Shown: one piece after another, positions 1 through 64,000 of the stretch
How the letters are laid out: the number at the start of each line of letters is the position of its first letter
How positions within the stretch are numbered: the stretch's first letter is position 1
Assembly: GCF_006546655.1 (NCBI RefSeq)
Contig: NZ_VIAQ01000012.1
Span: 248,001-312,000, forward strand
Direction: 5' to 3'
Length of the DNA stretch: 64,000 nucleotides
Origin: Methanolobus vulcani
GTDB lineage: Archaea > Halobacteriota > Methanosarcinia > Methanosarcinales > Methanosarcinaceae
Program-made: the position numbers and the translations under genes
The notes under the pieces: generated by a model
What the model was told of the DNA's origin: nothing
Database searches by the model: none
The model's input: only the letters and a program-made list of their open reading frames with translations

Positions 1-1
1 C

Positions 2-208
2 AGAAAAGATTATTTATATATTGGACTTATGTGGCTCTGCCTGACTGTTGCTTTTGAGTTTCTTTTCGGTCATTACATTGCAGGTCACACATGGGAACAT
101 CTTCTTGCAGATTATAATGTGTTTAAGGGAAGAATATGGATTCTTGTGTTAATAATTACAGCAACAGCGCCATCAATTTCCTATTGGATGATAAAACATA
201 GGTCATGA
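2..208 (+). CDS. C-terminal part of a small integral membrane protein
   Basis: Open reading frame entering from the left edge and ending in TGA; 68 codons are visible. The fragment has two hydrophobic segments (about residues 5-19 and 44-57) separated by a polar loop with GHYIAGHTW and a short RIW motif, and it ends in KHRS. The hydrophobic pattern and Trp-rich boundaries are those of a small multi-pass membrane protein. I do not recognise the family with certainty, so no function is assigned. A hairpin that could end transcription follows directly. Confidence 0.6.
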   Translation, partial: RKDYLYIGLMWLCLTVAFEFLFGHYIAGHTWEHLLADYNVFKGRIWILVLIITATAPSISYWMIKHRS

Positions 209-220
209 TTTTTACCATAC

Positions 221-253
221 AAAATGGCATTCCATTTTTTGATTTTTTATCCA
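221..253 (+). terminator. Hairpin with T-rich tail after the partial membrane protein gene
   Basis: A perfect 7-bp stem (AAAATGG, loop CATT, CCATTTT at 221-238) is followed by two runs of T. It starts 13 bases after the stop codon of the partial membrane protein gene. The form resembles an intrinsic terminator; archaea mostly need only the T-run. Confidence 0.45.
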
Positions 254-833
254 AACAAGACGTATCTATAGATTTGTCTTGCTTGTTTGCCAATTTTCAA
301 AAACTCGAACTTTTGATTCTCCGCTTTCGCCATAAAAGAAATATTCTGCATAATAGAAGAGTAGATAGATAGTGGTTTATGTTAGAATAATGAAAAGGGG
401 AATGCCTTTTAGGATGCAATAATTGAGTAAGCTGTAAGTAGGATATAAAGAGCAAGATAGACCTAAAACTAAACACATTATTCTTTTCAATGTACTATTG
501 TTTTTAATTATATCCGACATTCCTGGAGTCATCCATAAACCACTCAAGAACAAATGAAGTTAATTAAAAGTATGAACACTGAAAAATCAGTGTTCAGGGG
601 GACAACAGGCAAAAACGGGTGATAACGAAAAAGGCATGCTGCCGCCAAGTAGCATACCTTAACTACTTCGTTTTGCGTTGTTGATGTTTATTATTACACA
701 CACTATTACTTAACTGTTTTGAAATAAATTAACGCTGTTTACGTTTGGAATGAACAAATTAACGGTGTTAATAAGAAAAAATGAATGGTACATGATTCAG
801 GAAAACACCAAATAAAGGAATACAACCATAATA
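239..833. other. Gene-poor stretch with two hairpins and a near-direct repeat
   Basis: No convincing gene is seen. A perfect 10-bp inverted repeat lies at 573-596, and a second, imperfect one (8 of 9 pairs) at 632-640/651-659; on the minus-strand RNA the mismatch of the second becomes a G-U pair. Two copies of AAATTAACGSTGTT occur near 726 and 755. The region could be a decayed mobile element, an untranslated leader or a small-RNA locus; nothing here decides between them. Confidence 0.4.
573..596. repeat. Perfect 10-bp inverted repeat with AAAA loop
   Basis: TGAACACTGA and its exact reverse complement are separated by four A. It is followed by five G rather than by T, so it does not look like a terminator. 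It stands alone in a gene-poor stretch and might be a structured RNA element or the footprint of an insertion. Confidence 0.5.
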
Positions 834-998
834 ATGGAAGAGTTAGGACCGAAGAAAACAATAAGGAAAAAGCAGAATATGATACCGAAAATACAAAAGA
901 CTTCAGAGTATACTCATTTTGCGGCTATGTCTACGAGTAGTAGACGACACATGGGAGGAGAAAAAGGTATTCATGAAGCCAGAGTTGCGACCAAATAA
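834..998 (+). CDS. Possible small basic protein (54 aa), unknown
   Basis: ATG to TAA, 55 codons including the stop. The product is rich in Lys, Arg and His (a KKTIRKKQ stretch near the N-terminus and SSRRH in the middle) and has no hydrophobic segment. The stop codon is followed after four bases by an ATG that opens the next reading frame, which would suit translational coupling. No good Shine-Dalgarno sequence precedes the ATG, and an internal ATG at 879 has AAGGA upstream. The gene is uncertain; it could be chance reading in an AT-rich gap. Confidence 0.3.
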   Translation: MEELGPKKTIRKKQNMIPKIQKTSEYTHFAAMSTSSRRHMGGEKGIHEARVATK

Positions 999-1059
999 TT
1001 GAATGCGAAATATCAGATATAACAATATATTAGACTGCAAAAACAACAGGAAACAGAAA

Positions 1060-1410
1060 ATGATAACAAATGACTTTGCTCTTGAATCATATCCGGAATC
1101 TAAAGTACCTTCACAACAACCAATTCTTATATTCAACCTCGAGGATCGCACAGCCCACCTGATTTACGAAAAAATAAGCCAGCCTTTGTATCGTAATGAA
1201 CTTTCTGAAAGAGGAGTTCATTACCTCGAATCCTATATCCCCAGAAAATCAAATCTCGAAAATTTCCCGCAGTTCTACGAAACTTACATTCGTCCTCTTG
1301 CAAATCTATTTATTCATCCGGAAGATGAGAAAAGCTATTACATAAAGAATAATCGCAGGTTCGTGGAGATAATTCATCCAATCATTGAACATGGATTACC
1401 CAGGTATTAG
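1060..1410 (+). CDS. Hypothetical protein, unknown family
   Basis: A 116-residue product if read from the ATG at 1060, which has AGGA eight bases upstream. The frame is open from an ATG at 1003, adding 19 AT-rich codons (135 aa). The protein is soluble and mixed in charge, with NLEDRTAHLIYEKISQPLY near the start and many aromatic residues towards the C-terminus (FYETYIRPL, YYIKNNRRFVEIIHPII). I do not recognise it. It lies just downstream of a possible 54-aa gene and upstream of tRNA-Thr, a typical site for islands, but no integrase is visible. Confidence 0.45.
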   Translation: MITNDFALESYPESKVPSQQPILIFNLEDRTAHLIYEKISQPLYRNELSERGVHYLESYIPRKSNLENFPQFYETYIRPLANLFIHPEDEKSYYIKNNRRFVEIIHPIIEHGLPRY

Positions 1411-1535
1411 GTGATTACATAGGTGCCCATAACCCTTGTAAAGAAACACAATCAAGTGATTTGTATCCTGAAATTGTATTGAGGAACATTATTAAAGGAA
1501 ATGCATGTAGTTAGGCTCTGAACCATATTATAAAG

Positions 1536-1607
1536 AGCCTCGGGTGGGATTTGAACCCACGGCCTCGTCCTTACCAAGGACGCGCTATACCCCTAAGCCA
1601 CCGAGGC
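1536..1607 (-). tRNA. tRNA-Thr (anticodon GGT)
   Basis: Read on the minus strand this is a 72-base cloverleaf with no intron: acceptor GCCTCGG pairing with CCGAGGC, a D-arm, anticodon stem CGTCC/GGACG around the loop TTGGTAA (anticodon GGT), and T-arm GTGGG/CCCAC with loop TTCAAAT. The discriminator base is T, as usual for archaeal threonine tRNA. CCA is not encoded. Confidence 0.95.
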
Positions 1608-1682
1608 ACAGAATAAGTATTGGGGTGCTCTCCCCTAATATACAGAATCAATTAATAAGCTTTCGGTTGGAAGAGAGGTTAT

Positions 1683-2189
1683 TTATAAGCACCAGCGTGC
1701 ATCAACAGGGAATTTCTCATTGATCCACATCAACACACCACTGTGATGGACAATGCGATAAGAACGCGAGAGTAATTTTTGCGCTCCGAACAGAGGCTCA
1801 TCCTCAATAATCTCAATATTTTCAAAATCCCTGCGAGTCTCAATATCGTGGTCACGCAAAATCCTGCCAATTGGAATGTCAGCTTTCATCATGTCAGAGC
1901 GTACACCCTCTGGCATATTTTCAATAGCTGACAGAGAGCGGGCAAACACATATGGAACATCACCGGCGGTAAGGGTCACCACACGCTCATTGATATCCGC
2001 ACCCACACTTACATCGAACAGTTCAGCCATTTGCTTATCCGCAGGAATAATGTGCTGATACTCAGTAATAACAGCAGTAGGGTGTTTGGTCATGATCTCC
2101 AGCAGGAAAGTAACCGAACCATCGGTTCCTGCACAGACCCTCAGACAGGTTGGAATATCAAAGCTCTTCAGTTTTTCGAGAAAGTCCAT
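1683..2189 (-). CDS. Chorismate pyruvate-lyase-like protein (DUF98 family)
   Basis: A 168-residue soluble protein with the layout of the DUF98/UbiC-like family: an N-terminal TDGSVTFLLEIM segment, a central PIGRILRDHDIE motif and a C-terminal EDEPLFGAQKLLSRSYRI region. Characterised relatives convert chorismate to 4-hydroxybenzoate and pyruvate. In methanogens 4-hydroxybenzoate is a precursor of the arylamine part of methanopterin, so a role in tetrahydromethanopterin synthesis is a reasonable inference. The neighbouring genes also serve cofactors. Confidence 0.7.
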   Translation of the reverse strand: MDFLEKLKSFDIPTCLRVCAGTDGSVTFLLEIMTKHPTAVITEYQHIIPADKQMAELFDVSVGADINERVVTLTAGDVPYVFARSLSAIENMPEGVRSDMMKADIPIGRILRDHDIETRRDFENIEIIEDEPLFGAQKLLSRSYRIVHHSGVLMWINEKFPVDARWCL

Positions 2190-2228
2190 ACTAACGGCCC
2201 CGGGAACTTAAAGAAAAAAAGAAGAAAA

Positions 2229-2540
2229 TTACTTGGAAACTTCCTTCTTTGCCTGCTTCAGGCGCTCCTTAGCAGTATAGCCTGTAGCTGCGTAAAGGAA
2301 ATCCCTGAAACGCTTATTAGAATCAAGAATAAGCTCATCATCTGTCATGGAAGTGTCAGATTCAGTATCTACAGCAAGTTTTTTACCCTCTATCCATACC
2401 GTAACTTTGGAAAGAACACCATACGAAGTAATGAACTTACCATCTTCTTCTTTGATTTCACTTGGGAAAGCCTCTTTTAAGCATTCATGAATCCTATCCG
2501 TATCGGGTTTAAAACCACGCTTTAACTTGTATTCCTGCAT
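2229..2540 (-). CDS. DUF5611-like small conserved protein
   Basis: 103 residues from the ATG at 2540, preceded by GGTTGAT; a longer frame to 2618 has no better start. The protein begins MQEYKLKRGFKP, has a central ITSYGVLSKVTVWIEGKKLAVDTE beta-rich stretch, and ends with a Lys-rich helix (TAKERLKQAKKEVSK). It looks like a methanogen-specific conserved family with no known function; I think DUF5611 but am not certain. It is soluble and cytoplasmic. Confidence 0.6.
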   Translation of the reverse strand: MQEYKLKRGFKPDTDRIHECLKEAFPSEIKEEDGKFITSYGVLSKVTVWIEGKKLAVDTESDTSMTDDELILDSNKRFRDFLYAATGYTAKERLKQAKKEVSK

Positions 2541-2684
2541 TTCAATCAACCCTATATAACATTCTCCAAATGAATAAATGTACCGGTTTGCATATATAAA
2601 AAGCAACCTGAGACACATATTAAATAATATAAAAATGAGCTTTAAAAGATTCTGAAAAATCCCCTTAACTCTCCAATTCTACTA

Positions 2685-3380
2685 CTATCTGGTTAGCACC
2701 AGTTTCCCCCTGTCACCTACAAGTCTTACCTGAGGAACCTTTTCAAGAACCATATTTCCAAGTTGTTTTAATTCATTCCATGAAGGTGTTGGTGTTTCAT
2801 GACCCATGAAAGGCAAGTCAAAATCAGGATTGCTCATAAACTGGTAGAGCATCACTTCAGAAGCACCCTCAAGGTCTGGCAATATGCGAGGCATGGTTTC
2901 AGCATTCACATATTCCGGAATAACACGTATCCACACCCTGAGCCATTTCTGCTTTGCAATGGCCATGGATTCACTCAGGAGTTTCAGGTATTTCTGTGTC
3001 CTTTCTTCAGACATTCCTGTAACTTCCATAACTGCTTTTACATCATCACCCGGTGCTTTGATCTCAAGTACAAATCCATAAACAAATGGAAGAGCTTTTT
3101 CAAGTACATCGGGCTTCATACCATTGGATTTCAGGATGACTTGTTTTTCCATCTCATGCAAGCCCTCAATTAAAGGAAGCAGATCTTTCTGCAGGGTTGG
3201 CTCTGCACCTCCAAGGTATACGTTCTCAGTTGTAGACTTACTGGCATAATCCAATACTTCATCCAGAGTCCATTCTTTTACAGGCTGATGTATATGAACG
3301 CAATAAGGACATTTCATATTACATCCGCCAAACTCAACCCTTATCTGTCCTTTTGCATCTGATAGATCAATTAATCTCAT
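2685..3380 (-). CDS. Radical SAM protein, NrdG/PflA-activase-like
   Basis: 231 residues with the radical SAM cluster motif C-x3-C-x2-C (CNMKCPYC, about residues 20-27), followed by the GGAEP-type SAM-binding segment near residue 58. It is a compact single-domain enzyme without extra cysteine clusters, like activating enzymes of the pyruvate formate-lyase or anaerobic ribonucleotide reductase type. The start has GGAGC seven bases upstream. Neighbours are a methanogen-specific unknown and, further on, methanogenesis marker 2 and NifB. The substrate is unknown; a cofactor or protein-modifying role is only inference. Confidence 0.75.
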   Translation of the reverse strand: MRLIDLSDAKGQIRVEFGGCNMKCPYCVHIHQPVKEWTLDEVLDYASKSTTENVYLGGAEPTLQKDLLPLIEGLHEMEKQVILKSNGMKPDVLEKALPFVYGFVLEIKAPGDDVKAVMEVTGMSEERTQKYLKLLSESMAIAKQKWLRVWIRVIPEYVNAETMPRILPDLEGASEVMLYQFMSNPDFDLPFMGHETPTPSWNELKQLGNMVLEKVPQVRLVGDRGKLVLTR

Positions 3381-3550
3381 TCATAAGCTCCTTCACTCAA
3401 TATCAATATTGAAATAATCATCACTATCTATATTTTTAGAACTAACAGTATTAATAGTTAGACCCCATAAATTCGGTATTACCCTGAAACTGACAAAGCG
3501 ATTATTATTTATGTGTATCACACTATCAAAGCAGAAAGACGGTGATCATA

Positions 3551-3847
3551 TTGACAAGGAAACTTACTCTTGAAGATCTTGAAAGATCAAAAACAAAGAA
3601 GGAAAACAAACCGGAAGAACAGGATCTTACAGACCTCTATGACCTTATCATACCACCTGGAACTCCTTCATACATTATCTATGACCTTGTAGAAGAGTTC
3701 GACCTCGAACCCGTTGAAAGAAAGATCAATGTAAAGATCGTAGATACTGATGAAAGGGAACTAATTGCCCTTAGAGGAACACTGGAAGTAGTACAGGCTG
3801 CTGAGAAGTTCCTGCATGAAGAACTCCAGGCATGGATTGAGAGTTAA
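3551..3847 (+). CDS. Conserved hypothetical protein, about 98 aa
   Basis: The start chosen is TTG at 3551, which sits five bases after GGTGA, the ribosome-binding pattern of many genes here; GTG at 3542 overlaps that site. The N-terminus is charged (MTRKLTLEDLERSKTKKENK). It is followed by a compact domain with LIIPPGTPSYIIYDLVEEFDLEPVERK and a C-terminal helix. It has no membrane segment or cysteines. The family is not recognised with certainty. It faces the methanogenesis marker 2 gene, each with its own hairpin. Confidence 0.65.
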   Translation: MTRKLTLEDLERSKTKKENKPEEQDLTDLYDLIIPPGTPSYIIYDLVEEFDLEPVERKINVKIVDTDERELIALRGTLEVVQAAEKFLHEELQAWIES

Positions 3848-3884
3848 GTAAAGTAGAGTGCTCTTACCATTAACAAATATACAT

Positions 3885-3904
3885 AACCAGAATTGGATCT
3901 GGTT
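3885..3904 (+). terminator. Hairpin after the 98-aa conserved gene
   Basis: AACCAGA, loop ATTGGA, TCTGGTT form a perfect 7-bp stem 38 bases after the plus-strand stop codon. A TTTT run follows at 3911. It probably ends the plus-strand transcript in this convergent gap. Confidence 0.4.
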
Positions 3905-3936
3905 AAACTGTTTTCCAAAATAAGGTTCAGGAACAA

Positions 3937-3953
3937 GACAGCATTTTGCTGTC
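3937..3953 (-). terminator. Hairpin after methanogenesis marker 2 gene
   Basis: GACAGC and GCTGTC around a five-base loop lie 3-20 bases beyond the minus-strand stop codon. The stem is short and the downstream T-run is weak, but the place fits a 3' end. Confidence 0.4.
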
Positions 3954-3956
3954 CAT

Positions 3957-4928
3957 TCATATTCCTGTTATTCCGCTTTCCTTAAAGTCAAATACTACAG
4001 CTTTGCCATTGTCATTATAAATATCAATTACCTGGCTGTCGTTAATCTCACCGACTACAGCAGCCTTTATACCTGCATTTTCAAAAACCTTAACACACTC
4101 ATCTGCGTGCTCGGCCTTTGCAGTAACAACATAACCAGTTGCAGGATATATCTTAAGCCACTGTTCAAAATCGAGACCTTCAGGGCATGGAATCTTGCTA
4201 AGATCAACAGAAGCTCCTACCCTGCTAACCTCACAGAGCATACCAAGTGTGCCAATTGTACCTGGGTTGCTTATGTCTTTTCCAGCAGTTACCAGTTTCT
4301 TTTCCCCGATTTCCTGCATAACCATGAAACGTTCACGCACGACATCAGCATCCTTAAAAGATGTGGTATCCCAGCTATATGGCGAGTTCTTCCCAACACG
4401 ACCATCCATGTCATAGGCAACAATCACAACATCTCCAGACTGGGCAGTGTCACTCCTGATTACACAATCCTTCTTTGCAATTCCGATTATGGCAACTGCA
4501 AGAGAATTGTATGGAGTGTCGGGATGCATATGACCTCCGACCATTGGAACTCCGAACTTACTGATACCATCGCGGATTCCTTTCATGATATCTTCTGTGG
4601 ATTCAAGATCACTGGAAGCCATCACATTTACCATTGCAAGAGGGCGACCTCCCATTGCAGAAATATCATTCACGTTGACAACAACAGAAGTATAACCAGT
4701 CCACCATGGACTCTTGTTGACGATCCTGCCCCATATGGCATCGGCTGCAAACAGAATTACATCATCGCTACCAATATCGATGATAGCCGCATCATCACCA
4801 AAGTCATCTATGACCTCACCATATTCAGACCTGACAGTCTCAAATATACTTACGATATCTGCTATCGGTTTTTTTCTGGTGACGCCTTCAAAGTTTCTTA
4901 AATTTACCGCAAGCTCTTCGATATTCAA
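3957..4928 (-). CDS. Methanogenesis marker protein 2 (AIR synthase-related)
   Basis: About 323 residues with the AIR synthase/PurM-HypE-SelD fold: an N-terminal DDFGDDAAIID metal/ATP motif, NVNDISAMGGRPLAM, then VGGHMHPDT and a C-terminal SNPGTIGTLGML region. This is the profile of methanogenesis marker protein 2, found almost only in methanogens; the substrate is unknown. I start it at the TTG at 4928, five bases after GGTG. The frame stays open to 5018, but that would overlap nifB. It lies 76 bases downstream of nifB and could share its transcript. Confidence 0.85.
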   Translation of the reverse strand: MNIEELAVNLRNFEGVTRKKPIADIVSIFETVRSEYGEVIDDFGDDAAIIDIGSDDVILFAADAIWGRIVNKSPWWTGYTSVVVNVNDISAMGGRPLAMVNVMASSDLESTEDIMKGIRDGISKFGVPMVGGHMHPDTPYNSLAVAIIGIAKKDCVIRSDTAQSGDVVIVAYDMDGRVGKNSPYSWDTTSFKDADVVRERFMVMQEIGEKKLVTAGKDISNPGTIGTLGMLCEVSRVGASVDLSKIPCPEGLDFEQWLKIYPATGYVVTAKAEHADECVKVFENAGIKAAVVGEINDSQVIDIYNDNGKAVVFDFKESGITGI

Positions 4929-5004
4929 AAAAACACCTGCATAATTAATAGAATTAATAGAATAAAATGACGAAATAATATGAAAAGGTTTCAGTGAAAA
5001 GGAC

Positions 5005-5940
5005 TTACTCCTTTCCACATGAATGCTTCTTTTTCATATCAACCTTAATAATGTTCCTGCGTTCTTCACTCATCTGTGACATGTCCTGTCCGATAAGTCC
5101 GTATGCATCAGACCTGCACTGGCGGCAGTGTCTCATCTGCTGGACATATGGTTCACACTGGTTCTGAATAGCCTTACACTCTGCGGGCGTAGGTGCTGTC
5201 CTGTCAGCAAACTTTGCCTGGCAGATAAGTGGCATCACATTCATAATAAAGACACCAAGTTCATTGATCTTCTTTGCAAGCTCAATTATGTGCTCGTCAT
5301 TGATACCTGGAACCAGCACAGTATTGATCTTTACCACAAGACCTGCTTCCACAGCCATCTTGATACCTTCTAGCTGTTTCTTCACCATAAGTTCGCCAGC
5401 TTCGAGACCGCGGTAAACCTTTCCCTTATAAGTTGCATGACTGATCATCTGTGCCTCTATTTCAGGATCAATGGCATTCATGGTCACTGTCAAAGTGTTG
5501 ACTCCAACCCTAAGAAGCTCAGGCATCTTATCAGGAAGATTCAGCCCGTTAGTACTCAGACATAGAGTTACATCAGGGAATTCGTTCTTGATAAGTTCAA
5601 ATGTCTCAAATGTCTCATCGTTAGCCAGTGGATCTCCGGGTCCTGCAATACCAACTACCTTGATAAAAGGATAAGCTTCCAGTACCTGCTTTGTCTTCTC
5701 AAGTGCAGCCTGTGGACTCAGAACTTCGCTGGTAACACCAGGTCTGCTCTCATTCACGCAGTCAAACTTACGATCACAATAATTACACTGAATATTGCAT
5801 TTCGGAGCTACTGCAAGGTGGATTCTTCCGAACTTGTGCTGGGCTTCTTTGGAATAACATGGATGCTGTGATATCACTCTCTTGACATCTTCATCCTTGT
5901 TTATTTCTATTTCACAAACGTCTGCTTTTTCATTTTCCAT
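5005..5940 (-). CDS. nifB: NifB, radical SAM FeMo-cofactor precursor synthase
   Basis: 311 residues matching NifB: N-terminal HPCYSKEAQHKFGRIHL, the radical SAM motif CNIQCNYC plus the following CDRKFDCVNESRPG, GIAGPGDPLAN, and the C-terminal CRQCRSDAYG ligand motif. There is no fused NifX-like domain, as usual for archaeal NifB. The enzyme builds the 8Fe-9S-C NifB-co from 4Fe-4S clusters. No nifHDKEN genes are in this window, so nitrogen fixation is possible but not shown. GGAG stands seven bases before the ATG. Confidence 0.92.
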   Translation of the reverse strand: MENEKADVCEIEINKDEDVKRVISQHPCYSKEAQHKFGRIHLAVAPKCNIQCNYCDRKFDCVNESRPGVTSEVLSPQAALEKTKQVLEAYPFIKVVGIAGPGDPLANDETFETFELIKNEFPDVTLCLSTNGLNLPDKMPELLRVGVNTLTVTMNAIDPEIEAQMISHATYKGKVYRGLEAGELMVKKQLEGIKMAVEAGLVVKINTVLVPGINDEHIIELAKKINELGVFIMNVMPLICQAKFADRTAPTPAECKAIQNQCEPYVQQMRHCRQCRSDAYGLIGQDMSQMSEERRNIIKVDMKKKHSCGKE

Positions 5941-6095
5941 TATATAGCTCCTATAGCTCTATGCAGCTCCAATAAACACGGCTCAATTTAAGGGAAACTA
6001 ATAGATATACTTTTGCGTAAACTTATGACAAATTTACATAAACAAAAGTACTCCGCATACTCCTTATATATCCTTATAATTCCTCAGATAATACT

Positions 6096-6440
6096 TCAAA
6101 TGGTACTTATTTCACACCACTTACCATTGCCTTCCCACATCCTGACTGAAAGTGGAAAATCAAGCCTTGAAGAAAGCTTTGCATGCACATGTTCGCACAG
6201 GTTCTCAACACTTGGAAATTCCAGTATGTCATTGAGAAGTACATGATCGTACTCCTTAAGAACTTCTTTTATGACCTTCTTGATCTCATAGAAATCCATG
6301 ACCATACCGGTCTCTTTCTTTTCGCCTTCAATTACAATTTCTGTTTTGTAAGTGTGTCCGTGAACGATGCCACATGTCTCATGCCCTGGCAAATAGTGGG
6401 CACTATCAATATAATCAACAATTCCAAGTCTCATTTTCAT
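6096..6440 (-). CDS. queD: QueD, 6-carboxytetrahydropterin synthase
   Basis: 114 residues from the ATG that overlaps the queE stop by one base (TAATG). The zinc-binding histidines (SAHYLPGH and VHGHTY) and the Cys of CGIVHGH match the 6-pyruvoyltetrahydropterin synthase family. QueD converts dihydroneopterin triphosphate to 6-carboxytetrahydropterin, the first committed step to preQ0. In archaea preQ0 goes to archaeosine at position 15 of tRNA. Last gene of the queC-DUF366-queE-queD run. Confidence 0.92.
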   Translation of the reverse strand: MKMRLGIVDYIDSAHYLPGHETCGIVHGHTYKTEIVIEGEKKETGMVMDFYEIKKVIKEVLKEYDHVLLNDILEFPSVENLCEHVHAKLSSRLDFPLSVRMWEGNGKWCEISTI

Positions 6441-7156
6441 TATAAACAACCCCACATCTTATGTGTCTGAGGTATTATTCGTGTATCAATATCATTAAGG
6501 AAAGATTCCTGCAATTTTAGCAAAAAACCGGGTTTTGGCTGCATTTCTTTCTGTGTTACAGGTTGCAGTATCAAACTGGAAATATAACCGGAGATAGCTC
6601 CCACAACACCTTCAATGTCATCTGCAGATGTGTCCTTTGTTACAACTATCTTACAGAAACAATCCCTGTCCTTTGTCACCTTTAGAGCCCGGAAGCACTC
6701 AATTGTGCTTTCAAGATGCAGTTCAGGATCTTCAAGCAACTCAGATGACAGCAGTTTCACATCACCTGAAACATAGGATATTTTATCCTTCACCTTTTTA
6801 GCCATACGAGGAAGTGTCATATTTGACTCTAGGTACAGTGGAGCTTCAGTTTCAAGCAAATCGATAAAATCCGCATTCATTAGTGGTTCTCCACCTGTTA
6901 GAGATACGGAGTGCAAACCTGAGTAAGAATTGACCATTTCACTGACCTTTTCAGGACTCAATGGATTTTCAAGTTCCAGAAACTCATTAGAACCAGGCTC
7001 AGCTTCAAATTTGCAGACTTTTGTAGCTTCAACAGGAGTGTCGCAATAGTTGCATTTCAGGTTGCATCCGGTAAATCGGACAAAAGCCTGCCTGCATCCA
7101 ACATACGGACCTTCACCCTGCACTGAACAGAACAGTTCACTAAGAGATGTCTGCAT
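6440..7156 (-). CDS. queE: QueE, 7-carboxy-7-deazaguanine synthase
   Basis: 238 residues. The N-terminal LFCSVQGEGPYVG and the radical SAM motif CNLKCNYCDTP mark the QueE family, followed by SLTGGEPLMN. The enzyme rearranges 6-carboxytetrahydropterin to 7-carboxy-7-deazaguanine, using SAM and Mg2+. Its ATG overlaps the stop of the DUF366 gene by one base, and its own stop overlaps queD, so the genes are translationally coupled. Confidence 0.93.
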   Translation of the reverse strand: MQTSLSELFCSVQGEGPYVGCRQAFVRFTGCNLKCNYCDTPVEATKVCKFEAEPGSNEFLELENPLSPEKVSEMVNSYSGLHSVSLTGGEPLMNADFIDLLETEAPLYLESNMTLPRMAKKVKDKISYVSGDVKLLSSELLEDPELHLESTIECFRALKVTKDRDCFCKIVVTKDTSADDIEGVVGAISGYISSLILQPVTQKEMQPKPGFLLKLQESFLNDIDTRIIPQTHKMWGCL

Positions 7157-7713
7157 CAGATCACATCCAGTGGTCTGGATTTCCTGAGATCCTTCTCAAT
7201 ATCAATGAATTCATTGTAATATCGTTTTGCAATTTTTTCCATTACGCCTGCAACATCATTGCTTCCAAGTCCAAGGTCTTCAAAACTTCCATAGAAATCA
7301 TGGACAACATTAATTCCAAAATGGATTTTCTGAGAGACAGCTGATGTGCTTGCGATGGATACAGTCAGCTTTTTGCCATCTACAAAAAGATCATCGCCCT
7401 GCCTTACAATATCATTGCGATATTCTGAAAGAATTTCTTTGACTATTGCAGTGAACAGGCGCTGTCTTGCATATATAAGTTTCAGATCGGTTGAATCAAA
7501 GTGCTCGATGATAAAATGAACCATATCAGTGGAGAATATCATGTCTCCCTGTTTCTTATCCTCAAGGTCTATCATGTGCTCTATTTTAACATCACAGCCA
7601 CCTCTGAAAGCTATGATCGAATCTTCCTGGATGTCTGCAAGATTATAAGCCCAGAGAGAAGAAATCTGGCTTCCGTCATAATCCGTTTTTTCATCAAGAA
7701 TTAACCATTCCAT
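7156..7713 (-). CDS. DUF366 family protein in the preQ0 operon
   Basis: About 185 residues; MEWLILDEKTDYDGSQISSLWAYNL and the later FRGGCDVKIEHMIDLED are typical of the DUF366 family. The function is unknown. It sits inside queC-x-queE-queD with a one-base overlap to queE, which ties it to 7-deazaguanine synthesis or use. An in-frame GTG nine bases upstream is an alternative start. It contains a single Cys and no membrane segment. Confidence 0.75.
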   Translation of the reverse strand: MEWLILDEKTDYDGSQISSLWAYNLADIQEDSIIAFRGGCDVKIEHMIDLEDKKQGDMIFSTDMVHFIIEHFDSTDLKLIYARQRLFTAIVKEILSEYRNDIVRQGDDLFVDGKKLTVSIASTSAVSQKIHFGINVVHDFYGSFEDLGLGSNDVAGVMEKIAKRYYNEFIDIEKDLRKSRPLDVI

Positions 7714-7743
7714 AAATAACACAACACCACAAAGTCACAGTTT

Positions 7744-8442
7744 CTATTGCTTACCAAGCCTTACAAGCAGAGGGTCTTTGGCACCTGCAGCTTCAAATGC
7801 TCTTCTTCTTCTGGTGCAGCTTTCACATTCTCCGCAAGGAACATCAGCACCGTGGTAGCAGCTCCAGCTATATTCAAGAGGAGCTTTCAGTTCAATAGCT
7901 TTGGCAACTATCTCTTTCTTGTCCATACCTATAAGTGGGGCAAGTACTTTTACACCGTTCTGTGTAGAATATGAAAGTGAATTATCAATTGCAGTGATAA
8001 ATTCCGGGGAATTATCAGGGAATGTGACAGCTTCCTCTTTATTAAATCCGACAATAACATACTCACACTCCATGCTTTCTGCATAGGCCGCTGCTATGTT
8101 TATGAGAATACCGTTCCTGTTTGGAACCCATACAGCCTTGGCAGATTCAACTGTTATGGAAGGATCAGCATCTTCGGATATCTCTTCCATACTAAGTTTT
8201 GGAACATCGGTATCTGTGTTCACAAGTGATGTATTGGTAATCTCCTGCATCCAGGTAATATCGAGAACACGATAATCCAATCCAAAATGGTCGCAGACTT
8301 TTATGGAATTCTGTATCTCTCGCTCAACAGCACGCTGCCCGTAATTGAATATAAGGGCCATTTTTATGCCAGTCTTTTCAAGGACTGCCGCAACGGAAGT
8401 CACTGAATCAAGACCACTACTTAACAAAGCAATTGCAGTAAT
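7744..8442 (-). CDS. queC: QueC, 7-cyano-7-deazaguanine (preQ0) synthase
   Basis: ATP-dependent enzyme that turns 7-carboxy-7-deazaguanine into preQ0. It has the PP-loop LLSSGLDS at the N-terminus, a central VPNRNGI motif, and a C-terminal zinc site [15 protein letters not shown]. The start is odd. No ATG or GTG exists between an upstream in-frame TAA and the PP-loop. A strong AAGGAGG lies seven bases before an ATT (8442), giving [13 protein letters not shown], the normal length. The first TTG (8427) is 21 bases from that site and would cut off the first strand. An AUU start, or a base error in the sequence, is likely. Confidence 0.9.
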
Positions 8443-8517
8443 AGGGATTCCTCCTTAGAGAGTATTTGATGATAAGTAATACTCAGATAATACTGAGGGA
8501 TTGCTTAAAGAATATGA

Positions 8518-8530
8518 ATGTATAAAAAAC
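8518..8530 (-). promoter_or_regulatory. Likely TATA box of the preQ0 operon
   Basis: On the minus strand a run TTTTTTATAC lies about 80 bases upstream of the queC start. Between it and the gene stands a short inverted repeat CTCAG-N6-CTGAG (about 8483-8498), a possible operator. I see no structure that I can recognise as a preQ1 riboswitch. Confidence 0.35.
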
Positions 8531-8681
8531 CATCGATGAAAGAAACAGAATATTAATTACAAAAAATAAGAGTAGGATAAAATCTGCATCAAGAGACTAT
8601 TCTTAATGAGAAATTAAGGAATGAAAGTAATAACAATGAAAATCACAGTAAACAAGAAAAACAAATAAAAAAAGTAGTGTA

Positions 8682-8703
8682 AAAACCGTACTCTTACGGT
8701 TTT
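8682..8703 (-). terminator. Terminator of the PEF-CTERM gene
   Basis: AAAACCGTA, loop CTCT, TACGGTTTT: a perfect 9-bp stem 14 bases beyond the stop codon of the minus-strand gene, followed on that strand by a long T-rich stretch. Confidence 0.7.
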
Positions 8704-8717
8704 AATCAGATGTTAGT

Positions 8718-9413
8718 TTACTGTCTTCTGCTGAAGATGAAAGCCATTCCAATAATTGCTACCATTGGGATTGCAATAGTTGGGAACTCAGGAACTTGCT
8801 GCGTACTTACAGGAGTTTTAGGGTCATCATCTGAATCGTCTCCAGAATCATCAGCTTCATCCGCATCTGCAGTCAAATAAATTGTCTGTGTTATTGAATC
8901 ATTGTTCAATCTATTAGATTCAGACGCATATGCAATTAGAGTGACATTATATTCACCATAAAGAGCATATCTATTTGTGAAATTTTGATCTGTGGAAAAA
9001 TTTCCATCATCAAAATCCCATTCCCATGAAGCAGCATTCACAGAGGTATCATTGAAAGTCACGTTGAGACCTTTGATAGTGCATGTGAAATTTGCTATTA
9101 CGTCATCTTCAACAGAGGATTGGACTGCAACGCTGGTATCATCCTTCTTATCCTTTGCTGCTGGTGCACTTGCTGCTGCTGGTGCACTTGTTGCTGCTGG
9201 TGTACTTGCAGCAACAACTTCTTCACTACCTATTTTATCACCTGAACTTGCTTTAGGGCTGTCCTGAACAACAGGCTCCTTGTCTTCAATAACCGGAGCA
9301 GGAACATCATCAGGAGATTCCTGAGCTTGACCACCCTGATAATTTATCAGTCCTGCAAGCAAGAGAACTGACAATAGCAAAGCTATAACGGGTAAAAGTA
9401 ATCGTCTGTCCAT
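8718..9413 (-). CDS. PEF-CTERM surface protein with a PKD domain
   Basis: 231 residues. A signal anchor covers about residues 4-24. It is followed by an acidic Pro/Ala-rich spacer (three copies of an AA-SAPAA-like unit), a PKD-type domain (FTCTIKGLNVTFNDTSVNAASWEWDFDDG) rich in N-glycosylation sequons, a second acidic linker, and a C-terminal VPEFPTIAIP-hydrophobic-SRRQ tail. That tail is the PEF-CTERM signal, normally cut by an archaeosortase (ArtC in known systems). The protein should thus be attached to the cell surface. The ATG at 9413 is preceded by GGTGG seven bases upstream; the frame is open a few codons further. Confidence 0.88.
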   Translation of the reverse strand: MDRRLLLPVIALLLSVLLLAGLINYQGGQAQESPDDVPAPVIEDKEPVVQDSPKASSGDKIGSEEVVAASTPAATSAPAAASAPAAKDKKDDTSVAVQSSVEDDVIANFTCTIKGLNVTFNDTSVNAASWEWDFDDGNFSTDQNFTNRYALYGEYNVTLIAYASESNRLNNDSITQTIYLTADADEADDSGDDSDDDPKTPVSTQQVPEFPTIAIPMVAIIGMAFIFSRRQ

Positions 9414-9482
9414 AATTGTACCACCTTTTTCCATAATGTAGTTACGGAATATAGTTACTTATTTACGCATAAGCGAGAGTAC

Positions 9483-9493
9483 TATATAAATAT
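9483..9493 (-). promoter_or_regulatory. TATA box upstream of the PEF-CTERM gene
   Basis: Minus strand AAATATTTATATAG, with purine-rich AAGC just upstream as a possible BRE. It lies about 75 bases before the ATG. Confidence 0.45.
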
Positions 9494-9677
9494 TTGCTTA
9501 CTGCCTAAAGCCATACTCATAATGATATATCTGATTTGTAATGTTGAAATACAAATCATGCACGGAATTCTAGTAAAAACGATCATAAAAAAAATGATTT
9601 TCAACACTTAATCAATTTTGCTAATCCTATAGGTACATATTGCATAAATACACAAATAAGTACAGGGAGTAATATAA

Positions 9678-11801
9678 GTGAATGACAGCAACATGCATCA
9701 GGATCATAAATACAACAAGCTCAAAGATGAAAAAAGTCCTTACCTATTACAACATTCTCAAAACCCTGTAGACTGGTTCCCATGGGGAGATGAAGCTTTC
9801 AAAAAAGCAAAGGAAAAAGATAAGCCAATATTCCTATCCATTGGTTACTCTACATGCCACTGGTGTCATGTAATGGAAAAAGAATCCTTTGAAAACGATT
9901 CAGTTGCAGAACTTTTGAACGAATCGTTCATTTCTGTAAAGGTTGACCGTGAGGAAAGACCTGATATAGATAATGTATACATGGCAGTCTGCCAGGCAAT
10001 AACCGGTAGAGGAGGATGGCCGCTTACGATACTCATGACACCTGACAAAAAGCCATTTTATGCTGCAACCTATATTCCCAGAGAAAGCAGATACGGTGTA
10101 CCAGGGATGCTTGAGTTGCTGCCTGCCATATCCCTGCTTTGGAAAAACAAAAGGCATGAACTTCTTAACAGTGCTGAAGCCATAATTAATGCAGTTTCAG
10201 AGAACAATAGAAAAGAATGCAAAAATATTAGATTAATCAATAAAGAACTTCCAGGAAAGACATTTGATCAGCTTTACAGTATTTTTGATGAAGAATATGC
10301 AGGCTTTGGAAGAGCTCCCAAGTTTCCTACAGTGCACAATCTTACATTTCTACTGCGATACTGGAGAAGAAGCGGTAACGCACTTGCACTGGAAATGGTT
10401 GAAAGAACACTGGAAGCAATGCGTATGGGAGGTATATACGACCACATAGGCTATGGAATTCATAGATACTCCACAGACAGACACTGGTTACTGCCTCACT
10501 TTGAAAAAATGTTATACGACCAGGCCATGATGGTAATTACTCTCACTGAAGCATATCAGGCAACTGCAAACATGGAATATAAAACCACTGCGGAAGAGAT
10601 ACTGAGATACATTGAAAGAGATATGACATATTCAGAAGGAGGATTCTATTCCGCAGAAGATGCAGATAGCGAAGGCATAGAAGGAAAATTCTATGTATGG
10701 ACTGCAGCAGAGATAGAAGAGATACTGGGAAAAGAGCAGGCTGAAATATTCATAAAGATCTTTAATGTAAGAAATGAAGGCAACTTCACAAAAGAACATA
10801 GCAATAATCTGACAGGAAAAAATATTCTCTACACAACTGAGAGCATGCAGAATATACGCATCTGGAATGGAGAATATGGGGATTATATCCTCAGATCCAT
10901 TGAGAAATCAAGAAAAAAACTATTCACTGAACGTGATAAAAGGATACACCCCTCTAAAGATGATAAAATCCTCACAGACTGGAATGGACTTACCATCGCT
11001 GCATTCTGTAAAGCTGCACAGGCATTTGATAACGAGAATTATATGAAAACAGCCATGAAAGCTGCAAACTTCTTCATGGAAAACATGACTGATACCGACG
11101 GGAAGATGAAGCACAGGTACCGTGATGGTGAAGTCGCAATCGATGCTTTCCTTGAAGATTATGCATTCTTCACATGGGGACTTATAGAACTTTACCAGAC
11201 TACTTTTGATGTCAAGTATCTGGAACATGCCCTGAAACTGACCGATTATCAGATTGCACACTTCAATGATGATGAAAATGGCGGATTCTTCCATACATCT
11301 GATAAAGCGGAAGAAATGATATTCAGAAGCAAGGAAGTTTATGATGGTGCTATACCATCCGGTAACTCAGTAACAATCATGAACCTGCTAAGACTTGCGA
11401 AGATAACAGGTAATACTGAACTTGAGGAGCTGGTAGATAAAACTCTCAGGGTTTTTGCAGAAAAAGTAAAGTCAGCACCGGCAGGACATACGCAGTTTAT
11501 GTCAGCTCTTGACCTTGCACTCAACGGCTCTGTGGAAATAGTGATTGTCGGAGAGAAGAATGATAGCAAAACCAGAGAAATATTAAATTTTATCAATGAA
11601 AGATTTATTCCTGAAAAAGTTGTGATATTAAAAGACATGAACAGTTCTGATAGGATAAGCAAAATTGCGCCATACACCAGAGACATGGTGATGGCAGACA
11701 ATAAAACAACTGTTCATATATGTCAGAATCACACCTGTAAGCTCCCTTTAAATGATATCGAAAAGATAAAAGAACAGATAGAGGCACTATCACATATCTA
11801 A
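9678..11801 (+). CDS. YyaL/SSP411-type thioredoxin-domain protein (DUF255)
   Basis: 707 residues. The N-terminal domain has [22 protein letters not shown] and the [14 protein letters not shown] redox-type motif (about residues 58-71), the hallmark of the DUF255 thioredoxin-like family. A long alpha/alpha-barrel region follows ([33 protein letters not shown]), similar to N-acylglucosamine 2-epimerases. The biochemical role is unknown. The start is GTG, with GGGAG upstream. The F390 synthetase gene begins 12 bases after its stop, so the two are probably one operon. Confidence 0.88.
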
Positions 11802-11813
11802 GGAGTAATACAA

Positions 11814-13169
11814 ATGACAACAGGAAAGTTCTACAATCCGGAAATAGAAACAATGGAACGATCTGAACTTGATTCCTTAATTGATGAAAGGATCAGATAT
11901 ACTGTTAATTACGCTGCTGAAAATTCATTATTCTATAAGAAATGGTTCACTGAACATAAAATAAAACCATCTGACATCAGGTCACATGAAGACCTCCTGG
12001 AACTTCCCATAATATCAGGAAAAACTATTCGTGAAAATCAGCCACCTGTCACTGAAGACTTTGGGTTTAAAACTGTGGACTGGAAGGACGTATTCACGAT
12101 ACATGAAACAAGTGGTACCAGCGGTACACCAAAAGCGTTCTTTTTAACATGGGATGACTGGGAAAGATATGCAGAAAAATATGCCAGATGCTTTGTCTCA
12201 CAGGGATTCAGAGAGCATGACCGTGTTGTTGTTTGTGCTTCATATGGAATGAATGTAGGTGCAAATACAATGACACTGGCAGCCAGAAACCTTGGCATGA
12301 CAATGATCCCTGAAGGTAAGTGTACATTTCCTGTCAGGGTCATGGAATCCTACAAACCGACTTCCATTGTTGCCAGTACATTCAAGCTTTTGCGCCTTGC
12401 AAAAAGGATGAAAGAAAACGGCATGAAGCCGGAAGAATCCAGCATTGAAAGACTTATCATCGGCGGAGAAAGCTTTGCAGAGGAAACCAGAAAATATGTT
12501 GCAGAAATCTGGAACTGTAATGTCTATAACAATTATGGAAGTACAGAGGGAACTATGTGCGGAGAATGCAGCGATGTCAGCGGCCTCCACGTACCTGAAG
12601 ATCTGGTTCACCTGGATGTTTACGACCCCAGCATGGACAAATTCGTAAAGGACGGCGAATGCGGCAGACTTGTTCTTACCACATTGCTGCCTGTTGGAGC
12701 AAAAAGCGGGAACGTACTTCTCAATTATGACACCGAAGATACAACTGTTGTTCTTGACAGAGGAGAATGTGCCTGTGGAAGAACACACATGAAAATTATG
12801 ACTCCTCAAAGAGAAGCTGAAACTTTCTGGACAGCAGGAACACCTTTTAACCGGGTAGACATTGAAAAAGGTGTTTTCCAGAGAGAGAATATGGAATATC
12901 TCACCGGAGAATATGAAGCATTCCTTTACGGCGGAGATGATGAAGGTGAAACAACCCTCAGAGTAAGCATGGAATGCAATGATTCGGAAAGATGTAACAA
13001 AGAGCTAATCAAAGAGAATTTCCTCAGGTCATTCTTTGCCTACAAAAAGAACCTTGAAAATGCTTACATTGATAGTAGCCTGAATATTCTTTTCAACTAC
13101 GTAAAACCCGGAGAACTGGAATTCTACCGTATCAAGGGCAGACCAAAGCGTATTGTTGACAGAAGATGA
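11814..13169 (+). CDS. Coenzyme F390 synthetase-like adenylate-forming enzyme
   Basis: 451 residues of the phenylacetate-CoA ligase/F390 synthetase type. The phosphate loop is HETSGTSGTPK (about residues 97-107), followed by the adenylate motif YNNYGSTEG (about 238-246) and CACGRTH near residue 320. F390 synthetase adenylates or guanylates the 8-hydroxyl of F420 when cells meet oxygen. Paralogues of unknown substrate exist, so the exact reaction is not certain. AGGAG precedes the ATG. Confidence 0.75.
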   Translation: MTTGKFYNPEIETMERSELDSLIDERIRYTVNYAAENSLFYKKWFTEHKIKPSDIRSHEDLLELPIISGKTIRENQPPVTEDFGFKTVDWKDVFTIHETSGTSGTPKAFFLTWDDWERYAEKYARCFVSQGFREHDRVVVCASYGMNVGANTMTLAARNLGMTMIPEGKCTFPVRVMESYKPTSIVASTFKLLRLAKRMKENGMKPEESSIERLIIGGESFAEETRKYVAEIWNCNVYNNYGSTEGTMCGECSDVSGLHVPEDLVHLDVYDPSMDKFVKDGECGRLVLTTLLPVGAKSGNVLLNYDTEDTTVVLDRGECACGRTHMKIMTPQREAETFWTAGTPFNRVDIEKGVFQRENMEYLTGEYEAFLYGGDDEGETTLRVSMECNDSERCNKELIKENFLRSFFAYKKNLENAYIDSSLNILFNYVKPGELEFYRIKGRPKRIVDRR

Positions 13170-13201
13170 GCTATTTTTCACCCAATGAAAAACACATAAA
13201 A

Positions 13202-13627
13202 TCAGATAATGCTGATTCCTTCCCATAAAGCCAGGTAAAGAGTGAATCCACCTAGCAAGGACAGAGCCCAAAGTACCAGGGTTGGCTTCATCATTTTAAG
13301 TGGTGAAATCAGCGAGGGGATCTTTCCACTGAATGCCAATTTGATGTATATTGAAAACACGATAACAATCAAACCCAATATGTGATGCAGATACATCAGG
13401 GATGTAAAGGAACCTGTCATCATTATACCAGACAAAGAATATATGGATGGTACCATGAATATGAGTACTGACAATATTTGTACTGCAATTGCCATGGTTA
13501 TGAATTTACAGTGTTTGTTATAGGGATTCGTGTATGCTTTTTTCACTGCAAAGATGAGTAATATAATTACTATTACCTGCAAAAACAAGTCCAGATAAAA
13601 CAAATTAAAATCTGTAAGCATATCCAT
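13202..13627 (-). CDS. Four-helix membrane protein, DUF420/cytochrome b561-like
   Basis: 141 residues with four hydrophobic segments (about 12-32, 45-63, 72-98, 112-135). Histidines occur near membrane ends (HCKF before helix 2, LHHILG in helix 3), reminiscent of small quinol or haem proteins, but the ligands are not conclusive. GGAGGGGGTT precedes the ATG. It converges with the F390 synthetase gene. Function unknown. Confidence 0.55.
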   Translation of the reverse strand: MDMLTDFNLFYLDLFLQVIVIILLIFAVKKAYTNPYNKHCKFITMAIAVQILSVLIFMVPSIYSLSGIMMTGSFTSLMYLHHILGLIVIVFSIYIKLAFSGKIPSLISPLKMMKPTLVLWALSLLGGFTLYLALWEGISII

Positions 13628-13724
13628 AACCCCCTCCGTTAGGATATATTTTGGCCTAAAAACATAAATATTTAGCTAAAGCCGAATTCAGATATTTGAG
13701 ATTTTAAAAGAAAGAAATATTAGA

Positions 13725-14423
13725 TTAAAAATTACCCTTGTAAACTTTCAACCCGTTTTCTGATACAGCCAGAATCCATGGTTCCATACTGTGTGCTGTT
13801 GCACGCATTTTTCTAACTCTCATGTACCTGTTGGCAACATTGCCTTTCAAGTGAAGGCCAAGCTCAATGATACCGTCTGCAAGATAGCCTTCCATACCTG
13901 TGGAAGGGTCAGACATGTCAGACTTTTTCTCTTCTTCCAGTATCAGGAAAGTTGTAAGATTCTCACGCCTCAATGTTTCAAGGAATTTGTACATCTTTTT
14001 TCTCAGGTCATGGGGCTCATCATCAAGAAGTGAATAAAGAGCACCCAGAGAATCAACAGCTATACAAGTACATTTTTCCCCAATGTGTTCCTTGAACTGA
14101 ATAATATTCTCCTCAAGAATGTTTATTAGATCTTCTGAAAAGTCATCATACATTACGCGATAGTCACTGAAATCAGATATATGCAATTTATTTGATAACT
14201 TGATTCCCATACTTTCCATATTCAAAAGATGGTTTTCCTTGCTTTGCTCAAATGTTATGTACAGACCATACTCATCCTGTTCTTCCAGATAATTGGATAA
14301 TAACTGGAAAGTGAAACCGGATTTCAATGTACCGGCCGCACCGGTGACCAGCACTACACTGTTTTTGGGTATATCTGTCTCAAAGACATCATTCAAACCA
14401 TCTATGGCATCCATAAATCTCAT
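13725..14423 (-). CDS. KaiC/RadA-like single-domain ATPase
   Basis: 232 residues from the ATG at 14423 (GAGGGG upstream; the frame reaches 14450). Walker A is VTGAAGTLKSGF (about residues 25-36), Walker B is TCIAVDSLGALYSLL, and the domain ends with MRVRKMRATAHSMEPWIL, as in archaeal KaiC-like proteins. Such proteins are often signal-transduction partners. It lies downstream of a REC-PAS-PAS-DUF835 gene on the same strand, which suggests a shared pathway. Confidence 0.8.
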   Translation of the reverse strand: MRFMDAIDGLNDVFETDIPKNSVVLVTGAAGTLKSGFTFQLLSNYLEEQDEYGLYITFEQSKENHLLNMESMGIKLSNKLHISDFSDYRVMYDDFSEDLINILEENIIQFKEHIGEKCTCIAVDSLGALYSLLDDEPHDLRKKMYKFLETLRRENLTTFLILEEEKKSDMSDPSTGMEGYLADGIIELGLHLKGNVANRYMRVRKMRATAHSMEPWILAVSENGLKVYKGNF

Positions 14424-14626
14424 AATACCCCTCATTCGTCCTATTTTCAAAAAAATGTAAAGGATAATAGTGTAAAAATAATATATATCTTTAATGATAG
14501 TGATAAAAATAGTATTAAGAAATCTAAATATTAACTGATATTAATACTGTATTTACCAAAATTCGGGCATATATTACAGATATATTTAGTACAATCATTA
14601 CTTTTCAGCAGTACCGGTTGGTTATT

Positions 14627-16285
14627 TTATAAAATCCTGCCCTGAGATGAGCCATCTCCCGAAACAGGCCTCATCCATCTTTTAAGAAGATGGAATTCTT
14701 TTTTCTCAAGAACATCCGGGTCAAGCTGGAGAAGCATTCGGGAACCGGATGCCATAATCGTATCGTTGGTCTGTTCCAGTAATTTGACCACTGAAAGGAA
14801 ATCATTGTCAAGTATCAGGTACTCCAGCCCATCCATAAGAACAACACCATTTTCAACCTTATTTACAAAATCAGTTATTGTAGGATGTATCCTGAAAAGC
14901 TCTGTAGAATCTATTGACTGCTGACCTGAAGTTTTGTTCTTGGTCAGCCATACAATAGGAGTTTTTGTGAGACCATACATGCTTCTTATCTTATCAGGGT
15001 TCATCCTTGTAATGCAAAGTCCAGGCATTCCACTTTTAACAAGTTCAGAAAATATATTGTAGCTCTGCCAGGGATCCTCTAAACCTGAAAGATAAATATA
15101 TCCGCTTTCAAGCTCTGTGTTTGTCTGATCTGAATCATCTTCAATGTCTTCTGTAAGCGGAGTTATAAATAGACCCCTGAGACGAGAACGATCCTGAAGC
15201 GTTATAACAAGACCTTCTTTTCCAGAATCATCCGGAAGCATTGAAGTCGAAACATTCATGAGGACTTTTTCTTCATGTTTGGTGTAGAATACCATTTCAA
15301 AGTCATTCTTATCTGTGAATTCCAGCAAGTCTGCATCATCTACAAATTCCCTGATTGGTCTTGCAATTATCTCACTTACCTCATAACCTAGCAGATCTGC
15401 TGCATTTTTGTTAGCAGTAACAATCATTTTCTTGCTGTCAAGGGCTAGTATAGCAATTGGAGATGCCTTCAGAAGATTATCAAGATATTCGTTGGCCCTT
15501 TTTATCTTGGATTCCGCCTCTATCCTTTCTGTAATATCCTCACCGGAAACAAGCAAGCTGTTTATGTTTCCTTCTGAGTCGTGCAATACAATATTGGTCC
15601 AGCTCATTATTCTTTTCTGCTTATTGCTGTTAAGGAAAGGAACCTCAAAATAACCTATACCTTCTGTATGGGTGGAAAGCAGGTTCTCAAAACCCTGTTT
15701 GGCAGTTTCCCTGAAAAGTTCAGGTACATAACTCTCAAACCAATCATTTCCAACAATCTCATCTTCCCGATAACCCAGTATTTCGCATCCTTTCTTGTTG
15801 ATGACTTTAACAATACCATTTTCATCAAGAACAAAGAGCATAACTCCTGCAAGATCCAGATAGTTCTGTGCTTGGTCCCTTTCGGATATCAGTTCATCAT
15901 GCAGTTTTTTAATTCTAAGAAGTGAACCAACCCTGGTCTTAATTTCCAGACGCTCTAGAGGTTTTGTAAGGAAATCATCTGCACCGGCATTAATACCTTT
16001 TATACGATCTTCCAGGCTTGATAGTGCGGTAACCATGATAATAGGAATGAAACGGGTCTTTTCAGAACCTTTCAGGATTTTACAGACCTCATAGCCAGTA
16101 ATATCCGGCATCATCAGGTCAAGGAGAATTATATCTGGGTTATGAGCCTCCACTTTTTCCAGTGCCTCTATGCCACCATATGCTGATATCACCTCATATT
16201 CATGCATGAGGTAAGCCTCCAATAGCTTAATATTCATCGATTCGTCATCGACAATCAGCACTTTTCCTTTTTTATGCTCATCCAT
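14627..16285 (-). CDS. Response regulator with REC, two PAS domains and DUF835
   Basis: About 552 residues. The REC domain (1-120) has VLIVDDE, the phosphoacceptor in IILLDLMMPD and FLTKP. PAS domains follow at about 138-262 and 268-390. The C-terminal domain SGYIYLSGLEDPWQSYNIFSEL ... VVLMDGLEYLIL is DUF835, a domain related to the KaiC/RecA fold but without a Walker A. No kinase or DNA-binding domain is present. The ATG at 16285 lies five bases after GTGA; GTG at 16294 is an alternative. Probably a sensor relay together with the KaiC-like gene. Confidence 0.85.
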   Translation of the reverse strand: MDEHKKGKVLIVDDESMNIKLLEAYLMHEYEVISAYGGIEALEKVEAHNPDIILLDLMMPDITGYEVCKILKGSEKTRFIPIIMVTALSSLEDRIKGINAGADDFLTKPLERLEIKTRVGSLLRIKKLHDELISERDQAQNYLDLAGVMLFVLDENGIVKVINKKGCEILGYREDEIVGNDWFESYVPELFRETAKQGFENLLSTHTEGIGYFEVPFLNSNKQKRIMSWTNIVLHDSEGNINSLLVSGEDITERIEAESKIKRANEYLDNLLKASPIAILALDSKKMIVTANKNAADLLGYEVSEIIARPIREFVDDADLLEFTDKNDFEMVFYTKHEEKVLMNVSTSMLPDDSGKEGLVITLQDRSRLRGLFITPLTEDIEDDSDQTNTELESGYIYLSGLEDPWQSYNIFSELVKSGMPGLCITRMNPDKIRSMYGLTKTPIVWLTKNKTSGQQSIDSTELFRIHPTITDFVNKVENGVVLMDGLEYLILDNDFLSVVKLLEQTNDTIMASGSRMLLQLDPDVLEKKEFHLLKRWMRPVSGDGSSQGRIL

Positions 16286-16697
16286 CCCGGTCACTCACAA
16301 AGCAAATTGACAGTTATTAAGTAGAGAATTATATCCCAAAGTCACAACATAGTATAATATTTAAAGTATTTAAATAAACCCCGGATTCCTGATAATTGAA
16401 GCTCAATATACCATATTGATTCCAGATATGAAAGTTCACTGAACTAAATGTTAGCAAATTTTCTGTTATTTTACCAGATGTAACAACTACAGTGTCGTGA
16501 AAAGTCAACATTTTCTTTTTAGAATTATTTATATACATTATCTTTTAGTTTTAAATTTTGTTTGAAACTACAGATTTAGTAATATTATATGATTAATTAT
16601 TAATACAAACAAATCTAAACGTGCAACAAATCAACTATTAAATTGGAATACAACTTGCAGTTTTACTACTCCTCACTAAAGACCTTGAGAGATATAA
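16286..16697. promoter_or_regulatory. AT-rich divergent promoter region
   Basis: No gene is seen in these 412 bases. A strong TATA-like run TTTATTTAAATA (minus strand, about 16367-16378) can serve the response regulator gene, and several TATA-like runs point towards the methyltransferase at 16698. No longer repeat or structured element is apparent. Confidence 0.4.
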
Positions 16698-17441
16698 ATG
16701 GAAACAAAAGAGATCATTCAGAATTACTGGGACTATCGCAGTGAGACCTATAATACCAGTTTTGCTGACCAGTCAGAAGAGGAAAGAAGGCTATTGACGA
16801 ATATGCTGTCCACAGCAATGGACAACAGAACCGATCTTAAAGTACTGGATGTTGGAACCGGGCCTGGCGTTCTCGCTCTTATTGCAGCTGAATTGGACAA
16901 TAATGTTACAGCCGTTGACCTGTCAGAGAAGATGATCGAAAAAGCAAGGGAAAATGCACTTATGAGATCACTGGACATTGAGTTCATGCAGGGAGATGCG
17001 GAGAAACTGGAGTTACCTGATGCTCATTTTGACGTTGTGATGAACAAATATCTCCTCTGGACACTGCCCGAACCCACTAAAGCACTTACGGAATGGAAAA
17101 GAGTACTCAAAGATGGAGGAACCATCATTGCAATTGACGGTGACTGGCACAATGAAGGACTTATAAGCAGGACAATAAAATGTATTTCCAATGCAATTAA
17201 AATGCTCAAAAAAGTAAACTATCAACGCGTATATAACAAGCATTATGATCCGCTAAAAAATGACCTGCCACTGTTCAGCCTCAAACCCGAGCGTGTGATC
17301 CAGCATTTCAAAGAAGCAGGATTTGAGAACGTATCGATTGAGAGAATGGACAACCTATTCAGTTCCTCAGGAAAAAGCAGAAAACTGCTGGATATAATTA
17401 ATTGTTCCAGCCCGGTATATGTGATCAAAGCTCAGAAATGA
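16698..17441 (+). CDS. Class I SAM-dependent methyltransferase
   Basis: 247 residues. Motif I is VLDVGTGPGVLALIAAEL (about 49-66), followed by the acidic end of strand 2 in VTAVDLSEKMI, motif II GDAEKLELPDAHFDVVMN, and VLKDGGTIIAIDGDW. This is the UbiE/small-molecule methyltransferase type; the substrate is unknown. Decayed transporter fragments follow directly, so it may once have been part of a transporter-linked locus. GAGAG is found upstream of the ATG. Confidence 0.85.
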   Translation: METKEIIQNYWDYRSETYNTSFADQSEEERRLLTNMLSTAMDNRTDLKVLDVGTGPGVLALIAAELDNNVTAVDLSEKMIEKARENALMRSLDIEFMQGDAEKLELPDAHFDVVMNKYLLWTLPEPTKALTEWKRVLKDGGTIIAIDGDWHNEGLISRTIKCISNAIKMLKKVNYQRVYNKHYDPLKNDLPLFSLKPERVIQHFKEAGFENVSIERMDNLFSSSGKSRKLLDIINCSSPVYVIKAQK

Positions 17442-17471
17442 ATAAATAAACAAATAAATAAATAAATAAGT

Positions 17472-17588
17472 AATGGTGAACCGCAATACTCGCACTTATG
17501 CAGAATTAGTGAGCTTGTAAGTGGTGTGAACCTTTCTATAAACTCCGGGGAAGTAATGGGACTTATCGGAGAATCGGACTGCCGGTGA
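17472..17588 (+). pseudogene. Remnant of an ABC transporter ATP-binding protein
   Basis: Frame 3 reads ...RISELVSGVNLSINSGE then VMGLIGESDCR and a stop. This is the conserved N-terminus of an ABC ATPase up to the Walker A loop (normally GESGCGKST), broken inside that loop. Nothing of the rest of the ATPase follows; the next bases belong to another protein family. There is no start codon with a ribosome site. It is a decayed piece. Confidence 0.65.
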
Positions 17589-17706
17589 CTACAAACTACT
17601 ATTTATCATCACATGTGGAATTTATACAGCTACTGCTGTATTGTATTATGTTTTCTTTGACTGGGTGGAAAAGGAACACAATAACAATATAAGTGCAGAT
17701 ATCTGA
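17584..17706 (+). pseudogene. Remnant of the C-terminus of an MFS-type transporter
   Basis: Frame 1 reads GDYKLLFIITCGIYTATA then VLYYVFFDWVEKEHNNN and a stop. This fits the last transmembrane helix and charged tail of a major facilitator transporter. It begins exactly where the ABC-ATPase remnant ends, so a deletion seems to have joined two genes. The family call is from pattern only. Confidence 0.5.
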
Positions 17707-17809
17707 TATCAAGCCAACATATATAATTCTTAAAAAGAAGAATAAATTGTGTGGATTTTAAAGGGCTTTGGAAAATAAGGTCATAAAATAAATCAAAGGC
17801 TGAAACCTG

Positions 17810-18532
17810 ATGCCAGATAAACAACATATTGCCAGGAACCTGAAAGACAAAGACAAATTAAGAACTGAAGCTGCCGAGGATATACGCTACCTGCTAGAAA
17901 GGGGTTATCGCAGGAACAGTGCCATCCGTTTTGCAGGTGACCATTACAGACTGGACAAAAATGAAAGATACATACTGGCACGTACAGTCTTTTCCAGTGA
18001 AACGGCCAGCTCACGTAGAAAAAAGAAACTTGGTTTTGATGACCTGATAGACAGGAAACTGCTTGTAGACGGATACAACGTACTTATCACACTGGAAAGC
18101 CTGCTTGACGGTGAAGAAGTATGGATTGGAGATGATGCTTTCCTTCGTGACATAAAAGGAGTGTTCAAGAATCATTCAAATGGAGATATTACTTTCCAGG
18201 CTGTTGAGGAAATGCTGGTTTTTATTAAAAACTCGGATGTTGAAAGCGCTGAAATATTACTGGACACACAAATGAAAAACAGCGGTGAACTTGCAGCGTT
18301 CATAAGGAAACGCATGGAAGAACTATCGATCAAGGGTGATGCAAGAACATCAAAACATGTGGACTTTGACCTGAAGAACTGTCCATTAGATGAGATAGTG
18401 GCTACTGCTGATGGCGTAATCATCGATGCTGTGAAAAGTGTAGTGGATATTCCGGGATGTGTTGCAGCAAGTTTAAAAAACTGGCAGAGATGTGCAGAGA
18501 AACTTGCAAGCAACAGTTCTAATAGTTCATAG
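17810..18532 (+). CDS. DUF434/DUF5616 protein (COG2454-like)
   Basis: 240 residues. The N-terminal part (AAEDIRYLLERGYRRNSAIRFAGDHYRL) is DUF434, and the C-terminal part (LLVDGYNVLITLESLL ... TADGVIIDAVKSVVDIPG) is the associated DUF5616 domain, which resembles a PIN-like fold with acidic residues (DGYN, DGVIID). A nuclease role is possible but unproved. The C-terminal tail is Ser/Asn-rich. The mptN gene follows after 23 bases. Confidence 0.75.
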   Translation: MPDKQHIARNLKDKDKLRTEAAEDIRYLLERGYRRNSAIRFAGDHYRLDKNERYILARTVFSSETASSRRKKKLGFDDLIDRKLLVDGYNVLITLESLLDGEEVWIGDDAFLRDIKGVFKNHSNGDITFQAVEEMLVFIKNSDVESAEILLDTQMKNSGELAAFIRKRMEELSIKGDARTSKHVDFDLKNCPLDEIVATADGVIIDAVKSVVDIPGCVAASLKNWQRCAEKLASNSSNSS

Positions 18533-18555
18533 CACTTAGGGAGCAAGGAAAGAAC

Positions 18556-19482
18556 ATGAAAAAACTGGGAATCGTTGTAACTGATCCTCATGACTGGACT
18601 GCTCAGGCACTCATGCAGGAAGCGGAGAGAAGAGGCTTTGAGACATATTACCCTGATCTTGGACAAATTGAAACATCCATTGGCAGAACTGTAAGCCATA
18701 AAGCAGGAGATATCTGTCTTTCTGAACTTGATGCTATTGTTATAAGAGATATGGGACCGGGAAAGAATGACGCTCATGTATTCCGGTTTGATGTTCTGAG
18801 AGAACTGGAACAAAGCGGTGTACTAATAGTAAATCCACCGGCTGCCATACAGAATGCTGCCAACAAGTTCTACGCAAGCTGCCTGATGGCAGGTGTGGGG
18901 ATTCCTACACCAAAGACCTTTGTAAGCCAGGAAGTAGAAAAGGCTCTTGAAATAATTGATGAACTTGAAGATGCCGTTATAAAACCTGTTTTCGGATACA
19001 AAGGCATAGGTATTAACCGTATAAAGAACGAAACTGTCCTTGCACCAGATGGAACTGAAGAAAAAACAAATGCAGAAAACCTTGTGAATGAAATTATTGA
19101 TGAAAAAGGAATGCTTTATATACAGGAATTCATAGAAAACTCTGGACAGGATATTCGTGCATTTGTTGTTGACGGCAAAGTTATAGGTGCAATTTACAGA
19201 AAGGCGCCTGAAGGTTGGTGGCTGAATAACCTCAGCCAGGGAGGAACGCCTCTTGCCTGTGAACTGACAGCAGAGCAGGAAAAAATGTGCATAGGTGCCG
19301 CAGAAACCATCGGAGCGATTTATGCAGGTGTTGACATTATAGAAAGTGACAACGGATATTTTGTACTGGAAGTTAATGCTACACCTTCTGGAGCAGGTAT
19401 CTATAAATCCCTGAATATCAATGTTGCAGAACACATCATAACTGCCATAGATAGCAGGCTGAAAAACGGGGCTTTAAAATGA
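18556..19482 (+). CDS. mptN: Tetrahydromethanopterin:alpha-L-glutamate ligase (MptN), RimK family
   Basis: 308 residues with an ATP-grasp fold: VRDMGP-like N-domain motif (VIRDMGPGK), [11 protein letters not shown] loop (about 136-147), YIQEFIE, and [13 protein letters not shown] near the C-terminus. This is the RimK-like group whose M. jannaschii member adds glutamate to tetrahydromethanopterin to give tetrahydrosarcinapterin, the form used by Methanosarcinales. Assignment against the F420 gamma-glutamyl ligase CofF rests on overall similarity. The stop overlaps pth2 by four bases. Confidence 0.75.
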
Positions 19483-19826
19483 CCGAATATAAACAATGCA
19501 TTGTAATCAGGGACGATCTTAAACTATCAAAAGGCAAACTTGCCGTACAGGTTGCACATGCAGCCGTCTCTGCATCAGAGTGGGCTGACCGCTCAACCCT
19601 TGACAAATGGAAAGAAGGCGGGCAGAAAAAAGTAGTTCTGAGAGTTCCAACAATAAAAGACCTCTTTGAGTTGAAAGAAGTTGCAAGAAGGCAGGGGCTT
19701 CCTACAGCACTAATACAGGATGCAGGACTCACAGAGATTGCTCCCGGAACTGTTACAGTTCTTGGCATCGGACCTGCAAAAGCTGATGATATTGATAAAG
19801 TAACAGGGAATCTGAAACTTGTCTGA
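19479..19826 (+). CDS. pth2: Peptidyl-tRNA hydrolase Pth2
   Basis: 115 residues, the full length of the archaeal Pth2 family. Motifs seen are [18 protein letters not shown] at residues 15-32, [12 protein letters not shown], and [27 protein letters not shown]. It frees tRNA from peptidyl-tRNA lost by ribosomes. ATG overlaps the mptN stop (ATGA). Confidence 0.96.
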
Positions 19827-19851
19827 TTCTGTATTTATTTGTGGGGTTAGC

Positions 19852-21030
19852 ATGAAAAATGAGAAAAAAACTCAAATGCTGAAAATAACTTTTATGCTCC
19901 TCTTACTTTCAGTAACCATACTGAGTTCCGGATGTATTACGGAATCTGTAAAAAAAGTGGAGGACATAGTTGACCCCTCATCGGTAAACCTTTTCCAGAC
20001 TGAGGATTACTATATACTGGATGCCAGTGAACTGACTATTCCTGTAGTTCCTTCACAGGAACTGAACATCCATAGCGAAAGTCCGGACAAATATACAGAA
20101 ATGTCACCTGGTTTTGAAATATCCAGTTCATACCGTTATACCGAATTCTTTGAAGGCACTGAAACAGTTATCAGTGTATTTGTACACAACATGGGAGATA
20201 CTCCTGTTTACATTTACCAGTTTGGTTTTAAGCTAAAAGAAGAGAATGAAATAGAATCCTACAAAACAGGTGTCACTGTGGAACCTGGAGAAGAGGTGCG
20301 GATAGGTATTTTATCCATGAAAGTTCCAGAAGATACTACACAAATTAAACTCGAACCTTTTATTTCACTCCTTGTCCAGACAGATTCCGGTAAGTGGCAT
20401 GATTATGAAAACCAGGAATTTGATGAAATAACCATCGAAGTATCCGAAAAAATGGAAACACAGAATCCGGAATACACAACAAACCCTGAAGAACTATTCA
20501 CTCAGGTTAACGAGAAAATAGACCCGTATGATGTTCAAGTACGCACCATGGCAGCGGCATCCGCAAAAAAATACCCTGGCCAGTACAATATATACCAACT
20601 ATGTTACCTTTTTGATGATACGAAAGAAACTATACAATATGTAAGCGACCCAAGAGGTAAGGATCTCTGGTCAACTCCTAGTGAAACTATTACAGTAGGA
20701 GCCGGTGATTGTGATGACTACGCCATTCTGCTGGCATCACTCATAGAAGCAATCGGAGGAACCTCAAGAGTCTACCTTACAGATACTCATGCTTTTGCAG
20801 CAGTATACATTGGGAACGATACAGAAATTATTGCAGATGCCATTGGAGAATATTACGGACCAGTACCTATCTATTATACTACAGATGAATATGGCTGCTG
20901 GCTAATGATGGACCCTACATCAAGTATCTATGCCGGAGGACTTCCGGGAGGAACAGCACCAACTGAAAATGGATGGACTTTCCTCAATACCAGCACAATA
21001 ACTGTGATCGACATAGCTCCCGAAATTTAG
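19852..21030 (+). CDS. Secreted lipoprotein with a transglutaminase-like domain
   Basis: 392 residues from the ATG at 19852 (GGGG upstream; a longer frame overlaps pth2). A signal sequence with lipobox LSSGC (about residues 25-29) predicts a lipid-anchored extracellular protein. A beta-rich middle domain is followed by a transglutaminase-like core with GAGDCDDYAILLASL, DTHAFAAVYI and WLMMDPTSS, which contain the Cys-His-Asp set. It may be a peptidase or a binding protein of the cell envelope. The substrate is unknown. Confidence 0.8.
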   Translation: MKNEKKTQMLKITFMLLLLSVTILSSGCITESVKKVEDIVDPSSVNLFQTEDYYILDASELTIPVVPSQELNIHSESPDKYTEMSPGFEISSSYRYTEFFEGTETVISVFVHNMGDTPVYIYQFGFKLKEENEIESYKTGVTVEPGEEVRIGILSMKVPEDTTQIKLEPFISLLVQTDSGKWHDYENQEFDEITIEVSEKMETQNPEYTTNPEELFTQVNEKIDPYDVQVRTMAAASAKKYPGQYNIYQLCYLFDDTKETIQYVSDPRGKDLWSTPSETITVGAGDCDDYAILLASLIEAIGGTSRVYLTDTHAFAAVYIGNDTEIIADAIGEYYGPVPIYYTTDEYGCWLMMDPTSSIYAGGLPGGTAPTENGWTFLNTSTITVIDIAPEI

Positions 21031-21041
21031 GATGATAATAG

Positions 21042-22355
21042 ATGATACCAGAAATTGAAAAAAAGATGGGAATCGAACTTTACAGCACGCATACCGAAGG
21101 CATAGGTGGTGTGCTCAGGCAGGAACCTGAAGATTTTATTGTCAAAGAAATAACAAACCGCGAAGAAGGTGACAGCGGTAAGAACCTGATACTTGAGCTT
21201 ACAAAAACAAACTGGGACATGCACCATCTTGTAAGAGATATGTCCCGTAAACTTGGCATCAGCCAGAAAAGGATCGGTTTTGCAGGTACCAAGGATAAAA
21301 GAGCTAAGACCACCCAGAAGATAAGTATTTATGATATTTCCGAAGAGGATATTGAAAATTTTTATCTCAAGGATGTTGAACTGAAAGTTATCGGAAGATC
21401 CAGCAGGTCTATCGGACTTGGTGACCTTTATGGAAATGAATTTGTCATTACTGTCAGGGATATTGAGATGGAACCTGATAATCTTAAGAAAACTCTTGAA
21501 GCTGCCACAAAGGAGATTGCAGAATACGGAGGCGTTCCTAACTTTTTCGGAGTACAGAGATTTGGAGCTGTAAGGCCTGTCACTCATCTGGTAGGCGAGC
21601 AGTTACTTAGAGGAGATGCAGAAAAAGCTGCCCTTATCTATATTGCAAGATCATTCCCTGATGAAATGGATGATGTGAGAGAGGTCAGGGACTTTGTATG
21701 GGATACAAAGGATTTTGCTGAAGGACTGAAAACCTATCCTTTGCGCCTCAGGTATGAGAGAGCAATGATGCATTACCTTGTGGAAAATCCAGGAGATTAT
21801 GCAGGTTCTTTCAGTGTGCTCTCCCCCAATATCAGGAAGATGTTCATACATGCTTACCAGTCATATGTGTTCAACCGCATTATCTGTAAAAGAATAGAAA
21901 AAGGACTTTCTCTGAATGTTGCCTCTTCAGGCGATATTCTCTGCTTCAGGAACAAAGAAGGACTTCCTGACACAAAAAAGATGCAGGGAGCAACAGAAAA
22001 CAATGTTGATGGCATGAATAATCTTCTCAAAAGAGGAAGAGCTTTTGTAACTGCCCCGCTTATCGGATATGAAAGTGAATTTGCATCAGGAATTCCCGGC
22101 GAACTTGAAAAGCAAGCATTCGAAGAAACTGAAATGTCATTGGAAGCCTTCAGAATGAAACAGATTCCCGACCTTGCATCAAAAGGACTTAGAAGGGAAA
22201 TACTTCTTCACTGCAAGCCTGAATTCGTTACAGCAGAAGATGAACTTAATCCCGGAAAAAGCAAGGTCACACTTAGTTTTTCCCTGCCAAAAGGAAGTTA
22301 TGCAACAACAGTCCTCAGGGAATACATGAAGACTGATCCATTAAAAATGAGTTAG
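21042..22355 (+). CDS. truD: TruD, tRNA pseudouridine(13) synthase
   Basis: 437 residues, typical for the archaeal enzyme. The catalytic Asp is in GFAGTKDKRAKTTQ (D85), and NFFGVQRFG and the TRUD insertion domain are present. It isomerises uridine 13 of tRNA. A classical terminator follows directly. Confidence 0.96.
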   Translation: MIPEIEKKMGIELYSTHTEGIGGVLRQEPEDFIVKEITNREEGDSGKNLILELTKTNWDMHHLVRDMSRKLGISQKRIGFAGTKDKRAKTTQKISIYDISEEDIENFYLKDVELKVIGRSSRSIGLGDLYGNEFVITVRDIEMEPDNLKKTLEAATKEIAEYGGVPNFFGVQRFGAVRPVTHLVGEQLLRGDAEKAALIYIARSFPDEMDDVREVRDFVWDTKDFAEGLKTYPLRLRYERAMMHYLVENPGDYAGSFSVLSPNIRKMFIHAYQSYVFNRIICKRIEKGLSLNVASSGDILCFRNKEGLPDTKKMQGATENNVDGMNNLLKRGRAFVTAPLIGYESEFASGIPGELEKQAFEETEMSLEAFRMKQIPDLASKGLRREILLHCKPEFVTAEDELNPGKSKVTLSFSLPKGSYATTVLREYMKTDPLKMS

Positions 22356-22377
22356 GCCCACAAATGTGGGCTTTTTT
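22356..22377 (+). terminator. Intrinsic-type terminator after truD
   Basis: GCCCACA, loop AA, TGTGGGC, then TTTTTT. The stem begins just after the stop codon. It separates the plus-strand truD from the convergent pyrG. Confidence 0.85.
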
Positions 22378-22425
22378 GTTAGTTTTCTGAAAACTATTTT
22401 TAGATTTTTTATTTCTTTGATAACA

Positions 22426-24006
22426 TCAGAGCATTGATTCAATGAATGCTTTAAATGGTGGCGAAGGTCTTCCAGGTCTTGACTTGAATTCAGGATGGAA
22501 CTGTGATGCGAAGAAGAACTTCTTGCCAGGAATCTCAGCGATTTCCATTCTATTCCTGTTCTTACCTGAAAATACCATTCCACTGGCTTCGATCTTCTCA
22601 ACATAGTTTGGGTTGACCTCATACCTGTGTCTGTGACGTTCCACTATTTTTGACTGACCGTATATCTTCTCTGCCAGTGAACCCGATTTAAGGTCTGCAT
22701 CATAATCTCCAAGACGCATTGTTGCACCCATATCAATCACATTTTCCTGTTCTGGAAGTATATCAATGACCGGGTAAGGAGTATCTTCATCGAATTCTGT
22801 GCTGTTGGCACCCTCAAGACCTGCTACATGTCTTGCAAACTCAATTACAGACAACTGCATTCCAAGACAAAGACCCAGATATGGAATGTCATTCTCCCTT
22901 GCAAACTGGATTGCCTTTATCTTACCTTCAGTTCCTCTTTCACCAAAACCACCTGGTACAAGAATACCATCATATTCTGAAAGTGAGGAAACTGTTTCCG
23001 GGTGCTCTTCAAAGTCTTCTGCATTTATCCAGCAGACATCATAGTTGACACCACATTCAATTGCAGCATGTTTTATGGATGCGCTAATACTGAGGTATGA
23101 ATCTTCAAGGTGAGTGTACTTACCAACAATACCAATCTTCACATCACCTTTCAGGTTGTTCATCCTATCTACCATCCGGGCCCATGAATCGTCTTCTGTT
23201 CCGGTTGAACTGAGCTCAAGGTGTTTCATAAGGAAAGAGGTAAGACCTTCCTGCTCAAGCATCAGAGGAACTTCATAAATATCATCTGCATCGTGAGCAC
23301 TGATCACAGCTTCCTCCGGTACATCACAGAAAAGAGATATCTTGGAAATTGTTCCTTCATTAAGTGGTTCCGGACATCTGGTTACAATAATGTTGGGTTT
23401 CAGGCCAAGCTGTCTTAAGTCTTTAACTGAGTGTTGTGTTGGCTTTGTCTTCTGGTCACCCTGTGAATCCATTGGCACAAGTGTCACATGCACAAAAGCG
23501 AGATTCTCTTTTGGCTCTTCCCTAGACATTTGTCTTACAGCTTCAAGGAATGGCATACTTTCGATATCACCAACAGTACCACCTACTTCGATCATACAGA
23601 CATCTGCACCGCTTTTTGCAGCAACTCTGCGAATGCGGTCCTTGATCTCATTTGTTATATGAGGAATGATCTGCACGGTCTTACCAAGGTACTCACCTCT
23701 GCGCTCTTTGGAAATTACCGCTTCATAGACCTTGCCTGTTGTAAGATTATGATCTCTTGTGAGTTCCGTATCAAGGTAACGTTCATAGTTTCCAAGATCA
23801 AGGTCCACTTCACCTCCGTCCTTCAGGACAAAGACCTCTCCATGCTGGAACGGGCTCATAGTACCTGCATCAATATTGATATAAGGATCAATCTTGATGG
23901 CTGTGACCTTGTAGCCTTTGTTCTTCAGATTCCGCCCTATTGAAGCAGTGGTTATTCCTTTTCCAAGCCCACTCATTACACCGCCTGTAACTATGATATA
24001 TTTCAT
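22426..24006 (-). CDS. pyrG: CTP synthase PyrG
   Basis: About 526 residues. The N-terminal synthase domain shows [15 protein letters not shown] (residues 3-17) and [22 protein letters not shown]. The C-terminal class I glutamine amidotransferase has GGFGERG, the nucleophile in [10 protein letters not shown], and [10 protein letters not shown]. It aminates UTP to CTP with glutamine. The ATG at 24006 lies five bases after GGTGA; the frame extends three codons upstream. Confidence 0.97.
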
Positions 24007-24020
24007 ACTATTCACCTTGA

Positions 24021-24764
24021 TTATCTTTTAGATTTAGGAAGTCTTAATAATAGATAAGCCATCAAAAACGTCAGCATGATCGAACAGAATACAGAATTGT
24101 AGAAACTAAAGAACTCTTTGAAAAATTCACTGAAATCATGCGACACTATAAATGAAATAAATAAAGCAATTAATAACAATAAAATAACTAACTTCAGGAT
24201 TCCGCCTGAATATGGGGAAAGTGCCTTGAAAACCGAATCAAACATTTCAGTAGAAATGGATGGAAGCTGAACACTCCAGTGATCATCTCCGAACATAGAA
24301 GAAGATAATGATTTGGATGATGATTTGGATGATTTAGAAGATTTTGATGTTGATTTTGGCTTTGGGGATGATGATGCAGGTTTGTAAAGAGATTCATCAA
24401 CATCAACAGTGAAACTGGCTTCATTTGGTCCGGGATGACCAAGATGAAGGTTAAAACCCTGCCTTTTGGAACCGTAACCTACAGTAATATATACCTGTCC
24501 TTTTGTGTAAAGCCTGCCATCATATGGAATTCGTGCTATAAGAGGTATGTATTCCTCGTGCTTAACGTAAGGATTGTCTTCAAGAATTGTGATATTTTCC
24601 CTAAGAGCATCGCTTACAGAAAGATTGACATGTGTGGGAGCACCATAGTTTATAAGCACAACCTCAAAACTGCGTTCCTCACCGGGAGATAAGGGTAACT
24701 CAACAGTATCCGTGTCGAATTCAATAGAATTTACTCCAAGTCTGTTGATATGAACCTGCTGCAA
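24021..24764 (-). CDS. Membrane-anchored protein with N-terminal beta domain, unknown
   Basis: 247 residues starting at a TTG that lies eight bases after GGTGAGG. Residues 1-125 form a beta-rich domain ([29 protein letters not shown] resembles CARDB/FIXG-like Ig folds). A Ser/Lys/Pro-rich linker of about 30 residues follows, then two hydrophobic segments near the C-terminus (about 192-212 and 222-242). Probably displayed on one side of the membrane; function unknown. It is just upstream of pyrG on the same strand. Confidence 0.6.
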
Positions 24765-24783
24765 TTAAATGTCCTCACCGGTT

Positions 24784-24966
24784 TCATTCCCTGAGATCAG
24801 GCGGAAGCATATTTGGAATACCTTCCTCTATGGGATAGTACTCGTTACAAACAGAACAATACAGGGTGCCTGAAATTACCTCGTTGGCATCTTCCTTTTC
24901 GATGTTCAGGACAAGATCCCCTTTGCAAATCGGGCAGGCAAGAATATCCATAAGGTCTTTTTTCAG
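24784..24966 (-). CDS. Trm112-like zinc-binding methyltransferase activator
   Basis: 60 residues, with CPICKGDL and CSVCNEYYPIEEGIPNMLPPDL, the pattern of Trm112/YcaR-type proteins that hold and activate methyltransferases. In-frame GTG codons at 24978 and 24975 overlap the ribosome site. The codon five bases after GGTGA is CTG (24966), and this matches the usual N-terminus MKKDLMDILACP of relatives. I take CTG as the likely start. The partner methyltransferase is not in the operon. Confidence 0.8.
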   Translation of the reverse strand: MKKDLMDILACPICKGDLVLNIEKEDANEVISGTLYCSVCNEYYPIEEGIPNMLPPDLRE

Positions 24967-25107
24967 TTGAATCACCACCTTTCAATACGTTACAATAAAT
25001 ATAAGGTTTTTCTATCACTTAAACTATAAAAATAAAACTGCTTAATCAGAAAAAATGTCAGGAATGAAGAGATAGTTTAATTTACAACCAGAAAGCTACA
25101 ATATCTT

Positions 25108-26046
25108 ATGTTCTCGATCTTTCTGAAAGTACTGGACTTTGCCATACCTATTCTTATTATGATCTTTGTGGGATTGTTCGGTACCGGAATTCTTATCGAG
25201 CTGGGTTTTATGCAGAAACTATCCGGTCTTGTCAGGCCTCTTTTTAAGTATACAAATCTTCCAGACACATGTGCATCTTCGTTTCTTGTGGCCATGGGAT
25301 CCACAGTTGCTGCAAACAGTATGGTTGTCAATTTTAAGGAAAGTGGATGCATCAACGAAAAAGAGACTATGCTGTGCGCAGTGCTTAACAGCACTCCTGC
25401 ATATATAAGAGAAATTATCACATACCAGATACCCATTGTCCTCCCTGCTCTTGGACCTGTAGTTGGCGGCTTCTACGTAATGGTGTTCATAATCACAGCA
25501 ATTGTGAAAATCAGTTCAGTGATAATACTAAGCAAGATCTTCCTGGAGAAGAATAATTGTGTGTACGATGACAAAATTGCTGATAAAAAAGTCACTCTGA
25601 CTGAAGCTATCAAAAAATCCCTTAAACGCAATAAGAAGTTGTTCAAGAAAATAGCTATCATTTACCTCTCAATGACAACACTTGTATTCTACCTCAAGGA
25701 AAACGGTGCATTTGAGATTTTCAGTGTGCTACCCCTTGCAGAAATATTCGGCATCCCCCCGGAAAGTATAGTGCCCCTTACAAGCTATGTTGCAAGCCCG
25801 ATCCTTGGAATATCCCTTCTAGGACCAATGATCAGTAACAATGGTATCTCATACATACAGGCAATGATAGTGCTTATGCTTGGAAGCATGTTTATGCTTC
25901 CGGTATTCAGTGTAAGGACACTGCTGCCAAGATATGTTTCTATTTTCGGACCAAAAACTGGTGTCAAAATCGTGGCATTTTCAACCGGAATCAGTGTAAT
26001 TGTCAGATTCTTCTTCCTGATAATTTTGCTGACTATCGCCAACTAA
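25108..26046 (+). CDS. Gate-domain (nucleoside recognition) membrane protein
   Basis: 312 residues with about eight hydrophobic segments. The nucleoside recognition (Gate) pattern occurs twice: GTGILIELGFM ... NSTPAYIREIITYQIPIVLP in the first half and SPILGISLLGPMISNNGISYIQAM in the second. A basic loop (TEAIKKSLKRNKKLFKK) separates them. Related proteins include nucleoside transporters and spore maturation proteins; the substrate is unknown. No Shine-Dalgarno is seen, so the message may be leaderless. Confidence 0.75.
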   Translation: MFSIFLKVLDFAIPILIMIFVGLFGTGILIELGFMQKLSGLVRPLFKYTNLPDTCASSFLVAMGSTVAANSMVVNFKESGCINEKETMLCAVLNSTPAYIREIITYQIPIVLPALGPVVGGFYVMVFIITAIVKISSVIILSKIFLEKNNCVYDDKIADKKVTLTEAIKKSLKRNKKLFKKIAIIYLSMTTLVFYLKENGAFEIFSVLPLAEIFGIPPESIVPLTSYVASPILGISLLGPMISNNGISYIQAMIVLMLGSMFMLPVFSVRTLLPRYVSIFGPKTGVKIVAFSTGISVIVRFFFLIILLTIAN

Positions 26047-26369
26047 TCAATGATTTTTTAATACTGATTTTAATTAGCAAATTTATAGAGACCTCCATAT
26101 TTGCAGAATAATATATAATGAGAAATATTATATACTTGCCACCATATACATTAATTGCATAATTTGCACAGGCGATGTTTTTTAGCCCGTATAGATATGG
26201 AATTGTAAGTGTCAATTGTCTCTTTAAATAGGAATTGTTCAAAGAACAATAAATTAATATAATATATTATACTCTATATAATATCGTAGAAATACAAACC
26301 ATATTCTACTCGAATATTGTGCAACTTTTGCACATATTATGTAATACCAAACATGGGAGATATGAACAA
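26047..26369. promoter_or_regulatory. Regulatory region of the chemotaxis operon with stacked inverted repeats
   Basis: These 323 bases hold no gene but four inverted repeats and one palindrome: TATATAAT/ATTATATA (26112-26134), ATTGTTC-AAA-GAACAAT (26234-26250), the palindrome TATAATATATTATA (26258-26271), GTAGAA/TTCTAC (26286-26309) and TGTGCAA-CTT-TTGCACA (26318-26334). The palindrome can act as the TATA element, which would leave the last two repeats in the leader of cheY as operators or RNA hairpins. Confidence 0.5.
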
Positions 26370-26726
26370 ATGGTAAAAGTAATGATTGTGGATGATGCTG
26401 CCTTTATGCGCATGGTCATCAAAGACATATTAACAAAAAATGGTCATGAAGTAGTTGCCGAATGTGTTGACGGGCTTGATGCTGTAAATAAATATCCGGA
26501 GGTAAAGCCTGAGCTTGTATTCATGGATATTGTCATGCCAAACATGGAAGGAATCGATGCACTCAAAAAGATAATGGAAATGGACCCGGCTGCAAAAATA
26601 GTCATGTGTTCATCTATTGGACAACAGTCAGTTGTCACTGATGCACTAAAATCCGGTGCACAGGACTTTATAGTCAAGCCTTTTGATGCTACAAAAGTTC
26701 TCGAAGTAATTGGAAAAGTAATGTAA
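26370..26726 (+). CDS. cheY: CheY chemotaxis response regulator
   Basis: 118 residues of a single REC domain: VDDAAFMR, phosphoacceptor D53 in VFMDIVMPNMEG, switch Ser in MCSSIG, and KPFDA. In archaea phospho-CheY acts on the archaellum through CheF and related adaptors; none of these is in the window. GGAGA is nine bases before the ATG. First gene of the che operon; cheB follows after one base. Confidence 0.93.
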   Translation: MVKVMIVDDAAFMRMVIKDILTKNGHEVVAECVDGLDAVNKYPEVKPELVFMDIVMPNMEGIDALKKIMEMDPAAKIVMCSSIGQQSVVTDALKSGAQDFIVKPFDATKVLEVIGKVM

Positions 26727-26727
26727 T

Positions 26728-27831
26728 ATGACTATCAATGCACTTGTGGTCGATGACTCCGCACTCATGCGAAAGGTCATCTCGGACATCCTGAAAGAAG
26801 ACCCGGAAATAAATGTAATAGCTACTGGCAGGAACGGCCTTGAAGCTGTTGAAAAGGTCGAACGCTTCAGGCCGGATGTGGTGACCCTGGATATTGAGAT
26901 GCCTGCTCTTGACGGATTGCACGCTCTCGGATACATCATGAGCGAATGCCCAACTCCGGTAGTCATGTTAACGGCGGTCGACTCGAGGTCTGCGGAAAGT
27001 ACACTAAATGCATTCGAATACGGTGCAGTAGACTTTATACAAAAACCTTCAGGAAACATAAGTGTAAACATTGCGGATATTGCTGAAGAGATCCGCAAAA
27101 AGGTAAAGATGGCTTCCAAAGTGGATCTGAAGAAACTCGGATTCATGGAAGAACACGTGAAAAAATCACGGGAGAACGAAGGGAAACCCTTGCCAGCTAA
27201 ACCAAAGAAAACAATTCCAAAAAGCATTCACCATGCAAACAGTAAGATCATTGCCATCGCATCCTCAACAGGTGGTCCTCGTGCTCTTGAACAGGTTGTT
27301 CCAAAATTACCAGGCGACCTGAAAGTGCCTGTAGTAATTGTCCAGCACATGCCTGCAGGATTTACAGCATCACTGGCACAAAGACTGGACGGACAGTCTG
27401 AACTGACAGTCACCGAAGCTAAAGAAGGAGATGTACTCCATCCGGGACATGCCTATCTTGCACCGGGAAATTACCATATGGAAATTACATCTGTTGAAAA
27501 AGGTGGAGTTCACCATGAAGTTGTAAAACTCAACCAGAATCCACGTGAGCAAGGAGTAAGACCCTGTGCCAATATTCTCTTCAAATCACTTGTGCCTATC
27601 TATGGACCTAACATAGTAACAGCAGTCCTGACAGGAATGGGAGCTGATGGTGCTGATGGTGTGGAAGAGATAAAGAAAGCAGGTGGAAAAGCAATCGCCG
27701 AGGATGAAAGATCATGTGTGGTATATGGTATGCCTAAAGTAGTGGTCCAGAGAGGACTTGCTGACAGTATCGTACCTCTTGAGAAGATATCTTCGGAAAT
27801 TATACGAATACTGAACTCAACCGGTGATTGA
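26728..27831 (+). CDS. cheB: CheB, receptor methylesterase/deamidase
   Basis: 367 residues. The REC domain has D55 in VTLDIEMPALDG. A charged linker of about 40 residues leads to the methylesterase domain with IAIASSTGGPRAL (Ser), VIVQHMPAGFT (His) and LTGMGADGADGV (Asp). It removes methyl groups from receptor glutamates and so resets the signal, opposing CheR in this operon. Confidence 0.96.
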   Translation: MTINALVVDDSALMRKVISDILKEDPEINVIATGRNGLEAVEKVERFRPDVVTLDIEMPALDGLHALGYIMSECPTPVVMLTAVDSRSAESTLNAFEYGAVDFIQKPSGNISVNIADIAEEIRKKVKMASKVDLKKLGFMEEHVKKSRENEGKPLPAKPKKTIPKSIHHANSKIIAIASSTGGPRALEQVVPKLPGDLKVPVVIVQHMPAGFTASLAQRLDGQSELTVTEAKEGDVLHPGHAYLAPGNYHMEITSVEKGGVHHEVVKLNQNPREQGVRPCANILFKSLVPIYGPNIVTAVLTGMGADGADGVEEIKKAGGKAIAEDERSCVVYGMPKVVVQRGLADSIVPLEKISSEIIRILNSTGD

Positions 27832-27882
27832 AATGTGTTTGGAAAATGAGAAGATCATTATAATCTCAGGGTTGGTGTGACC

Positions 27883-29940
27883 ATGGATATGTCAGAATAC
27901 AAAGAAATATTTAGAGCAGAATCAGAAGAACATCTGCAACAACTTAATGATTCGTTACTGGGGCTTGAACAAAACCCCAATGATCTGGAATACATCAATA
28001 CCATGTTCCGTTCAGCGCATACCCTAAAGGGAATGTCCGCTACAATGGGTTTTAACACCATTTCAGAACTGACTCATGAAATGGAAAACCTGATGGACAT
28101 GGTTAGAAAATCACAGGTTGAAGTAAGCAACGGACTCATAGACATTCTTTTTGAATGCCTGGATACACTGGAAGCTCTTGTTGAAGCTGTTGATAGTGGT
28201 GAAGAAGTGGACATTGCACATCTTCAGGCAACACTTACACAGGCTATGGAAGGAAACATGCCAGTGGAACATATTAAGAATTCTGTTGCTACAAGTATTG
28301 ATGTCATTCAAAATGAGATTGCCAAGGATATTCCGGATGAAGGAACAAAAACACAGGCAGAACTTGACACTGTTATCGACAACATTGAATTGTCTGATAA
28401 CGAAAAACAGGCAATGCAGGAAGCTGTTAATGATGGTAACCGTGTGGTTTCACTGAAAGTAATTCTTGATGAATCATGCGTTCTGAAATCTGCAAGGTCA
28501 ACTCTGGTACTTATCAACGTATCAAAGATGGGAGACATAATAAAGTGCACTCCTACGGAAGCTGAGCTTGAGGATGAAAAATTTGATCTGGACTTCACAG
28601 TAATATTTGCAACAAAATCAGCTGATGATGACATCGTTGGAGCTATCAGGAAGATTTCAGAGATTAAGGAAGTAGTTCCTACAACCATCGCTGAGAATTC
28701 AGGTGTTGAAGAAAAACAGCAGGAAACAAAGGCAGTAGATACAGAAGAAAAGAAAAGTGCTTCTGCTGTAAAGAGATCCGATGCTGTCAAGAGCATACAG
28801 AGTGTAAGAGTTAATATCGAACGCCTTGACAACCTGATGAATCTGGTGGGAGAACTTATTATCAACAAGATCAGGTTGAACCAGCTTGCATCTGATCTTA
28901 ATGCAAAAGACCTAGATGAATCACTTGCAAACCTTGACAGGCTTACAAATGAGATCCAGACCGAAGTAATGGAATCAAGAATGGTTCCAATTGACCAGAT
29001 TTTCAGCAGGTTCCCCAGAATGGTAAGGGATCTTGCAAAATCTGAAGGAAAACAGATCAATCTTATTATTGAAGGTAAAGAGATCGAACTGGACAGGACC
29101 GTGTTGGATGAGATTGGCGATCCGCTGGTTCACCTTCTGAGAAATGCTGTAGACCACGGAATAGAATCTGAGGAAGAGCGTAAGCAACTGGGTAAACCTG
29201 TTGCAGGTCTTGTAAGACTGGCAGCTTCACGTCAGAGGAACAGTGTACTCATTGAGGTTGAAGATGATGGTAAAGGAATGGAACCCGGACACCTTCGGGA
29301 TGTTGCCGTCAAAAAAGGCCTTCTTACAAGAGAGGAAGTTGATAAATTATCTGACAATGATGCACTGAATCTTATATTCATGCCAGGTTTCAGTGGAGCT
29401 AAAGTGGTTACCGATATTTCAGGCAGAGGTGTCGGAATGGATGCTGTCAAGACAAAGATCGAAGCTCTGGGAGGAAGTGTTAAGATAAGTTCCGTCCCGG
29501 GGCAGGGCAGCATAATGAAACTGCAGCTACCGCTAACAGTTGCAATCATTCAGTCACTCATGGTTACCGTATCCGATGAGACCTATGCCATACCTCTTGG
29601 AAATGTGATCCGTGATGTCGGAATAAAAGCCAGTGACATAAAAACCATCGAGGGAAAAGAAGTAATCATGCTCAGGGGAGAAGTTCTTCCATTACTGAGA
29701 TTGCATGATATTCTTGAATCATCCACCGAAAAAGAAGATAAACAGAATCTTATCGTTGTGGTTGTCGAAAAGATGGGAAGTAACATAGGACTGGTAGTTG
29801 ATGACCTTCTTGGACAGCAGGAAGTAATCATCAAGACACTTGACAATAAACTTTTAAAGAATATGAAAGGGTTTGCAGGTGCAACCATCCTGGGAGATGG
29901 AAGTGTTTCGCTAATCCTTGACATTGCTACATTAATCTAA
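27883..29940 (+). CDS. cheA: CheA histidine kinase
   Basis: 685 residues from the ATG five bases after GGTG. The HPt domain has H46 in AHTLKGMSATMGF. A second, shorter CheY/CheB-binding-like domain lies at about 185-275, then the dimerisation helices, the ATPase domain (N box LLRNAVDHG, G1 EDDGKGM, G2 SGRGVGMDAV), and a C-terminal CheW-like domain from about 545. It receives receptor signals and phosphorylates CheY and CheB. No receptor gene is in the window. Confidence 0.97.
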   Translation: MDMSEYKEIFRAESEEHLQQLNDSLLGLEQNPNDLEYINTMFRSAHTLKGMSATMGFNTISELTHEMENLMDMVRKSQVEVSNGLIDILFECLDTLEALVEAVDSGEEVDIAHLQATLTQAMEGNMPVEHIKNSVATSIDVIQNEIAKDIPDEGTKTQAELDTVIDNIELSDNEKQAMQEAVNDGNRVVSLKVILDESCVLKSARSTLVLINVSKMGDIIKCTPTEAELEDEKFDLDFTVIFATKSADDDIVGAIRKISEIKEVVPTTIAENSGVEEKQQETKAVDTEEKKSASAVKRSDAVKSIQSVRVNIERLDNLMNLVGELIINKIRLNQLASDLNAKDLDESLANLDRLTNEIQTEVMESRMVPIDQIFSRFPRMVRDLAKSEGKQINLIIEGKEIELDRTVLDEIGDPLVHLLRNAVDHGIESEEERKQLGKPVAGLVRLAASRQRNSVLIEVEDDGKGMEPGHLRDVAVKKGLLTREEVDKLSDNDALNLIFMPGFSGAKVVTDISGRGVGMDAVKTKIEALGGSVKISSVPGQGSIMKLQLPLTVAIIQSLMVTVSDETYAIPLGNVIRDVGIKASDIKTIEGKEVIMLRGEVLPLLRLHDILESSTEKEDKQNLIVVVVEKMGSNIGLVVDDLLGQQEVIIKTLDNKLLKNMKGFAGATILGDGSVSLILDIATLI

Positions 29941-29955
29941 AGATGAGGGAATAAT

Positions 29956-30573
29956 ATGACAGAATTGGACGAAATGGCAAAAGGAGCATTTCAAGAGGCC
30001 GGAAACATTGGAATGGGACATCTGGCCACTTCACTTTCAAAAATGGTGAACAGGGATGTGAAAATCGATATCCCTGTAGTAGAAATGCTTACTCTGGACG
30101 ATATAATCGCAAAAAGCAATGAAGAAGGCAAGAACAAGAGCGTGGTTGGAATACATCTTCATATAACTGGAGATGTTTCCGGAGGAACCCTCATACTGCT
30201 TCCTAAGTTCTCAGCACTATCTTTTTCCGATTTGTTGATGAAAAAATCAATCGGAACTACAAATAAGATAGAAGAACCGCAGATCAAGAAACTCCGTGAA
30301 ATGGGAGTGAACCTCTGCAGTGCTTATATGCGTGTTGTAAATGAATTCCTCGGAATAAACCTCAACATCGGAGACCCAAGCATGGAAGTTAACATGGAGG
30401 GAGTCGGAGATTTTATCAGACAGGAAATAGGACATGTTGCAGATGAGTTCATTGTTGTGAAAGGTGAATGTCTGATACCTTCTACAAACTCAAAAAATGA
30501 ATTCAACATGATGTTTGAACCCGGTGCCACGGACATAATAATGGCAGCTATCATGAAGAAAATGATGGGATAA
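29956..30573 (+). CDS. cheC: CheC-family phosphatase, paralogue 1
   Basis: 205 residues. The first CheC active-site helix is present (FQEAGNIGMGHLATSLSKM, with E-x2-N). The second one (KKLREMGVNLCSAYMRVVNEF) lacks the Asn and the preceding Ser/Asp, so only one site looks able to dephosphorylate CheY-P. It could act as a binding partner for CheD. GAGGG precedes the ATG, right behind cheA. Confidence 0.85.
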   Translation: MTELDEMAKGAFQEAGNIGMGHLATSLSKMVNRDVKIDIPVVEMLTLDDIIAKSNEEGKNKSVVGIHLHITGDVSGGTLILLPKFSALSFSDLLMKKSIGTTNKIEEPQIKKLREMGVNLCSAYMRVVNEFLGINLNIGDPSMEVNMEGVGDFIRQEIGHVADEFIVVKGECLIPSTNSKNEFNMMFEPGATDIIMAAIMKKMMG

Positions 30574-30574
30574 G

Positions 30575-32695
30575 ATGAATAGTGCCCATTTTGCCCTGGA
30601 TATAGGAACAAGAACTGTTGTGGGACTTGTTACAGAAGATGGGAACCTCAACATAAAAGCTGCGTGTGTTCATGAGCATAACGAGCGTAGCATGCAGGAT
30701 GGGCAGATTCATGATATTGAGAAGGTTGCAAAGGTTGTAGACGAGGTCAAAAAAGACCTGGAAAAACAAACCGGATGCAAAGTATCTAAAGTTGCTGTGG
30801 CCGTTGCAGGAAGAGCACTTAAAACCTCCAAAGTAAAAGTTTCAGTTGAGATGCCTTACAGAGAAATAAGTCGTGAAGACATCTCTGAACTGGAATTTGA
30901 AGCAGTTGCACGCGCCGGAAATCAACTTGGAAATGACAAAGGATTCAATTGTGTTGGGTACTCCGTAGTTCACTACGAACTTGATGGTGAGGGCATTTCC
31001 AATATAGTAGGACAGAAAGGAAGTTCTGTCACAGTGGAAGTACTTGCTACTTTTCTGCCTGAAGCTGTTATAAACAGCATGTTTGCCGTACTTGACAGAT
31101 GCGGACTTGAAGCTTCAAGTATGACACTTGAACCTATTGCAGCCCTTAATGTTGCAATACCTGGTGACATGCGTAAATTGAATATCGCACTTGTAGATAT
31201 CGGAGCAGGAACTTCCGATATTGCAATTACGGATAAAGGAACCGTAATTGGCTACGGAATGGTCCCTGAAGCAGGAGACGAAATTACTGATTTTATATGT
31301 GATCATTATCTTGTGGACTTTAAAAAGGGAGAAAATATCAAAAGATCCCTTACAAGCAAGGAAAGAATAGAACTTGAAGACATCTTTGGCGTTACCACTG
31401 AAATCCCGGTAAGCCAGGTGATCGCTGACATCGAGCATGAGGTCGATAAGCTGGCAATGCACATTGCCGAAGAGATTCTTAAAATTAATGAGAAAGTTCC
31501 ACGTGCAGTGGCTCTTGTAGGAGGAGGGTCACAAATTGCAGGGCTAAAGGAGCATCTTTCAAAACACCTTGACATACCCGTACAGAGAATTGGTTCACGC
31601 CTTCCTAAACAGATAGAAGACCTGTCTGATAATACCGGAATTGTCACCGGTGCGGATATGATCACACCACTTGGCATAGCTCGTATGGCAATACTTGAGG
31701 AAGGAATAGAATTCATTGACCTGAACGTAAATGGTCTGGAAATTCATCTGATGGATATCAATGGACTTTCTGTTATGGATGCGCTTGTAGCTGCAAAAGT
31801 CAAACGCCTCTATCCACGTCCTGGAATGGCACTAAGCCTTACTATTAATTCTAAATTCAGAACAATTGAAGGAGAAATGGGTGAACATGCCACCATATTA
31901 CTCAATGGTAAAAAGGCAAGTCTTGGTGAGCCCGTACACAAAGGTTCTGTAATTGATTTCACTGCACCTGTGGATGGAAAAGATGCTCACCTGAAAGTTA
32001 AAGACCTTATCAGGATGCAGGAGCTGAAAACTGTATACAGGATCAATGTCAATCACATGGAAAAAGAAATCGAACCTTTTGTTAACATTAATGGAAAAAG
32101 AGTATCCTTTGAAGATACAATACCTGACCGGGCTGATATTAAGATACGTGCACCCAACCTGGAAGATGTGCTTGATATGGAGTTCAGACAGGATGAGCTT
32201 GAAAAGATGTCGGTAAGGATCAACAATACTGTCCGGTATTTCGACAGGATAAATTACTCATTCAAACTGAACGGCGATCCGGTTGACAGAAAAGAACTTT
32301 CACAACATCCGCTCAGTGATAACGATATAATACTTATTGAAAAATCAGAGTTTGACTACAGGATCGAGAATATTCTGGGCAAACCTGAAGAAGGCAAAAA
32401 GATCAGCGTACTTCTCAATGGCAATGAGATCGTATTTGACGGATCAATGCCGCAAATTACCCTTAATGGGAAAAGGGCATCTCTTTCTGACAGAATCGAT
32501 GATGGAGACAACATCAAATTGAAAATGGGAGAAGATGCAGAACCTATACTGTCAGACCTGTTTGAATTTATGGATATTAAAAAGGAGGAACTTGTGGGCA
32601 AGAGAATGAGACTTCTTGTAAACAATGTTCCTGCCAGATTTACAACCCCTTTGAGGGATGGAAACAATGTGACAATAGAATTTGCAGAGGTATAA
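30575..32695 (+). CDS. FtsA/PilM-like actin-fold ATPase with beta-grasp-like repeats
   Basis: 706 residues. Residues 1-350 are an actin-fold ATPase of the FtsA/PilM/Hsp70 superfamily: phosphate-1 FALDIGTRTVVGLV, phosphate-2 IALVDIGAGTSDIAI, adenosine motif AVALVGGGSQIAGL, and TPLGIARMA. The rest is not FtsA-like. About five units of 50-70 residues each carry an LNGKxxSL-type strand and a DGDxIxL-type turn (ILLNGKKASLGE, VNINGKRVSFED, FKLNGDPVDRK, ITLNGKRASLSD, LLVNNVPARFTT), resembling ThiS/MoaD-like beta-grasp modules. It has no membrane helix. Lying between cheC1 and cheR, it is probably a chemotaxis-linked cytoskeletal or assembly factor. Confidence 0.8.
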   Translation: MNSAHFALDIGTRTVVGLVTEDGNLNIKAACVHEHNERSMQDGQIHDIEKVAKVVDEVKKDLEKQTGCKVSKVAVAVAGRALKTSKVKVSVEMPYREISREDISELEFEAVARAGNQLGNDKGFNCVGYSVVHYELDGEGISNIVGQKGSSVTVEVLATFLPEAVINSMFAVLDRCGLEASSMTLEPIAALNVAIPGDMRKLNIALVDIGAGTSDIAITDKGTVIGYGMVPEAGDEITDFICDHYLVDFKKGENIKRSLTSKERIELEDIFGVTTEIPVSQVIADIEHEVDKLAMHIAEEILKINEKVPRAVALVGGGSQIAGLKEHLSKHLDIPVQRIGSRLPKQIEDLSDNTGIVTGADMITPLGIARMAILEEGIEFIDLNVNGLEIHLMDINGLSVMDALVAAKVKRLYPRPGMALSLTINSKFRTIEGEMGEHATILLNGKKASLGEPVHKGSVIDFTAPVDGKDAHLKVKDLIRMQELKTVYRINVNHMEKEIEPFVNINGKRVSFEDTIPDRADIKIRAPNLEDVLDMEFRQDELEKMSVRINNTVRYFDRINYSFKLNGDPVDRKELSQHPLSDNDIILIEKSEFDYRIENILGKPEEGKKISVLLNGNEIVFDGSMPQITLNGKRASLSDRIDDGDNIKLKMGEDAEPILSDLFEFMDIKKEELVGKRMRLLVNNVPARFTTPLRDGNNVTIEFAEV

Positions 32696-32697
32696 AA

Positions 32698-33522
32698 ATG
32701 CTTAAAACTGTTGGGAAAAACGAAGAAGAATATTACGCAATACTGAAGAACCTGATCCAGAAAAACCTCGGATTTAATTCAAACCAGTACAAAGATTCTC
32801 ACTTCAAGAGAAGAATCGATGTCAGGTTGCGTGCAACAAATGCTAAAACCTACAAAGAGTATGTGGAATTGCTCCAAAATGATAGGAATGAGTATCCTGT
32901 ACTCATGGAAACACTGACAGTAAACGTTACTAATTTCTTCAGAAATCCGGAAGTGTATGATATTGTAGAGAAAGAAGTACTTCCAGCATTAATTAAAGCA
33001 AGGAGCAATGGACTGCGTTCAATAAGAATATGGAGTGCAGGGTGTTCCATCGGTGTAGAAGCATATTCCATAGCAATGTTATTAAATCATTTACTTGGCG
33101 ATGATTTTAGTAAATACAGCATAAAAATAACCGGGACTGACATCGACAAAGATAGTCTCATTAAGGCTCAGAACGGCACATATACAGATATAGAAATGAA
33201 GGATGTAAGACCTGCTTTTCTTAAGAAGTACTTCACCAGGGACGGAAACACGTACACAATATCAGATGAGCTCAAGAAGATAACACAGTTCAAAAAACAG
33301 GATCTGATATCCGGCCCTAAAATGAGCGGTTTTGATGCAGTATTCTGCAGAAATGTTACTATTTATTTCCAGAAAGAGTTGCAAGAACAGCTATACCTGG
33401 ACTTTTACAATGCACTTGGGAAAGATGGTTTCTTTGTAATGGGAAAAACAGAGACATTAATAGGACCATCAAAAGACAAATTCAAACCTTACAATTCCAA
33501 GGAGAGAATCTACCAGAAATGA
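32698..33522 (+). CDS. cheR: CheR, chemoreceptor methyltransferase
   Basis: 274 residues: an N-terminal helical domain (residues 1-80, FKRRIDVRLRA) and a SAM-binding domain with IWSAGCSIGVEAYSIAM, ITGTDIDKDSL and the CheR signature FCRNVTIYF. It methylates receptor glutamates. GAGGT lies five bases before the ATG, two bases after the actin-fold gene. Confidence 0.95.
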   Translation: MLKTVGKNEEEYYAILKNLIQKNLGFNSNQYKDSHFKRRIDVRLRATNAKTYKEYVELLQNDRNEYPVLMETLTVNVTNFFRNPEVYDIVEKEVLPALIKARSNGLRSIRIWSAGCSIGVEAYSIAMLLNHLLGDDFSKYSIKITGTDIDKDSLIKAQNGTYTDIEMKDVRPAFLKKYFTRDGNTYTISDELKKITQFKKQDLISGPKMSGFDAVFCRNVTIYFQKELQEQLYLDFYNALGKDGFFVMGKTETLIGPSKDKFKPYNSKERIYQK

Positions 33523-33575
33523 CATAGAGCATATCAGGAAGTGACATTTAAAAAACGTAATCATGGAGTTTGCAA

Positions 33576-34190
33576 ATGAAACATAAGATATCAAGCCTGA
33601 GCGAGTTACAGGTAAGCGCCCTGAGGGAAATTGTGAACATAGGCGTTGGAAACGCTGTAACTTCGCTTTCAAAAATGATAGAAACCGGAGTAAAGATAGA
33701 AGTTCCTGACTTTAAGGTTGAGCTTATCGAAAATGTACCTGAGGTCCTTGGAGGAGCTGCTAACGTTGTTTCAGGTGTGATAATGCAAGTCGCAGGGGAC
33801 GTTGATGGATACATAATAATGATGCTTCCGGAAGATGCCGCCCAGACTATTTGCCAGATCATCACAAATGAGGATAATGTAGATATTCTGACGCCTTTGA
33901 ATCAGTCCATTCTTGAAGAAGTGGGACATATACTTGCAGGCTCTTATGTAAGCTCCTTATCAGATTTCCTTGGCCTGAATATCAAAATCTCTACACCAAT
34001 GCAGACTTTTGATATGCTGGGCGCTATTATAGACCAGATATTGATCGAGATGAGCCAGAAAGTTGAACATGCACTTCTTTTTGACACAATGTTCATATTA
34101 CAGGGCAACAGGACCGATGGTTTCTTCCTGACAATGTTTGATCCTGATTCCATGGATAAGATACTTGATCGTATTGATAAAATGATTTGA
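33576..34190 (+). CDS. cheC: CheC-family phosphatase, paralogue 2
   Basis: 204 residues from the ATG at 33576 (GGAG seven bases upstream; a TTG two codons earlier is possible). Site 1 is intact (SALREIVNIGVGNAVTSLSKM, S-x3-E-x2-N). Site 2 reads SILEEVGHILAGSYVSSL, with His in place of the Asn. It belongs to the CheC/CheX/FliY phosphatase group. Confidence 0.87.
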   Translation: MKHKISSLSELQVSALREIVNIGVGNAVTSLSKMIETGVKIEVPDFKVELIENVPEVLGGAANVVSGVIMQVAGDVDGYIIMMLPEDAAQTICQIITNEDNVDILTPLNQSILEEVGHILAGSYVSSLSDFLGLNIKISTPMQTFDMLGAIIDQILIEMSQKVEHALLFDTMFILQGNRTDGFFLTMFDPDSMDKILDRIDKMI

Positions 34191-34204
34191 AAGGAGTGAA
34201 ATGA

Positions 34205-34816
34205 ATGAACATAGTACTTGATAAGTTCTATTATGATGCATTAAATGAAGTGGGAAATATCGGGATGGGAAATGCAACAACTGCACTCTCACAACTTGTG
34301 GGTAAGTCCATACAGGTTAGCAGTTCATCCCTTTCATTACTTAAAGATAAAGATATCTCCGAGAACCTTAATTCGGAAAAGGTTGGAGCTATAGTGAGAG
34401 TAATGGGAGATATGAATGGCGGATTCATATTGGTCCTTGGGAAGAACCATTCTGAAGTCCTGACAGATATGCTTCTTAAAGACAGTCCCGCAGAAGACAA
34501 TTACATGAAGGCATCTGCATTCATTGAAGTTGCGAATATACTTGCAGGCAGTTATTACAATGCGCTTTCCAAGTTTCTGAACCTTTCTATCATACCCTCA
34601 ATTCCAGTCATATCCGAAGGAACTACAGATGAGATATTTGAAAAATCTAAAAAGCACATGAGTGGGAAGATCGATCACATTTTCGGCCTGAAAACTCTGT
34701 TTGAAATCAAGGGAGAAGATGAGTACCATAGCCTGAGCGGTGATATGTACATGCTCCTGGATACAGCTTCATTGCAGTCAATCATTGACAGGATAGAAGA
34801 AATGCGTACGAGATAA
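34205..34816 (+). CDS. cheC: CheC-family phosphatase, paralogue 3 (both sites intact)
   Basis: 203 residues. Site 1 is DALNEVGNIGMGNATTALSQL, and site 2 is SAFIEVANILAGSYYNALSKF; both keep the D/S-x3-E-x2-N pattern, so this is the best candidate for the active CheY-P phosphatase of the cluster. GGAGTG precedes the ATG. CheD follows after two bases, which fits the known CheC-CheD pair. Confidence 0.9.
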   Translation: MNIVLDKFYYDALNEVGNIGMGNATTALSQLVGKSIQVSSSSLSLLKDKDISENLNSEKVGAIVRVMGDMNGGFILVLGKNHSEVLTDMLLKDSPAEDNYMKASAFIEVANILAGSYYNALSKFLNLSIIPSIPVISEGTTDEIFEKSKKHMSGKIDHIFGLKTLFEIKGEDEYHSLSGDMYMLLDTASLQSIIDRIEEMRTR

Positions 34817-34818
34817 AC

Positions 34819-35292
34819 ATGATAATAGTGGGAATGGCTGACAGTGCTGTTGCAAAGAAACCCGCAAAACTCACCACTCTAGGATTGGGATCTTGTGTGG
34901 GAATTTCACTGTATGACAAAAGCACAGGTGTCGGCGGTATGGTGCATATTATGCTTCCAAGCATAGAAAATGCAAGAGCAAAAGACAATATCGCCAAGTT
35001 TGCAGATACAGGAATCCCTGCACTTCTGGATGAGATGACAGAGAAGGGTGCGTATAAACACCGGACAACTGCTAAGATCGCAGGTGGTGCTAGCATGTTC
35101 TCATTTAATTCAAATGCCCAGCTCAATATTGGAGAAAGAAACATAGCAGCTACAAAAGAGGCATTGAAACAACTAAAAATACCCATTGTTGCAGAGGATA
35201 CCGGACAGAACTATGGACGTACCATTGTGCTTGACACTGAAAACGGAGAACTTACTGTCAAAAGCGCACTTAAAGGTATAAAAGTATATTAA
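34819..35292 (+). CDS. cheD: CheD, receptor glutamine deamidase
   Basis: 157 residues. The catalytic Cys is in TTLGLGSCVGISLYD and the His in VGGMVHIMLPS, as in the CheD family; KIAGGASMF is also typical. CheD deamidates receptor glutamines and is controlled by binding to CheC. Confidence 0.95.
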   Translation: MIIVGMADSAVAKKPAKLTTLGLGSCVGISLYDKSTGVGGMVHIMLPSIENARAKDNIAKFADTGIPALLDEMTEKGAYKHRTTAKIAGGASMFSFNSNAQLNIGERNIAATKEALKQLKIPIVAEDTGQNYGRTIVLDTENGELTVKSALKGIKVY

Positions 35293-35342
35293 TATATACA
35301 ACATAATAATATATCACATGGATAATAATAGGTGACAGCAGG

Positions 35343-36374
35343 ATGTTAACTCCGGAAATTACTATAACACACATAATATTCATATCCATATCATTAGCGT
35401 GTGGATTGGCAGCCATATACTTCTGGGTAAAGGTTTATTTTGAAACGAAAAAAGGATCTATTGCCTGGTTACTTCTTGCACTTACAGCTATATTCCTTAT
35501 CACATCCTCAATATTCCCCTCAATTGCCATCGGTTCTCAGGATGAAGACATTACTGAACTTGTCTTCCTGTTCCTTGGTTTCTGGAGTGCTGTCTATACC
35601 AGTATATTTGCTTCTGCAGGATTTTTGATGCTTCAGGCATTTACGACAATTCCAAGGGAAAAGCTAGGAGATTTCCTGATAGAAGGAATGATATTCACAA
35701 AACCTGTTGAATCCGAAGATGACATGGAAGAACTGCCTGAAGTAGAGCAAATGTCAAAACTTCTCAGCAGGTCAACACTTATCGAATACACACCTAAGAC
35801 CCGATACGAAGATTCTGTAATAGAAATCTGCCTTCGCCTTTACGGCGAAATGGTAAACACTGTTCTTGTATCAACACAGCCACGTACTGAAATGTACAAA
35901 GAGAAGATTGGAGACCTGATGGATATAGGTGCAATGAAATTTATCGAAATCTCATCCACAACTAAAACTGTCACTAATGAAGAGGGAATTGTAAAATTAC
36001 CTGCTGATGAAATTGAGAAATTCTTTGAGCTTACAAGCAAGCTTCCTGAAGGCTGTGCCGTTGTCTTTGAACCAATAAGTCAGTTGATCCTGACAGATGG
36101 GGAACAAAGGACATACGAGTTTATGTCTGAAATGGTTGAACGCTTCTCTGCCAGCAAATTGCTTCTGGTCGGCATGATAAATAAAGATGCACATGACTTA
36201 CAGATAATTTCCAGATTTGAAGGTCTTTTCCTGAACCTTGCAGATGAAAAGGATGCAAAGATTCGTGTTGTAAAGGGCGGGAAAGAAGAATACATCCGGT
36301 TCTATGTAGGAGAGAAATTCTTCATGGAGCAGGATGTTGAAGTTATACTTGAAGAAAAAAAGGTTGAGTTCTAA
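35343..36374 (+). CDS. Membrane protein with KaiC/DUF835-like cytoplasmic domain, in the che operon
   Basis: 343 residues. Three hydrophobic segments (about 8-28, 40-60, 74-100) are followed by a soluble domain of about 230 residues. Its late part (PEGCAVVFEPISQLILTDGEQRTYEFMSEMVERFS) resembles the DUF835/KaiC-like Walker B region without a Walker A. GGTGA lies seven bases before the ATG, and its stop overlaps cheC4 by one base. It may be a membrane sensor or anchor for the che complex. I do not know a named family with certainty. Confidence 0.6.
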   Translation: MLTPEITITHIIFISISLACGLAAIYFWVKVYFETKKGSIAWLLLALTAIFLITSSIFPSIAIGSQDEDITELVFLFLGFWSAVYTSIFASAGFLMLQAFTTIPREKLGDFLIEGMIFTKPVESEDDMEELPEVEQMSKLLSRSTLIEYTPKTRYEDSVIEICLRLYGEMVNTVLVSTQPRTEMYKEKIGDLMDIGAMKFIEISSTTKTVTNEEGIVKLPADEIEKFFELTSKLPEGCAVVFEPISQLILTDGEQRTYEFMSEMVERFSASKLLLVGMINKDAHDLQIISRFEGLFLNLADEKDAKIRVVKGGKEEYIRFYVGEKFFMEQDVEVILEEKKVEF

Positions 36375-37000
36375 TGACCAGGCAACTTGACAATTTTCTG
36401 ATTGATGCATTCAAGGAGATAGGCAGTATAGGTATGGGAAATGCTACTACTGCCCTGTCCCAGCTTATTGAGAAAAGAGTGCAGTTAAACCTTTCAGATG
36501 CACGTTTGTTTGAACCGTCTGCTATTATCGACATAATACCGGACTCCATTACAATGACCGGTATAATGATCCCGATCCACGGGGATATGAATGGTCTTGT
36601 AATGCTGCTGTTTGAGTTTGGCAATGCTGTTTATCTGAGCAACCTGCTGTTACAAAGTATCGAGCATGAGGATGACCCCAGTATTTATGAGTCTGCTCTT
36701 CTTGAAACAGGAAACATTATTGCCGGATCATATCTGAATTCACTTTCATCTTTCCTTAATCTTAAGATCATGCATTCTGTGCCGGACATAAGTATCGGCA
36801 ATATTGAGGAGATCCTGAAAAAGAGCCTCAATATGATGCATAAAGAACCGGAAGGAATACTGAACATGGAAACAATGTTTATGGTTTACACATCTGAAAA
36901 AGACGTCGGAGCCGGCACTATCTATGGAGATATGTTCCTTCTGCTGGAAGAGGAATCGCTTGACAGGATGCAAAATTCCATTCAGGAAATGCTGAAATGA
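36374..37000 (+). CDS. cheC: CheC-family phosphatase, paralogue 4
   Basis: 208 residues. Site 1 reads DAFKEIGSIGMGNATTALSQL, where Ser replaces the catalytic Asn. Site 2 is intact (SALLETGNIIAGSYLNSLSSF). It starts within the stop codon of the membrane protein gene, so the two are translationally coupled. Confidence 0.87.
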   Translation: MTRQLDNFLIDAFKEIGSIGMGNATTALSQLIEKRVQLNLSDARLFEPSAIIDIIPDSITMTGIMIPIHGDMNGLVMLLFEFGNAVYLSNLLLQSIEHEDDPSIYESALLETGNIIAGSYLNSLSSFLNLKIMHSVPDISIGNIEEILKKSLNMMHKEPEGILNMETMFMVYTSEKDVGAGTIYGDMFLLLEEESLDRMQNSIQEMLK

Positions 37001-37037
37001 CTTTACAATTATGAATCAGGTTTTACGGTTGAACTAT

Positions 37038-37481
37038 ATGAAAAATATCTGGACACAGCATCTGGAACGATCAAATAATGATGATCGAAACGGGGAAAGC
37101 ACGTTTTCACAGATGCTACACTCTCTTGTCAGAATTGAGAATGGTAGCTATCTACGGGCAACCAGCACAGATACTCCGGGAATTGGAAATCGAACTGATG
37201 AAACTGCTCTTTACAAGGCAGAAACAGAGGTCCAAATCTGGGAGGCTGATAGTCATAAAGGGTACGAACTTGGAATAGATTCCCTGAAAAAAGATAGTGT
37301 AAAACTAATCATGGCAGAGGATGGACAACTTATCCTCAGATACAACGTTGCCGGTGAAACACCATTTGAAATGGCTGTGAAATCTGAAGACGATGCTCTG
37401 AATATTATAGCGGAAGATAATGCAACAACTGAACAGCTTTACCCGGCTAACCCGGAGCTTAAATGGATTAAAATAACATAA
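37038..37481 (+). CDS. Unknown protein at the end of the che operon
   Basis: 147 residues from the ATG at 37038 (GGTTGA upstream); an ATG at 37011 lacks a ribosome site. The N-terminal third is polar and probably disordered. The rest looks beta-rich (EVQIWEADSHKGYELGIDSLKK, QLILRYNVAGETPFEMAVKSEDDA). It has no cysteines and no membrane segment. Not recognised. By position it belongs to the chemotaxis transcript, ending just before a strong new promoter. Confidence 0.5.
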   Translation: MKNIWTQHLERSNNDDRNGESTFSQMLHSLVRIENGSYLRATSTDTPGIGNRTDETALYKAETEVQIWEADSHKGYELGIDSLKKDSVKLIMAEDGQLILRYNVAGETPFEMAVKSEDDALNIIAEDNATTEQLYPANPELKWIKIT

Positions 37482-37538
37482 CTTTAATATTAATCTATTA
37501 ATTCAATGGCAAAGAATAAAAACCATAACAACAATTAA

Positions 37539-37550
37539 TATATAAATATA
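37539..37550 (+). promoter_or_regulatory. TATA box of the Cys/His protein pair
   Basis: TATATAAATATA lies about 50 bases before the start codon at 37596 in a very AT-rich gap; transcription would begin near 37575. The pair that follows thus seems to have a promoter of its own, apart from the che operon. Confidence 0.55.
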
Positions 37551-37595
37551 GTATAATAACTAATCGGACCCGAGAGATAAAGGAGACCTATAATT

Positions 37596-38222
37596 ATGAT
37601 GGACATTGCAATTTACTCGCTTGTTGATGACATGGTTAGCAAAGCAGGAACAGAAGGTGTCGTAGAATACTGGCTTCGTGTAGGTGAGAGCTATGCAGAA
37701 AGGATGGGCAAAGAAGCATATGTGGGATGGCCTGCCTTTAATGTGGCAATGAAGGATGGAAGGACATCTCTCACTGTAGAAGGTGATGTTAATGTCCAGA
37801 CCGACCTCGCTATCACAGATAAGGATGGAGATGTCATCGGTTATGTCTATGCTTTAAAAGTGTGCCCAATGGCACCTACCATGGGAAGATACATTTCAAG
37901 AATCGGCCCAATACCTGATTCTGACACCGACGTGGCTGACAGCTATAATAACCGTGTAAGAGATTCAGCTGTTTCTAATTACTGCATTACTCACCAGAAA
38001 TTCAGGGAAGTTGCAGCTAACAATATTACTGTTGCAAAACAGGCCCTTGAATGTCTGCATCTTGCAAACAAAGGAATGACCGGTGAAGTGAAAATGGTAC
38101 AGGAAAACCTTGCCAGGATCAATGTTGACGAGAGACACATTAAAAGTATTCTCAGAAATGCATCCTGCGTGTTCGCTCTTATTGTTAAAGGCAAGAGTGC
38201 AGGCGAGGAGATTATAGATTAA
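37596..38222 (+). CDS. Unknown Cys/His-motif protein A (paralogue of the next gene)
   Basis: 208 residues, soluble. Shared with the next protein are ALKVCPMAP..RYISRIG, DSYN, SNYCITHQKFREVA and a late NASCVFALIV. The three conserved Cys and one His suggest a metal, haem or cluster site or a thiol centre; this is inference. The layout slightly recalls ATC-hydrolase/V4R-like sensor folds, but I cannot name the family. GGAG stands upstream of two successive ATG codons. Confidence 0.65.
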   Translation: MMDIAIYSLVDDMVSKAGTEGVVEYWLRVGESYAERMGKEAYVGWPAFNVAMKDGRTSLTVEGDVNVQTDLAITDKDGDVIGYVYALKVCPMAPTMGRYISRIGPIPDSDTDVADSYNNRVRDSAVSNYCITHQKFREVAANNITVAKQALECLHLANKGMTGEVKMVQENLARINVDERHIKSILRNASCVFALIVKGKSAGEEIID

Positions 38223-38232
38223 AGGTGATCAT

Positions 38233-38838
38233 ATGGCTGAAAATATAGAATCCAATCCTTTTGTTGATGTTTCAGTGTTCCTGTTCTTTGAGGATATTTC
38301 CGATAAGCAGGGTGTTGAAGGTTTTACCAATTACATGGTTGGCCAGGCAGAATCACTGGCAAAATCCGTACCTGAGGAAGAATACCAGACCTGGGATGAC
38401 TTTGCAAATGCTGTAATTAACGGTGAATCCGTACTTTCATCATTTGAGCATATCGGACAGATAAGTAAATATGGTTTTGTCACAAAGGTGTGCCCATTCT
38501 CCAAAGCCATCAGGGAATACATTAAGAGAATCGGTAACTTCAACCCGGTTCATATGGAAGCAACAGACCATTATAATCACACAATACAGCCTTCTGCCGC
38601 ACACAGTGCATGCATGATGCACCAGACTTACCGCAAGGAAGTTGCAAAGAGAATTAAGATTGGCGGCAAACCACTTCAGTATGCTCAGATCGCAGCAAAG
38701 GCATATACAGGTAAGATAGCACTCCCACCAGAATCATGGAAGAAAGTCCTGCTTGAGAAAGCTGGAATTTCCGAAACCCAGGGATTCATGGAAATGAGGG
38801 AGAACAGTTGCCTGTATCTTCTTTATGTTGAAGAATAA
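38233..38838 (+). CDS. Unknown Cys/His-motif protein B (paralogue of the previous gene)
   Basis: 201 residues. It aligns with the previous protein over its whole length: VFLFFEDISDKQGVEGFTNYMVGQAESLA at the start, TKVCPFSKAIREYIKRIG in the middle, DHYNH, HSACMMHQTYRKEVAKRI, and ENSCLYLLYV at the end. The Cys and His positions are kept although general identity is low. GGTGA lies four bases before the ATG. The two genes are 10 bases apart and probably form a heteromer. Confidence 0.65.
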   Translation: MAENIESNPFVDVSVFLFFEDISDKQGVEGFTNYMVGQAESLAKSVPEEEYQTWDDFANAVINGESVLSSFEHIGQISKYGFVTKVCPFSKAIREYIKRIGNFNPVHMEATDHYNHTIQPSAAHSACMMHQTYRKEVAKRIKIGGKPLQYAQIAAKAYTGKIALPPESWKKVLLEKAGISETQGFMEMRENSCLYLLYVEE

Positions 38839-38853
38839 GAGAGAAACATTTTG

Positions 38854-38876
38854 GAGCAGTAAAGTATATACTGCTC
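38854..38876 (+). terminator. Hairpin between the Cys/His pair and the permease gene
   Basis: GAGCAGTA, seven-base loop, TACTGCTC: a perfect 8-bp stem 16 bases after the stop codon of protein B and 20 bases before the permease ATG. It can end the first transcript or lie in the leader of the second. Confidence 0.5.
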
Positions 38877-38895
38877 TAAAACTGATTTTCTATTA

Positions 38896-40176
38896 ATGGA
38901 ACCTATAATCATTTTCCTTTTTTCTTTACTTCTAATCCTCATTCTCACAGCAAAGCTTAGATTGCACCCTTTTATTAGTCTGATTATTACATCTGCCATC
39001 ATAGGAATACTTGCAGGTGAAGCATCTACAACGATAGAAACGATTACATCCGGCATGGGGAAAGTATTCTCACATTTTGCTATAATCATCGCTGCCGGAA
39101 GCATTATAGGGCTTATACTGCACAGAACAGGTGGAGCAAAACTAATTGCCAGCGATATTATAATGATATCAAAAAAGCCGCTTTTCGGCCTGAATATACT
39201 TGGATTTATTTTTGCAGTACCACTTATGTGCTGCATCCTTGCCTATGTGATATTCATCCCGGTTGCAAGAGAGATACGAATCAGGGAAGGATTTCCAAAT
39301 GTTCTGACGGCATCAGTACTTGTTTTTGGAACTCTGGCATCGTACAATCTAATATACCCATCCCCAGTTGTTTATTCTGCCGTTTATGATTTAGGAATTA
39401 ATGCCAGTGATGTGATGATTCCCGGAATTATAATTTCGTTTATTGTTTCTATTACAGGATACTTCTATGCTACGAAATTCTGCAAAACAGGAGATATTAG
39501 TAATTTCATAGTTGACACTGAAACAGAAAATAAGAATATGAATACTCCCAGCAGGATGGCTGCTTACTCTCCAATTGCTATTCCTGTTGCATTAATCCTT
39601 ACAGATGTATTCACAAACATAGCCATATTTGACATTCTGGGTGAACCTGACATGGCACTATTAATCGGAGTTGTCATGGCGATATTCTTTGCTTACAGGC
39701 AGTACAGCTTTGATTCTGTAAGAGAATGGGTTGAAAAAGCAATCAAAAGAAGCGGTGTGGTAATTCTGGATATGTGTGGAGGCGGCGCACTTGGTGCCAC
39801 TCTCGCAATGACAGGAGTTGGTCAGGAGATGGGAACCTTTCTTTCAGGATTACCTTTACCTGCAATACTTGTGCCTTTCCTCATTGCAGTTGCAATACAG
39901 AGCGTACAGGGTTCCCGTGTTGTCACTATGCTGGTCGCACCTTCAATAGTTATACCTCTTGTACCGGTGCTTGGCCTACCACCGGTCATCGTGCTCTTTT
40001 CAATGGCATCAGGAACGTTCCTAATATCACACTTTAATGATCCGTTCTTCTGGATATATAAGGATCTGGCAGAACTGGAAACATCTGAGGTTCTGAGAAG
40101 TTATACGCTGGGTGGTGCAGTGATGGGAATTAGCAGTCTGATGCTTACAGGTGTAGCATATATGCTGTTCTACTGA
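38896..40176 (+). CDS. GntP-family permease (gluconate/organic acid type)
   Basis: 426 residues with about twelve hydrophobic segments. GntP features seen are LRLHPFISLIITSAIIGILAG, FGLNILGFIFAVPLMCCILAYVIFIP, and a C-terminal SHFNDPFFWIYKDL, a strongly conserved motif of the family. It should bring in a hydroxy acid with protons. The substrate in a methanogen is unknown. No ribosome site is seen. Confidence 0.88.
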   Translation: MEPIIIFLFSLLLILILTAKLRLHPFISLIITSAIIGILAGEASTTIETITSGMGKVFSHFAIIIAAGSIIGLILHRTGGAKLIASDIIMISKKPLFGLNILGFIFAVPLMCCILAYVIFIPVAREIRIREGFPNVLTASVLVFGTLASYNLIYPSPVVYSAVYDLGINASDVMIPGIIISFIVSITGYFYATKFCKTGDISNFIVDTETENKNMNTPSRMAAYSPIAIPVALILTDVFTNIAIFDILGEPDMALLIGVVMAIFFAYRQYSFDSVREWVEKAIKRSGVVILDMCGGGALGATLAMTGVGQEMGTFLSGLPLPAILVPFLIAVAIQSVQGSRVVTMLVAPSIVIPLVPVLGLPPVIVLFSMASGTFLISHFNDPFFWIYKDLAELETSEVLRSYTLGGAVMGISSLMLTGVAYMLFY

Positions 40177-40236
40177 ATGAAAAATATCAAAATGCAAAAT
40201 GAATTCAAGAGCAAATTAATCCAAAAAAGAAAAGAC

Positions 40237-40257
40237 ATGACCGGTCAGACCGGTCAT
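40237..40257 (-). terminator. Terminator of the fpo operon (possibly bidirectional)
   Basis: ATGACCGGT, loop of three, ACCGGTCAT: a perfect 9-bp stem 12 bases beyond the fpoO stop, followed on the minus strand by a T-rich run. The GntP gene converges from the other side. Confidence 0.75.
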
Positions 40258-40269
40258 CTGTTTTAACGT

Positions 40270-40632
40270 TTAATGATGTGCGTGTTCGTCTTCAGCCTTC
40301 TGCTTTTCCCATGACTCGTGTGCCTCGTTGATTGAAGCAAGGCACTTCTTGCAGAGATGTACTGTATCAGGGTCAGCGCCTTTTGAGAATGAAGGCCTGC
40401 TGATTGTAACATCGTACAACTGTGCGATTGCACCACAGAAATCACATACACCTGCTGTTCCGCAGCTTGGTGACTCTTCCAGTGCATCATGGGCTTTTTT
40501 ACCTGCATTAAGGCATCCTTCGCAAAGTCCCTGCCACATTCCATGAGGATAGGAATTCTCATACTTTGGTTTGAATACCCTTACAGGAACCACTGTTGGA
40601 ATTCCGACTCCACAAAGATCGCAATCTGTCAT
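40270..40632 (-). CDS. fpoO: FpoO, F420H2 dehydrogenase subunit O
   Basis: 120 residues, beginning MTDCDLCGVGIPTVVPVRVFKPKYEN. Four CxxC pairs (CDLC, CEGC, CDFC, CKKC) suggest zinc or iron-sulphur sites. The position as last gene behind fpoN and the His-rich tail match FpoO of Methanosarcina, whose role in the complex is not settled. The start overlaps the fpoN stop. Confidence 0.88.
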   Translation of the reverse strand: MTDCDLCGVGIPTVVPVRVFKPKYENSYPHGMWQGLCEGCLNAGKKAHDALEESPSCGTAGVCDFCGAIAQLYDVTISRPSFSKGADPDTVHLCKKCLASINEAHESWEKQKAEDEHAHH

Positions 40633-40633
40633 T

Positions 40634-42085
40634 TTACATACCTCCTGTGAGCAGTACTGATGCTGCTTCCATTGCCCAGTGGACAAATGGCTCTGACCAG
40701 AAACCAAGTGCAAGTACACCAACTGCTGCAATTATCATTGCAATGGTATATGGGAATGGTTCTGAGACTTTCTCACTGTCTGTTGGTAGGAAGTACATGT
40801 ACTTGACAATCTTTGCATAATAGCCCAGTGAAATTGCACTGTTAAGAATTGCAATTACAGCGAGCCATACAAAGCCTGACTGGATGGTTGATGAGAACAA
40901 TACAAACTTGCTCATATAACCTGCTGTGAGCGGGATACCTGCAAGAGCAAATACGAATATTGTCATACAGAGAGCTGTTATTGGCATTCTCTTTCCAAGA
41001 CCTCTGAAGTTTTCAATGTGGTCTGGGTCAGCTGAATCCTTGTTCTCTGAAAGTACCATGTATGTCACAGCTGCAGTTGCAATGAAAGCTCCTGCTTTCA
41101 TGAAACCATGTGACAGTGCATAGAATATTCCACCGCCAAGTGCAATTGGTGTGAGTACCACAAATGCCATTGTGATGTAACCTGCCTGTGCAAGTGAAGA
41201 GTATGCAAGCATTCTCTTAACACTTGTCTGTTTAAGGGCTACAACGTTACCGTATGTCATTGTGATGACTGCAAGTATTGCAAAAGCGATCTGCCAGTCT
41301 GCCTTAAGAGCGATGAGTGCAACCACAAATACCTTGAGAGCTGCTACGATACCCATCTTCTTTGAACCTGCTGCAAGCAGTGCTGATACAACTGATGGTG
41401 AACCCTGGTATGTGTCAGGCGCCCACATATGGAATGGTACAAGAGCGATCTTGAAACCGAATCCTGCAAGCAGAAGAACTACTGCAACAATTCCAATCGG
41501 GCTTGATGCAAGTGTAGCTGAGTTTGCTGCAATTTCAGGAATACTTGTTGTACCGGTTGCTCCGTAGACATATGAGATACCAAGAAGCATAAGTGCTGCT
41601 GAAAGTGAACCGATGATGAAGTACTTCATAGCGGCTTCCAGTGACTTGATATTCTTCTTCTCAAAGCCTGCAAGTGCATATGTTGCAAGACTTGCAAGTT
41701 CGAATGCAACGAAAAGTACCATGAGGTCGTTTGCTGATGCAACGAACATCATACCGATTGTTGCGAAGAGTCCAAGGGTAAAGAACTCTTCTGTGTTGCT
41801 GTTGCCTTCAGTGTATTTGATTCCTGCAATCGTGAAGAGTAATGCGACAACAAGGAAGACTATCTTGAAGAACTGTGACAGCGCATCAATTGACACCGTA
41901 TTGTAGAATAACAATGCTTCTGTTCCAAGACTTGAAACTGTCAGTGCCAAGGCAATCAGGACACCAAGGGATGCCAGATAGCCAAGTATCTTCTTTGAAT
42001 CTGTTGGAAGGAACAGTCCGATAAGCAATACTGCCAGTCCTGTTACCGCAATGGTGAGTTCAGGTGCTACTAACATAAGATTCAT
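40634..42085 (-). CDS. fpoN: FpoN, proton-pumping membrane subunit (NuoN-like)
   Basis: 483 residues with about fourteen membrane helices. The antiporter-like core is seen in ALVPFHMWAPDTYQGSPSVVSALLAAGSKK and RMLAYSSLAQAGY. It is one of the three pumping subunits that couple F420H2 oxidation by methanophenazine to H+ export. GGGGGTG precedes the ATG. Confidence 0.96.
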   Translation of the reverse strand: MNLMLVAPELTIAVTGLAVLLIGLFLPTDSKKILGYLASLGVLIALALTVSSLGTEALLFYNTVSIDALSQFFKIVFLVVALLFTIAGIKYTEGNSNTEEFFTLGLFATIGMMFVASANDLMVLFVAFELASLATYALAGFEKKNIKSLEAAMKYFIIGSLSAALMLLGISYVYGATGTTSIPEIAANSATLASSPIGIVAVVLLLAGFGFKIALVPFHMWAPDTYQGSPSVVSALLAAGSKKMGIVAALKVFVVALIALKADWQIAFAILAVITMTYGNVVALKQTSVKRMLAYSSLAQAGYITMAFVVLTPIALGGGIFYALSHGFMKAGAFIATAAVTYMVLSENKDSADPDHIENFRGLGKRMPITALCMTIFVFALAGIPLTAGYMSKFVLFSSTIQSGFVWLAVIAILNSAISLGYYAKIVKYMYFLPTDSEKVSEPFPYTIAMIIAAVGVLALGFWSEPFVHWAMEAASVLLTGGM

Positions 42086-42088
42086 AAT

Positions 42089-43576
42089 TTACACCCCCAT
42101 TGCAGCCATCAGGCTGACTATGTGCTCTGAGTTCGTCATCATCATATCAAATACCGGGTTTGGATGAAGTCCGAAGTACAGTATGAGTATAGCAATGACT
42201 CCCATTGAAAAAGTCTGGAAGGTATTAATATCTGTAACTGTACCGAGTTTCTCGTTATAGACACCAAACATAGCCCTCTGGAGAGCCCAAAGGTGATATG
42301 CTGCTGTTATCACAATGGCAAGCACTGCAATTATCACATATGATGGCAGGTTCACGAAGCTTCCTGCAAGTACGGATACTTCTGCAATGAAACCAGTGAG
42401 ACCTGGAAGTCCAAGGGATGCCATAAATGTCAGTACCATAATGACTGCCAGCTTTGGCATTTTCTGTGCAAGACCACCAAGATCGTTCATTATCCTTGTA
42501 CCTGTTGTGTTGTTGATAACACCACATGACATGAACATAATGCTCATGATAAGTCCGTGTGAGAACTGCTGGAACATTGCTCCTGACACAGAGAGTGATA
42601 TCAGACCGGCTGCACCGAGTGTTACATAGCCCATGTGACTTACACTGGAGTATGCAACCATTCTCTTCATGTCCTTCTGTGAGAGTGCAAGGAATGCACC
42701 GTAGAGAACACTTACAGAACCGAGAGCTGCCATGATGGTTATCATCAGGTTTGGTGATGCAGTGAATGGCAACATTGGAAGCATGACCTTAAAGAGACCA
42801 TATCCACCGATCTTGAGCATGACAAAGAGCACACTGCCGGCAGTTGGTGCCTCAGTATATGCATCTGGAAGCCATGAGTGGAATGGGAAACTTGGGATCT
42901 TCACAATGAAACCGAAGAGCAGTGCAAGGAAAATCATATCCTTTGCAATTCCGGATTCAATGAACTGGAACTGGCTGATAAGCGTTGGTATGTCCAACGT
43001 TGGAGTTCCTGTCATGTCCCATGCTGCGAAGTAAAGTCCGAATATACCTAGCAACATCACAAGGGACGCCACGTGAGTATAGATAAAGAACTTAATTGCT
43101 GCTTTATGTTTGTTGGGTCCTCCCCATATGCTCACCATGAAGAAGAGCGGAATGAGTGTAAGTTCCCAGAATATGTAGAACAGGAAGAAGTCCAGTGCGG
43201 CGAATACACCGATTACTGCACCCTCTGTTGCGAGTATGCATGCATAGAACTTGTTTGGTGATTTCCTGTCATCGTTCCATGTGAAGAGAACGAGCAGTGG
43301 AAGTACAATTGCATTGAGAAGAATCAATGGCATTGCGATTCCGTCAACACCGAGATGGTAGGTAATTCCAAGGGATGGTACCCACTGTGCAAGTTCCTCA
43401 AATTGGTTATCTGCTATAGTGCTATCGAAGTTAAAGTACATGTATACTGTAAGTAACAGTACAATAACAGTACCGGCAAGTGCTATTACTCTTGCCTGTT
43501 CTTTTGTTTTTGTTAATAATGCAAGTGCTGCAAATATCAGAGGTATCAGCACGATCATTGAAAGTATCGGCATCAT
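42089..43576 (-). CDS. fpoM: FpoM, proton-pumping membrane subunit (NuoM-like)
   Basis: 495 residues. FFIYTHVASLVMLLGI, IPSFPFHSWLPDAYTEAPTAGSVLFVMLKIGGYG and KRMVAYSSVSHMGYVTLG are NuoM hallmarks, including the Lys and His of the proton path. GGAGGT lies six bases before the ATG. Its first base is shared with the end of fpoL. Confidence 0.97.
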   Translation of the reverse strand: MMPILSMIVLIPLIFAALALLTKTKEQARVIALAGTVIVLLLTVYMYFNFDSTIADNQFEELAQWVPSLGITYHLGVDGIAMPLILLNAIVLPLLVLFTWNDDRKSPNKFYACILATEGAVIGVFAALDFFLFYIFWELTLIPLFFMVSIWGGPNKHKAAIKFFIYTHVASLVMLLGIFGLYFAAWDMTGTPTLDIPTLISQFQFIESGIAKDMIFLALLFGFIVKIPSFPFHSWLPDAYTEAPTAGSVLFVMLKIGGYGLFKVMLPMLPFTASPNLMITIMAALGSVSVLYGAFLALSQKDMKRMVAYSSVSHMGYVTLGAAGLISLSVSGAMFQQFSHGLIMSIMFMSCGVINNTTGTRIMNDLGGLAQKMPKLAVIMVLTFMASLGLPGLTGFIAEVSVLAGSFVNLPSYVIIAVLAIVITAAYHLWALQRAMFGVYNEKLGTVTDINTFQTFSMGVIAILILYFGLHPNPVFDMMMTNSEHIVSLMAAMGV

Positions 43577-45588
43577 CAGAGTACCTCCATTACCACTTTA
43601 ATGAGAATGACCAGAAGACTTACTCCGGTAATTACTGCTGTGGCATAATTCTGTACTGCTCCTGTCTGGAACTGACGCAGTGATTCACCAGCTTCCAGTG
43701 TAAAGTCACTGAACCATTTAACAATCCAGTCAAATCCTCTGTCAACTGCACGTCCTGCAAAGGCAAAGCCTTCGTAGATTACCTTGACTGAGATAAAGTT
43801 GGTGAATATGGAATTCTGGTAGTACCTGTTGTACAGGAGTTTGTAAATAGGGTTGTTTCTTGATACAAGCTTGTCCATGTTGACAATCTTAAGTCCGTAG
43901 ATCAGGAATGTAATTACAAGACCTGCAAGTGCCATGATGAGTGGTAGCCAGAGTATAAGCATTGGCTCTTCACCTGCATGTTCTGCAAGGTGATAACCAC
44001 CGAGCGTTGCCAGGCTTGAAATATCCATGTTTACGAAGTTGTTCACGAATGTCTCACTCACGAATGTGTTGAATGTCTTGGTTGTAAGTCCACCGAAGAC
44101 CAGTGCACACAGTGCGAGTATTGAAAGTGGGATTGTCATTGATGCAGGGGACTCGTGACCACCGTAATCTGTACGTGGCTTACCATAGAATGTCATGAAG
44201 ATAAGCCTGAAGATATAGATGGAAGTCAGCAGAGCTGCTGCGATTGAGAAGATATATGGCAACCATGTACCTGTTGTCTCTCCGAAGAGGTATGCATTCT
44301 CAATGATTGCATCCTTACTGAAGAAACCACTTGTACCGATGGATGTGCCTGGAATACCTATTCCGGTAAGTGCCAGTGAAGCAATAATCATTGTAATTGC
44401 TGTAATTGGCATTACCTTTGCAACGCCTCCCAGCTGTCTCATATCGTGTGTACCGACTGCGTGAATCACACTACCAGCACACAGGAAGAGAAGAGCCTTG
44501 AAGAATGCGTGGTTGATCAGGTGGAAAAGAGCAATACCGACTGCTTCAGATCCTACTGCTGCACCTACACCAAGTCCAAGCATCATGTAACCGAGCTGAC
44601 TTACTGTAGAGTATGCGAGTACACGCTTAAGGTCGTTCATGACAATTCCCATTGTTCCTGCGAATATTGCAGTGAAAGCACCAACGTATGCTACTACCAT
44701 GAGTGAGTCCGGAGCTGCGATGAACATTGGGAATGTTCTTGCAACCAGATAGACACCGGCTGTAACCATTGTTGCTGCGTGTATGAGAGCTGAAACGGTT
44801 GTTGGACCTTCCATTGCATCAGGGAGCCACACATGGAGTGGGAACTGACCTGACTTACCAACAGCACCACCGAAGAATAGGAGTGTTATCAGGGTAATGT
44901 GGCTGACCTCCATTCCAAAGATGTTTGCATTAATTGCTGCAAGATCCGGAATATGTGCGAAGATCTCATCGAACCTGAGTATATAGACACCATCGGGGAC
45001 GTTGCCGTTGAATATCTTGAAAAGGTCTGAGAACAGGACAATGATACCTGTAAGGAACATTACGTCACCAATTCTGGTTGTCAGGAAAGCCTTCTTTGCT
45101 GCTGTTGCAGCGGATGGTTTCTCGAACCAGAATCCGATAAGCAGGTATGAACATACACCCACGAGCTCCCAGCAAATGAAGAGCTGAAGGATGTTATCTG
45201 AAAGAATCAGACCAAGCATTGAAGCTGTAAACAGTGCTGTCTCAGCAAAGTACCTTGAAGGTGCTTTGTCATGTGACATATAACCTGTAGAGTAGATGTG
45301 AATAAGCAGACTTACGAATGTAACCATTGTAAGCATAACTGCTGCCAGAGGATCGACAAGGATACCTACGTTGAGTATGGCAAACCAGCTATATGACTGA
45401 CTCACAACTTCTTCAGGGTTTGCAAGTAAGTTCAATGTAATTAATAGAGATATTATGAATGATGTAGCAATAGCTGCTATTGGTATTATTGCACCGCCAG
45501 TTGGCAATTTCTTCCCAAGGAAGAATGTAAGCACAAAGGCCAGTGCAGGCAGAACCGGTATTAAGAATGCAAGATTTTCGACTGCCAT
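43576..45588 (-). CDS. fpoL: FpoL, proton-pumping membrane subunit (NuoL-like)
   Basis: About 670 residues, the longest membrane subunit. The core motifs QFPLHVWLPDAMEGPTTVSALIHAATMV and RVLAYSTVSQLGYMMLG are followed by the long amphipathic helix and last membrane helix (after about residue 590) that brace the complex. The ATG at 45588 is six bases after GGTG; the frame extends three codons further. Confidence 0.97.
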   Translation of the reverse strand: MAVENLAFLIPVLPALAFVLTFFLGKKLPTGGAIIPIAAIATSFIISLLITLNLLANPEEVVSQSYSWFAILNVGILVDPLAAVMLTMVTFVSLLIHIYSTGYMSHDKAPSRYFAETALFTASMLGLILSDNILQLFICWELVGVCSYLLIGFWFEKPSAATAAKKAFLTTRIGDVMFLTGIIVLFSDLFKIFNGNVPDGVYILRFDEIFAHIPDLAAINANIFGMEVSHITLITLLFFGGAVGKSGQFPLHVWLPDAMEGPTTVSALIHAATMVTAGVYLVARTFPMFIAAPDSLMVVAYVGAFTAIFAGTMGIVMNDLKRVLAYSTVSQLGYMMLGLGVGAAVGSEAVGIALFHLINHAFFKALLFLCAGSVIHAVGTHDMRQLGGVAKVMPITAITMIIASLALTGIGIPGTSIGTSGFFSKDAIIENAYLFGETTGTWLPYIFSIAAALLTSIYIFRLIFMTFYGKPRTDYGGHESPASMTIPLSILALCALVFGGLTTKTFNTFVSETFVNNFVNMDISSLATLGGYHLAEHAGEEPMLILWLPLIMALAGLVITFLIYGLKIVNMDKLVSRNNPIYKLLYNRYYQNSIFTNFISVKVIYEGFAFAGRAVDRGFDWIVKWFSDFTLEAGESLRQFQTGAVQNYATAVITGVSLLVILIKVVMEVL

Positions 45589-45590
45589 TT

Positions 45591-45893
45591 TTACCACCTC
45601 AGTATGTTAATATGGTCAAGGCTGATCGTATCCTTCATTCTGTAAAGGGCCATGAGTATAGCAAAGCCGATTGCTGCTTCACATGCTGCAAGTGCAATGG
45701 AGAACAGTGCAAATACCTGTCCTGTAAGGTCATGGTGATAGCTTGAGAATGCTACAAGGTTAAGGTTTGCAGCATTAAGCATGAGCTCAACACACATGAG
45801 AATACGAATACCACTGCGCTGTGTCATAAGTCCGTAAAGACCTACGGAGAATATGATTGCTGCAAGAGCAAGATAAAGTGCAATTGGTATCAT
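45591..45893 (-). CDS. fpoK: FpoK, membrane subunit (NuoK-like)
   Basis: 100 residues, three helices. [30 protein letters not shown] carries the membrane Glu typical for NuoK, and the second conserved acidic residue is in [10 protein letters not shown]. The ATG overlaps the stop of the preceding gene (ATGA). Confidence 0.95.
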
Positions 45894-46198
45894 TTGTTAT
45901 CATCTCCTTTTGCCATGTAAATAGCACCTATTAATGAGGACAACAATACGATTGATAGTATTTCGAACGGTACCACGAAATCAGTGAAAATCATTATACC
46001 GATAGCTTGAATGTTACTCTGATCATCAATGTTCTGTGGAAGCTGATCCATTGTTGGCCAGCTTGTAAATGCAACTGACACAACGATTACCAACAGGAAC
46101 AGAAGTGCGATAATCATTCCAAGTATTCGTGGTTTAAGGTAGTCATACACAGATGTGATAACATCCATCGCTGTAAATGATATTTCTTTATTCAGCAT
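45890..46198 (-). CDS. fpoJ: FpoJ C-terminal half (NuoJ-like, split subunit)
   Basis: About 102 residues with two hydrophobic segments ([20 protein letters not shown] and [19 protein letters not shown]). It corresponds to the second half of NuoJ; the first half is the next gene upstream. Split fpoJ is also found in Methanosarcina. The ATG at 46198 lies within the end of the first half gene; a TTG at 46207 is an alternative. Confidence 0.88.
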
Positions 46199-46466
46199 CT
46201 GCACCAAACTCCTTCTTAGTAAGCATTACAGCGAACAATATCAGTACACCGACTGCACCAATGTATACCAGTACCTGGACTACTCCAAGGAACTGTGCAT
46301 TGAGCAATATGTACATAGCTGCAATCAAAAACATTGTAGTTACAAGCGCAATAGCTGCCCTTACTACATCCTTTGCTGTTACTACAAAGAGTGAGAACAC
46401 TATCGATAAAACAGCCAGGATAGCAAAGACTATCATTTCAATGACTGAGCCTACTGTGGCGACCAT
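46188..46466 (-). CDS. fpoJ: FpoJ N-terminal half (NuoJ-like, split subunit)
   Basis: 92 residues with three hydrophobic segments, including AQFLGVVQVLVYIGAVGVLILFAVML, the signature of NuoJ helix 3 whose pi-bulge turns in complex I. GGTGA lies four bases before the ATG, inside the end of fpoI, so the genes overlap by 16 bases. Confidence 0.9.
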   Translation of the reverse strand: MVATVGSVIEMIVFAILAVLSIVFSLFVVTAKDVVRAAIALVTTMFLIAAMYILLNAQFLGVVQVLVYIGAVGVLILFAVMLTKKEFGADAE

Positions 46467-46894
46467 CTGCTCACCTCTTCACCTGCTTCTTCTTCTGCAT
46501 TAATGTCAACTTCCCTTGCCAGCATGTCCGGTGTAAAGAGAAGATCCTCGTGGTTCCAGCGGATCACACCTGTCAGGTACACCTTTGAACTTGACAATGC
46601 TTCCTTTGGACACTGACTGATACAAAGACCACAGAACATACAGTGACCGATATCAATTGTAGGGAACCATCTCTGCTTGTCACTTTCCGGATTGACACGT
46701 GCCCTGACTATCTTGATACAATTGTTAGGACATGTGTTGGCACATATTCCACAGCCTATACATTTCGATTTATCCAGTTCCTGTAAGCCCCTGAACCTGT
46801 CTGAAAGCTTTGTGGGTTCTTCCGGACACATTCTTGTTACAGGTGGTTTGAAATAAATATTCTTTAAAGATGTTATGAAATTTTTAAGAACCAA
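46451..46894 (-). CDS. fpoI: FpoI, 2[4Fe-4S] subunit (NuoI-like)
   Basis: 147 residues with two cluster motifs, CIGCGICANTCPNNC and CMFCGLCISQCPKEA. It passes electrons between the F420H2-oxidising part and FpoB. It starts with a TTG directly after the fpoH stop, six bases behind GGGGGTG. Confidence 0.95.
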   Translation of the reverse strand: MVLKNFITSLKNIYFKPPVTRMCPEEPTKLSDRFRGLQELDKSKCIGCGICANTCPNNCIKIVRARVNPESDKQRWFPTIDIGHCMFCGLCISQCPKEALSSSKVYLTGVIRWNHEDLLFTPDMLAREVDINAEEEAGEEVSRWSPQ

Positions 46895-47923
46895 TCAGTA
46901 CACCCCCAGAAGACCAAGTGCGATTACCCATCCCAAGTTAAGGAGGGACAATGGCAGGAGTTTTTTCCAGCTAAGGTCTACTACCTGGTCGATCCTGAAC
47001 CTTGGAAGAGACCATCTGATCATGATAATTCCAAGCATTACCAAAGCCACCTTTAACAGGTAGTATACTGTTGGAAGAATTACACCAACAATTGTTATGT
47101 CTGTCAAAAATGTTGGCAGGTTCCATCCACCAAGGAACAACAGTACAACAAGCATTGAACCGAGAATCAGGTGTATGTATTCTGCAAAGAAAACATAACC
47201 GAACCTCATACTTGTGTATTCGGTGAGGAAACCGGCAATGAGTTCTTCCTCGGACTCGTTCTGGTCAAATGGATGGCGACCCATATCAGCCATAAGAGCA
47301 ATGAAGAACACAACAAAACCCAGTGGCTGCATTATTATGAACCACAGTGGACTCTGAGCCTCTGCAATCTTCACAATGTCCAGTGAACCGGCCATAATGG
47401 CAACACTGACAACACAGATTCCAAGAGGAACTTCATATCCTACCATACGTGCAAAGTTCCTGAAAGCTCCCAGAGTAGAGAACTTGTTGTTCGCACTGTA
47501 TGCAACCATGAAAATACCTATAATCGAGATTGCAGACACTGCTTCGATATAAAGAACACTTATATCCATTTGGGTTGCTGCAATCACATAACTCTGACCA
47601 TTTATAATAATAGCACCAAAAGGAAGTGCTACTAGCATAAGGAAGACAGAACCCATAAGAAGAATAGGTGCTGAAACGAATAATAATCTGTCAGCGTTCT
47701 TAGGAATAATATCTTCTTTTGTAAACAGTTTGATAGCATCCGCAGCGAGCTGTAGTAATCCGTGAGGACCCACTCTGTTAGGACCGTATCTCTGCTGAAC
47801 ATCGGCAGAGAGTTTACGCTCGAACCAGACAGCTATACAGGCACCACCGAAAACGGCACCCATAAGGCATAATCCTAAAATAGCTCGCAGGATCGGATTA
47901 TAGATTATTGCTTCTATATCCAT
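46895..47923 (-). CDS. fpoH: FpoH, membrane subunit (NuoH-like)
   Basis: About 342 residues, eight helices. VWFERKLSADVQQRYGPNRVGPHGLLQLAADAIKLFTKEDI and FDQNESEEELIAGFLTEYTSMRFG are the NuoH/quinone-site motifs; here methanophenazine is the acceptor. GGTGA, which contains the fpoD stop, lies five bases before the second of two ATG codons. Confidence 0.96.
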   Translation of the reverse strand: MDIEAIIYNPILRAILGLCLMGAVFGGACIAVWFERKLSADVQQRYGPNRVGPHGLLQLAADAIKLFTKEDIIPKNADRLLFVSAPILLMGSVFLMLVALPFGAIIINGQSYVIAATQMDISVLYIEAVSAISIIGIFMVAYSANNKFSTLGAFRNFARMVGYEVPLGICVVSVAIMAGSLDIVKIAEAQSPLWFIIMQPLGFVVFFIALMADMGRHPFDQNESEEELIAGFLTEYTSMRFGYVFFAEYIHLILGSMLVVLLFLGGWNLPTFLTDITIVGVILPTVYYLLKVALVMLGIIMIRWSLPRFRIDQVVDLSWKKLLPLSLLNLGWVIALGLLGVY

Positions 47924-47928
47924 CATAA

Positions 47929-49053
47929 TCACCTGTCAACTTCACTGGTACATGTGTCCATACTACCGGCAATAGCCACGATATCTGCAACCTGCACACC
48001 TTTTATCAGTGGTGGCAGAGTCTGCAGTGTAGGGTACACAGGTCCCCTTACCTTTACACGGTATGGTTTATCAGATCCATCAGACACCATATACATTCCC
48101 ATTTCACCACGTGGAGCCTCTACGCGATGGAATACTTCTCCAGGAGGAACTCTCATTACAGGAGATCTCTTTCCATACGGAGTATTCTCCGGGAAAATCG
48201 GTCCGTTAGGAATCTGGTCAAGGCACTGCTCTACAATGTGCATACTTTCACGCATTTCATCAAGGCGTACCTGAACTCTTGCGTAAACGTCACCATCTGT
48301 ATGTGTACAAACCTTAAAATCGAGGTCCTTGTAGACAAGATAAGGCTCATCCTTACGGACATCAAAAGCAAATCCTGTTGCCCTAAGTGGTGGACCACAA
48401 ACACCGAGGTCCTTTGCAACATCTGCTGTAAGAACACCTACACCCTTTGTTCTTGCCTTATAGATAGAATCAGTACTGAATAATTCTTCATATTTGTCAA
48501 CGGCTTTTCTAAGGTTTCCGAACACGTATTTGGCATCCTCTTTAAATCCGTCAGGCAGATCATCCTTTACACCACCATATCGCAGGAAACTGTGTGTGAC
48601 ACGTGCTCCTGTAAGGGAGTCTATAAGAGACATCAAATCTTCCCTGTCCCTGATGGTATACATGAACATGGTCACAAAACCAACGAATTCAGCATATTCG
48701 CCCATAGCAAGCAGATGACTCTGTATTCTGGAAAGCTCTTCTATAATTACACGTATATATTGAGCTCTTTCAGGCACTTCGATACCTGCAAGTTTCTCCA
48801 CACAACCAACGTATACTTCCTCATTGGTCATTGCTTCAAGGTAACATATCCTGTCCATTATAGTAATGCCCTGAAGATAGGTCTTGTTTTCAAGGATCTT
48901 TTCAATGCCTTTGTGAATATAACCCATTTCAATCTCGGAGTCCACAACGGTCTCACCCCTCAGTTTAACATTCAATCTCCAGGGGCCGAAAAGCATCGGA
49001 TGTTGTGGTCCGATTTGTAATATCATTTCAGAAGGTCCAACTGTTTTATCCAT
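47929..49053 (-). CDS. fpoD: FpoD, NuoD-like subunit
   Basis: 374 residues. GPQHPMLFGPWRLNVKL, YIHKGIEKILENKTY and ERAQYIRVIIEELSRIQSHLL are typical of the 49-kDa/NuoD subunit that forms the acceptor pocket with FpoB. As in other Fpo proteins it lacks the Cys ligands of NiFe hydrogenases. Confidence 0.97.
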   Translation of the reverse strand: MDKTVGPSEMILQIGPQHPMLFGPWRLNVKLRGETVVDSEIEMGYIHKGIEKILENKTYLQGITIMDRICYLEAMTNEEVYVGCVEKLAGIEVPERAQYIRVIIEELSRIQSHLLAMGEYAEFVGFVTMFMYTIRDREDLMSLIDSLTGARVTHSFLRYGGVKDDLPDGFKEDAKYVFGNLRKAVDKYEELFSTDSIYKARTKGVGVLTADVAKDLGVCGPPLRATGFAFDVRKDEPYLVYKDLDFKVCTHTDGDVYARVQVRLDEMRESMHIVEQCLDQIPNGPIFPENTPYGKRSPVMRVPPGEVFHRVEAPRGEMGMYMVSDGSDKPYRVKVRGPVYPTLQTLPPLIKGVQVADIVAIAGSMDTCTSEVDR

Positions 49054-49063
49054 AATTTAACCC

Positions 49064-49540
49064 TCACACTAAATTCCTAGCTGTTTTGTTGGGGAAGCCT
49101 TTGTAATCCTTACGCCATGGCCACTCACCGTGTAGCTCTTCTGGAAGTAAAAGAGGTTTAAGGTCAGGGTGGTTAAGGTACTTCACACCATACATTTCGT
49201 ACGTTTCTCTTTCGTACCAGTTCGCATTCCAGTAAACAGCTACTATGGACTCTATCTCAGGGTTATCCCTTGGAAGGAGAGCCTTCATGGTGATGACCAC
49301 CGGATGGTCATAGGAACCTATTATGTATACTGTTTCAATCTCGTTTCTGTCCGGATAATCTGCTCCTAACTCACAGCAAAGATGTCCGAAAGAAAGATCT
49401 TCCTTGAGGTAGCGGCAAACTTCCACTACGTTTTCAGGCTTCACTTTGGCAACGATCCTGATGTCAGACTCGACACTGGCATCATAAATATCTTCTGGAA
49501 ACTTGCCTGTAAGTGAAGAGATAATAGAATTAGCATCCAT
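49064..49540 (-). CDS. fpoC: FpoC, NuoC-like subunit
   Basis: 158 residues. ERETYEMYGVKYLNHPDLKPLLLPEELHGEWPWRKDY is the 30-kDa subunit signature. It is a structural part of the peripheral arm. GGTGA lies four bases before the ATG. Confidence 0.95.
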   Translation of the reverse strand: MDANSIISSLTGKFPEDIYDASVESDIRIVAKVKPENVVEVCRYLKEDLSFGHLCCELGADYPDRNEIETVYIIGSYDHPVVITMKALLPRDNPEIESIVAVYWNANWYERETYEMYGVKYLNHPDLKPLLLPEELHGEWPWRKDYKGFPNKTARNLV

Positions 49541-49549
49541 TGATTCACC

Positions 49550-50110
49550 TCAATACTCTGTACCTTTGTCCTTCTTTGCTTCGATCTTTTTCTGAAGCTC
49601 AACAAACGCCTGAATCAAAGCTTCACACCTGGGTGGACATCCCGGGACATAAACATCCACAGGGAAATAATCCTCAATGTTCTGACGGGTACTGTATGAC
49701 TCGTAGAAAGGACCACCACTGATTGCACAGTCTCCGAAGCATATACACCATTTTGGTGCAGGCATCTGATCCCATATCCTCTTCAAGGCTGGAAGGTACT
49801 TCCTTGTTACATAACCACTGATGATCAATACATCAGCATGTCTTGGGGAATTACGTGGAATAATACCGAAACGATCGGTATCATAATGCGCCATACCTGT
49901 TGCAAGTAGTTCAACACCACAGCAACCCATTGCATTTACAGTGAACCATAAAGAGTTCTTACGGCCCCAGTTTAGAACATCCTGAATCTTTGTTTTCTTA
50001 ATGAAATCACAGATTGCATTTGACTCCGTAAGCATCGTTCCCGGAACGTCAGTATATCCTACGTTTAAAACATCATTTTGTTCGACGTTCGTCTGCTCTA
50101 TTTCATCCAT
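49550..50110 (-). CDS. fpoB: FpoB, NuoB-like [4Fe-4S] subunit
   Basis: 186 residues. The N2-type cluster ligands are in NAMGCCGVELLATG, ICFGDCAISGG and YVPGCPPRCEALIQAF. It is the last electron carrier before methanophenazine. The gene overlaps fpoA by 13 bases. Confidence 0.96.
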   Translation of the reverse strand: MDEIEQTNVEQNDVLNVGYTDVPGTMLTESNAICDFIKKTKIQDVLNWGRKNSLWFTVNAMGCCGVELLATGMAHYDTDRFGIIPRNSPRHADVLIISGYVTRKYLPALKRIWDQMPAPKWCICFGDCAISGGPFYESYSTRQNIEDYFPVDVYVPGCPPRCEALIQAFVELQKKIEAKKDKGTEY

Positions 50111-50490
50111 TTAAGAGCCTCCTTTTTGATCAGATAAACGTAGCCAAACAATACAACAAAGATAAAAACAAGCATTTCAGCGGTTGCGATAGAAGTGATA
50201 TCATGTCCCTTGAAAATCGTAGTCCATGGATAAAGGAAAAGGACTTCAATATCAAAAAGGACAAAAGCAATGGCATAAAGATAGTATTCGACATTGAACT
50301 GTATTCTGGCATTTCCTACTGGAACAGAACCAGCTTCATATGTCGCGTACTTTGCTGATGCTTTACTCCTCGGACTTACCAATTTAATGATAAGCATTGT
50401 TATGGGAGGCATCACTAGTGCCACAATGAGAATTACTGCAACCGGTATGTAACTATTGGCTATGTTACTAATATCGATTATTCCTGACAT
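50098..50490 (-). CDS. fpoA: FpoA, NuoA-like membrane subunit
   Basis: 130 residues, three helices. YEAGSVPVGNARIQFNVEYYLYAIAFVLFDIEVLFLYPW is the NuoA signature with the conserved acidic residues. First gene of the operon, with GGAGA before the ATG. FpoF, the F420H2-oxidising input subunit, is not in this operon, as in other Methanosarcinales. Confidence 0.96.
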   Translation of the reverse strand: MSGIIDISNIANSYIPVAVILIVALVMPPITMLIIKLVSPRSKASAKYATYEAGSVPVGNARIQFNVEYYLYAIAFVLFDIEVLFLYPWTTIFKGHDITSIATAEMLVFIFVVLFGYVYLIKKEALKWMK

Positions 50491-50797
50491 AAACTATTCT
50501 CCTGAAAGTTATAATGATACATAGACTATTTGTATAAAACACCTTCGTGCGAAGGATTACGCAAATATCTATTCAAACTGTGCGGATAGATAAACAATAT
50601 CTGTCGACATATTTTTCAATAGATAGAGTTCTAATAATTGATAATAATTCATCATATTTAAATTGTCTCAATTAAAATACCGCAGCCAGAAAACCAGCCA
50701 AAAACTATAATAAGAAAGAGTGACGGAAATCATGATGAAATGCACAGGCAGAAAAGAAACTGTGCCTGAAAATAATATATATTTCAGATTATAATTT
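50491..50797 (-). promoter_or_regulatory. Promoter and leader of the fpo operon with ATAGATA repeats
   Basis: No gene in 307 bases. A TATA-like TTTAAATATG (minus strand, about 50654-50664) suggests a start near 50630 and a leader of about 140 bases. Within it are copies of TATCTAT/ATAGATA at 50566-50572, 50586-50592 (together an inverted repeat) and 50619-50625, and a CCTTC-GTGC-GAAGG hairpin at 50542-50555. These are possible operators or leader structures. A second TATA-like TTTTATAC lies nearer the gene, near 50533. Confidence 0.45.
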
Positions 50798-51304
50798 TTA
50801 AACGCTTTTAAGTGAAAAATATTTCTTAATTACGGCGTCGCACTCAGAACAGGAAATAACCATCCAGTCACCAACGTCTCTTCGTGTGTATTTCTCAAAT
50901 ATGGAAGCACCACATTCCGGACAAACATAGTAATCCTTGAAATAATAGTGGTAAAAGTGAGGAGTTGCCTCCAGCCAGTCAAGTACTTTTTGCATATGCT
51001 CAAAATAGCGCTTCTTTGACGGGTGACCGTCCCCATTTTCCAGAGCATCCTGAACTCTTGTGCTGATTTCCCGGGTATGCTGACCTGATCTCTGCGCCAG
51101 TTTCTTGTAATCAGAAATGTATTTCGTAGTGCTATTAAGATAATTCAAATACGCAGCATGAGCTTTAGGTTCACGTTTCCAGATCGTGCGCAGGAAGTAC
51201 TCACCCATAACATCTTCCATAATATCTGCGCATGTCGTGCATATGTTATAACCTTCAAACTGCTTGAAATCCTGCAGTTCACCACATATCATGCAAGTTT
51301 CCAT
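50798..51304 (-). CDS. Zinc-ribbon protein, unknown
   Basis: About 168 residues from the ATG five bases after GGTGG. An N-terminal CMICGELQDF..CTTC pair and a C-terminal CPECGASIFEKYTRRD..CSECD pair are two zinc-binding knuckles, separated by a long helical segment with many Tyr and His. It could be an RNA- or protein-binding factor. Two bases separate the DUF22 gene's stop codon region from it, so both are one operon. Confidence 0.65.
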   Translation of the reverse strand: METCMICGELQDFKQFEGYNICTTCADIMEDVMGEYFLRTIWKREPKAHAAYLNYLNSTTKYISDYKKLAQRSGQHTREISTRVQDALENGDGHPSKKRYFEHMQKVLDWLEATPHFYHYYFKDYYVCPECGASIFEKYTRRDVGDWMVISCSECDAVIKKYFSLKSV

Positions 51305-51315
51305 AAAGTCCACCT

Positions 51316-51732
51316 TTAGAGAGAACGTGGTGTCATTGCTTCACGTGTGAACATAATCGGGAAGATATTGAGGACTGCAAGAAGATCACCTTCTCTTACC
51401 CTTCCACTTTCCTGACCAATAATATAGGCCGAATTTATGACACGTTCACTGTCCACAGGTTTTGCGCCGCCTTTAGCACCGACCTTGATAAGAGAAACAA
51501 CTGCATGGTGCGAAAATGTACATGGAAGTGCCACCATATCAGGATCCAGATGTATCTCTTTTACATTGAGCTTCTTGAATTCGCCTGCACGTATCTCCGC
51601 ATCCTCATCAGAAATTACCATTTCCCATTTGGCACGTGTTGCGATGGTAAATTCATATGGTGCAGCCTTAACCTTTCGAGATGTCAATTCCCCATTATCC
51701 CTTGAAACTACCTGGATCACTTCTTTCTTCAT
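51316..51732 (-). CDS. DUF22 domain protein
   Basis: 138 residues. EVIQVVSRDNGELTSRKVKAAPYEFTIATRAKWEMVISDEDAEIRAGE and FSHHAVVSLIKVGAKGGAKPVDSER match the DUF22 family known from methanogens and a few other archaea. Function unknown; the fold is probably all-beta. GGTGA lies four bases before the ATG. Confidence 0.7.
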   Translation of the reverse strand: MKKEVIQVVSRDNGELTSRKVKAAPYEFTIATRAKWEMVISDEDAEIRAGEFKKLNVKEIHLDPDMVALPCTFSHHAVVSLIKVGAKGGAKPVDSERVINSAYIIGQESGRVREGDLLAVLNIFPIMFTREAMTPRSL

Positions 51733-51886
51733 AAGTTCACCTAAAAATAAACTGGCATAATGATATATAAAAGTTCGCCAAAATTGTCATGAATAATCAT
51801 GATGGTACCAGAGGATGAATACAACACTTTATTCAAAAGAAACAAAAAACAAAAATACGCTCACGTTGACATGTTATTAGACAATT

Positions 51887-52336
51887 TTATTTTTTGAGGA
51901 TTACACAACTCTTTTCCTTGTGGCATTTTGTTGTCAGTATGCTCTGGGAATCTTTTATTCCATCCATGTTGCCCAGCACCTGCAGAACATTTTCTTTCAG
52001 GGAATGAATATCAAAGGTTCTCACCTTCAAAAGAAGATCATATGGCTCAAGCAACTCATAGACTTCCAGCACATCATCAATCGCTTTCAGACGATTGATA
52101 ATATTGATCCTCTTACTCTGCTCGATATTAACACCTATAAAAGTCGTAACATTAAGACCAACTTCATTTGTATCGACCTTGACAGTGAATTCTTTGATAA
52201 CCCCCGTTTCACGCATCTTTTCAATTCTCTTATGCACCGTAGATGTCGCAAGATTAAGAGCTGTTGCAATCTCAGTGCTGTGCATACGAGAGTCTTTGCA
52301 AAGATATTCTAATATAGCCAGATCAACTTCATCCAT
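51887..52336 (-). CDS. Lrp/AsnC-family transcription regulator
   Basis: 149 residues: an N-terminal winged helix-turn-helix (DEVDLAILEYLCKDSRMHSTEIATALNLATSTVHKRIEKM) and a C-terminal RAM domain (about 65-140). A TATA-like TATTTATTATT lies about 30 bases before the ATG and no ribosome site is seen, so the message is probably leaderless. Its targets are unknown; it stands alone between the fpo side and the F420/lipid genes. Confidence 0.88.
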   Translation of the reverse strand: MDEVDLAILEYLCKDSRMHSTEIATALNLATSTVHKRIEKMRETGVIKEFTVKVDTNEVGLNVTTFIGVNIEQSKRINIINRLKAIDDVLEVYELLEPYDLLLKVRTFDIHSLKENVLQVLGNMDGIKDSQSILTTKCHKEKSCVILKK

Positions 52337-52520
52337 GATAATATAATTAGTTATTAATAATAATAAATATTTCTGTTTAAATCCCTAGATGACAAAAATG
52401 TGTAAGATATTGAAAATAATATTATCTCGCGTAACTCTTCATGCCCGATAGAACAAAAAAAAGAACAATAAGACTTTTTATTCTTGAAAACCTTATACAA
52501 TGAAATCCGGTGAATGTAAT

Positions 52521-52676
52521 ATGAAAGTAAACAAAAACTGTGTAGGTTGTGGCCAATGTGCTGCTTTTTGCAAATTTGGAGCCATTGAGATCAGAGGAAA
52601 AGCAAGTTTTACTTCTGCCTGCATCGAGTGCAGAGCATGTGCCGCATACTGTCCGGTTAAAGCAATAGAGGCATAG
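52521..52676 (+). CDS. Small 2[4Fe-4S] ferredoxin
   Basis: 51 residues. Two cluster motifs, CVGCGQCAAFCKFGAI and CIECRACAAYCPVKAI, with Cys at 7, 10, 13, 17 and 34, 37, 40, 44. GGTGA stands seven bases before the ATG. The FAD oxidoreductase gene begins one base after its stop, so the ferredoxin is very likely the electron partner of that enzyme. Confidence 0.88.
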   Translation: MKVNKNCVGCGQCAAFCKFGAIEIRGKASFTSACIECRACAAYCPVKAIEA

Positions 52677-52677
52677 G

Positions 52678-53961
52678 ATGAAAACAATTATTATCGGATC
52701 AGGACTGGGAGGGCTCTTGAGTGCAGCAAAGCTTTCAAAAGCAGGATATGAAGTAGAGATATTCGAACGTCTCCCCATCATCGGAGGAAGGTTTACCAAT
52801 ATCCCATATCAGGGTTTCCAGCTGAGTACCGGCGCATTACACATGATCCCCCACGGGCCTGAAGGACCCCTTTCACAATTACTGAAAGAAGTAGGTGCAG
52901 ATGTAGAAATCATTCGCAGGAAACCAGTATCCGTTATAAGAATCCCGCGAAACAAAAAAGACATCGATTATAAATTCGGCCACAAGGACATTATTTTTGA
53001 GGACTTTAAAATTCCATTCTCGCTTTTAAATCGCCTTAAACTCATATATTACATCGCAACTACAAGGAAAAATCCTCCAACAGGACAGTCTTTTGAAGAG
53101 TGGTGTAGAAAACACATACCTCAAGACTGGACATACCGCATTTCAGATGCATTCTTTGGGTGGGCACTCAGCCTGAAAGGTGCAGACGTACCCGTAGAAG
53201 AAGCCTTTGCAATTATTGAGAATCTATACCACTTTGGAGGACCGGGAGTTCCTATGGGAGGATGCAAAGGAGTTACTGATGCACTGGTAGATATTATCAC
53301 ATCCAATGGTGGAACCATACATACATCCACTGAAGTTACAGGTCTTAAATTAGATAACGATAAAGTTACCGCAGTTATCGTAGATGGCGTGGAACATGAA
53401 GCAGATCTTATTATTAGCGATATAGGCCATCCCTTAACTGCAAAACTTATAGGAACCGAGACGAATGTTAGCGGAATGGATGAATACGTACACAAGTCAA
53501 AGGACCTAAAACCATCCGCAGGAATTAAGATCTGTCTTTCTTCCGATAAACCACTGATAGGGCATGGTGGCGTGCTCCTCACACCTTACGCAAAAAGAGT
53601 TAACGGGATCTGCGAAGTAACAAATGTTGATCCATCCCTTGCACCGGCTGGTAAACATCTTACCATGTCACACCAATGTGTTCACTGGAGTGATCTTGAT
53701 AATCTTGACAGGGAAATTGAACTTGGGCTTGAAGACCTCAGGGACATTTTCGCAGGAAAAGAATATGAAGTACTCCTGATACAATCATATTCAAATGATT
53801 GGCCTGTAAACAGATCACCTTCAGGAGCAGACCTTAAGAACAGAACTCCAATGTCAAACCTATTCGTAGTAGGGGATGGAGCAAAAGGAAAAGGTGGCAT
53901 TGAAGTTGAAGGTATTGCCCTAGGTGTAAAGAACTGTATGCAGAATATTTTGATGGAATGA
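52678..53961 (+). CDS. FAD oxidoreductase, phytoene desaturase-like
   Basis: 427 residues. Dinucleotide-binding motif IIIGSGLGGLLSAAKLSKAGYEVEIFER (4-31), then GGRFTNIPYQGFQLSTGALHMIPHGPEGPLS, and a C-terminal FVVGDGAKGKGGIEVEGIALGVKNC FAD motif. This is the CrtI/phytoene desaturase type, whose members act on isoprenoids as desaturases, saturases or isomerases. With a dedicated ferredoxin it may reduce or oxidise a prenyl chain, for example of lipids or methanophenazine; the substrate is inference. Confidence 0.82.
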   Translation: MKTIIIGSGLGGLLSAAKLSKAGYEVEIFERLPIIGGRFTNIPYQGFQLSTGALHMIPHGPEGPLSQLLKEVGADVEIIRRKPVSVIRIPRNKKDIDYKFGHKDIIFEDFKIPFSLLNRLKLIYYIATTRKNPPTGQSFEEWCRKHIPQDWTYRISDAFFGWALSLKGADVPVEEAFAIIENLYHFGGPGVPMGGCKGVTDALVDIITSNGGTIHTSTEVTGLKLDNDKVTAVIVDGVEHEADLIISDIGHPLTAKLIGTETNVSGMDEYVHKSKDLKPSAGIKICLSSDKPLIGHGGVLLTPYAKRVNGICEVTNVDPSLAPAGKHLTMSHQCVHWSDLDNLDREIELGLEDLRDIFAGKEYEVLLIQSYSNDWPVNRSPSGADLKNRTPMSNLFVVGDGAKGKGGIEVEGIALGVKNCMQNILME

Positions 53962-54024
53962 CATGTATAAAAATAATAAGCAGTTAAACTTATGTAATGG
54001 TTGCTTTAAAACAAGGAAGTAACA

Positions 54025-55011
54025 ATGAATGAATTTGTAACATTCTGCCGTAATGTCTTCGTACCGGTCACAAATATTTGCAGGAATAACTGCAAGTATT
54101 GCACTTTCAGGTGCGACCCTGATGATCCGGATGCAAAACTTATGAAGATAGATGAAATTTTACCAATATTAGAAAATGGTAAAAAAGCAGGATGTACAGA
54201 AGTTCTTTTTACATTCGGAGAATATGCAGAGCAAGTGCCCAAGTATAAAGAATGGCTGGAAGAGCTAGGATACAGCAACACAGTGGACTACATATGTGAA
54301 TTGTGTAAAATAGCCATAAATACAGGACTCTTGCCGCATACCAATGCAGGCATATTGAACTATACAGAACTTGAGAAGCTTAAACCCCTGAACGCCAGTA
54401 TGGGACTGATGTTAGAGACAACAGCAAATGTAGCAGCACATGAAGGATCTCCTGGAAAAATACCTTCCACGAGAATAAAGACAATTCGTTACGCAGGTGA
54501 GCTTCATATTCCCTTTACAACAGGCATATTAATAGGTATAGGTGAGACACTTGATGATAGGATCAATTCCCTGCTGACCATTGCAGAACTACATGAAGAG
54601 TACGGGCACATACAGGAAGTCATAATACAGAATTTTACTCCCAAACCAGATACACCAATGGCAGATATGCCCTCTCCAACCGAAGAAGAGATGATACAGG
54701 CAGTATTGATAGCAAGGGAAATTCTTCCGGATGACATAGCAATACAGGTTGCACCAAACCTGATTGATCCATATATCCTGATCCAATGCGGTGCCAGTGA
54801 CCTTGGGGGCATCTCACCAACTACAATTGACTGGATAAACCCTGAAACTGAGTGGCCAAGTGTCTCTGAATTGAAGGAAATGGTGAATGGGACAGAACTT
54901 AAAGAGAGACTTCCACTTTATCCGCAGTACATTAAGAAAGGGTGGTATAGCGATAATTTGAAAGAGCTTATTCACAATCTTGCAGACGATGATGGCTATC
55001 GAAAAATTTGA
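54025..55011 (+). CDS. cofG: CofG, F0 synthase subunit 1 (radical SAM)
   Basis: 328 residues. The radical SAM motif is CRNNCKYCTFRC, followed by GCTEVLFTFGEYAEQ and the C-terminal PNLIDPYILIQCGASDLGGISPTTIDWINPE. With CofH it makes the 8-hydroxy-5-deazaflavin F0 from 5-amino-6-ribitylaminouracil and tyrosine. It is preceded by a TATA-like TGTATAAAAATA. First of cofG-cofH1-cofH2-cofC. Confidence 0.96.
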   Translation: MNEFVTFCRNVFVPVTNICRNNCKYCTFRCDPDDPDAKLMKIDEILPILENGKKAGCTEVLFTFGEYAEQVPKYKEWLEELGYSNTVDYICELCKIAINTGLLPHTNAGILNYTELEKLKPLNASMGLMLETTANVAAHEGSPGKIPSTRIKTIRYAGELHIPFTTGILIGIGETLDDRINSLLTIAELHEEYGHIQEVIIQNFTPKPDTPMADMPSPTEEEMIQAVLIAREILPDDIAIQVAPNLIDPYILIQCGASDLGGISPTTIDWINPETEWPSVSELKEMVNGTELKERLPLYPQYIKKGWYSDNLKELIHNLADDDGYRKI

Positions 55012-55064
55012 TTTTCGATTGGGGCACACACTTTAAATACAAAAGAAAAGTATCAGTGAGAACT

Positions 55065-56180
55065 ATGAACCCTATTATCCCGGAAGACATCATTGAACGA
55101 GCCAATCAGGGCATGACCACAAAAGAAGATGCGCTTTTTCTCTTAGAAGTGCCGCCGTTCAAGCTATTTGAACTTGCGGACAGGCTGCGCCAGGAAACTG
55201 TAGGAGACACAGTTACCTATGTAGTGAACCGCAACATAAACTTCACTAATCGTTGTATCGGAAATTGCGGGTTCTGTGCGTTCTGTGATAACACAGGATA
55301 TATTCTGGACATACAGGAAATACTTGAAAAAGTAAGGGATGCAGAGAAACAGGGAGCAACCGAGGTTTGCATCCAGGGAGGGCTTCTTCCAAATGTGGAC
55401 ATTAATTTCTATACAGACATAATCAGAGCTGTCAAGACAGAGTTCCCACACATCCACACACATGCATTCTCCCCCATGGAAGTATACCATGCTGCAAAAC
55501 AAACAGGTATCACCGTGGGTGAAGCTCTTACAATGCTCAAGGAAGCGGGACTTGACACCATGCCAGGTACTGCCGCAGAAATACTGTCCGACAGGGTAAG
55601 AGATATTATCTGCCCTGGTAAGCTCAGGACCGATGAATGGGTTGATGTAATCACACAGGCACACCAAACCGGCATCAACACTACTGCAACTATAATGTAC
55701 GGGCACGTAGAGACGATCGAGGAACGCATCGACCATATAATGCTTATCAGAGATATACAGAAAAAGACCGGAGGATTCCTGGAGTTCGTACCACTGACAT
55801 TCATGCCTTACAACAACAGGATAGGCGATGAGATGATCAGGCAGGGAAAATACGCAACCCCTGGAATTCAGGATCTGCAATTATATGCTCTTGCGCGCAT
55901 TATTCTTAATACTCACATCGATAATATCCAGGCAAGTTGGGTCAAGCTCGGAAAGAAGCTGGCACAAGTAGCTCTTTACTGCGGTGTTAATGACCTTGGC
56001 GGAACCCTTATGGAAGAGAAGATCTCAGCATCCGCAGGCTCTACAAATGGCCAGTTCATGTCAGCAGAGGAACTTGAATGGTTCATCACATCATCAGGAA
56101 GACAGCCGTTGCAGCGGAACACAACATACAAACCGATTCTCAGCAATAACCCAGAACAGATGAAACTCAAGATAGCCTGA
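55065..56180 (+). CDS. cofH: CofH, F0 synthase subunit 2 (first copy)
   Basis: 371 residues from the ATG at 55065 (GTGAG upstream); the frame extends into cofG. The motif is CIGNCGFCAFCD with an extra Cys after the cluster ligands. Further motifs are EVCIQGGLLPN, HAFSPMEVYHAA, TMPGTAAEILSDRVRDIICP and GVNDLGGTLMEEKIS. It couples tyrosine-derived 4-hydroxybenzyl radical chemistry to the diaminouracil. Confidence 0.94.
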   Translation: MNPIIPEDIIERANQGMTTKEDALFLLEVPPFKLFELADRLRQETVGDTVTYVVNRNINFTNRCIGNCGFCAFCDNTGYILDIQEILEKVRDAEKQGATEVCIQGGLLPNVDINFYTDIIRAVKTEFPHIHTHAFSPMEVYHAAKQTGITVGEALTMLKEAGLDTMPGTAAEILSDRVRDIICPGKLRTDEWVDVITQAHQTGINTTATIMYGHVETIEERIDHIMLIRDIQKKTGGFLEFVPLTFMPYNNRIGDEMIRQGKYATPGIQDLQLYALARIILNTHIDNIQASWVKLGKKLAQVALYCGVNDLGGTLMEEKISASAGSTNGQFMSAEELEWFITSSGRQPLQRNTTYKPILSNNPEQMKLKIA

Positions 56181-56187
56181 GGAAAGT

Positions 56188-57267
56188 ATGTACTCTCTTA
56201 TTGATGACGAAATTATAGAGAATGCAAGAAACGGTAAAATATCAAGGGAAGAAGCTCTTTCACTGATGGATATTGACCCTTTTGCACTCTTTTCTTTTGC
56301 TAATGAATTGCGTAAGGATGTTGTTGGCGACAGGGTAACCTATGTTGTGAACCGTAACATATACCTTACCAATATGTGTGCCGGAAGCTGTGCTTTTTGT
56401 GCATTTAAGACAAAAAAAGGATACATACTTTCAACGGAAGATGTACTCAAAGAAGTTGAGAAAGCACATTTAGCAGGAGCTACTGAAGTTTGTGTACAGG
56501 GAGGATATATCCCACAACTCAACATGGATTACTATGCTGAGCTTTTTGATGCCATAAGATCGAACTACCCTGCAATGAACATGCATGCACTTTCACCCAT
56601 GGAAGTGCATTATGCAGCAGGCATGGATAACATGACACTTGAAGAAGCATGCACAATTATCAAAGATTGTGGAGTCCTTACACTAACAGGCACATCTGCA
56701 GAGATACTTGTTGACCGCGTAAGGAAAATCATCTGCCCGGACAAGATCACAAGGCAACAGTGGATAGACACTGTTGAAGCATCTCATAACGTTGGCCTGA
56801 GGACAAATTCTACGATAATGTACGGACATGTAGAAACCGTTGAAGAAAGACTGGAACACATATTCACCATACGGGAAATACAGCAGCGTACAGGCGGTAT
56901 TACAGAACTTATACCTATGCCTTTCATGCCGTATAATAACAAAGTAGGTGAAGAGATGATGCAATCCGGAAAGTTCATGACCACTGGTATCGAGGATCTG
57001 CGCCTGCAGGCAATTGCAAGGATAATATTGAACGGGCATGTTGACAATATACAGGCTGCATGGGTTAAACTTGGAAAAAAACTGGCGCAGACAGCACTTT
57101 ACTGTGGTGCAAATGATCTTGGAGGTACACTAATGGAAGATAAGATCACCACGGCATCAGGAGGAACAAACGGAGAATTTACCCCTGCTGAAGAAATGGA
57201 GTGGATGATTCGCCAGACCGGACGTGTGCCTGTCCAAAGAAATGCATTGTATGAGGAAATACGATGA
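56188..57267 (+). CDS. cofH: CofH, F0 synthase subunit 2 (second copy)
   Basis: 359 residues, closely similar to the preceding protein: CAGSCAFCAFK, EVCVQGGYIPQ, HALSPMEVHYAA, TLTGTSAEILVDRVRKIICP and GANDLGGTLMEDKIT. Both copies keep the radical SAM ligands. GAGG lies five bases before the ATG. It may be a redundant or specialised CofH; a double cofH is also known in Methanosarcina. Confidence 0.92.
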   Translation: MYSLIDDEIIENARNGKISREEALSLMDIDPFALFSFANELRKDVVGDRVTYVVNRNIYLTNMCAGSCAFCAFKTKKGYILSTEDVLKEVEKAHLAGATEVCVQGGYIPQLNMDYYAELFDAIRSNYPAMNMHALSPMEVHYAAGMDNMTLEEACTIIKDCGVLTLTGTSAEILVDRVRKIICPDKITRQQWIDTVEASHNVGLRTNSTIMYGHVETVEERLEHIFTIREIQQRTGGITELIPMPFMPYNNKVGEEMMQSGKFMTTGIEDLRLQAIARIILNGHVDNIQAAWVKLGKKLAQTALYCGANDLGGTLMEDKITTASGGTNGEFTPAEEMEWMIRQTGRVPVQRNALYEEIR

Positions 57268-57899
57268 AAGCATTGATACCTTATAAAAAGAAGAACGCAA
57301 AATCAAGGCTTTCACCTGCGCTTACTTTAGAAGAGCGCGAGGAATTTGTAGAACTCATGCTAAGAGATGTCATTTCAAGTCTTAAGGAGGCTGGCATCGA
57401 GGAAATCGATATATTGACAACACCTGACAATGGCGTTCCTAAAGATTTAGATGTCAATATTGTTCTCAGCGAACATGATCTGAATGAAGCCATTAATGGG
57501 TATTTGGAACAGGAAAATGAGCCAATATTAATCATAATGGCAGACCTTCCGCTGGTCAGGGCAAAACACGTAGAAGACATTGTTTCAATAACAGAGGATG
57601 TTGTAATCGTTCCTGGAAAGGGCGGAGGAACAAACGTCATATTCATAAAAGACCCTTCTAGTTACCAGGTCAAATATTATGGTTCAAGTTTCCTTAACCA
57701 TTGTAATATCGCAAAAGAGAGAGGATGTTCAGTTTTCATTTATGATTCATTTATGCTGAGCACTGACATTGATGAACCGCATGACCTCGTAGAAATAATG
57801 CTTCATGGACATGGGAACTCACTTGAATATATTAATGAAAGGTTTGATATGAAAACGGGCAAGGCCAGAGCAAAGATAAATGCTACAGGCAATGCATAA
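57264..57899 (+). CDS. cofC: CofC, 2-phospho-L-lactate guanylyltransferase
   Basis: 211 residues. The nucleotidyltransferase motif is LIPYKKKNAKSRLSPAL at the start, followed by ILIIMADLPLV and VPGKGGGTNVIFIK. It activates 2-phospho-L-lactate with GTP for transfer to F0 by CofD (not in the window). ATGA overlap with the second cofH. Confidence 0.95.
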   Translation: MKALIPYKKKNAKSRLSPALTLEEREEFVELMLRDVISSLKEAGIEEIDILTTPDNGVPKDLDVNIVLSEHDLNEAINGYLEQENEPILIIMADLPLVRAKHVEDIVSITEDVVIVPGKGGGTNVIFIKDPSSYQVKYYGSSFLNHCNIAKERGCSVFIYDSFMLSTDIDEPHDLVEIMLHGHGNSLEYINERFDMKTGKARAKINATGNA

Positions 57900-58020
57900 A
57901 CACTTATATTCCTTTTACTATAAGGGATTCCCTGATTACTGATTCAAATACAAGAATTAGAAAGATATATTTCCTTTTAAACTATTAGTGACAAATTATA
58001 CAAATTTATAGGTGATAATG

Positions 58021-58194
58021 GTGACCATTAACGTAAATAAATTCAAATGCGGTTACTGTGGAGCATGTGTTAGTGTATGCCCGGCTGGTGCACTTGAATT
58101 GGTCGAAACCTGGATAGAAGTAAATGAATTGTGTACTTCTTGCGGCATCTGTGCTAAAATATGCCCTGTCGGAGCTATTGAGGTGAAAAAGTGA
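58021..58194 (+). CDS. Small 2[4Fe-4S] ferredoxin
   Basis: 57 residues. Cluster motifs are [15 protein letters not shown] and [15 protein letters not shown]. The start could be GTG at 58021 (five bases after GGTGA) or ATG at 58018, which is rather near to the site. It overlaps the geranylgeranyl reductase gene by four bases. A ferredoxin encoded next to the reductase is known to support lipid saturation in Methanosarcina, so this is likely its electron donor. Confidence 0.92.
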
Positions 58195-59408
58195 AAAACG
58201 AATATGATGTTGTGGTCATAGGTGCCGGCCCAGCAGGATCAATCACTGCAAAAACAGCAGCTGAGAAAGGGCTCAGTGTTCTATTAATAGAGAAGAGACA
58301 GGAGATAGGAGATCCTGTAAGGTGTGCTGAAGGAGTCAGCAAAGTATGGCTCAGAAAGCACATCGAGCCAGACCACCGCTGGATATGTGCAGATGTAAAA
58401 GGCTCACGCATCTTCGCCCCTGACGGGACAATGATTGAAATGTCGGAAGAAATCGCCGGTGCAGAAGTCGGATACGTTCTTGAACGTAAGATCTTTGACA
58501 GGGCTCTTGCATACGAAGCCGCAAAAACCGGTGCAGAAGTAATAGTAAAAACCAGAGCCACGGACCTTATTATTGAAAATAATTTTGTAAAGGGCGTTAA
58601 AGTATCCCATCTTGGCCAGTCTTACGATATCAAAGCAAAGATAGTAATTGGTGCTGATGGAGTAGAATCAAAGGTCGGCAGATGGGCAGGAATTAATACT
58701 GCCATTAAACCCGTAGATATTGAAACCTGCGCTCAGTACCTTATGAGCAATACAGGCATTGACCAGAACTATTGCTATTTCTACCTTGGTAATGAGATTG
58801 CTCCTGCAGGTTATGTCTGGATTTTCCCTAAAGGAAACGACATGGCCAATGTTGGAATCGGAATCCTTGGAAATAAATCAGGCAACGGAAAACATGCAAT
58901 TGACTACTTGAACGATTTTGTGAACGATAAATACCCGGATGCAAAAATACTGGAGGTAGATGTTGGCGGTGTTCCTGTAAGTGGCAGCATTGAGAAAACT
59001 GTTGCTAACGGATTAATGCTGGTAGGAGATGCAGCCAGGCAATCAGACCCAATCACTGGTGGCGGAATTATAAATGCAATGGAAGCTGGAAAAATTGCTG
59101 GCGAGGTTGCATATAATGCAATATCCAGAAATAATGTCTCAGCAGACTCTCTTAATGAGTACGAGGAAAAATGGAGAGAAACCATTGGTCGTGAGATTGA
59201 TAACAGTCTGATAGTCAAGGATACATTTACAAAATTCAGCGACAAAGAACTTAACTCACTTGGACACTCACTCAAAGGAGTAAATTTCTCAAGTATGAGC
59301 CTTCTTGATTTGCTTTATGCACTTTTCAAGGCAAATAAGAAACTCCTATGGGAGTTAAGAGTTCTTTTCAAAACTGTAGTCAAGTACGAACTTGACTTTG
59401 AAAAATAA
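58191..59408 (+). CDS. Geranylgeranyl reductase (digeranylgeranylglycerophospholipid reductase)
   Basis: 405 residues. FAD motif [31 protein letters not shown] (6-36), [12 protein letters not shown], the PxxYxWxFP-type GYVWIFPKG, and [25 protein letters not shown]. It saturates the isoprenoid chains of archaeal membrane lipids. The start is a GTG four bases after GGTGA, overlapping the ferredoxin stop. Confidence 0.94.
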
Positions 59409-59432
59409 TAAAGTGATATATTATCACTTTAT
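59408..59432 (+). terminator. Hairpin terminator after the geranylgeranyl reductase gene
   Basis: ATAAAGTGATA, loop TAT, TATCACTTTAT: an 11-bp perfect stem at the stop codon. T-rich sequence follows on both strands, so it can also serve the convergent trkH. Confidence 0.7.
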
Positions 59433-59470
59433 CTAATTTCTTTTCATCTTAATTTAATACTTTTTTGTTA

Positions 59471-60904
59471 TTATCTTTTCCAGAATTCTGGAGTAAGCAT
59501 CACTATCACAGTGAAAACTTCAAGTCTGCCAACCCACATATTGCCGATTAGCAATATTTTACCAACAAAAGGAACAACATCGAAGTTAGCCATTGGTCCC
59601 ACAAGATTGAATCCCGGACCGATGTTACCCAATGTTGCAATTGATGCAGTGATGGAACTTACAATATCCATTCCCATCAACGAAAGAAGACCGGTAGACA
59701 CTGCAAATATCATAAAATAGATAACTACAAAAGAAACAATTGCCTGCATAACATCATCAGGAACTGTTTTTTTGTTGAATTTTATAGGCTGGACTGCACG
59801 GGGATGAATTGACTTAAAAAGAGCACGCTGACTGTATTTAAGAAGAAGAAGGAATCTCACTACTTTAATACCACCTGATGTTGAACCGGCACAACCACCT
59901 ATGAACATTACCGCAAGCAATACAATCTTTGCAGAATCAGTCCAAAAATTGAAATCCACCGTTGCAAACCCGGTAGTAGTCATAATAGAAACTACCTGGA
60001 AAACTGCATACCTGAACGATGTTAATACCGTCTCACCCATATCTTTCCAGAGACTGAATGTTAGTATTGAAGTTGCAATGAGCGTAACTCCAGCATAGAA
60101 CTTGAATTCATCATCTTTTACAAGGCTGTTCCGGTCAGTGTACAAAGTGCGGTAGTGTAGAGCAAAGTTAGCTCCGGAAATGAACATGAACAGTGTAATA
60201 ATACCTTCAATAAGAGGACTATTGAATGCAGCGACACTCAGACCGTAAGGGGAAAAACCACCACAAGCCATTGTCGTAAACGTATGAGTCAATGCATCAT
60301 AAAAGGACATCCCTGCGAGCAGCAGAGCAATAACTTCCAGCAAAGAAATAGAAAAATATACAAGCCAGAGAATCTTAGCTGTTTCCCTGATTCTTGGTTT
60401 GATCTTATCCTCTGTCGGACCAGGAGCTTCTGCCCTGAACAACTGCCTTCCCGCAACACCAAGTTTTGGAAGAATGGCAATGAAAAGCATGATAATACCC
60501 ATACCACCCAGCCATTGTGTAAGGCTGCGCCAGAAAAGTATACTTCTGGAATGAGCTTCAATATTAAGAAGAACTGTTGCTCCGGTTGTTGTAAAACCGG
60601 ACATGGATTCAAAAATAGCGTTGATTGGACTTATGCCATCAAGCATGAAGGGAATAGCACCGAATATAGCGGCTGAAAGCCACCCCAATGCAACAATGGC
60701 AAAACCTTCCCTGGTGTTCCATTCTTCCGATGATTTATATCGTGCCGAAAGCAGGATACCCGTAAGGCCAGTAATTACTACTGCTATCAGAAAAGGATAG
60801 ATGGAATCACCATAATAGATTGCTACCAGCAAAGGCAGGATCATTATAGCACCCAGGAACCTGAGAAGACCACCTAAAACATTCAATATGACTTCGTACT
60901 TCAA
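59471..60904 (-). CDS. trkH: TrkH potassium uptake membrane protein
   Basis: 477 residues with about ten to twelve helices and the four selectivity-filter-like loops (SGFTTTGATVL, ACGGFSPYGL, TTTGFATVDF, ATLGNIGPGF). It takes up K+ together with the TrkA protein encoded just upstream (19 bases apart). The start is a TTG five bases after GGTG. Confidence 0.94.
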   Translation of the reverse strand: MKYEVILNVLGGLLRFLGAIMILPLLVAIYYGDSIYPFLIAVVITGLTGILLSARYKSSEEWNTREGFAIVALGWLSAAIFGAIPFMLDGISPINAIFESMSGFTTTGATVLLNIEAHSRSILFWRSLTQWLGGMGIIMLFIAILPKLGVAGRQLFRAEAPGPTEDKIKPRIRETAKILWLVYFSISLLEVIALLLAGMSFYDALTHTFTTMACGGFSPYGLSVAAFNSPLIEGIITLFMFISGANFALHYRTLYTDRNSLVKDDEFKFYAGVTLIATSILTFSLWKDMGETVLTSFRYAVFQVVSIMTTTGFATVDFNFWTDSAKIVLLAVMFIGGCAGSTSGGIKVVRFLLLLKYSQRALFKSIHPRAVQPIKFNKKTVPDDVMQAIVSFVVIYFMIFAVSTGLLSLMGMDIVSSITASIATLGNIGPGFNLVGPMANFDVVPFVGKILLIGNMWVGRLEVFTVIVMLTPEFWKR

Positions 60905-60923
60905 GAATACACCCCGTCATGAA

Positions 60924-62258
60924 CTACTTGAACAGTTTTTCAACTTCAGCATTTGCAGACTGGAGACTGAATACAACTACACGATCCCCTTCCTGAATTA
61001 CGTATTCACCACGGGGAACAACTGTGTTTCCCTTATGAACAACCATACTGATAATGGCACCTGCCGGGAATTTTACATTTTTCAGAGGTTTGCCCACTAT
61101 CTTAGACTTTCTGGATGTTGTATACTCTACGATCTCGGCTTTTTCACCCTCAATTGTAGTAATAGATTCTATTCCCTGTCCAAAAGTCAGTTTCAGTACT
61201 TCCCTGACTGTTGCCTGCCTTGGACTTACAGCACTGTCCACACCTACCATCTCAAATAGCGGGACATAATCAGAACGGTCGGCCCTGGCAATCACCTTTT
61301 TCACACCGAGCTGTTTGGCAAGCAAGGAACACAAAAGATTTTTCTCATCGCTATTAGTCACAGAAATAACAACATCCATCTCTGAAATACTTTCTTCCTT
61401 CAAGAGATTGATATCTGTTCCGTCTCCATTAAGAACGAGTGCATCGGGAAGTTCTTCTGCAATGGCAAGTGACCTTTCTTTATTAGATTCAATGATCTTA
61501 AGATCGAATTCATTATTTGTCACCATCTTTGCAAGATAGAAACCAACTATGCCGCCACCAATTATCAGTATTTTACTTCTTTTGCCCACTTTTTCTCCGA
61601 AGAGATCACGAACCTCTTTCATGGCAGCAGGTTTACCGATGACCACTATATGATCGTTTTTTTCTATTACATCCTCACCATGTGGAATAATAACCTCTGA
61701 ATCCCTGAAAAGCGCACTGACTATGCAGCAATTTGCAAGATGAAGGTCTTGCATCTGTTTACCAACAATTTTATGATCATTTGGAACCACAAATTCCATC
61801 ATCTCAACTTTACCCTCGGCGAAAAGTTCTGCATCGATAGCGGAAGGAATAGCAAGGATCTCTGCAACTTCAGATGCAAGAGATAGTTCAGGACAGATCA
61901 TGAGGTCTATACCAATCATAGGCCTTTTAGCTACAGGCTTGTCGATATAATCAGGATTGCTCACTCTTGCAACTGTTTTTAATTTCATCTTGTCGTGTAC
62001 AGTAAGTTTAGAGGCCATACATGCAACAATGTTCACCTCATCAGAACCAGTGACAGCAACCAGAAGACCTGCATTTTCAAGAACTTCATGAAGAATAGAA
62101 ACATTGGCACCATTGCCATGTATAACATGGACATCAAGTTCATCTACACGGGCGCATGCTTCCTCATTCTGGTCAACTACCACGACATCGTTTGTCTGGT
62201 AAAGAGCCTTAGCGATGTGATAACCAACCTCACCAGCTCCAATAATTACGATCTTCAT
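60924..62258 (-). CDS. trkA: TrkA potassium uptake regulator (double RCK)
   Basis: 444 residues in two similar halves, each with a nucleotide-binding TrkA-N domain (IIGAGEVGYHIAKAL at 4; IIGGGIVGFYLAKMV at about 233) and a TrkA-C domain. It gates TrkH in response to NAD(H)/ATP. AAGGT precedes the ATG, and TTATTTATAA about 30 bases upstream can be its TATA box. Confidence 0.95.
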   Translation of the reverse strand: MKIVIIGAGEVGYHIAKALYQTNDVVVVDQNEEACARVDELDVHVIHGNGANVSILHEVLENAGLLVAVTGSDEVNIVACMASKLTVHDKMKLKTVARVSNPDYIDKPVAKRPMIGIDLMICPELSLASEVAEILAIPSAIDAELFAEGKVEMMEFVVPNDHKIVGKQMQDLHLANCCIVSALFRDSEVIIPHGEDVIEKNDHIVVIGKPAAMKEVRDLFGEKVGKRSKILIIGGGIVGFYLAKMVTNNEFDLKIIESNKERSLAIAEELPDALVLNGDGTDINLLKEESISEMDVVISVTNSDEKNLLCSLLAKQLGVKKVIARADRSDYVPLFEMVGVDSAVSPRQATVREVLKLTFGQGIESITTIEGEKAEIVEYTTSRKSKIVGKPLKNVKFPAGAIISMVVHKGNTVVPRGEYVIQEGDRVVVFSLQSANAEVEKLFK

Positions 62259-62429
62259 AATAATACCTTCAAAAGGTTATAAATAAGACATTTGTTGATA
62301 CGGGAAACAAAACCGCATAATATTCTTATTGCTTATTATATCTTACCCACACAAACTGGTGAAGCAATATAAATAGGTGTCCTAAAAAAGAGATAAAAAA
62401 TTGAAATATGAAAGAAAAATAAGAAGGGA

Positions 62430-63611
62430 CTATGCCCCTGCTTCAAAAGCATCTTTTACTTTCTCAAAGATACCTTTTCCACCTTTAGTAGCCTTCACAT
62501 CAGGTCCACCATCAAGATCCTGAAGCTTTTTGAAGAGTTCCTTCTGCTCATTTGAAAGCTTGGTAGGCGTCTTAACAATAATCTTCACAAGCTGGTCACC
62601 GTGAGAGTGTCCGTGAAGATGAGGCATACCTTTGCCCTTCAGGCGCAATATGGAATGAGTCTGTGTACCTGGCTTGATGTTCATTTTCACTTTACCGTGA
62701 AGTGTCGGGACCATTACATCCCCACCGAGCGCGGCTTTTGCAAAGGATATTGGCTGCTCATAGACAATATCATCTCCCATACGCTGGAACCTGTCATGAG
62801 GTTCCACATGGATGACAACATAGAGATCACCTGATGGTGCACCAGGACTGCCTTCCTCGCCTTCGCCCCTTACCTTCAGACGAAGTCCGTTATCAGCACC
62901 CTTTGGAATTTTCACAGAGATCTTGCGAACCTTCTTCATCTTGCCAGTACCTTTACAGGCAGGACAAGGATCATCAATGATCTCTCCACGTCCATGACAT
63001 GCATTACAGGTACTTGTTGACATGAATGTACCAAAAGGCGTCTTACGTGCCTGGGTCATCTGACCGGATCCGTGACATGTAGGACAGGTCTTCGGACTTG
63101 TGCCAGCCTTGGCACCGGTTCCATTACAGGATTCACAATTTTCTGCACGGGGAACATTAATAGTAGTGTCCACACCTTCAGCAGCCTGTTCAAGAGTAAT
63201 TCCAAGATCATAGCGCAGGTCAGAGCCCCTCATTGGACCCTGTCTTCTCTGGCCACCGCCAAAGCCACCGAAACCTCCAAAACCACCGAAGCCGCCCCCG
63301 CCAAATATGCCTCCAAGTATATCACCAAGATCTGCAAAGTCCCCGAAATCAGCATTTCTGAAAATATCTTCCTGACTGTAACGGCCATCTATACCTGCAT
63401 GACCAAACCTATCATACTGTTCCCTCTTCTCTGAATCGGAAAGTACAGCATAGGCTTCTGATATTTCCTTGAACTTCTCTTCAGCGCCTTCTTCCTTATT
63501 CTTGTCTGGATGATATTGCATGGCAAGCTTTCGGTAAGACTTCTTTATCTCGGATTCTGTGGCATCCTTGGATATACCTAATATTTCGTAATAATCGCGT
63601 TGGGTAGACAT
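62430..63611 (-). CDS. dnaJ: DnaJ (Hsp40) co-chaperone
   Basis: 393 residues. The J domain has HPDKN at about 34-38. A Gly/Phe-rich region (about 98-125), four zinc motifs ([32 protein letters not shown]) and the C-terminal substrate-binding domain follow. It stimulates DnaK ATP hydrolysis. GGA lies upstream of the ATG. It stands behind dnaK on the same strand. Confidence 0.97.
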
Positions 63612-63640
63612 GGATGATTCCTGTTATATCTGTGATGTTA

Positions 63641-63702
63641 TAAAGATTAATTTTATTTTAAAATTAAGGGTAGTAAGATACTTTCAGATTAAAGTATCTT
63701 AC
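63641..63702 (-). terminator. Double hairpin between dnaK and dnaJ
   Basis: A perfect 12-bp stem (GTAAGATACTTT, 6-base loop, 63673-63702) is followed on the minus strand by a second stem TTAATTTT/AAAATTAA (63647-63667) and then CTTTATAAC, which could be a TATA box for dnaJ. The first hairpin probably ends or weakens the dnaK transcript, and dnaJ seems to have its own promoter. Confidence 0.5.
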
Positions 63703-63723
63703 CCGACATTATCCATGTTTTGA

Positions 63724-64000
63724 TTACTTATCATCATCAACTACTTCGTAGTCTGCATCCACAATGGTATCATCATCAGCGTCAGAAGAACCTTCAGTGT
63801 CTTCTGCGGCAGATGCTGCAGCTGCAGCTTCTTCCTGTGCCTTCTGATACATTGCAGCGGATACATCATAGACAGCAGTCTGGAGTTCCTCGGTCTTGGC
63901 CTTGATGTCCTCAATGTCATCAGACTCAAGAGCGGTCTTAAGATCAGCTATTGCAGCTTCGATCTTTGACTTCTGCTCATCGGTTGCAATCTCATCAGCT
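63724..64000 (-). CDS. dnaK: DnaK (Hsp70), C-terminal part
   Basis: The last 91 codons of a gene that enters from the right edge. The helical lid region (DEQKSKIEAAIADLKTALE) and the acidic tail ending in ADYEVVDDDK are typical of DnaK. The Ala-rich segment before the tail is also usual. Partner of the DnaJ downstream. Confidence 0.93.
   Translation of the reverse strand, partial: ADEIATDEQKSKIEAAIADLKTALESDDIEDIKAKTEELQTAVYDVSAAMYQKAQEEAAAAASAAEDTEGSSDADDDTIVDADYEVVDDDK

Follow-up and report, generated by a model that had tools for sequence, protein, structure and literature searches.

A predicted actin-like ATPase with a tandem beta-grasp tail, encoded in che operons of Methanolobus and Omnitrophota, as a candidate chemotaxis component

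The window analysed here, a stretch of 64,000 nucleotides from Methanolobus vulcani, carries a che operon in the order cheY-cheB-cheA-cheC1-FtsAL-cheR-cheC2-cheC3-cheD-(343 aa)-cheC4-(156 aa), in which the named che members were recognized by Pfam and FtsAL is the name that we use for the 706-aa protein encoded at window positions 30575-32695 (Table 1). The initial annotation had placed this gene between cheC1 and cheR at spacings of one or two bases and had concluded that it is produced together with the chemotaxis proteins; we found the same gaps, and the layout supports co-transcription. Since the genome has a single CheA, about 10 MCP genes and archaellins, the chemotaxis system is presumably functional. 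Four CheC paralogues (29956-30573, 33570-34190, 34205-34816 and 36374-37000) accompany CheD in this one archaeal operon, and in CheC1, the paralogue adjoining FtsAL, Pfam recognizes only the N-terminal CheC motif. Neither of the two unnamed genes has a Pfam match: the 343-aa gene (35343-36374) has a hydrophobic N-terminus and is retained at the corresponding position of the operon in several relatives, and the 156-aa gene (37011-37481), which is evolving fast (31-40% identity), stands at the operon end in several relatives. Directly after the operon lie two adjacent genes of ~200 codons (37596-38222 and 38233-38838) with conserved cysteines and no Pfam match, the products of which seem to be related to each other. 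Upstream of the operon, the minus strand (24021-24764) encodes a DUF7524 protein with hydrophobic segments at its C-terminus.

Table 1. Genes of the che operon and features of FtsAL, in window coordinates
Feature	Position	Strand	Basis and remarks
cheY, cheB, cheA	26319..29940	+	Upstream in the FtsAL operon; Pfam (Response_reg/CheY, CheB, CheA)
cheC1	29956..30573	+	Pfam CheC; stop 1 base 5' of FtsAL
FtsAL gene	30575..32695	+	706 aa; intact ORF and translation
FtsA/PilM-type actin ATPase domain, residues 1-373	30575..31693	+	Pfam, NCBIfam, Foldseek to FtsA and PilM
Phosphate-1 motif LDIGTRTV, residues 8-15	30596..30619	+	L8-T12 90-100% conserved in 42 diverse members
Region aligning with the FtsA 1C subdomain, ~residues 84-160		+	Within the actin domain of FtsAL
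Phosphate-2 motif LVDIGAGTSDI, residues 206-216	31190..31222	+	83-100% conserved in 42 diverse members
Adenosine motif LVGGGSQ, residues 314-320	31514..31534	+	VGGGS core; glycines 95-100% conserved
Beta-grasp unit 1, residues 376-472	31700..31990	+	hhalign, predicted strands; possibly 1.5 units
Beta-grasp unit 2, residues 473-527	31991..32155	+	hhalign 97-99% to units 1, 3 and 4; 95.8% to unit 5
Beta-grasp unit 3, residues 528-594	32156..32356	+	hhalign 99.0% to unit 4
Beta-grasp unit 4, residues 595-655	32357..32539	+	hhalign
Beta-grasp unit 5, residues 656-706	32540..32692	+	Pfam ThiS match
cheR	32698..33522	+	Pfam CheR and CheR_N; start 2 bases 3' of FtsAL
cheC2, cheC3, cheD, 343-aa gene, cheC4, 156-aa gene	33570..37481	+	Pfam for the named genes; order kept in relatives

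The N-terminal half of FtsAL had been read as an FtsA/PilM-type actin fold with phosphate motifs, and profile, structure and motif comparisons all bear this out. Pfam matches to PilM_2 (E 8e-12), FtsA (E 6e-10) and MreB_Mbl (E 1e-8) are above their cut-offs, and residues 7-353 match the NCBIfam FtsA model TIGR01174 at E 1.5e-34, with a score (119.7 bits) below the equivalog cut-off of 175.85; the score against the NCBIfam PilM model TIGR01175 (61.9 bits) is likewise below the subfamily cut-off of 133. Using an AlphaFold2 model of the full protein (mean pLDDT 82.5), we obtained FtsA 7q6f as the best Foldseek match (E 7e-29, TM 0.80 by target length), with PilM (5eou, E 5e-21), EutJ and MreB after it. 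The model aligns with FtsA chains over ~390 columns and is predicted to have the FtsA-like 1C-for-1B actin fold, with an approximate boundary for 1C. Across 42 diverse family members the phosphate-1 (LDIGTR), phosphate-2 (LVDIGAGTSDIA) and adenosine (VGGGS) motifs are near-invariant, and all three nucleotide motifs support the assignment of FtsAL to the actin/ASKHA superfamily. The initial annotation had also noted the lack of an FtsA membrane tail; none is seen in our model, because the predicted chain terminates in a beta strand (residues 698-705) with no C-terminal helix.

The C-terminal half of FtsAL is a tandem repeat of homologous beta-grasp units, in agreement with the about five ThiS/MoaD-like modules that had been proposed for it. 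All 10 pairs among the five units align by hhalign at probabilities of 95.8-99.0%, whereas 30 control pairs, each of an N-terminal segment and a C-terminal unit, did not exceed 23%. When this half was modelled alone (pLDDT 86.1), Foldseek matched it to linear polyubiquitin, bacterial multi-ubiquitin proteins, SAMP1, ThiS (rmsd 2.4) and TGS (rmsd 2.5), and Pfam places a ThiS domain at residues 659-701 (E 3.5e-5, above cut-off); of 12 members of the family, 8 have such a match. The repeats show only at the level of protein profiles, DNA-level repeats inside the gene being unremarkable. The translated protein of the window ends in IEFAEV and has no terminal Gly-Gly, which makes a role as a sulfur carrier or in conjugation unlikely. 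Conservation of the tail across phyla is weak (27-30% identity), and its partners may therefore differ between them.

Within the archaea the gene has a narrow distribution. Among 80 related genomes it was confined to Methanolobus and one other Methanosarcinaceae metagenome-assembled genome (G038), and among 100 sampled genomes of the archaeal phylum it occurred in Methanolobus only. A copy was detectable in 25 relatives of the Methanolobus group, the window itself not counted, and every one of them has the order cheA-cheC-FtsAL-cheR. Genomes free of FtsAL retain the operon with cheR directly after cheC1 (loci L184, L185, L190 and L197), and most Methanosarcinales with CheA outside Methanolobus have no FtsAL; in one genome (G012) CheA and FtsAL are both absent. 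Two Methanolobus genomes have kept the che operon and have lost or gutted the gene, which is why we regard FtsAL as conserved yet dispensable. In the first of these (G021, locus L197) FtsAL is absent, and in the second (G018, L198:6768-7418) it is cut to an in-frame remnant of 216 codons that has lost the ATPase core, with neither the phosphate-2 nor the adenosine motif left, while the rest of the che operon is intact, unless the remnant is an assembly artefact. The cheC1-cheR spacer of G021 (L197, ~12325-12399) ends in CAGAGGTATATAAATG, resembling the end of FtsAL and the start of cheR in the window; this is possibly a deletion scar, or merely a kept ribosome-binding site.

Full-length relatives with ~32-39% identity to the window protein were found in bacteria, by a peptide-pattern scan in Omnitrophota and Carboxydocella and by tblastn in Anoxybacillus and Acetoanaerobium. 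When 237 genomes of the Omnitrophota phylum were searched, high-scoring FtsAL matches were clearly separate from ordinary FtsA-type matches, and the genomes with FtsAL also carry a separate, shorter FtsA-like gene. Wherever the context of an Omnitrophota locus could be read (11 of 11), FtsAL lies inside a che cluster, adjoining cheA or cheC, a typical order being cheY-cheC-cheA-(cheC)-FtsAL-cheR-cheY-cheD-cheB-cheC. A cheC gene precedes FtsAL at several of these loci and cheR follows downstream at 8, while at two others (L120 and L121, of the cheB-cheA-cheC-FtsAL type) no cheR was seen downstream. Eight Omnitrophota che operons have a ComFB-family gene between FtsAL and cheR (L044:1630-1893, with PF10719 at E 1.5e-26; L041:12153-12407; and L114, L115, L116, L117, L118 and L119), and there is no ComFB gene at this place in Methanolobus.

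A tree of 50 proteins puts the Bacillota, Omnitrophota and archaeal sequences each on one side of a supported branch and joins the archaeal and Omnitrophota groups with support 100/99. Judged by these relationships, the family is mostly bacterial and not archaeal, the Methanolobus copies are sister to Omnitrophota proteins, and FtsAL is not an archaeal innovation. Wholesale transfer of a che operon from Omnitrophota to Methanolobus is not favoured, as the Methanolobus CheA groups with CheA of other Methanosarcinaceae; FtsAL therefore either entered an existing archaeal operon or belonged to an ancestral operon and was lost elsewhere. That both lineages place the gene after cheA/cheC, usually just before cheR, argues for a shared functional constraint.

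In Bacillota the picture at the level of gene neighbourhoods is different. We sampled 299 genomes (species) from the Bacillota phylum to which Carboxydocella belongs and found FtsAL in 167, almost always as one copy; one of the copies, from Anoxybacillus, is annotated as ‘pilus assembly protein PilM’. Most of these copies are away from core che genes. The commonest neighbour is an orphan cheR, seen at 7 of 33 loci and always on the same strand, although several of these loci are closely related and perhaps three are independent cases. At about five loci (L129 and related ones), flagellar basal-body rod-type and mreB/mbl-type genes lie 2-3 genes from FtsAL. A survey of homologue neighbourhoods had been set in advance by the initial annotation as one test that could refute its proposal, and the outcome is split: linkage to che genes holds in Methanolobus and Omnitrophota, and it fails in Bacillota, where the homologues are mostly elsewhere.

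At the level of whole genomes the association is strong. CheA occurs in 165 of the 167 Bacillota genomes with FtsAL and in 81 of the 132 without it (odds ratio 52, Fisher 6e-19), CheD in 165 of 167 compared to 68 of 132, and every one of the 167 has CheA or CheD; these tests take no account of common descent, and gaps in the assemblies may explain some absences. Even among genomes with CheA, CheD is found in 163 of 165 with FtsAL and in 66 of 81 without it (p 1.6e-6). Sporulation was rejected as the cause of this distribution, given that FtsAL has no link to Spo0A within the CheA-containing Bacillota genomes (p 0.6); the link to CheA persists in genomes both with and without Spo0A. Flagella are a weaker explanation than CheA: in genomes where the two markers disagree, FtsAL is present in 7 of 10 with CheA and no FliG compared to 2 of 11 with FliG and no CheA. 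Because FtsAL is absent from 81 Bacillota genomes with CheA and from most of the CheA-containing Methanosarcinales mentioned above, chemotaxis does not require it.

The location in che clusters of Omnitrophota and Methanolobus, together with the genome-wide dependence on CheA and CheD, outweighs the Bacillota copies that lie away from che genes. We therefore consider it very likely that FtsAL is linked to chemotaxis; the functional tie suggested by the initial annotation is strengthened and now extends to bacteria. In bacteria, relatives of FtsAL are nearly restricted to genomes with chemotaxis genes, so that FtsAL is probably an overlooked component of this system. Established by sequence comparison are the predicted fold, the intact nucleotide motifs, the repeats, the operon position in two distant lineages and the dependence on CheA and CheD.

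As to what FtsAL does, we lean, tentatively, towards an accessory role in chemotaxis, in which FtsAL is an actin-like scaffold, dependent on ATP, and organizes the chemosensory array or the CheC/CheD/CheR module through its beta-grasp tail. The FtsA/PilM-type domain would bind ATP and would probably self-assemble into short filaments, by analogy with FtsA, and the five beta-grasp modules would form a multivalent arm that binds chemosensory proteins, with a Che protein as the presumed partner. ATP binding and, presumably, hydrolysis would switch the assembly, and the resulting complex may serve as a scaffold for the array or determine its position, or do so for the CheC/CheD/CheR adaptation module located there. 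The data fit an association with CheR or CheD as well as with CheC. Rather more doubtful is the wider proposal of a widespread actin-like filament system for chemotaxis, shared by Bacillota, Omnitrophota and Methanolobus, that builds or positions arrays by means of a tandem ubiquitin-like tail.

Much of the gene-order evidence could also be read without any positioning, with FtsAL as a regulator of adaptation that binds CheR, CheD or CheC and exerts ATP-dependent control over receptor methylation or CheY-P removal. The prominence of cheR agrees with such a role, since it is the commonest Bacillota neighbour, lies immediately downstream in all 25 Methanolobus-group copies and is downstream in 8 Omnitrophota loci, as do the strong link to CheD within CheA-containing Bacillota and the cheC gene ahead of FtsAL in Methanolobus and several Omnitrophota. 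We nevertheless think it unlikely, as the two Omnitrophota loci L120 and L121 show no cheR downstream, and an actin fold that carries a long multivalent tail is seen more typically in assembly proteins than in simple regulators. Still less probable, in our judgement, is a PilM-like adaptor that joins the Che system to a motility machine, be it a type IV pilus, an archaellum or a flagellum. The similarity to PilM in sequence and fold, the archaellins and MCPs in the M. vulcani genome, and the flagellar rod-type gene close to some Bacillota copies would all suit an adaptor, but no PilN-like partner gene was noticed beside FtsAL in the loci examined, and no single motor is common to archaella, flagella and the genomes with CheA and no FliG. 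A motor-specific role is less likely for the same reason, the family occurring with each of these three. The identity of FtsAL as PilM itself was rejected, because the score is below the subfamily cut-off and there is no pilus context.

The resemblance to FtsA invites the reading of FtsAL as an FtsA paralogue that acts in cell division or cell shape and is only incidentally associated with che genes, and both the top-scoring full-domain family model (FtsA, E 1.5e-34) and the best structural match are indeed those of FtsA. We rejected it as the main reading, and now hold it to be improbable to a marked degree: the score is under the FtsA equivalog cut-off, there is no C-terminal membrane helix, Omnitrophota with FtsAL have their own shorter FtsA-like gene, and FtsAL is missing from most other Methanosarcinales, is dispensable in Methanolobus and tracks CheA and CheD. 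The Pfam ThiS matches in 8 of 12 members might instead suggest a metabolic sulfur-carrier or chaperone-like protein that is merely carried along with motile lineages. This we regard as the most far-fetched of the explanations, because the window protein lacks the C-terminal GG on which ThiS/MoaD/SAMP carriers depend, its five units all lie as internal repeats within a single chain, and the che-operon position in two distant lineages would be left unexplained.

Under the preferred reading of an accessory actin-like scaffold, or more broadly if FtsAL is any component of the array or of adaptation, textbook CheC/CheD-type chemotaxis misses a part, and the way in which Bacillota and archaea without ParC-type systems place their arrays could be put to a direct test. 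This unstudied protein appears to be present in over half of the Bacillota genomes sampled, nested almost perfectly within the genomes that have chemotaxis genes, and an archaeal signalling operon holds a bacterial-type actin-like gene at nearly the position that it has in a distant bacterial phylum. FtsAL does not feature in any chemotaxis model known to us. Our search of the open-access literature found nothing relevant on an FtsA-like or other actin-like chemotaxis protein in archaea, Omnitrophota or Clostridia, nor did the literature searched contain an actin-class counterpart of the MinD-type array-positioning ATPases; a role of FtsAL in positioning arrays would, if true, make it the first such counterpart of ParA/MinD-type systems.

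Among known systems, FtsA (TIGR01174, PF14450) shares with FtsAL the actin fold, which spans the whole FtsA chain, and the phosphate-1, phosphate-2 and adenosine motifs, but it has a C-terminal membrane helix, where FtsAL instead adds five beta-grasp units and sits in che operons. PilM (PF11104) belongs to the same superfamily and has the same overall domain, with a Pfam match above cut-off and a structural match, yet it is encoded with pilN/pilO/pilQ-type genes; the neighbours of FtsAL are che genes in archaea and Omnitrophota and mixed genes in Bacillota, with no context of the pilN/pilO/pilQ type among them, and FtsAL has the extra beta-grasp tail. Its C-terminal units have the fold of ThiS/MoaD/SAMP, ubiquitin-like and tandem multi-ubiquitin proteins, from which FtsAL differs in having five units fused to an actin domain and no terminal GG. 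The CheC/CheD/CheR adaptation module supplies its operon partners and co-occurs with it genome-wide, although FtsAL is homologous to no Che protein. For the positioning of arrays, bacteria have ParC, an ATPase of the ParA/MinD type. In the archaeon Haloferax volcanii, chemosensory arrays are placed by the MinD-type ATPases MinD4 and MinD2 (PMC11588486). FtsAL resembles MinD4, MinD2 and ParC only in its proposed role of array placing: these are Walker ATPases of an unrelated fold, whereas FtsAL has an actin fold and is encoded within the che operon.
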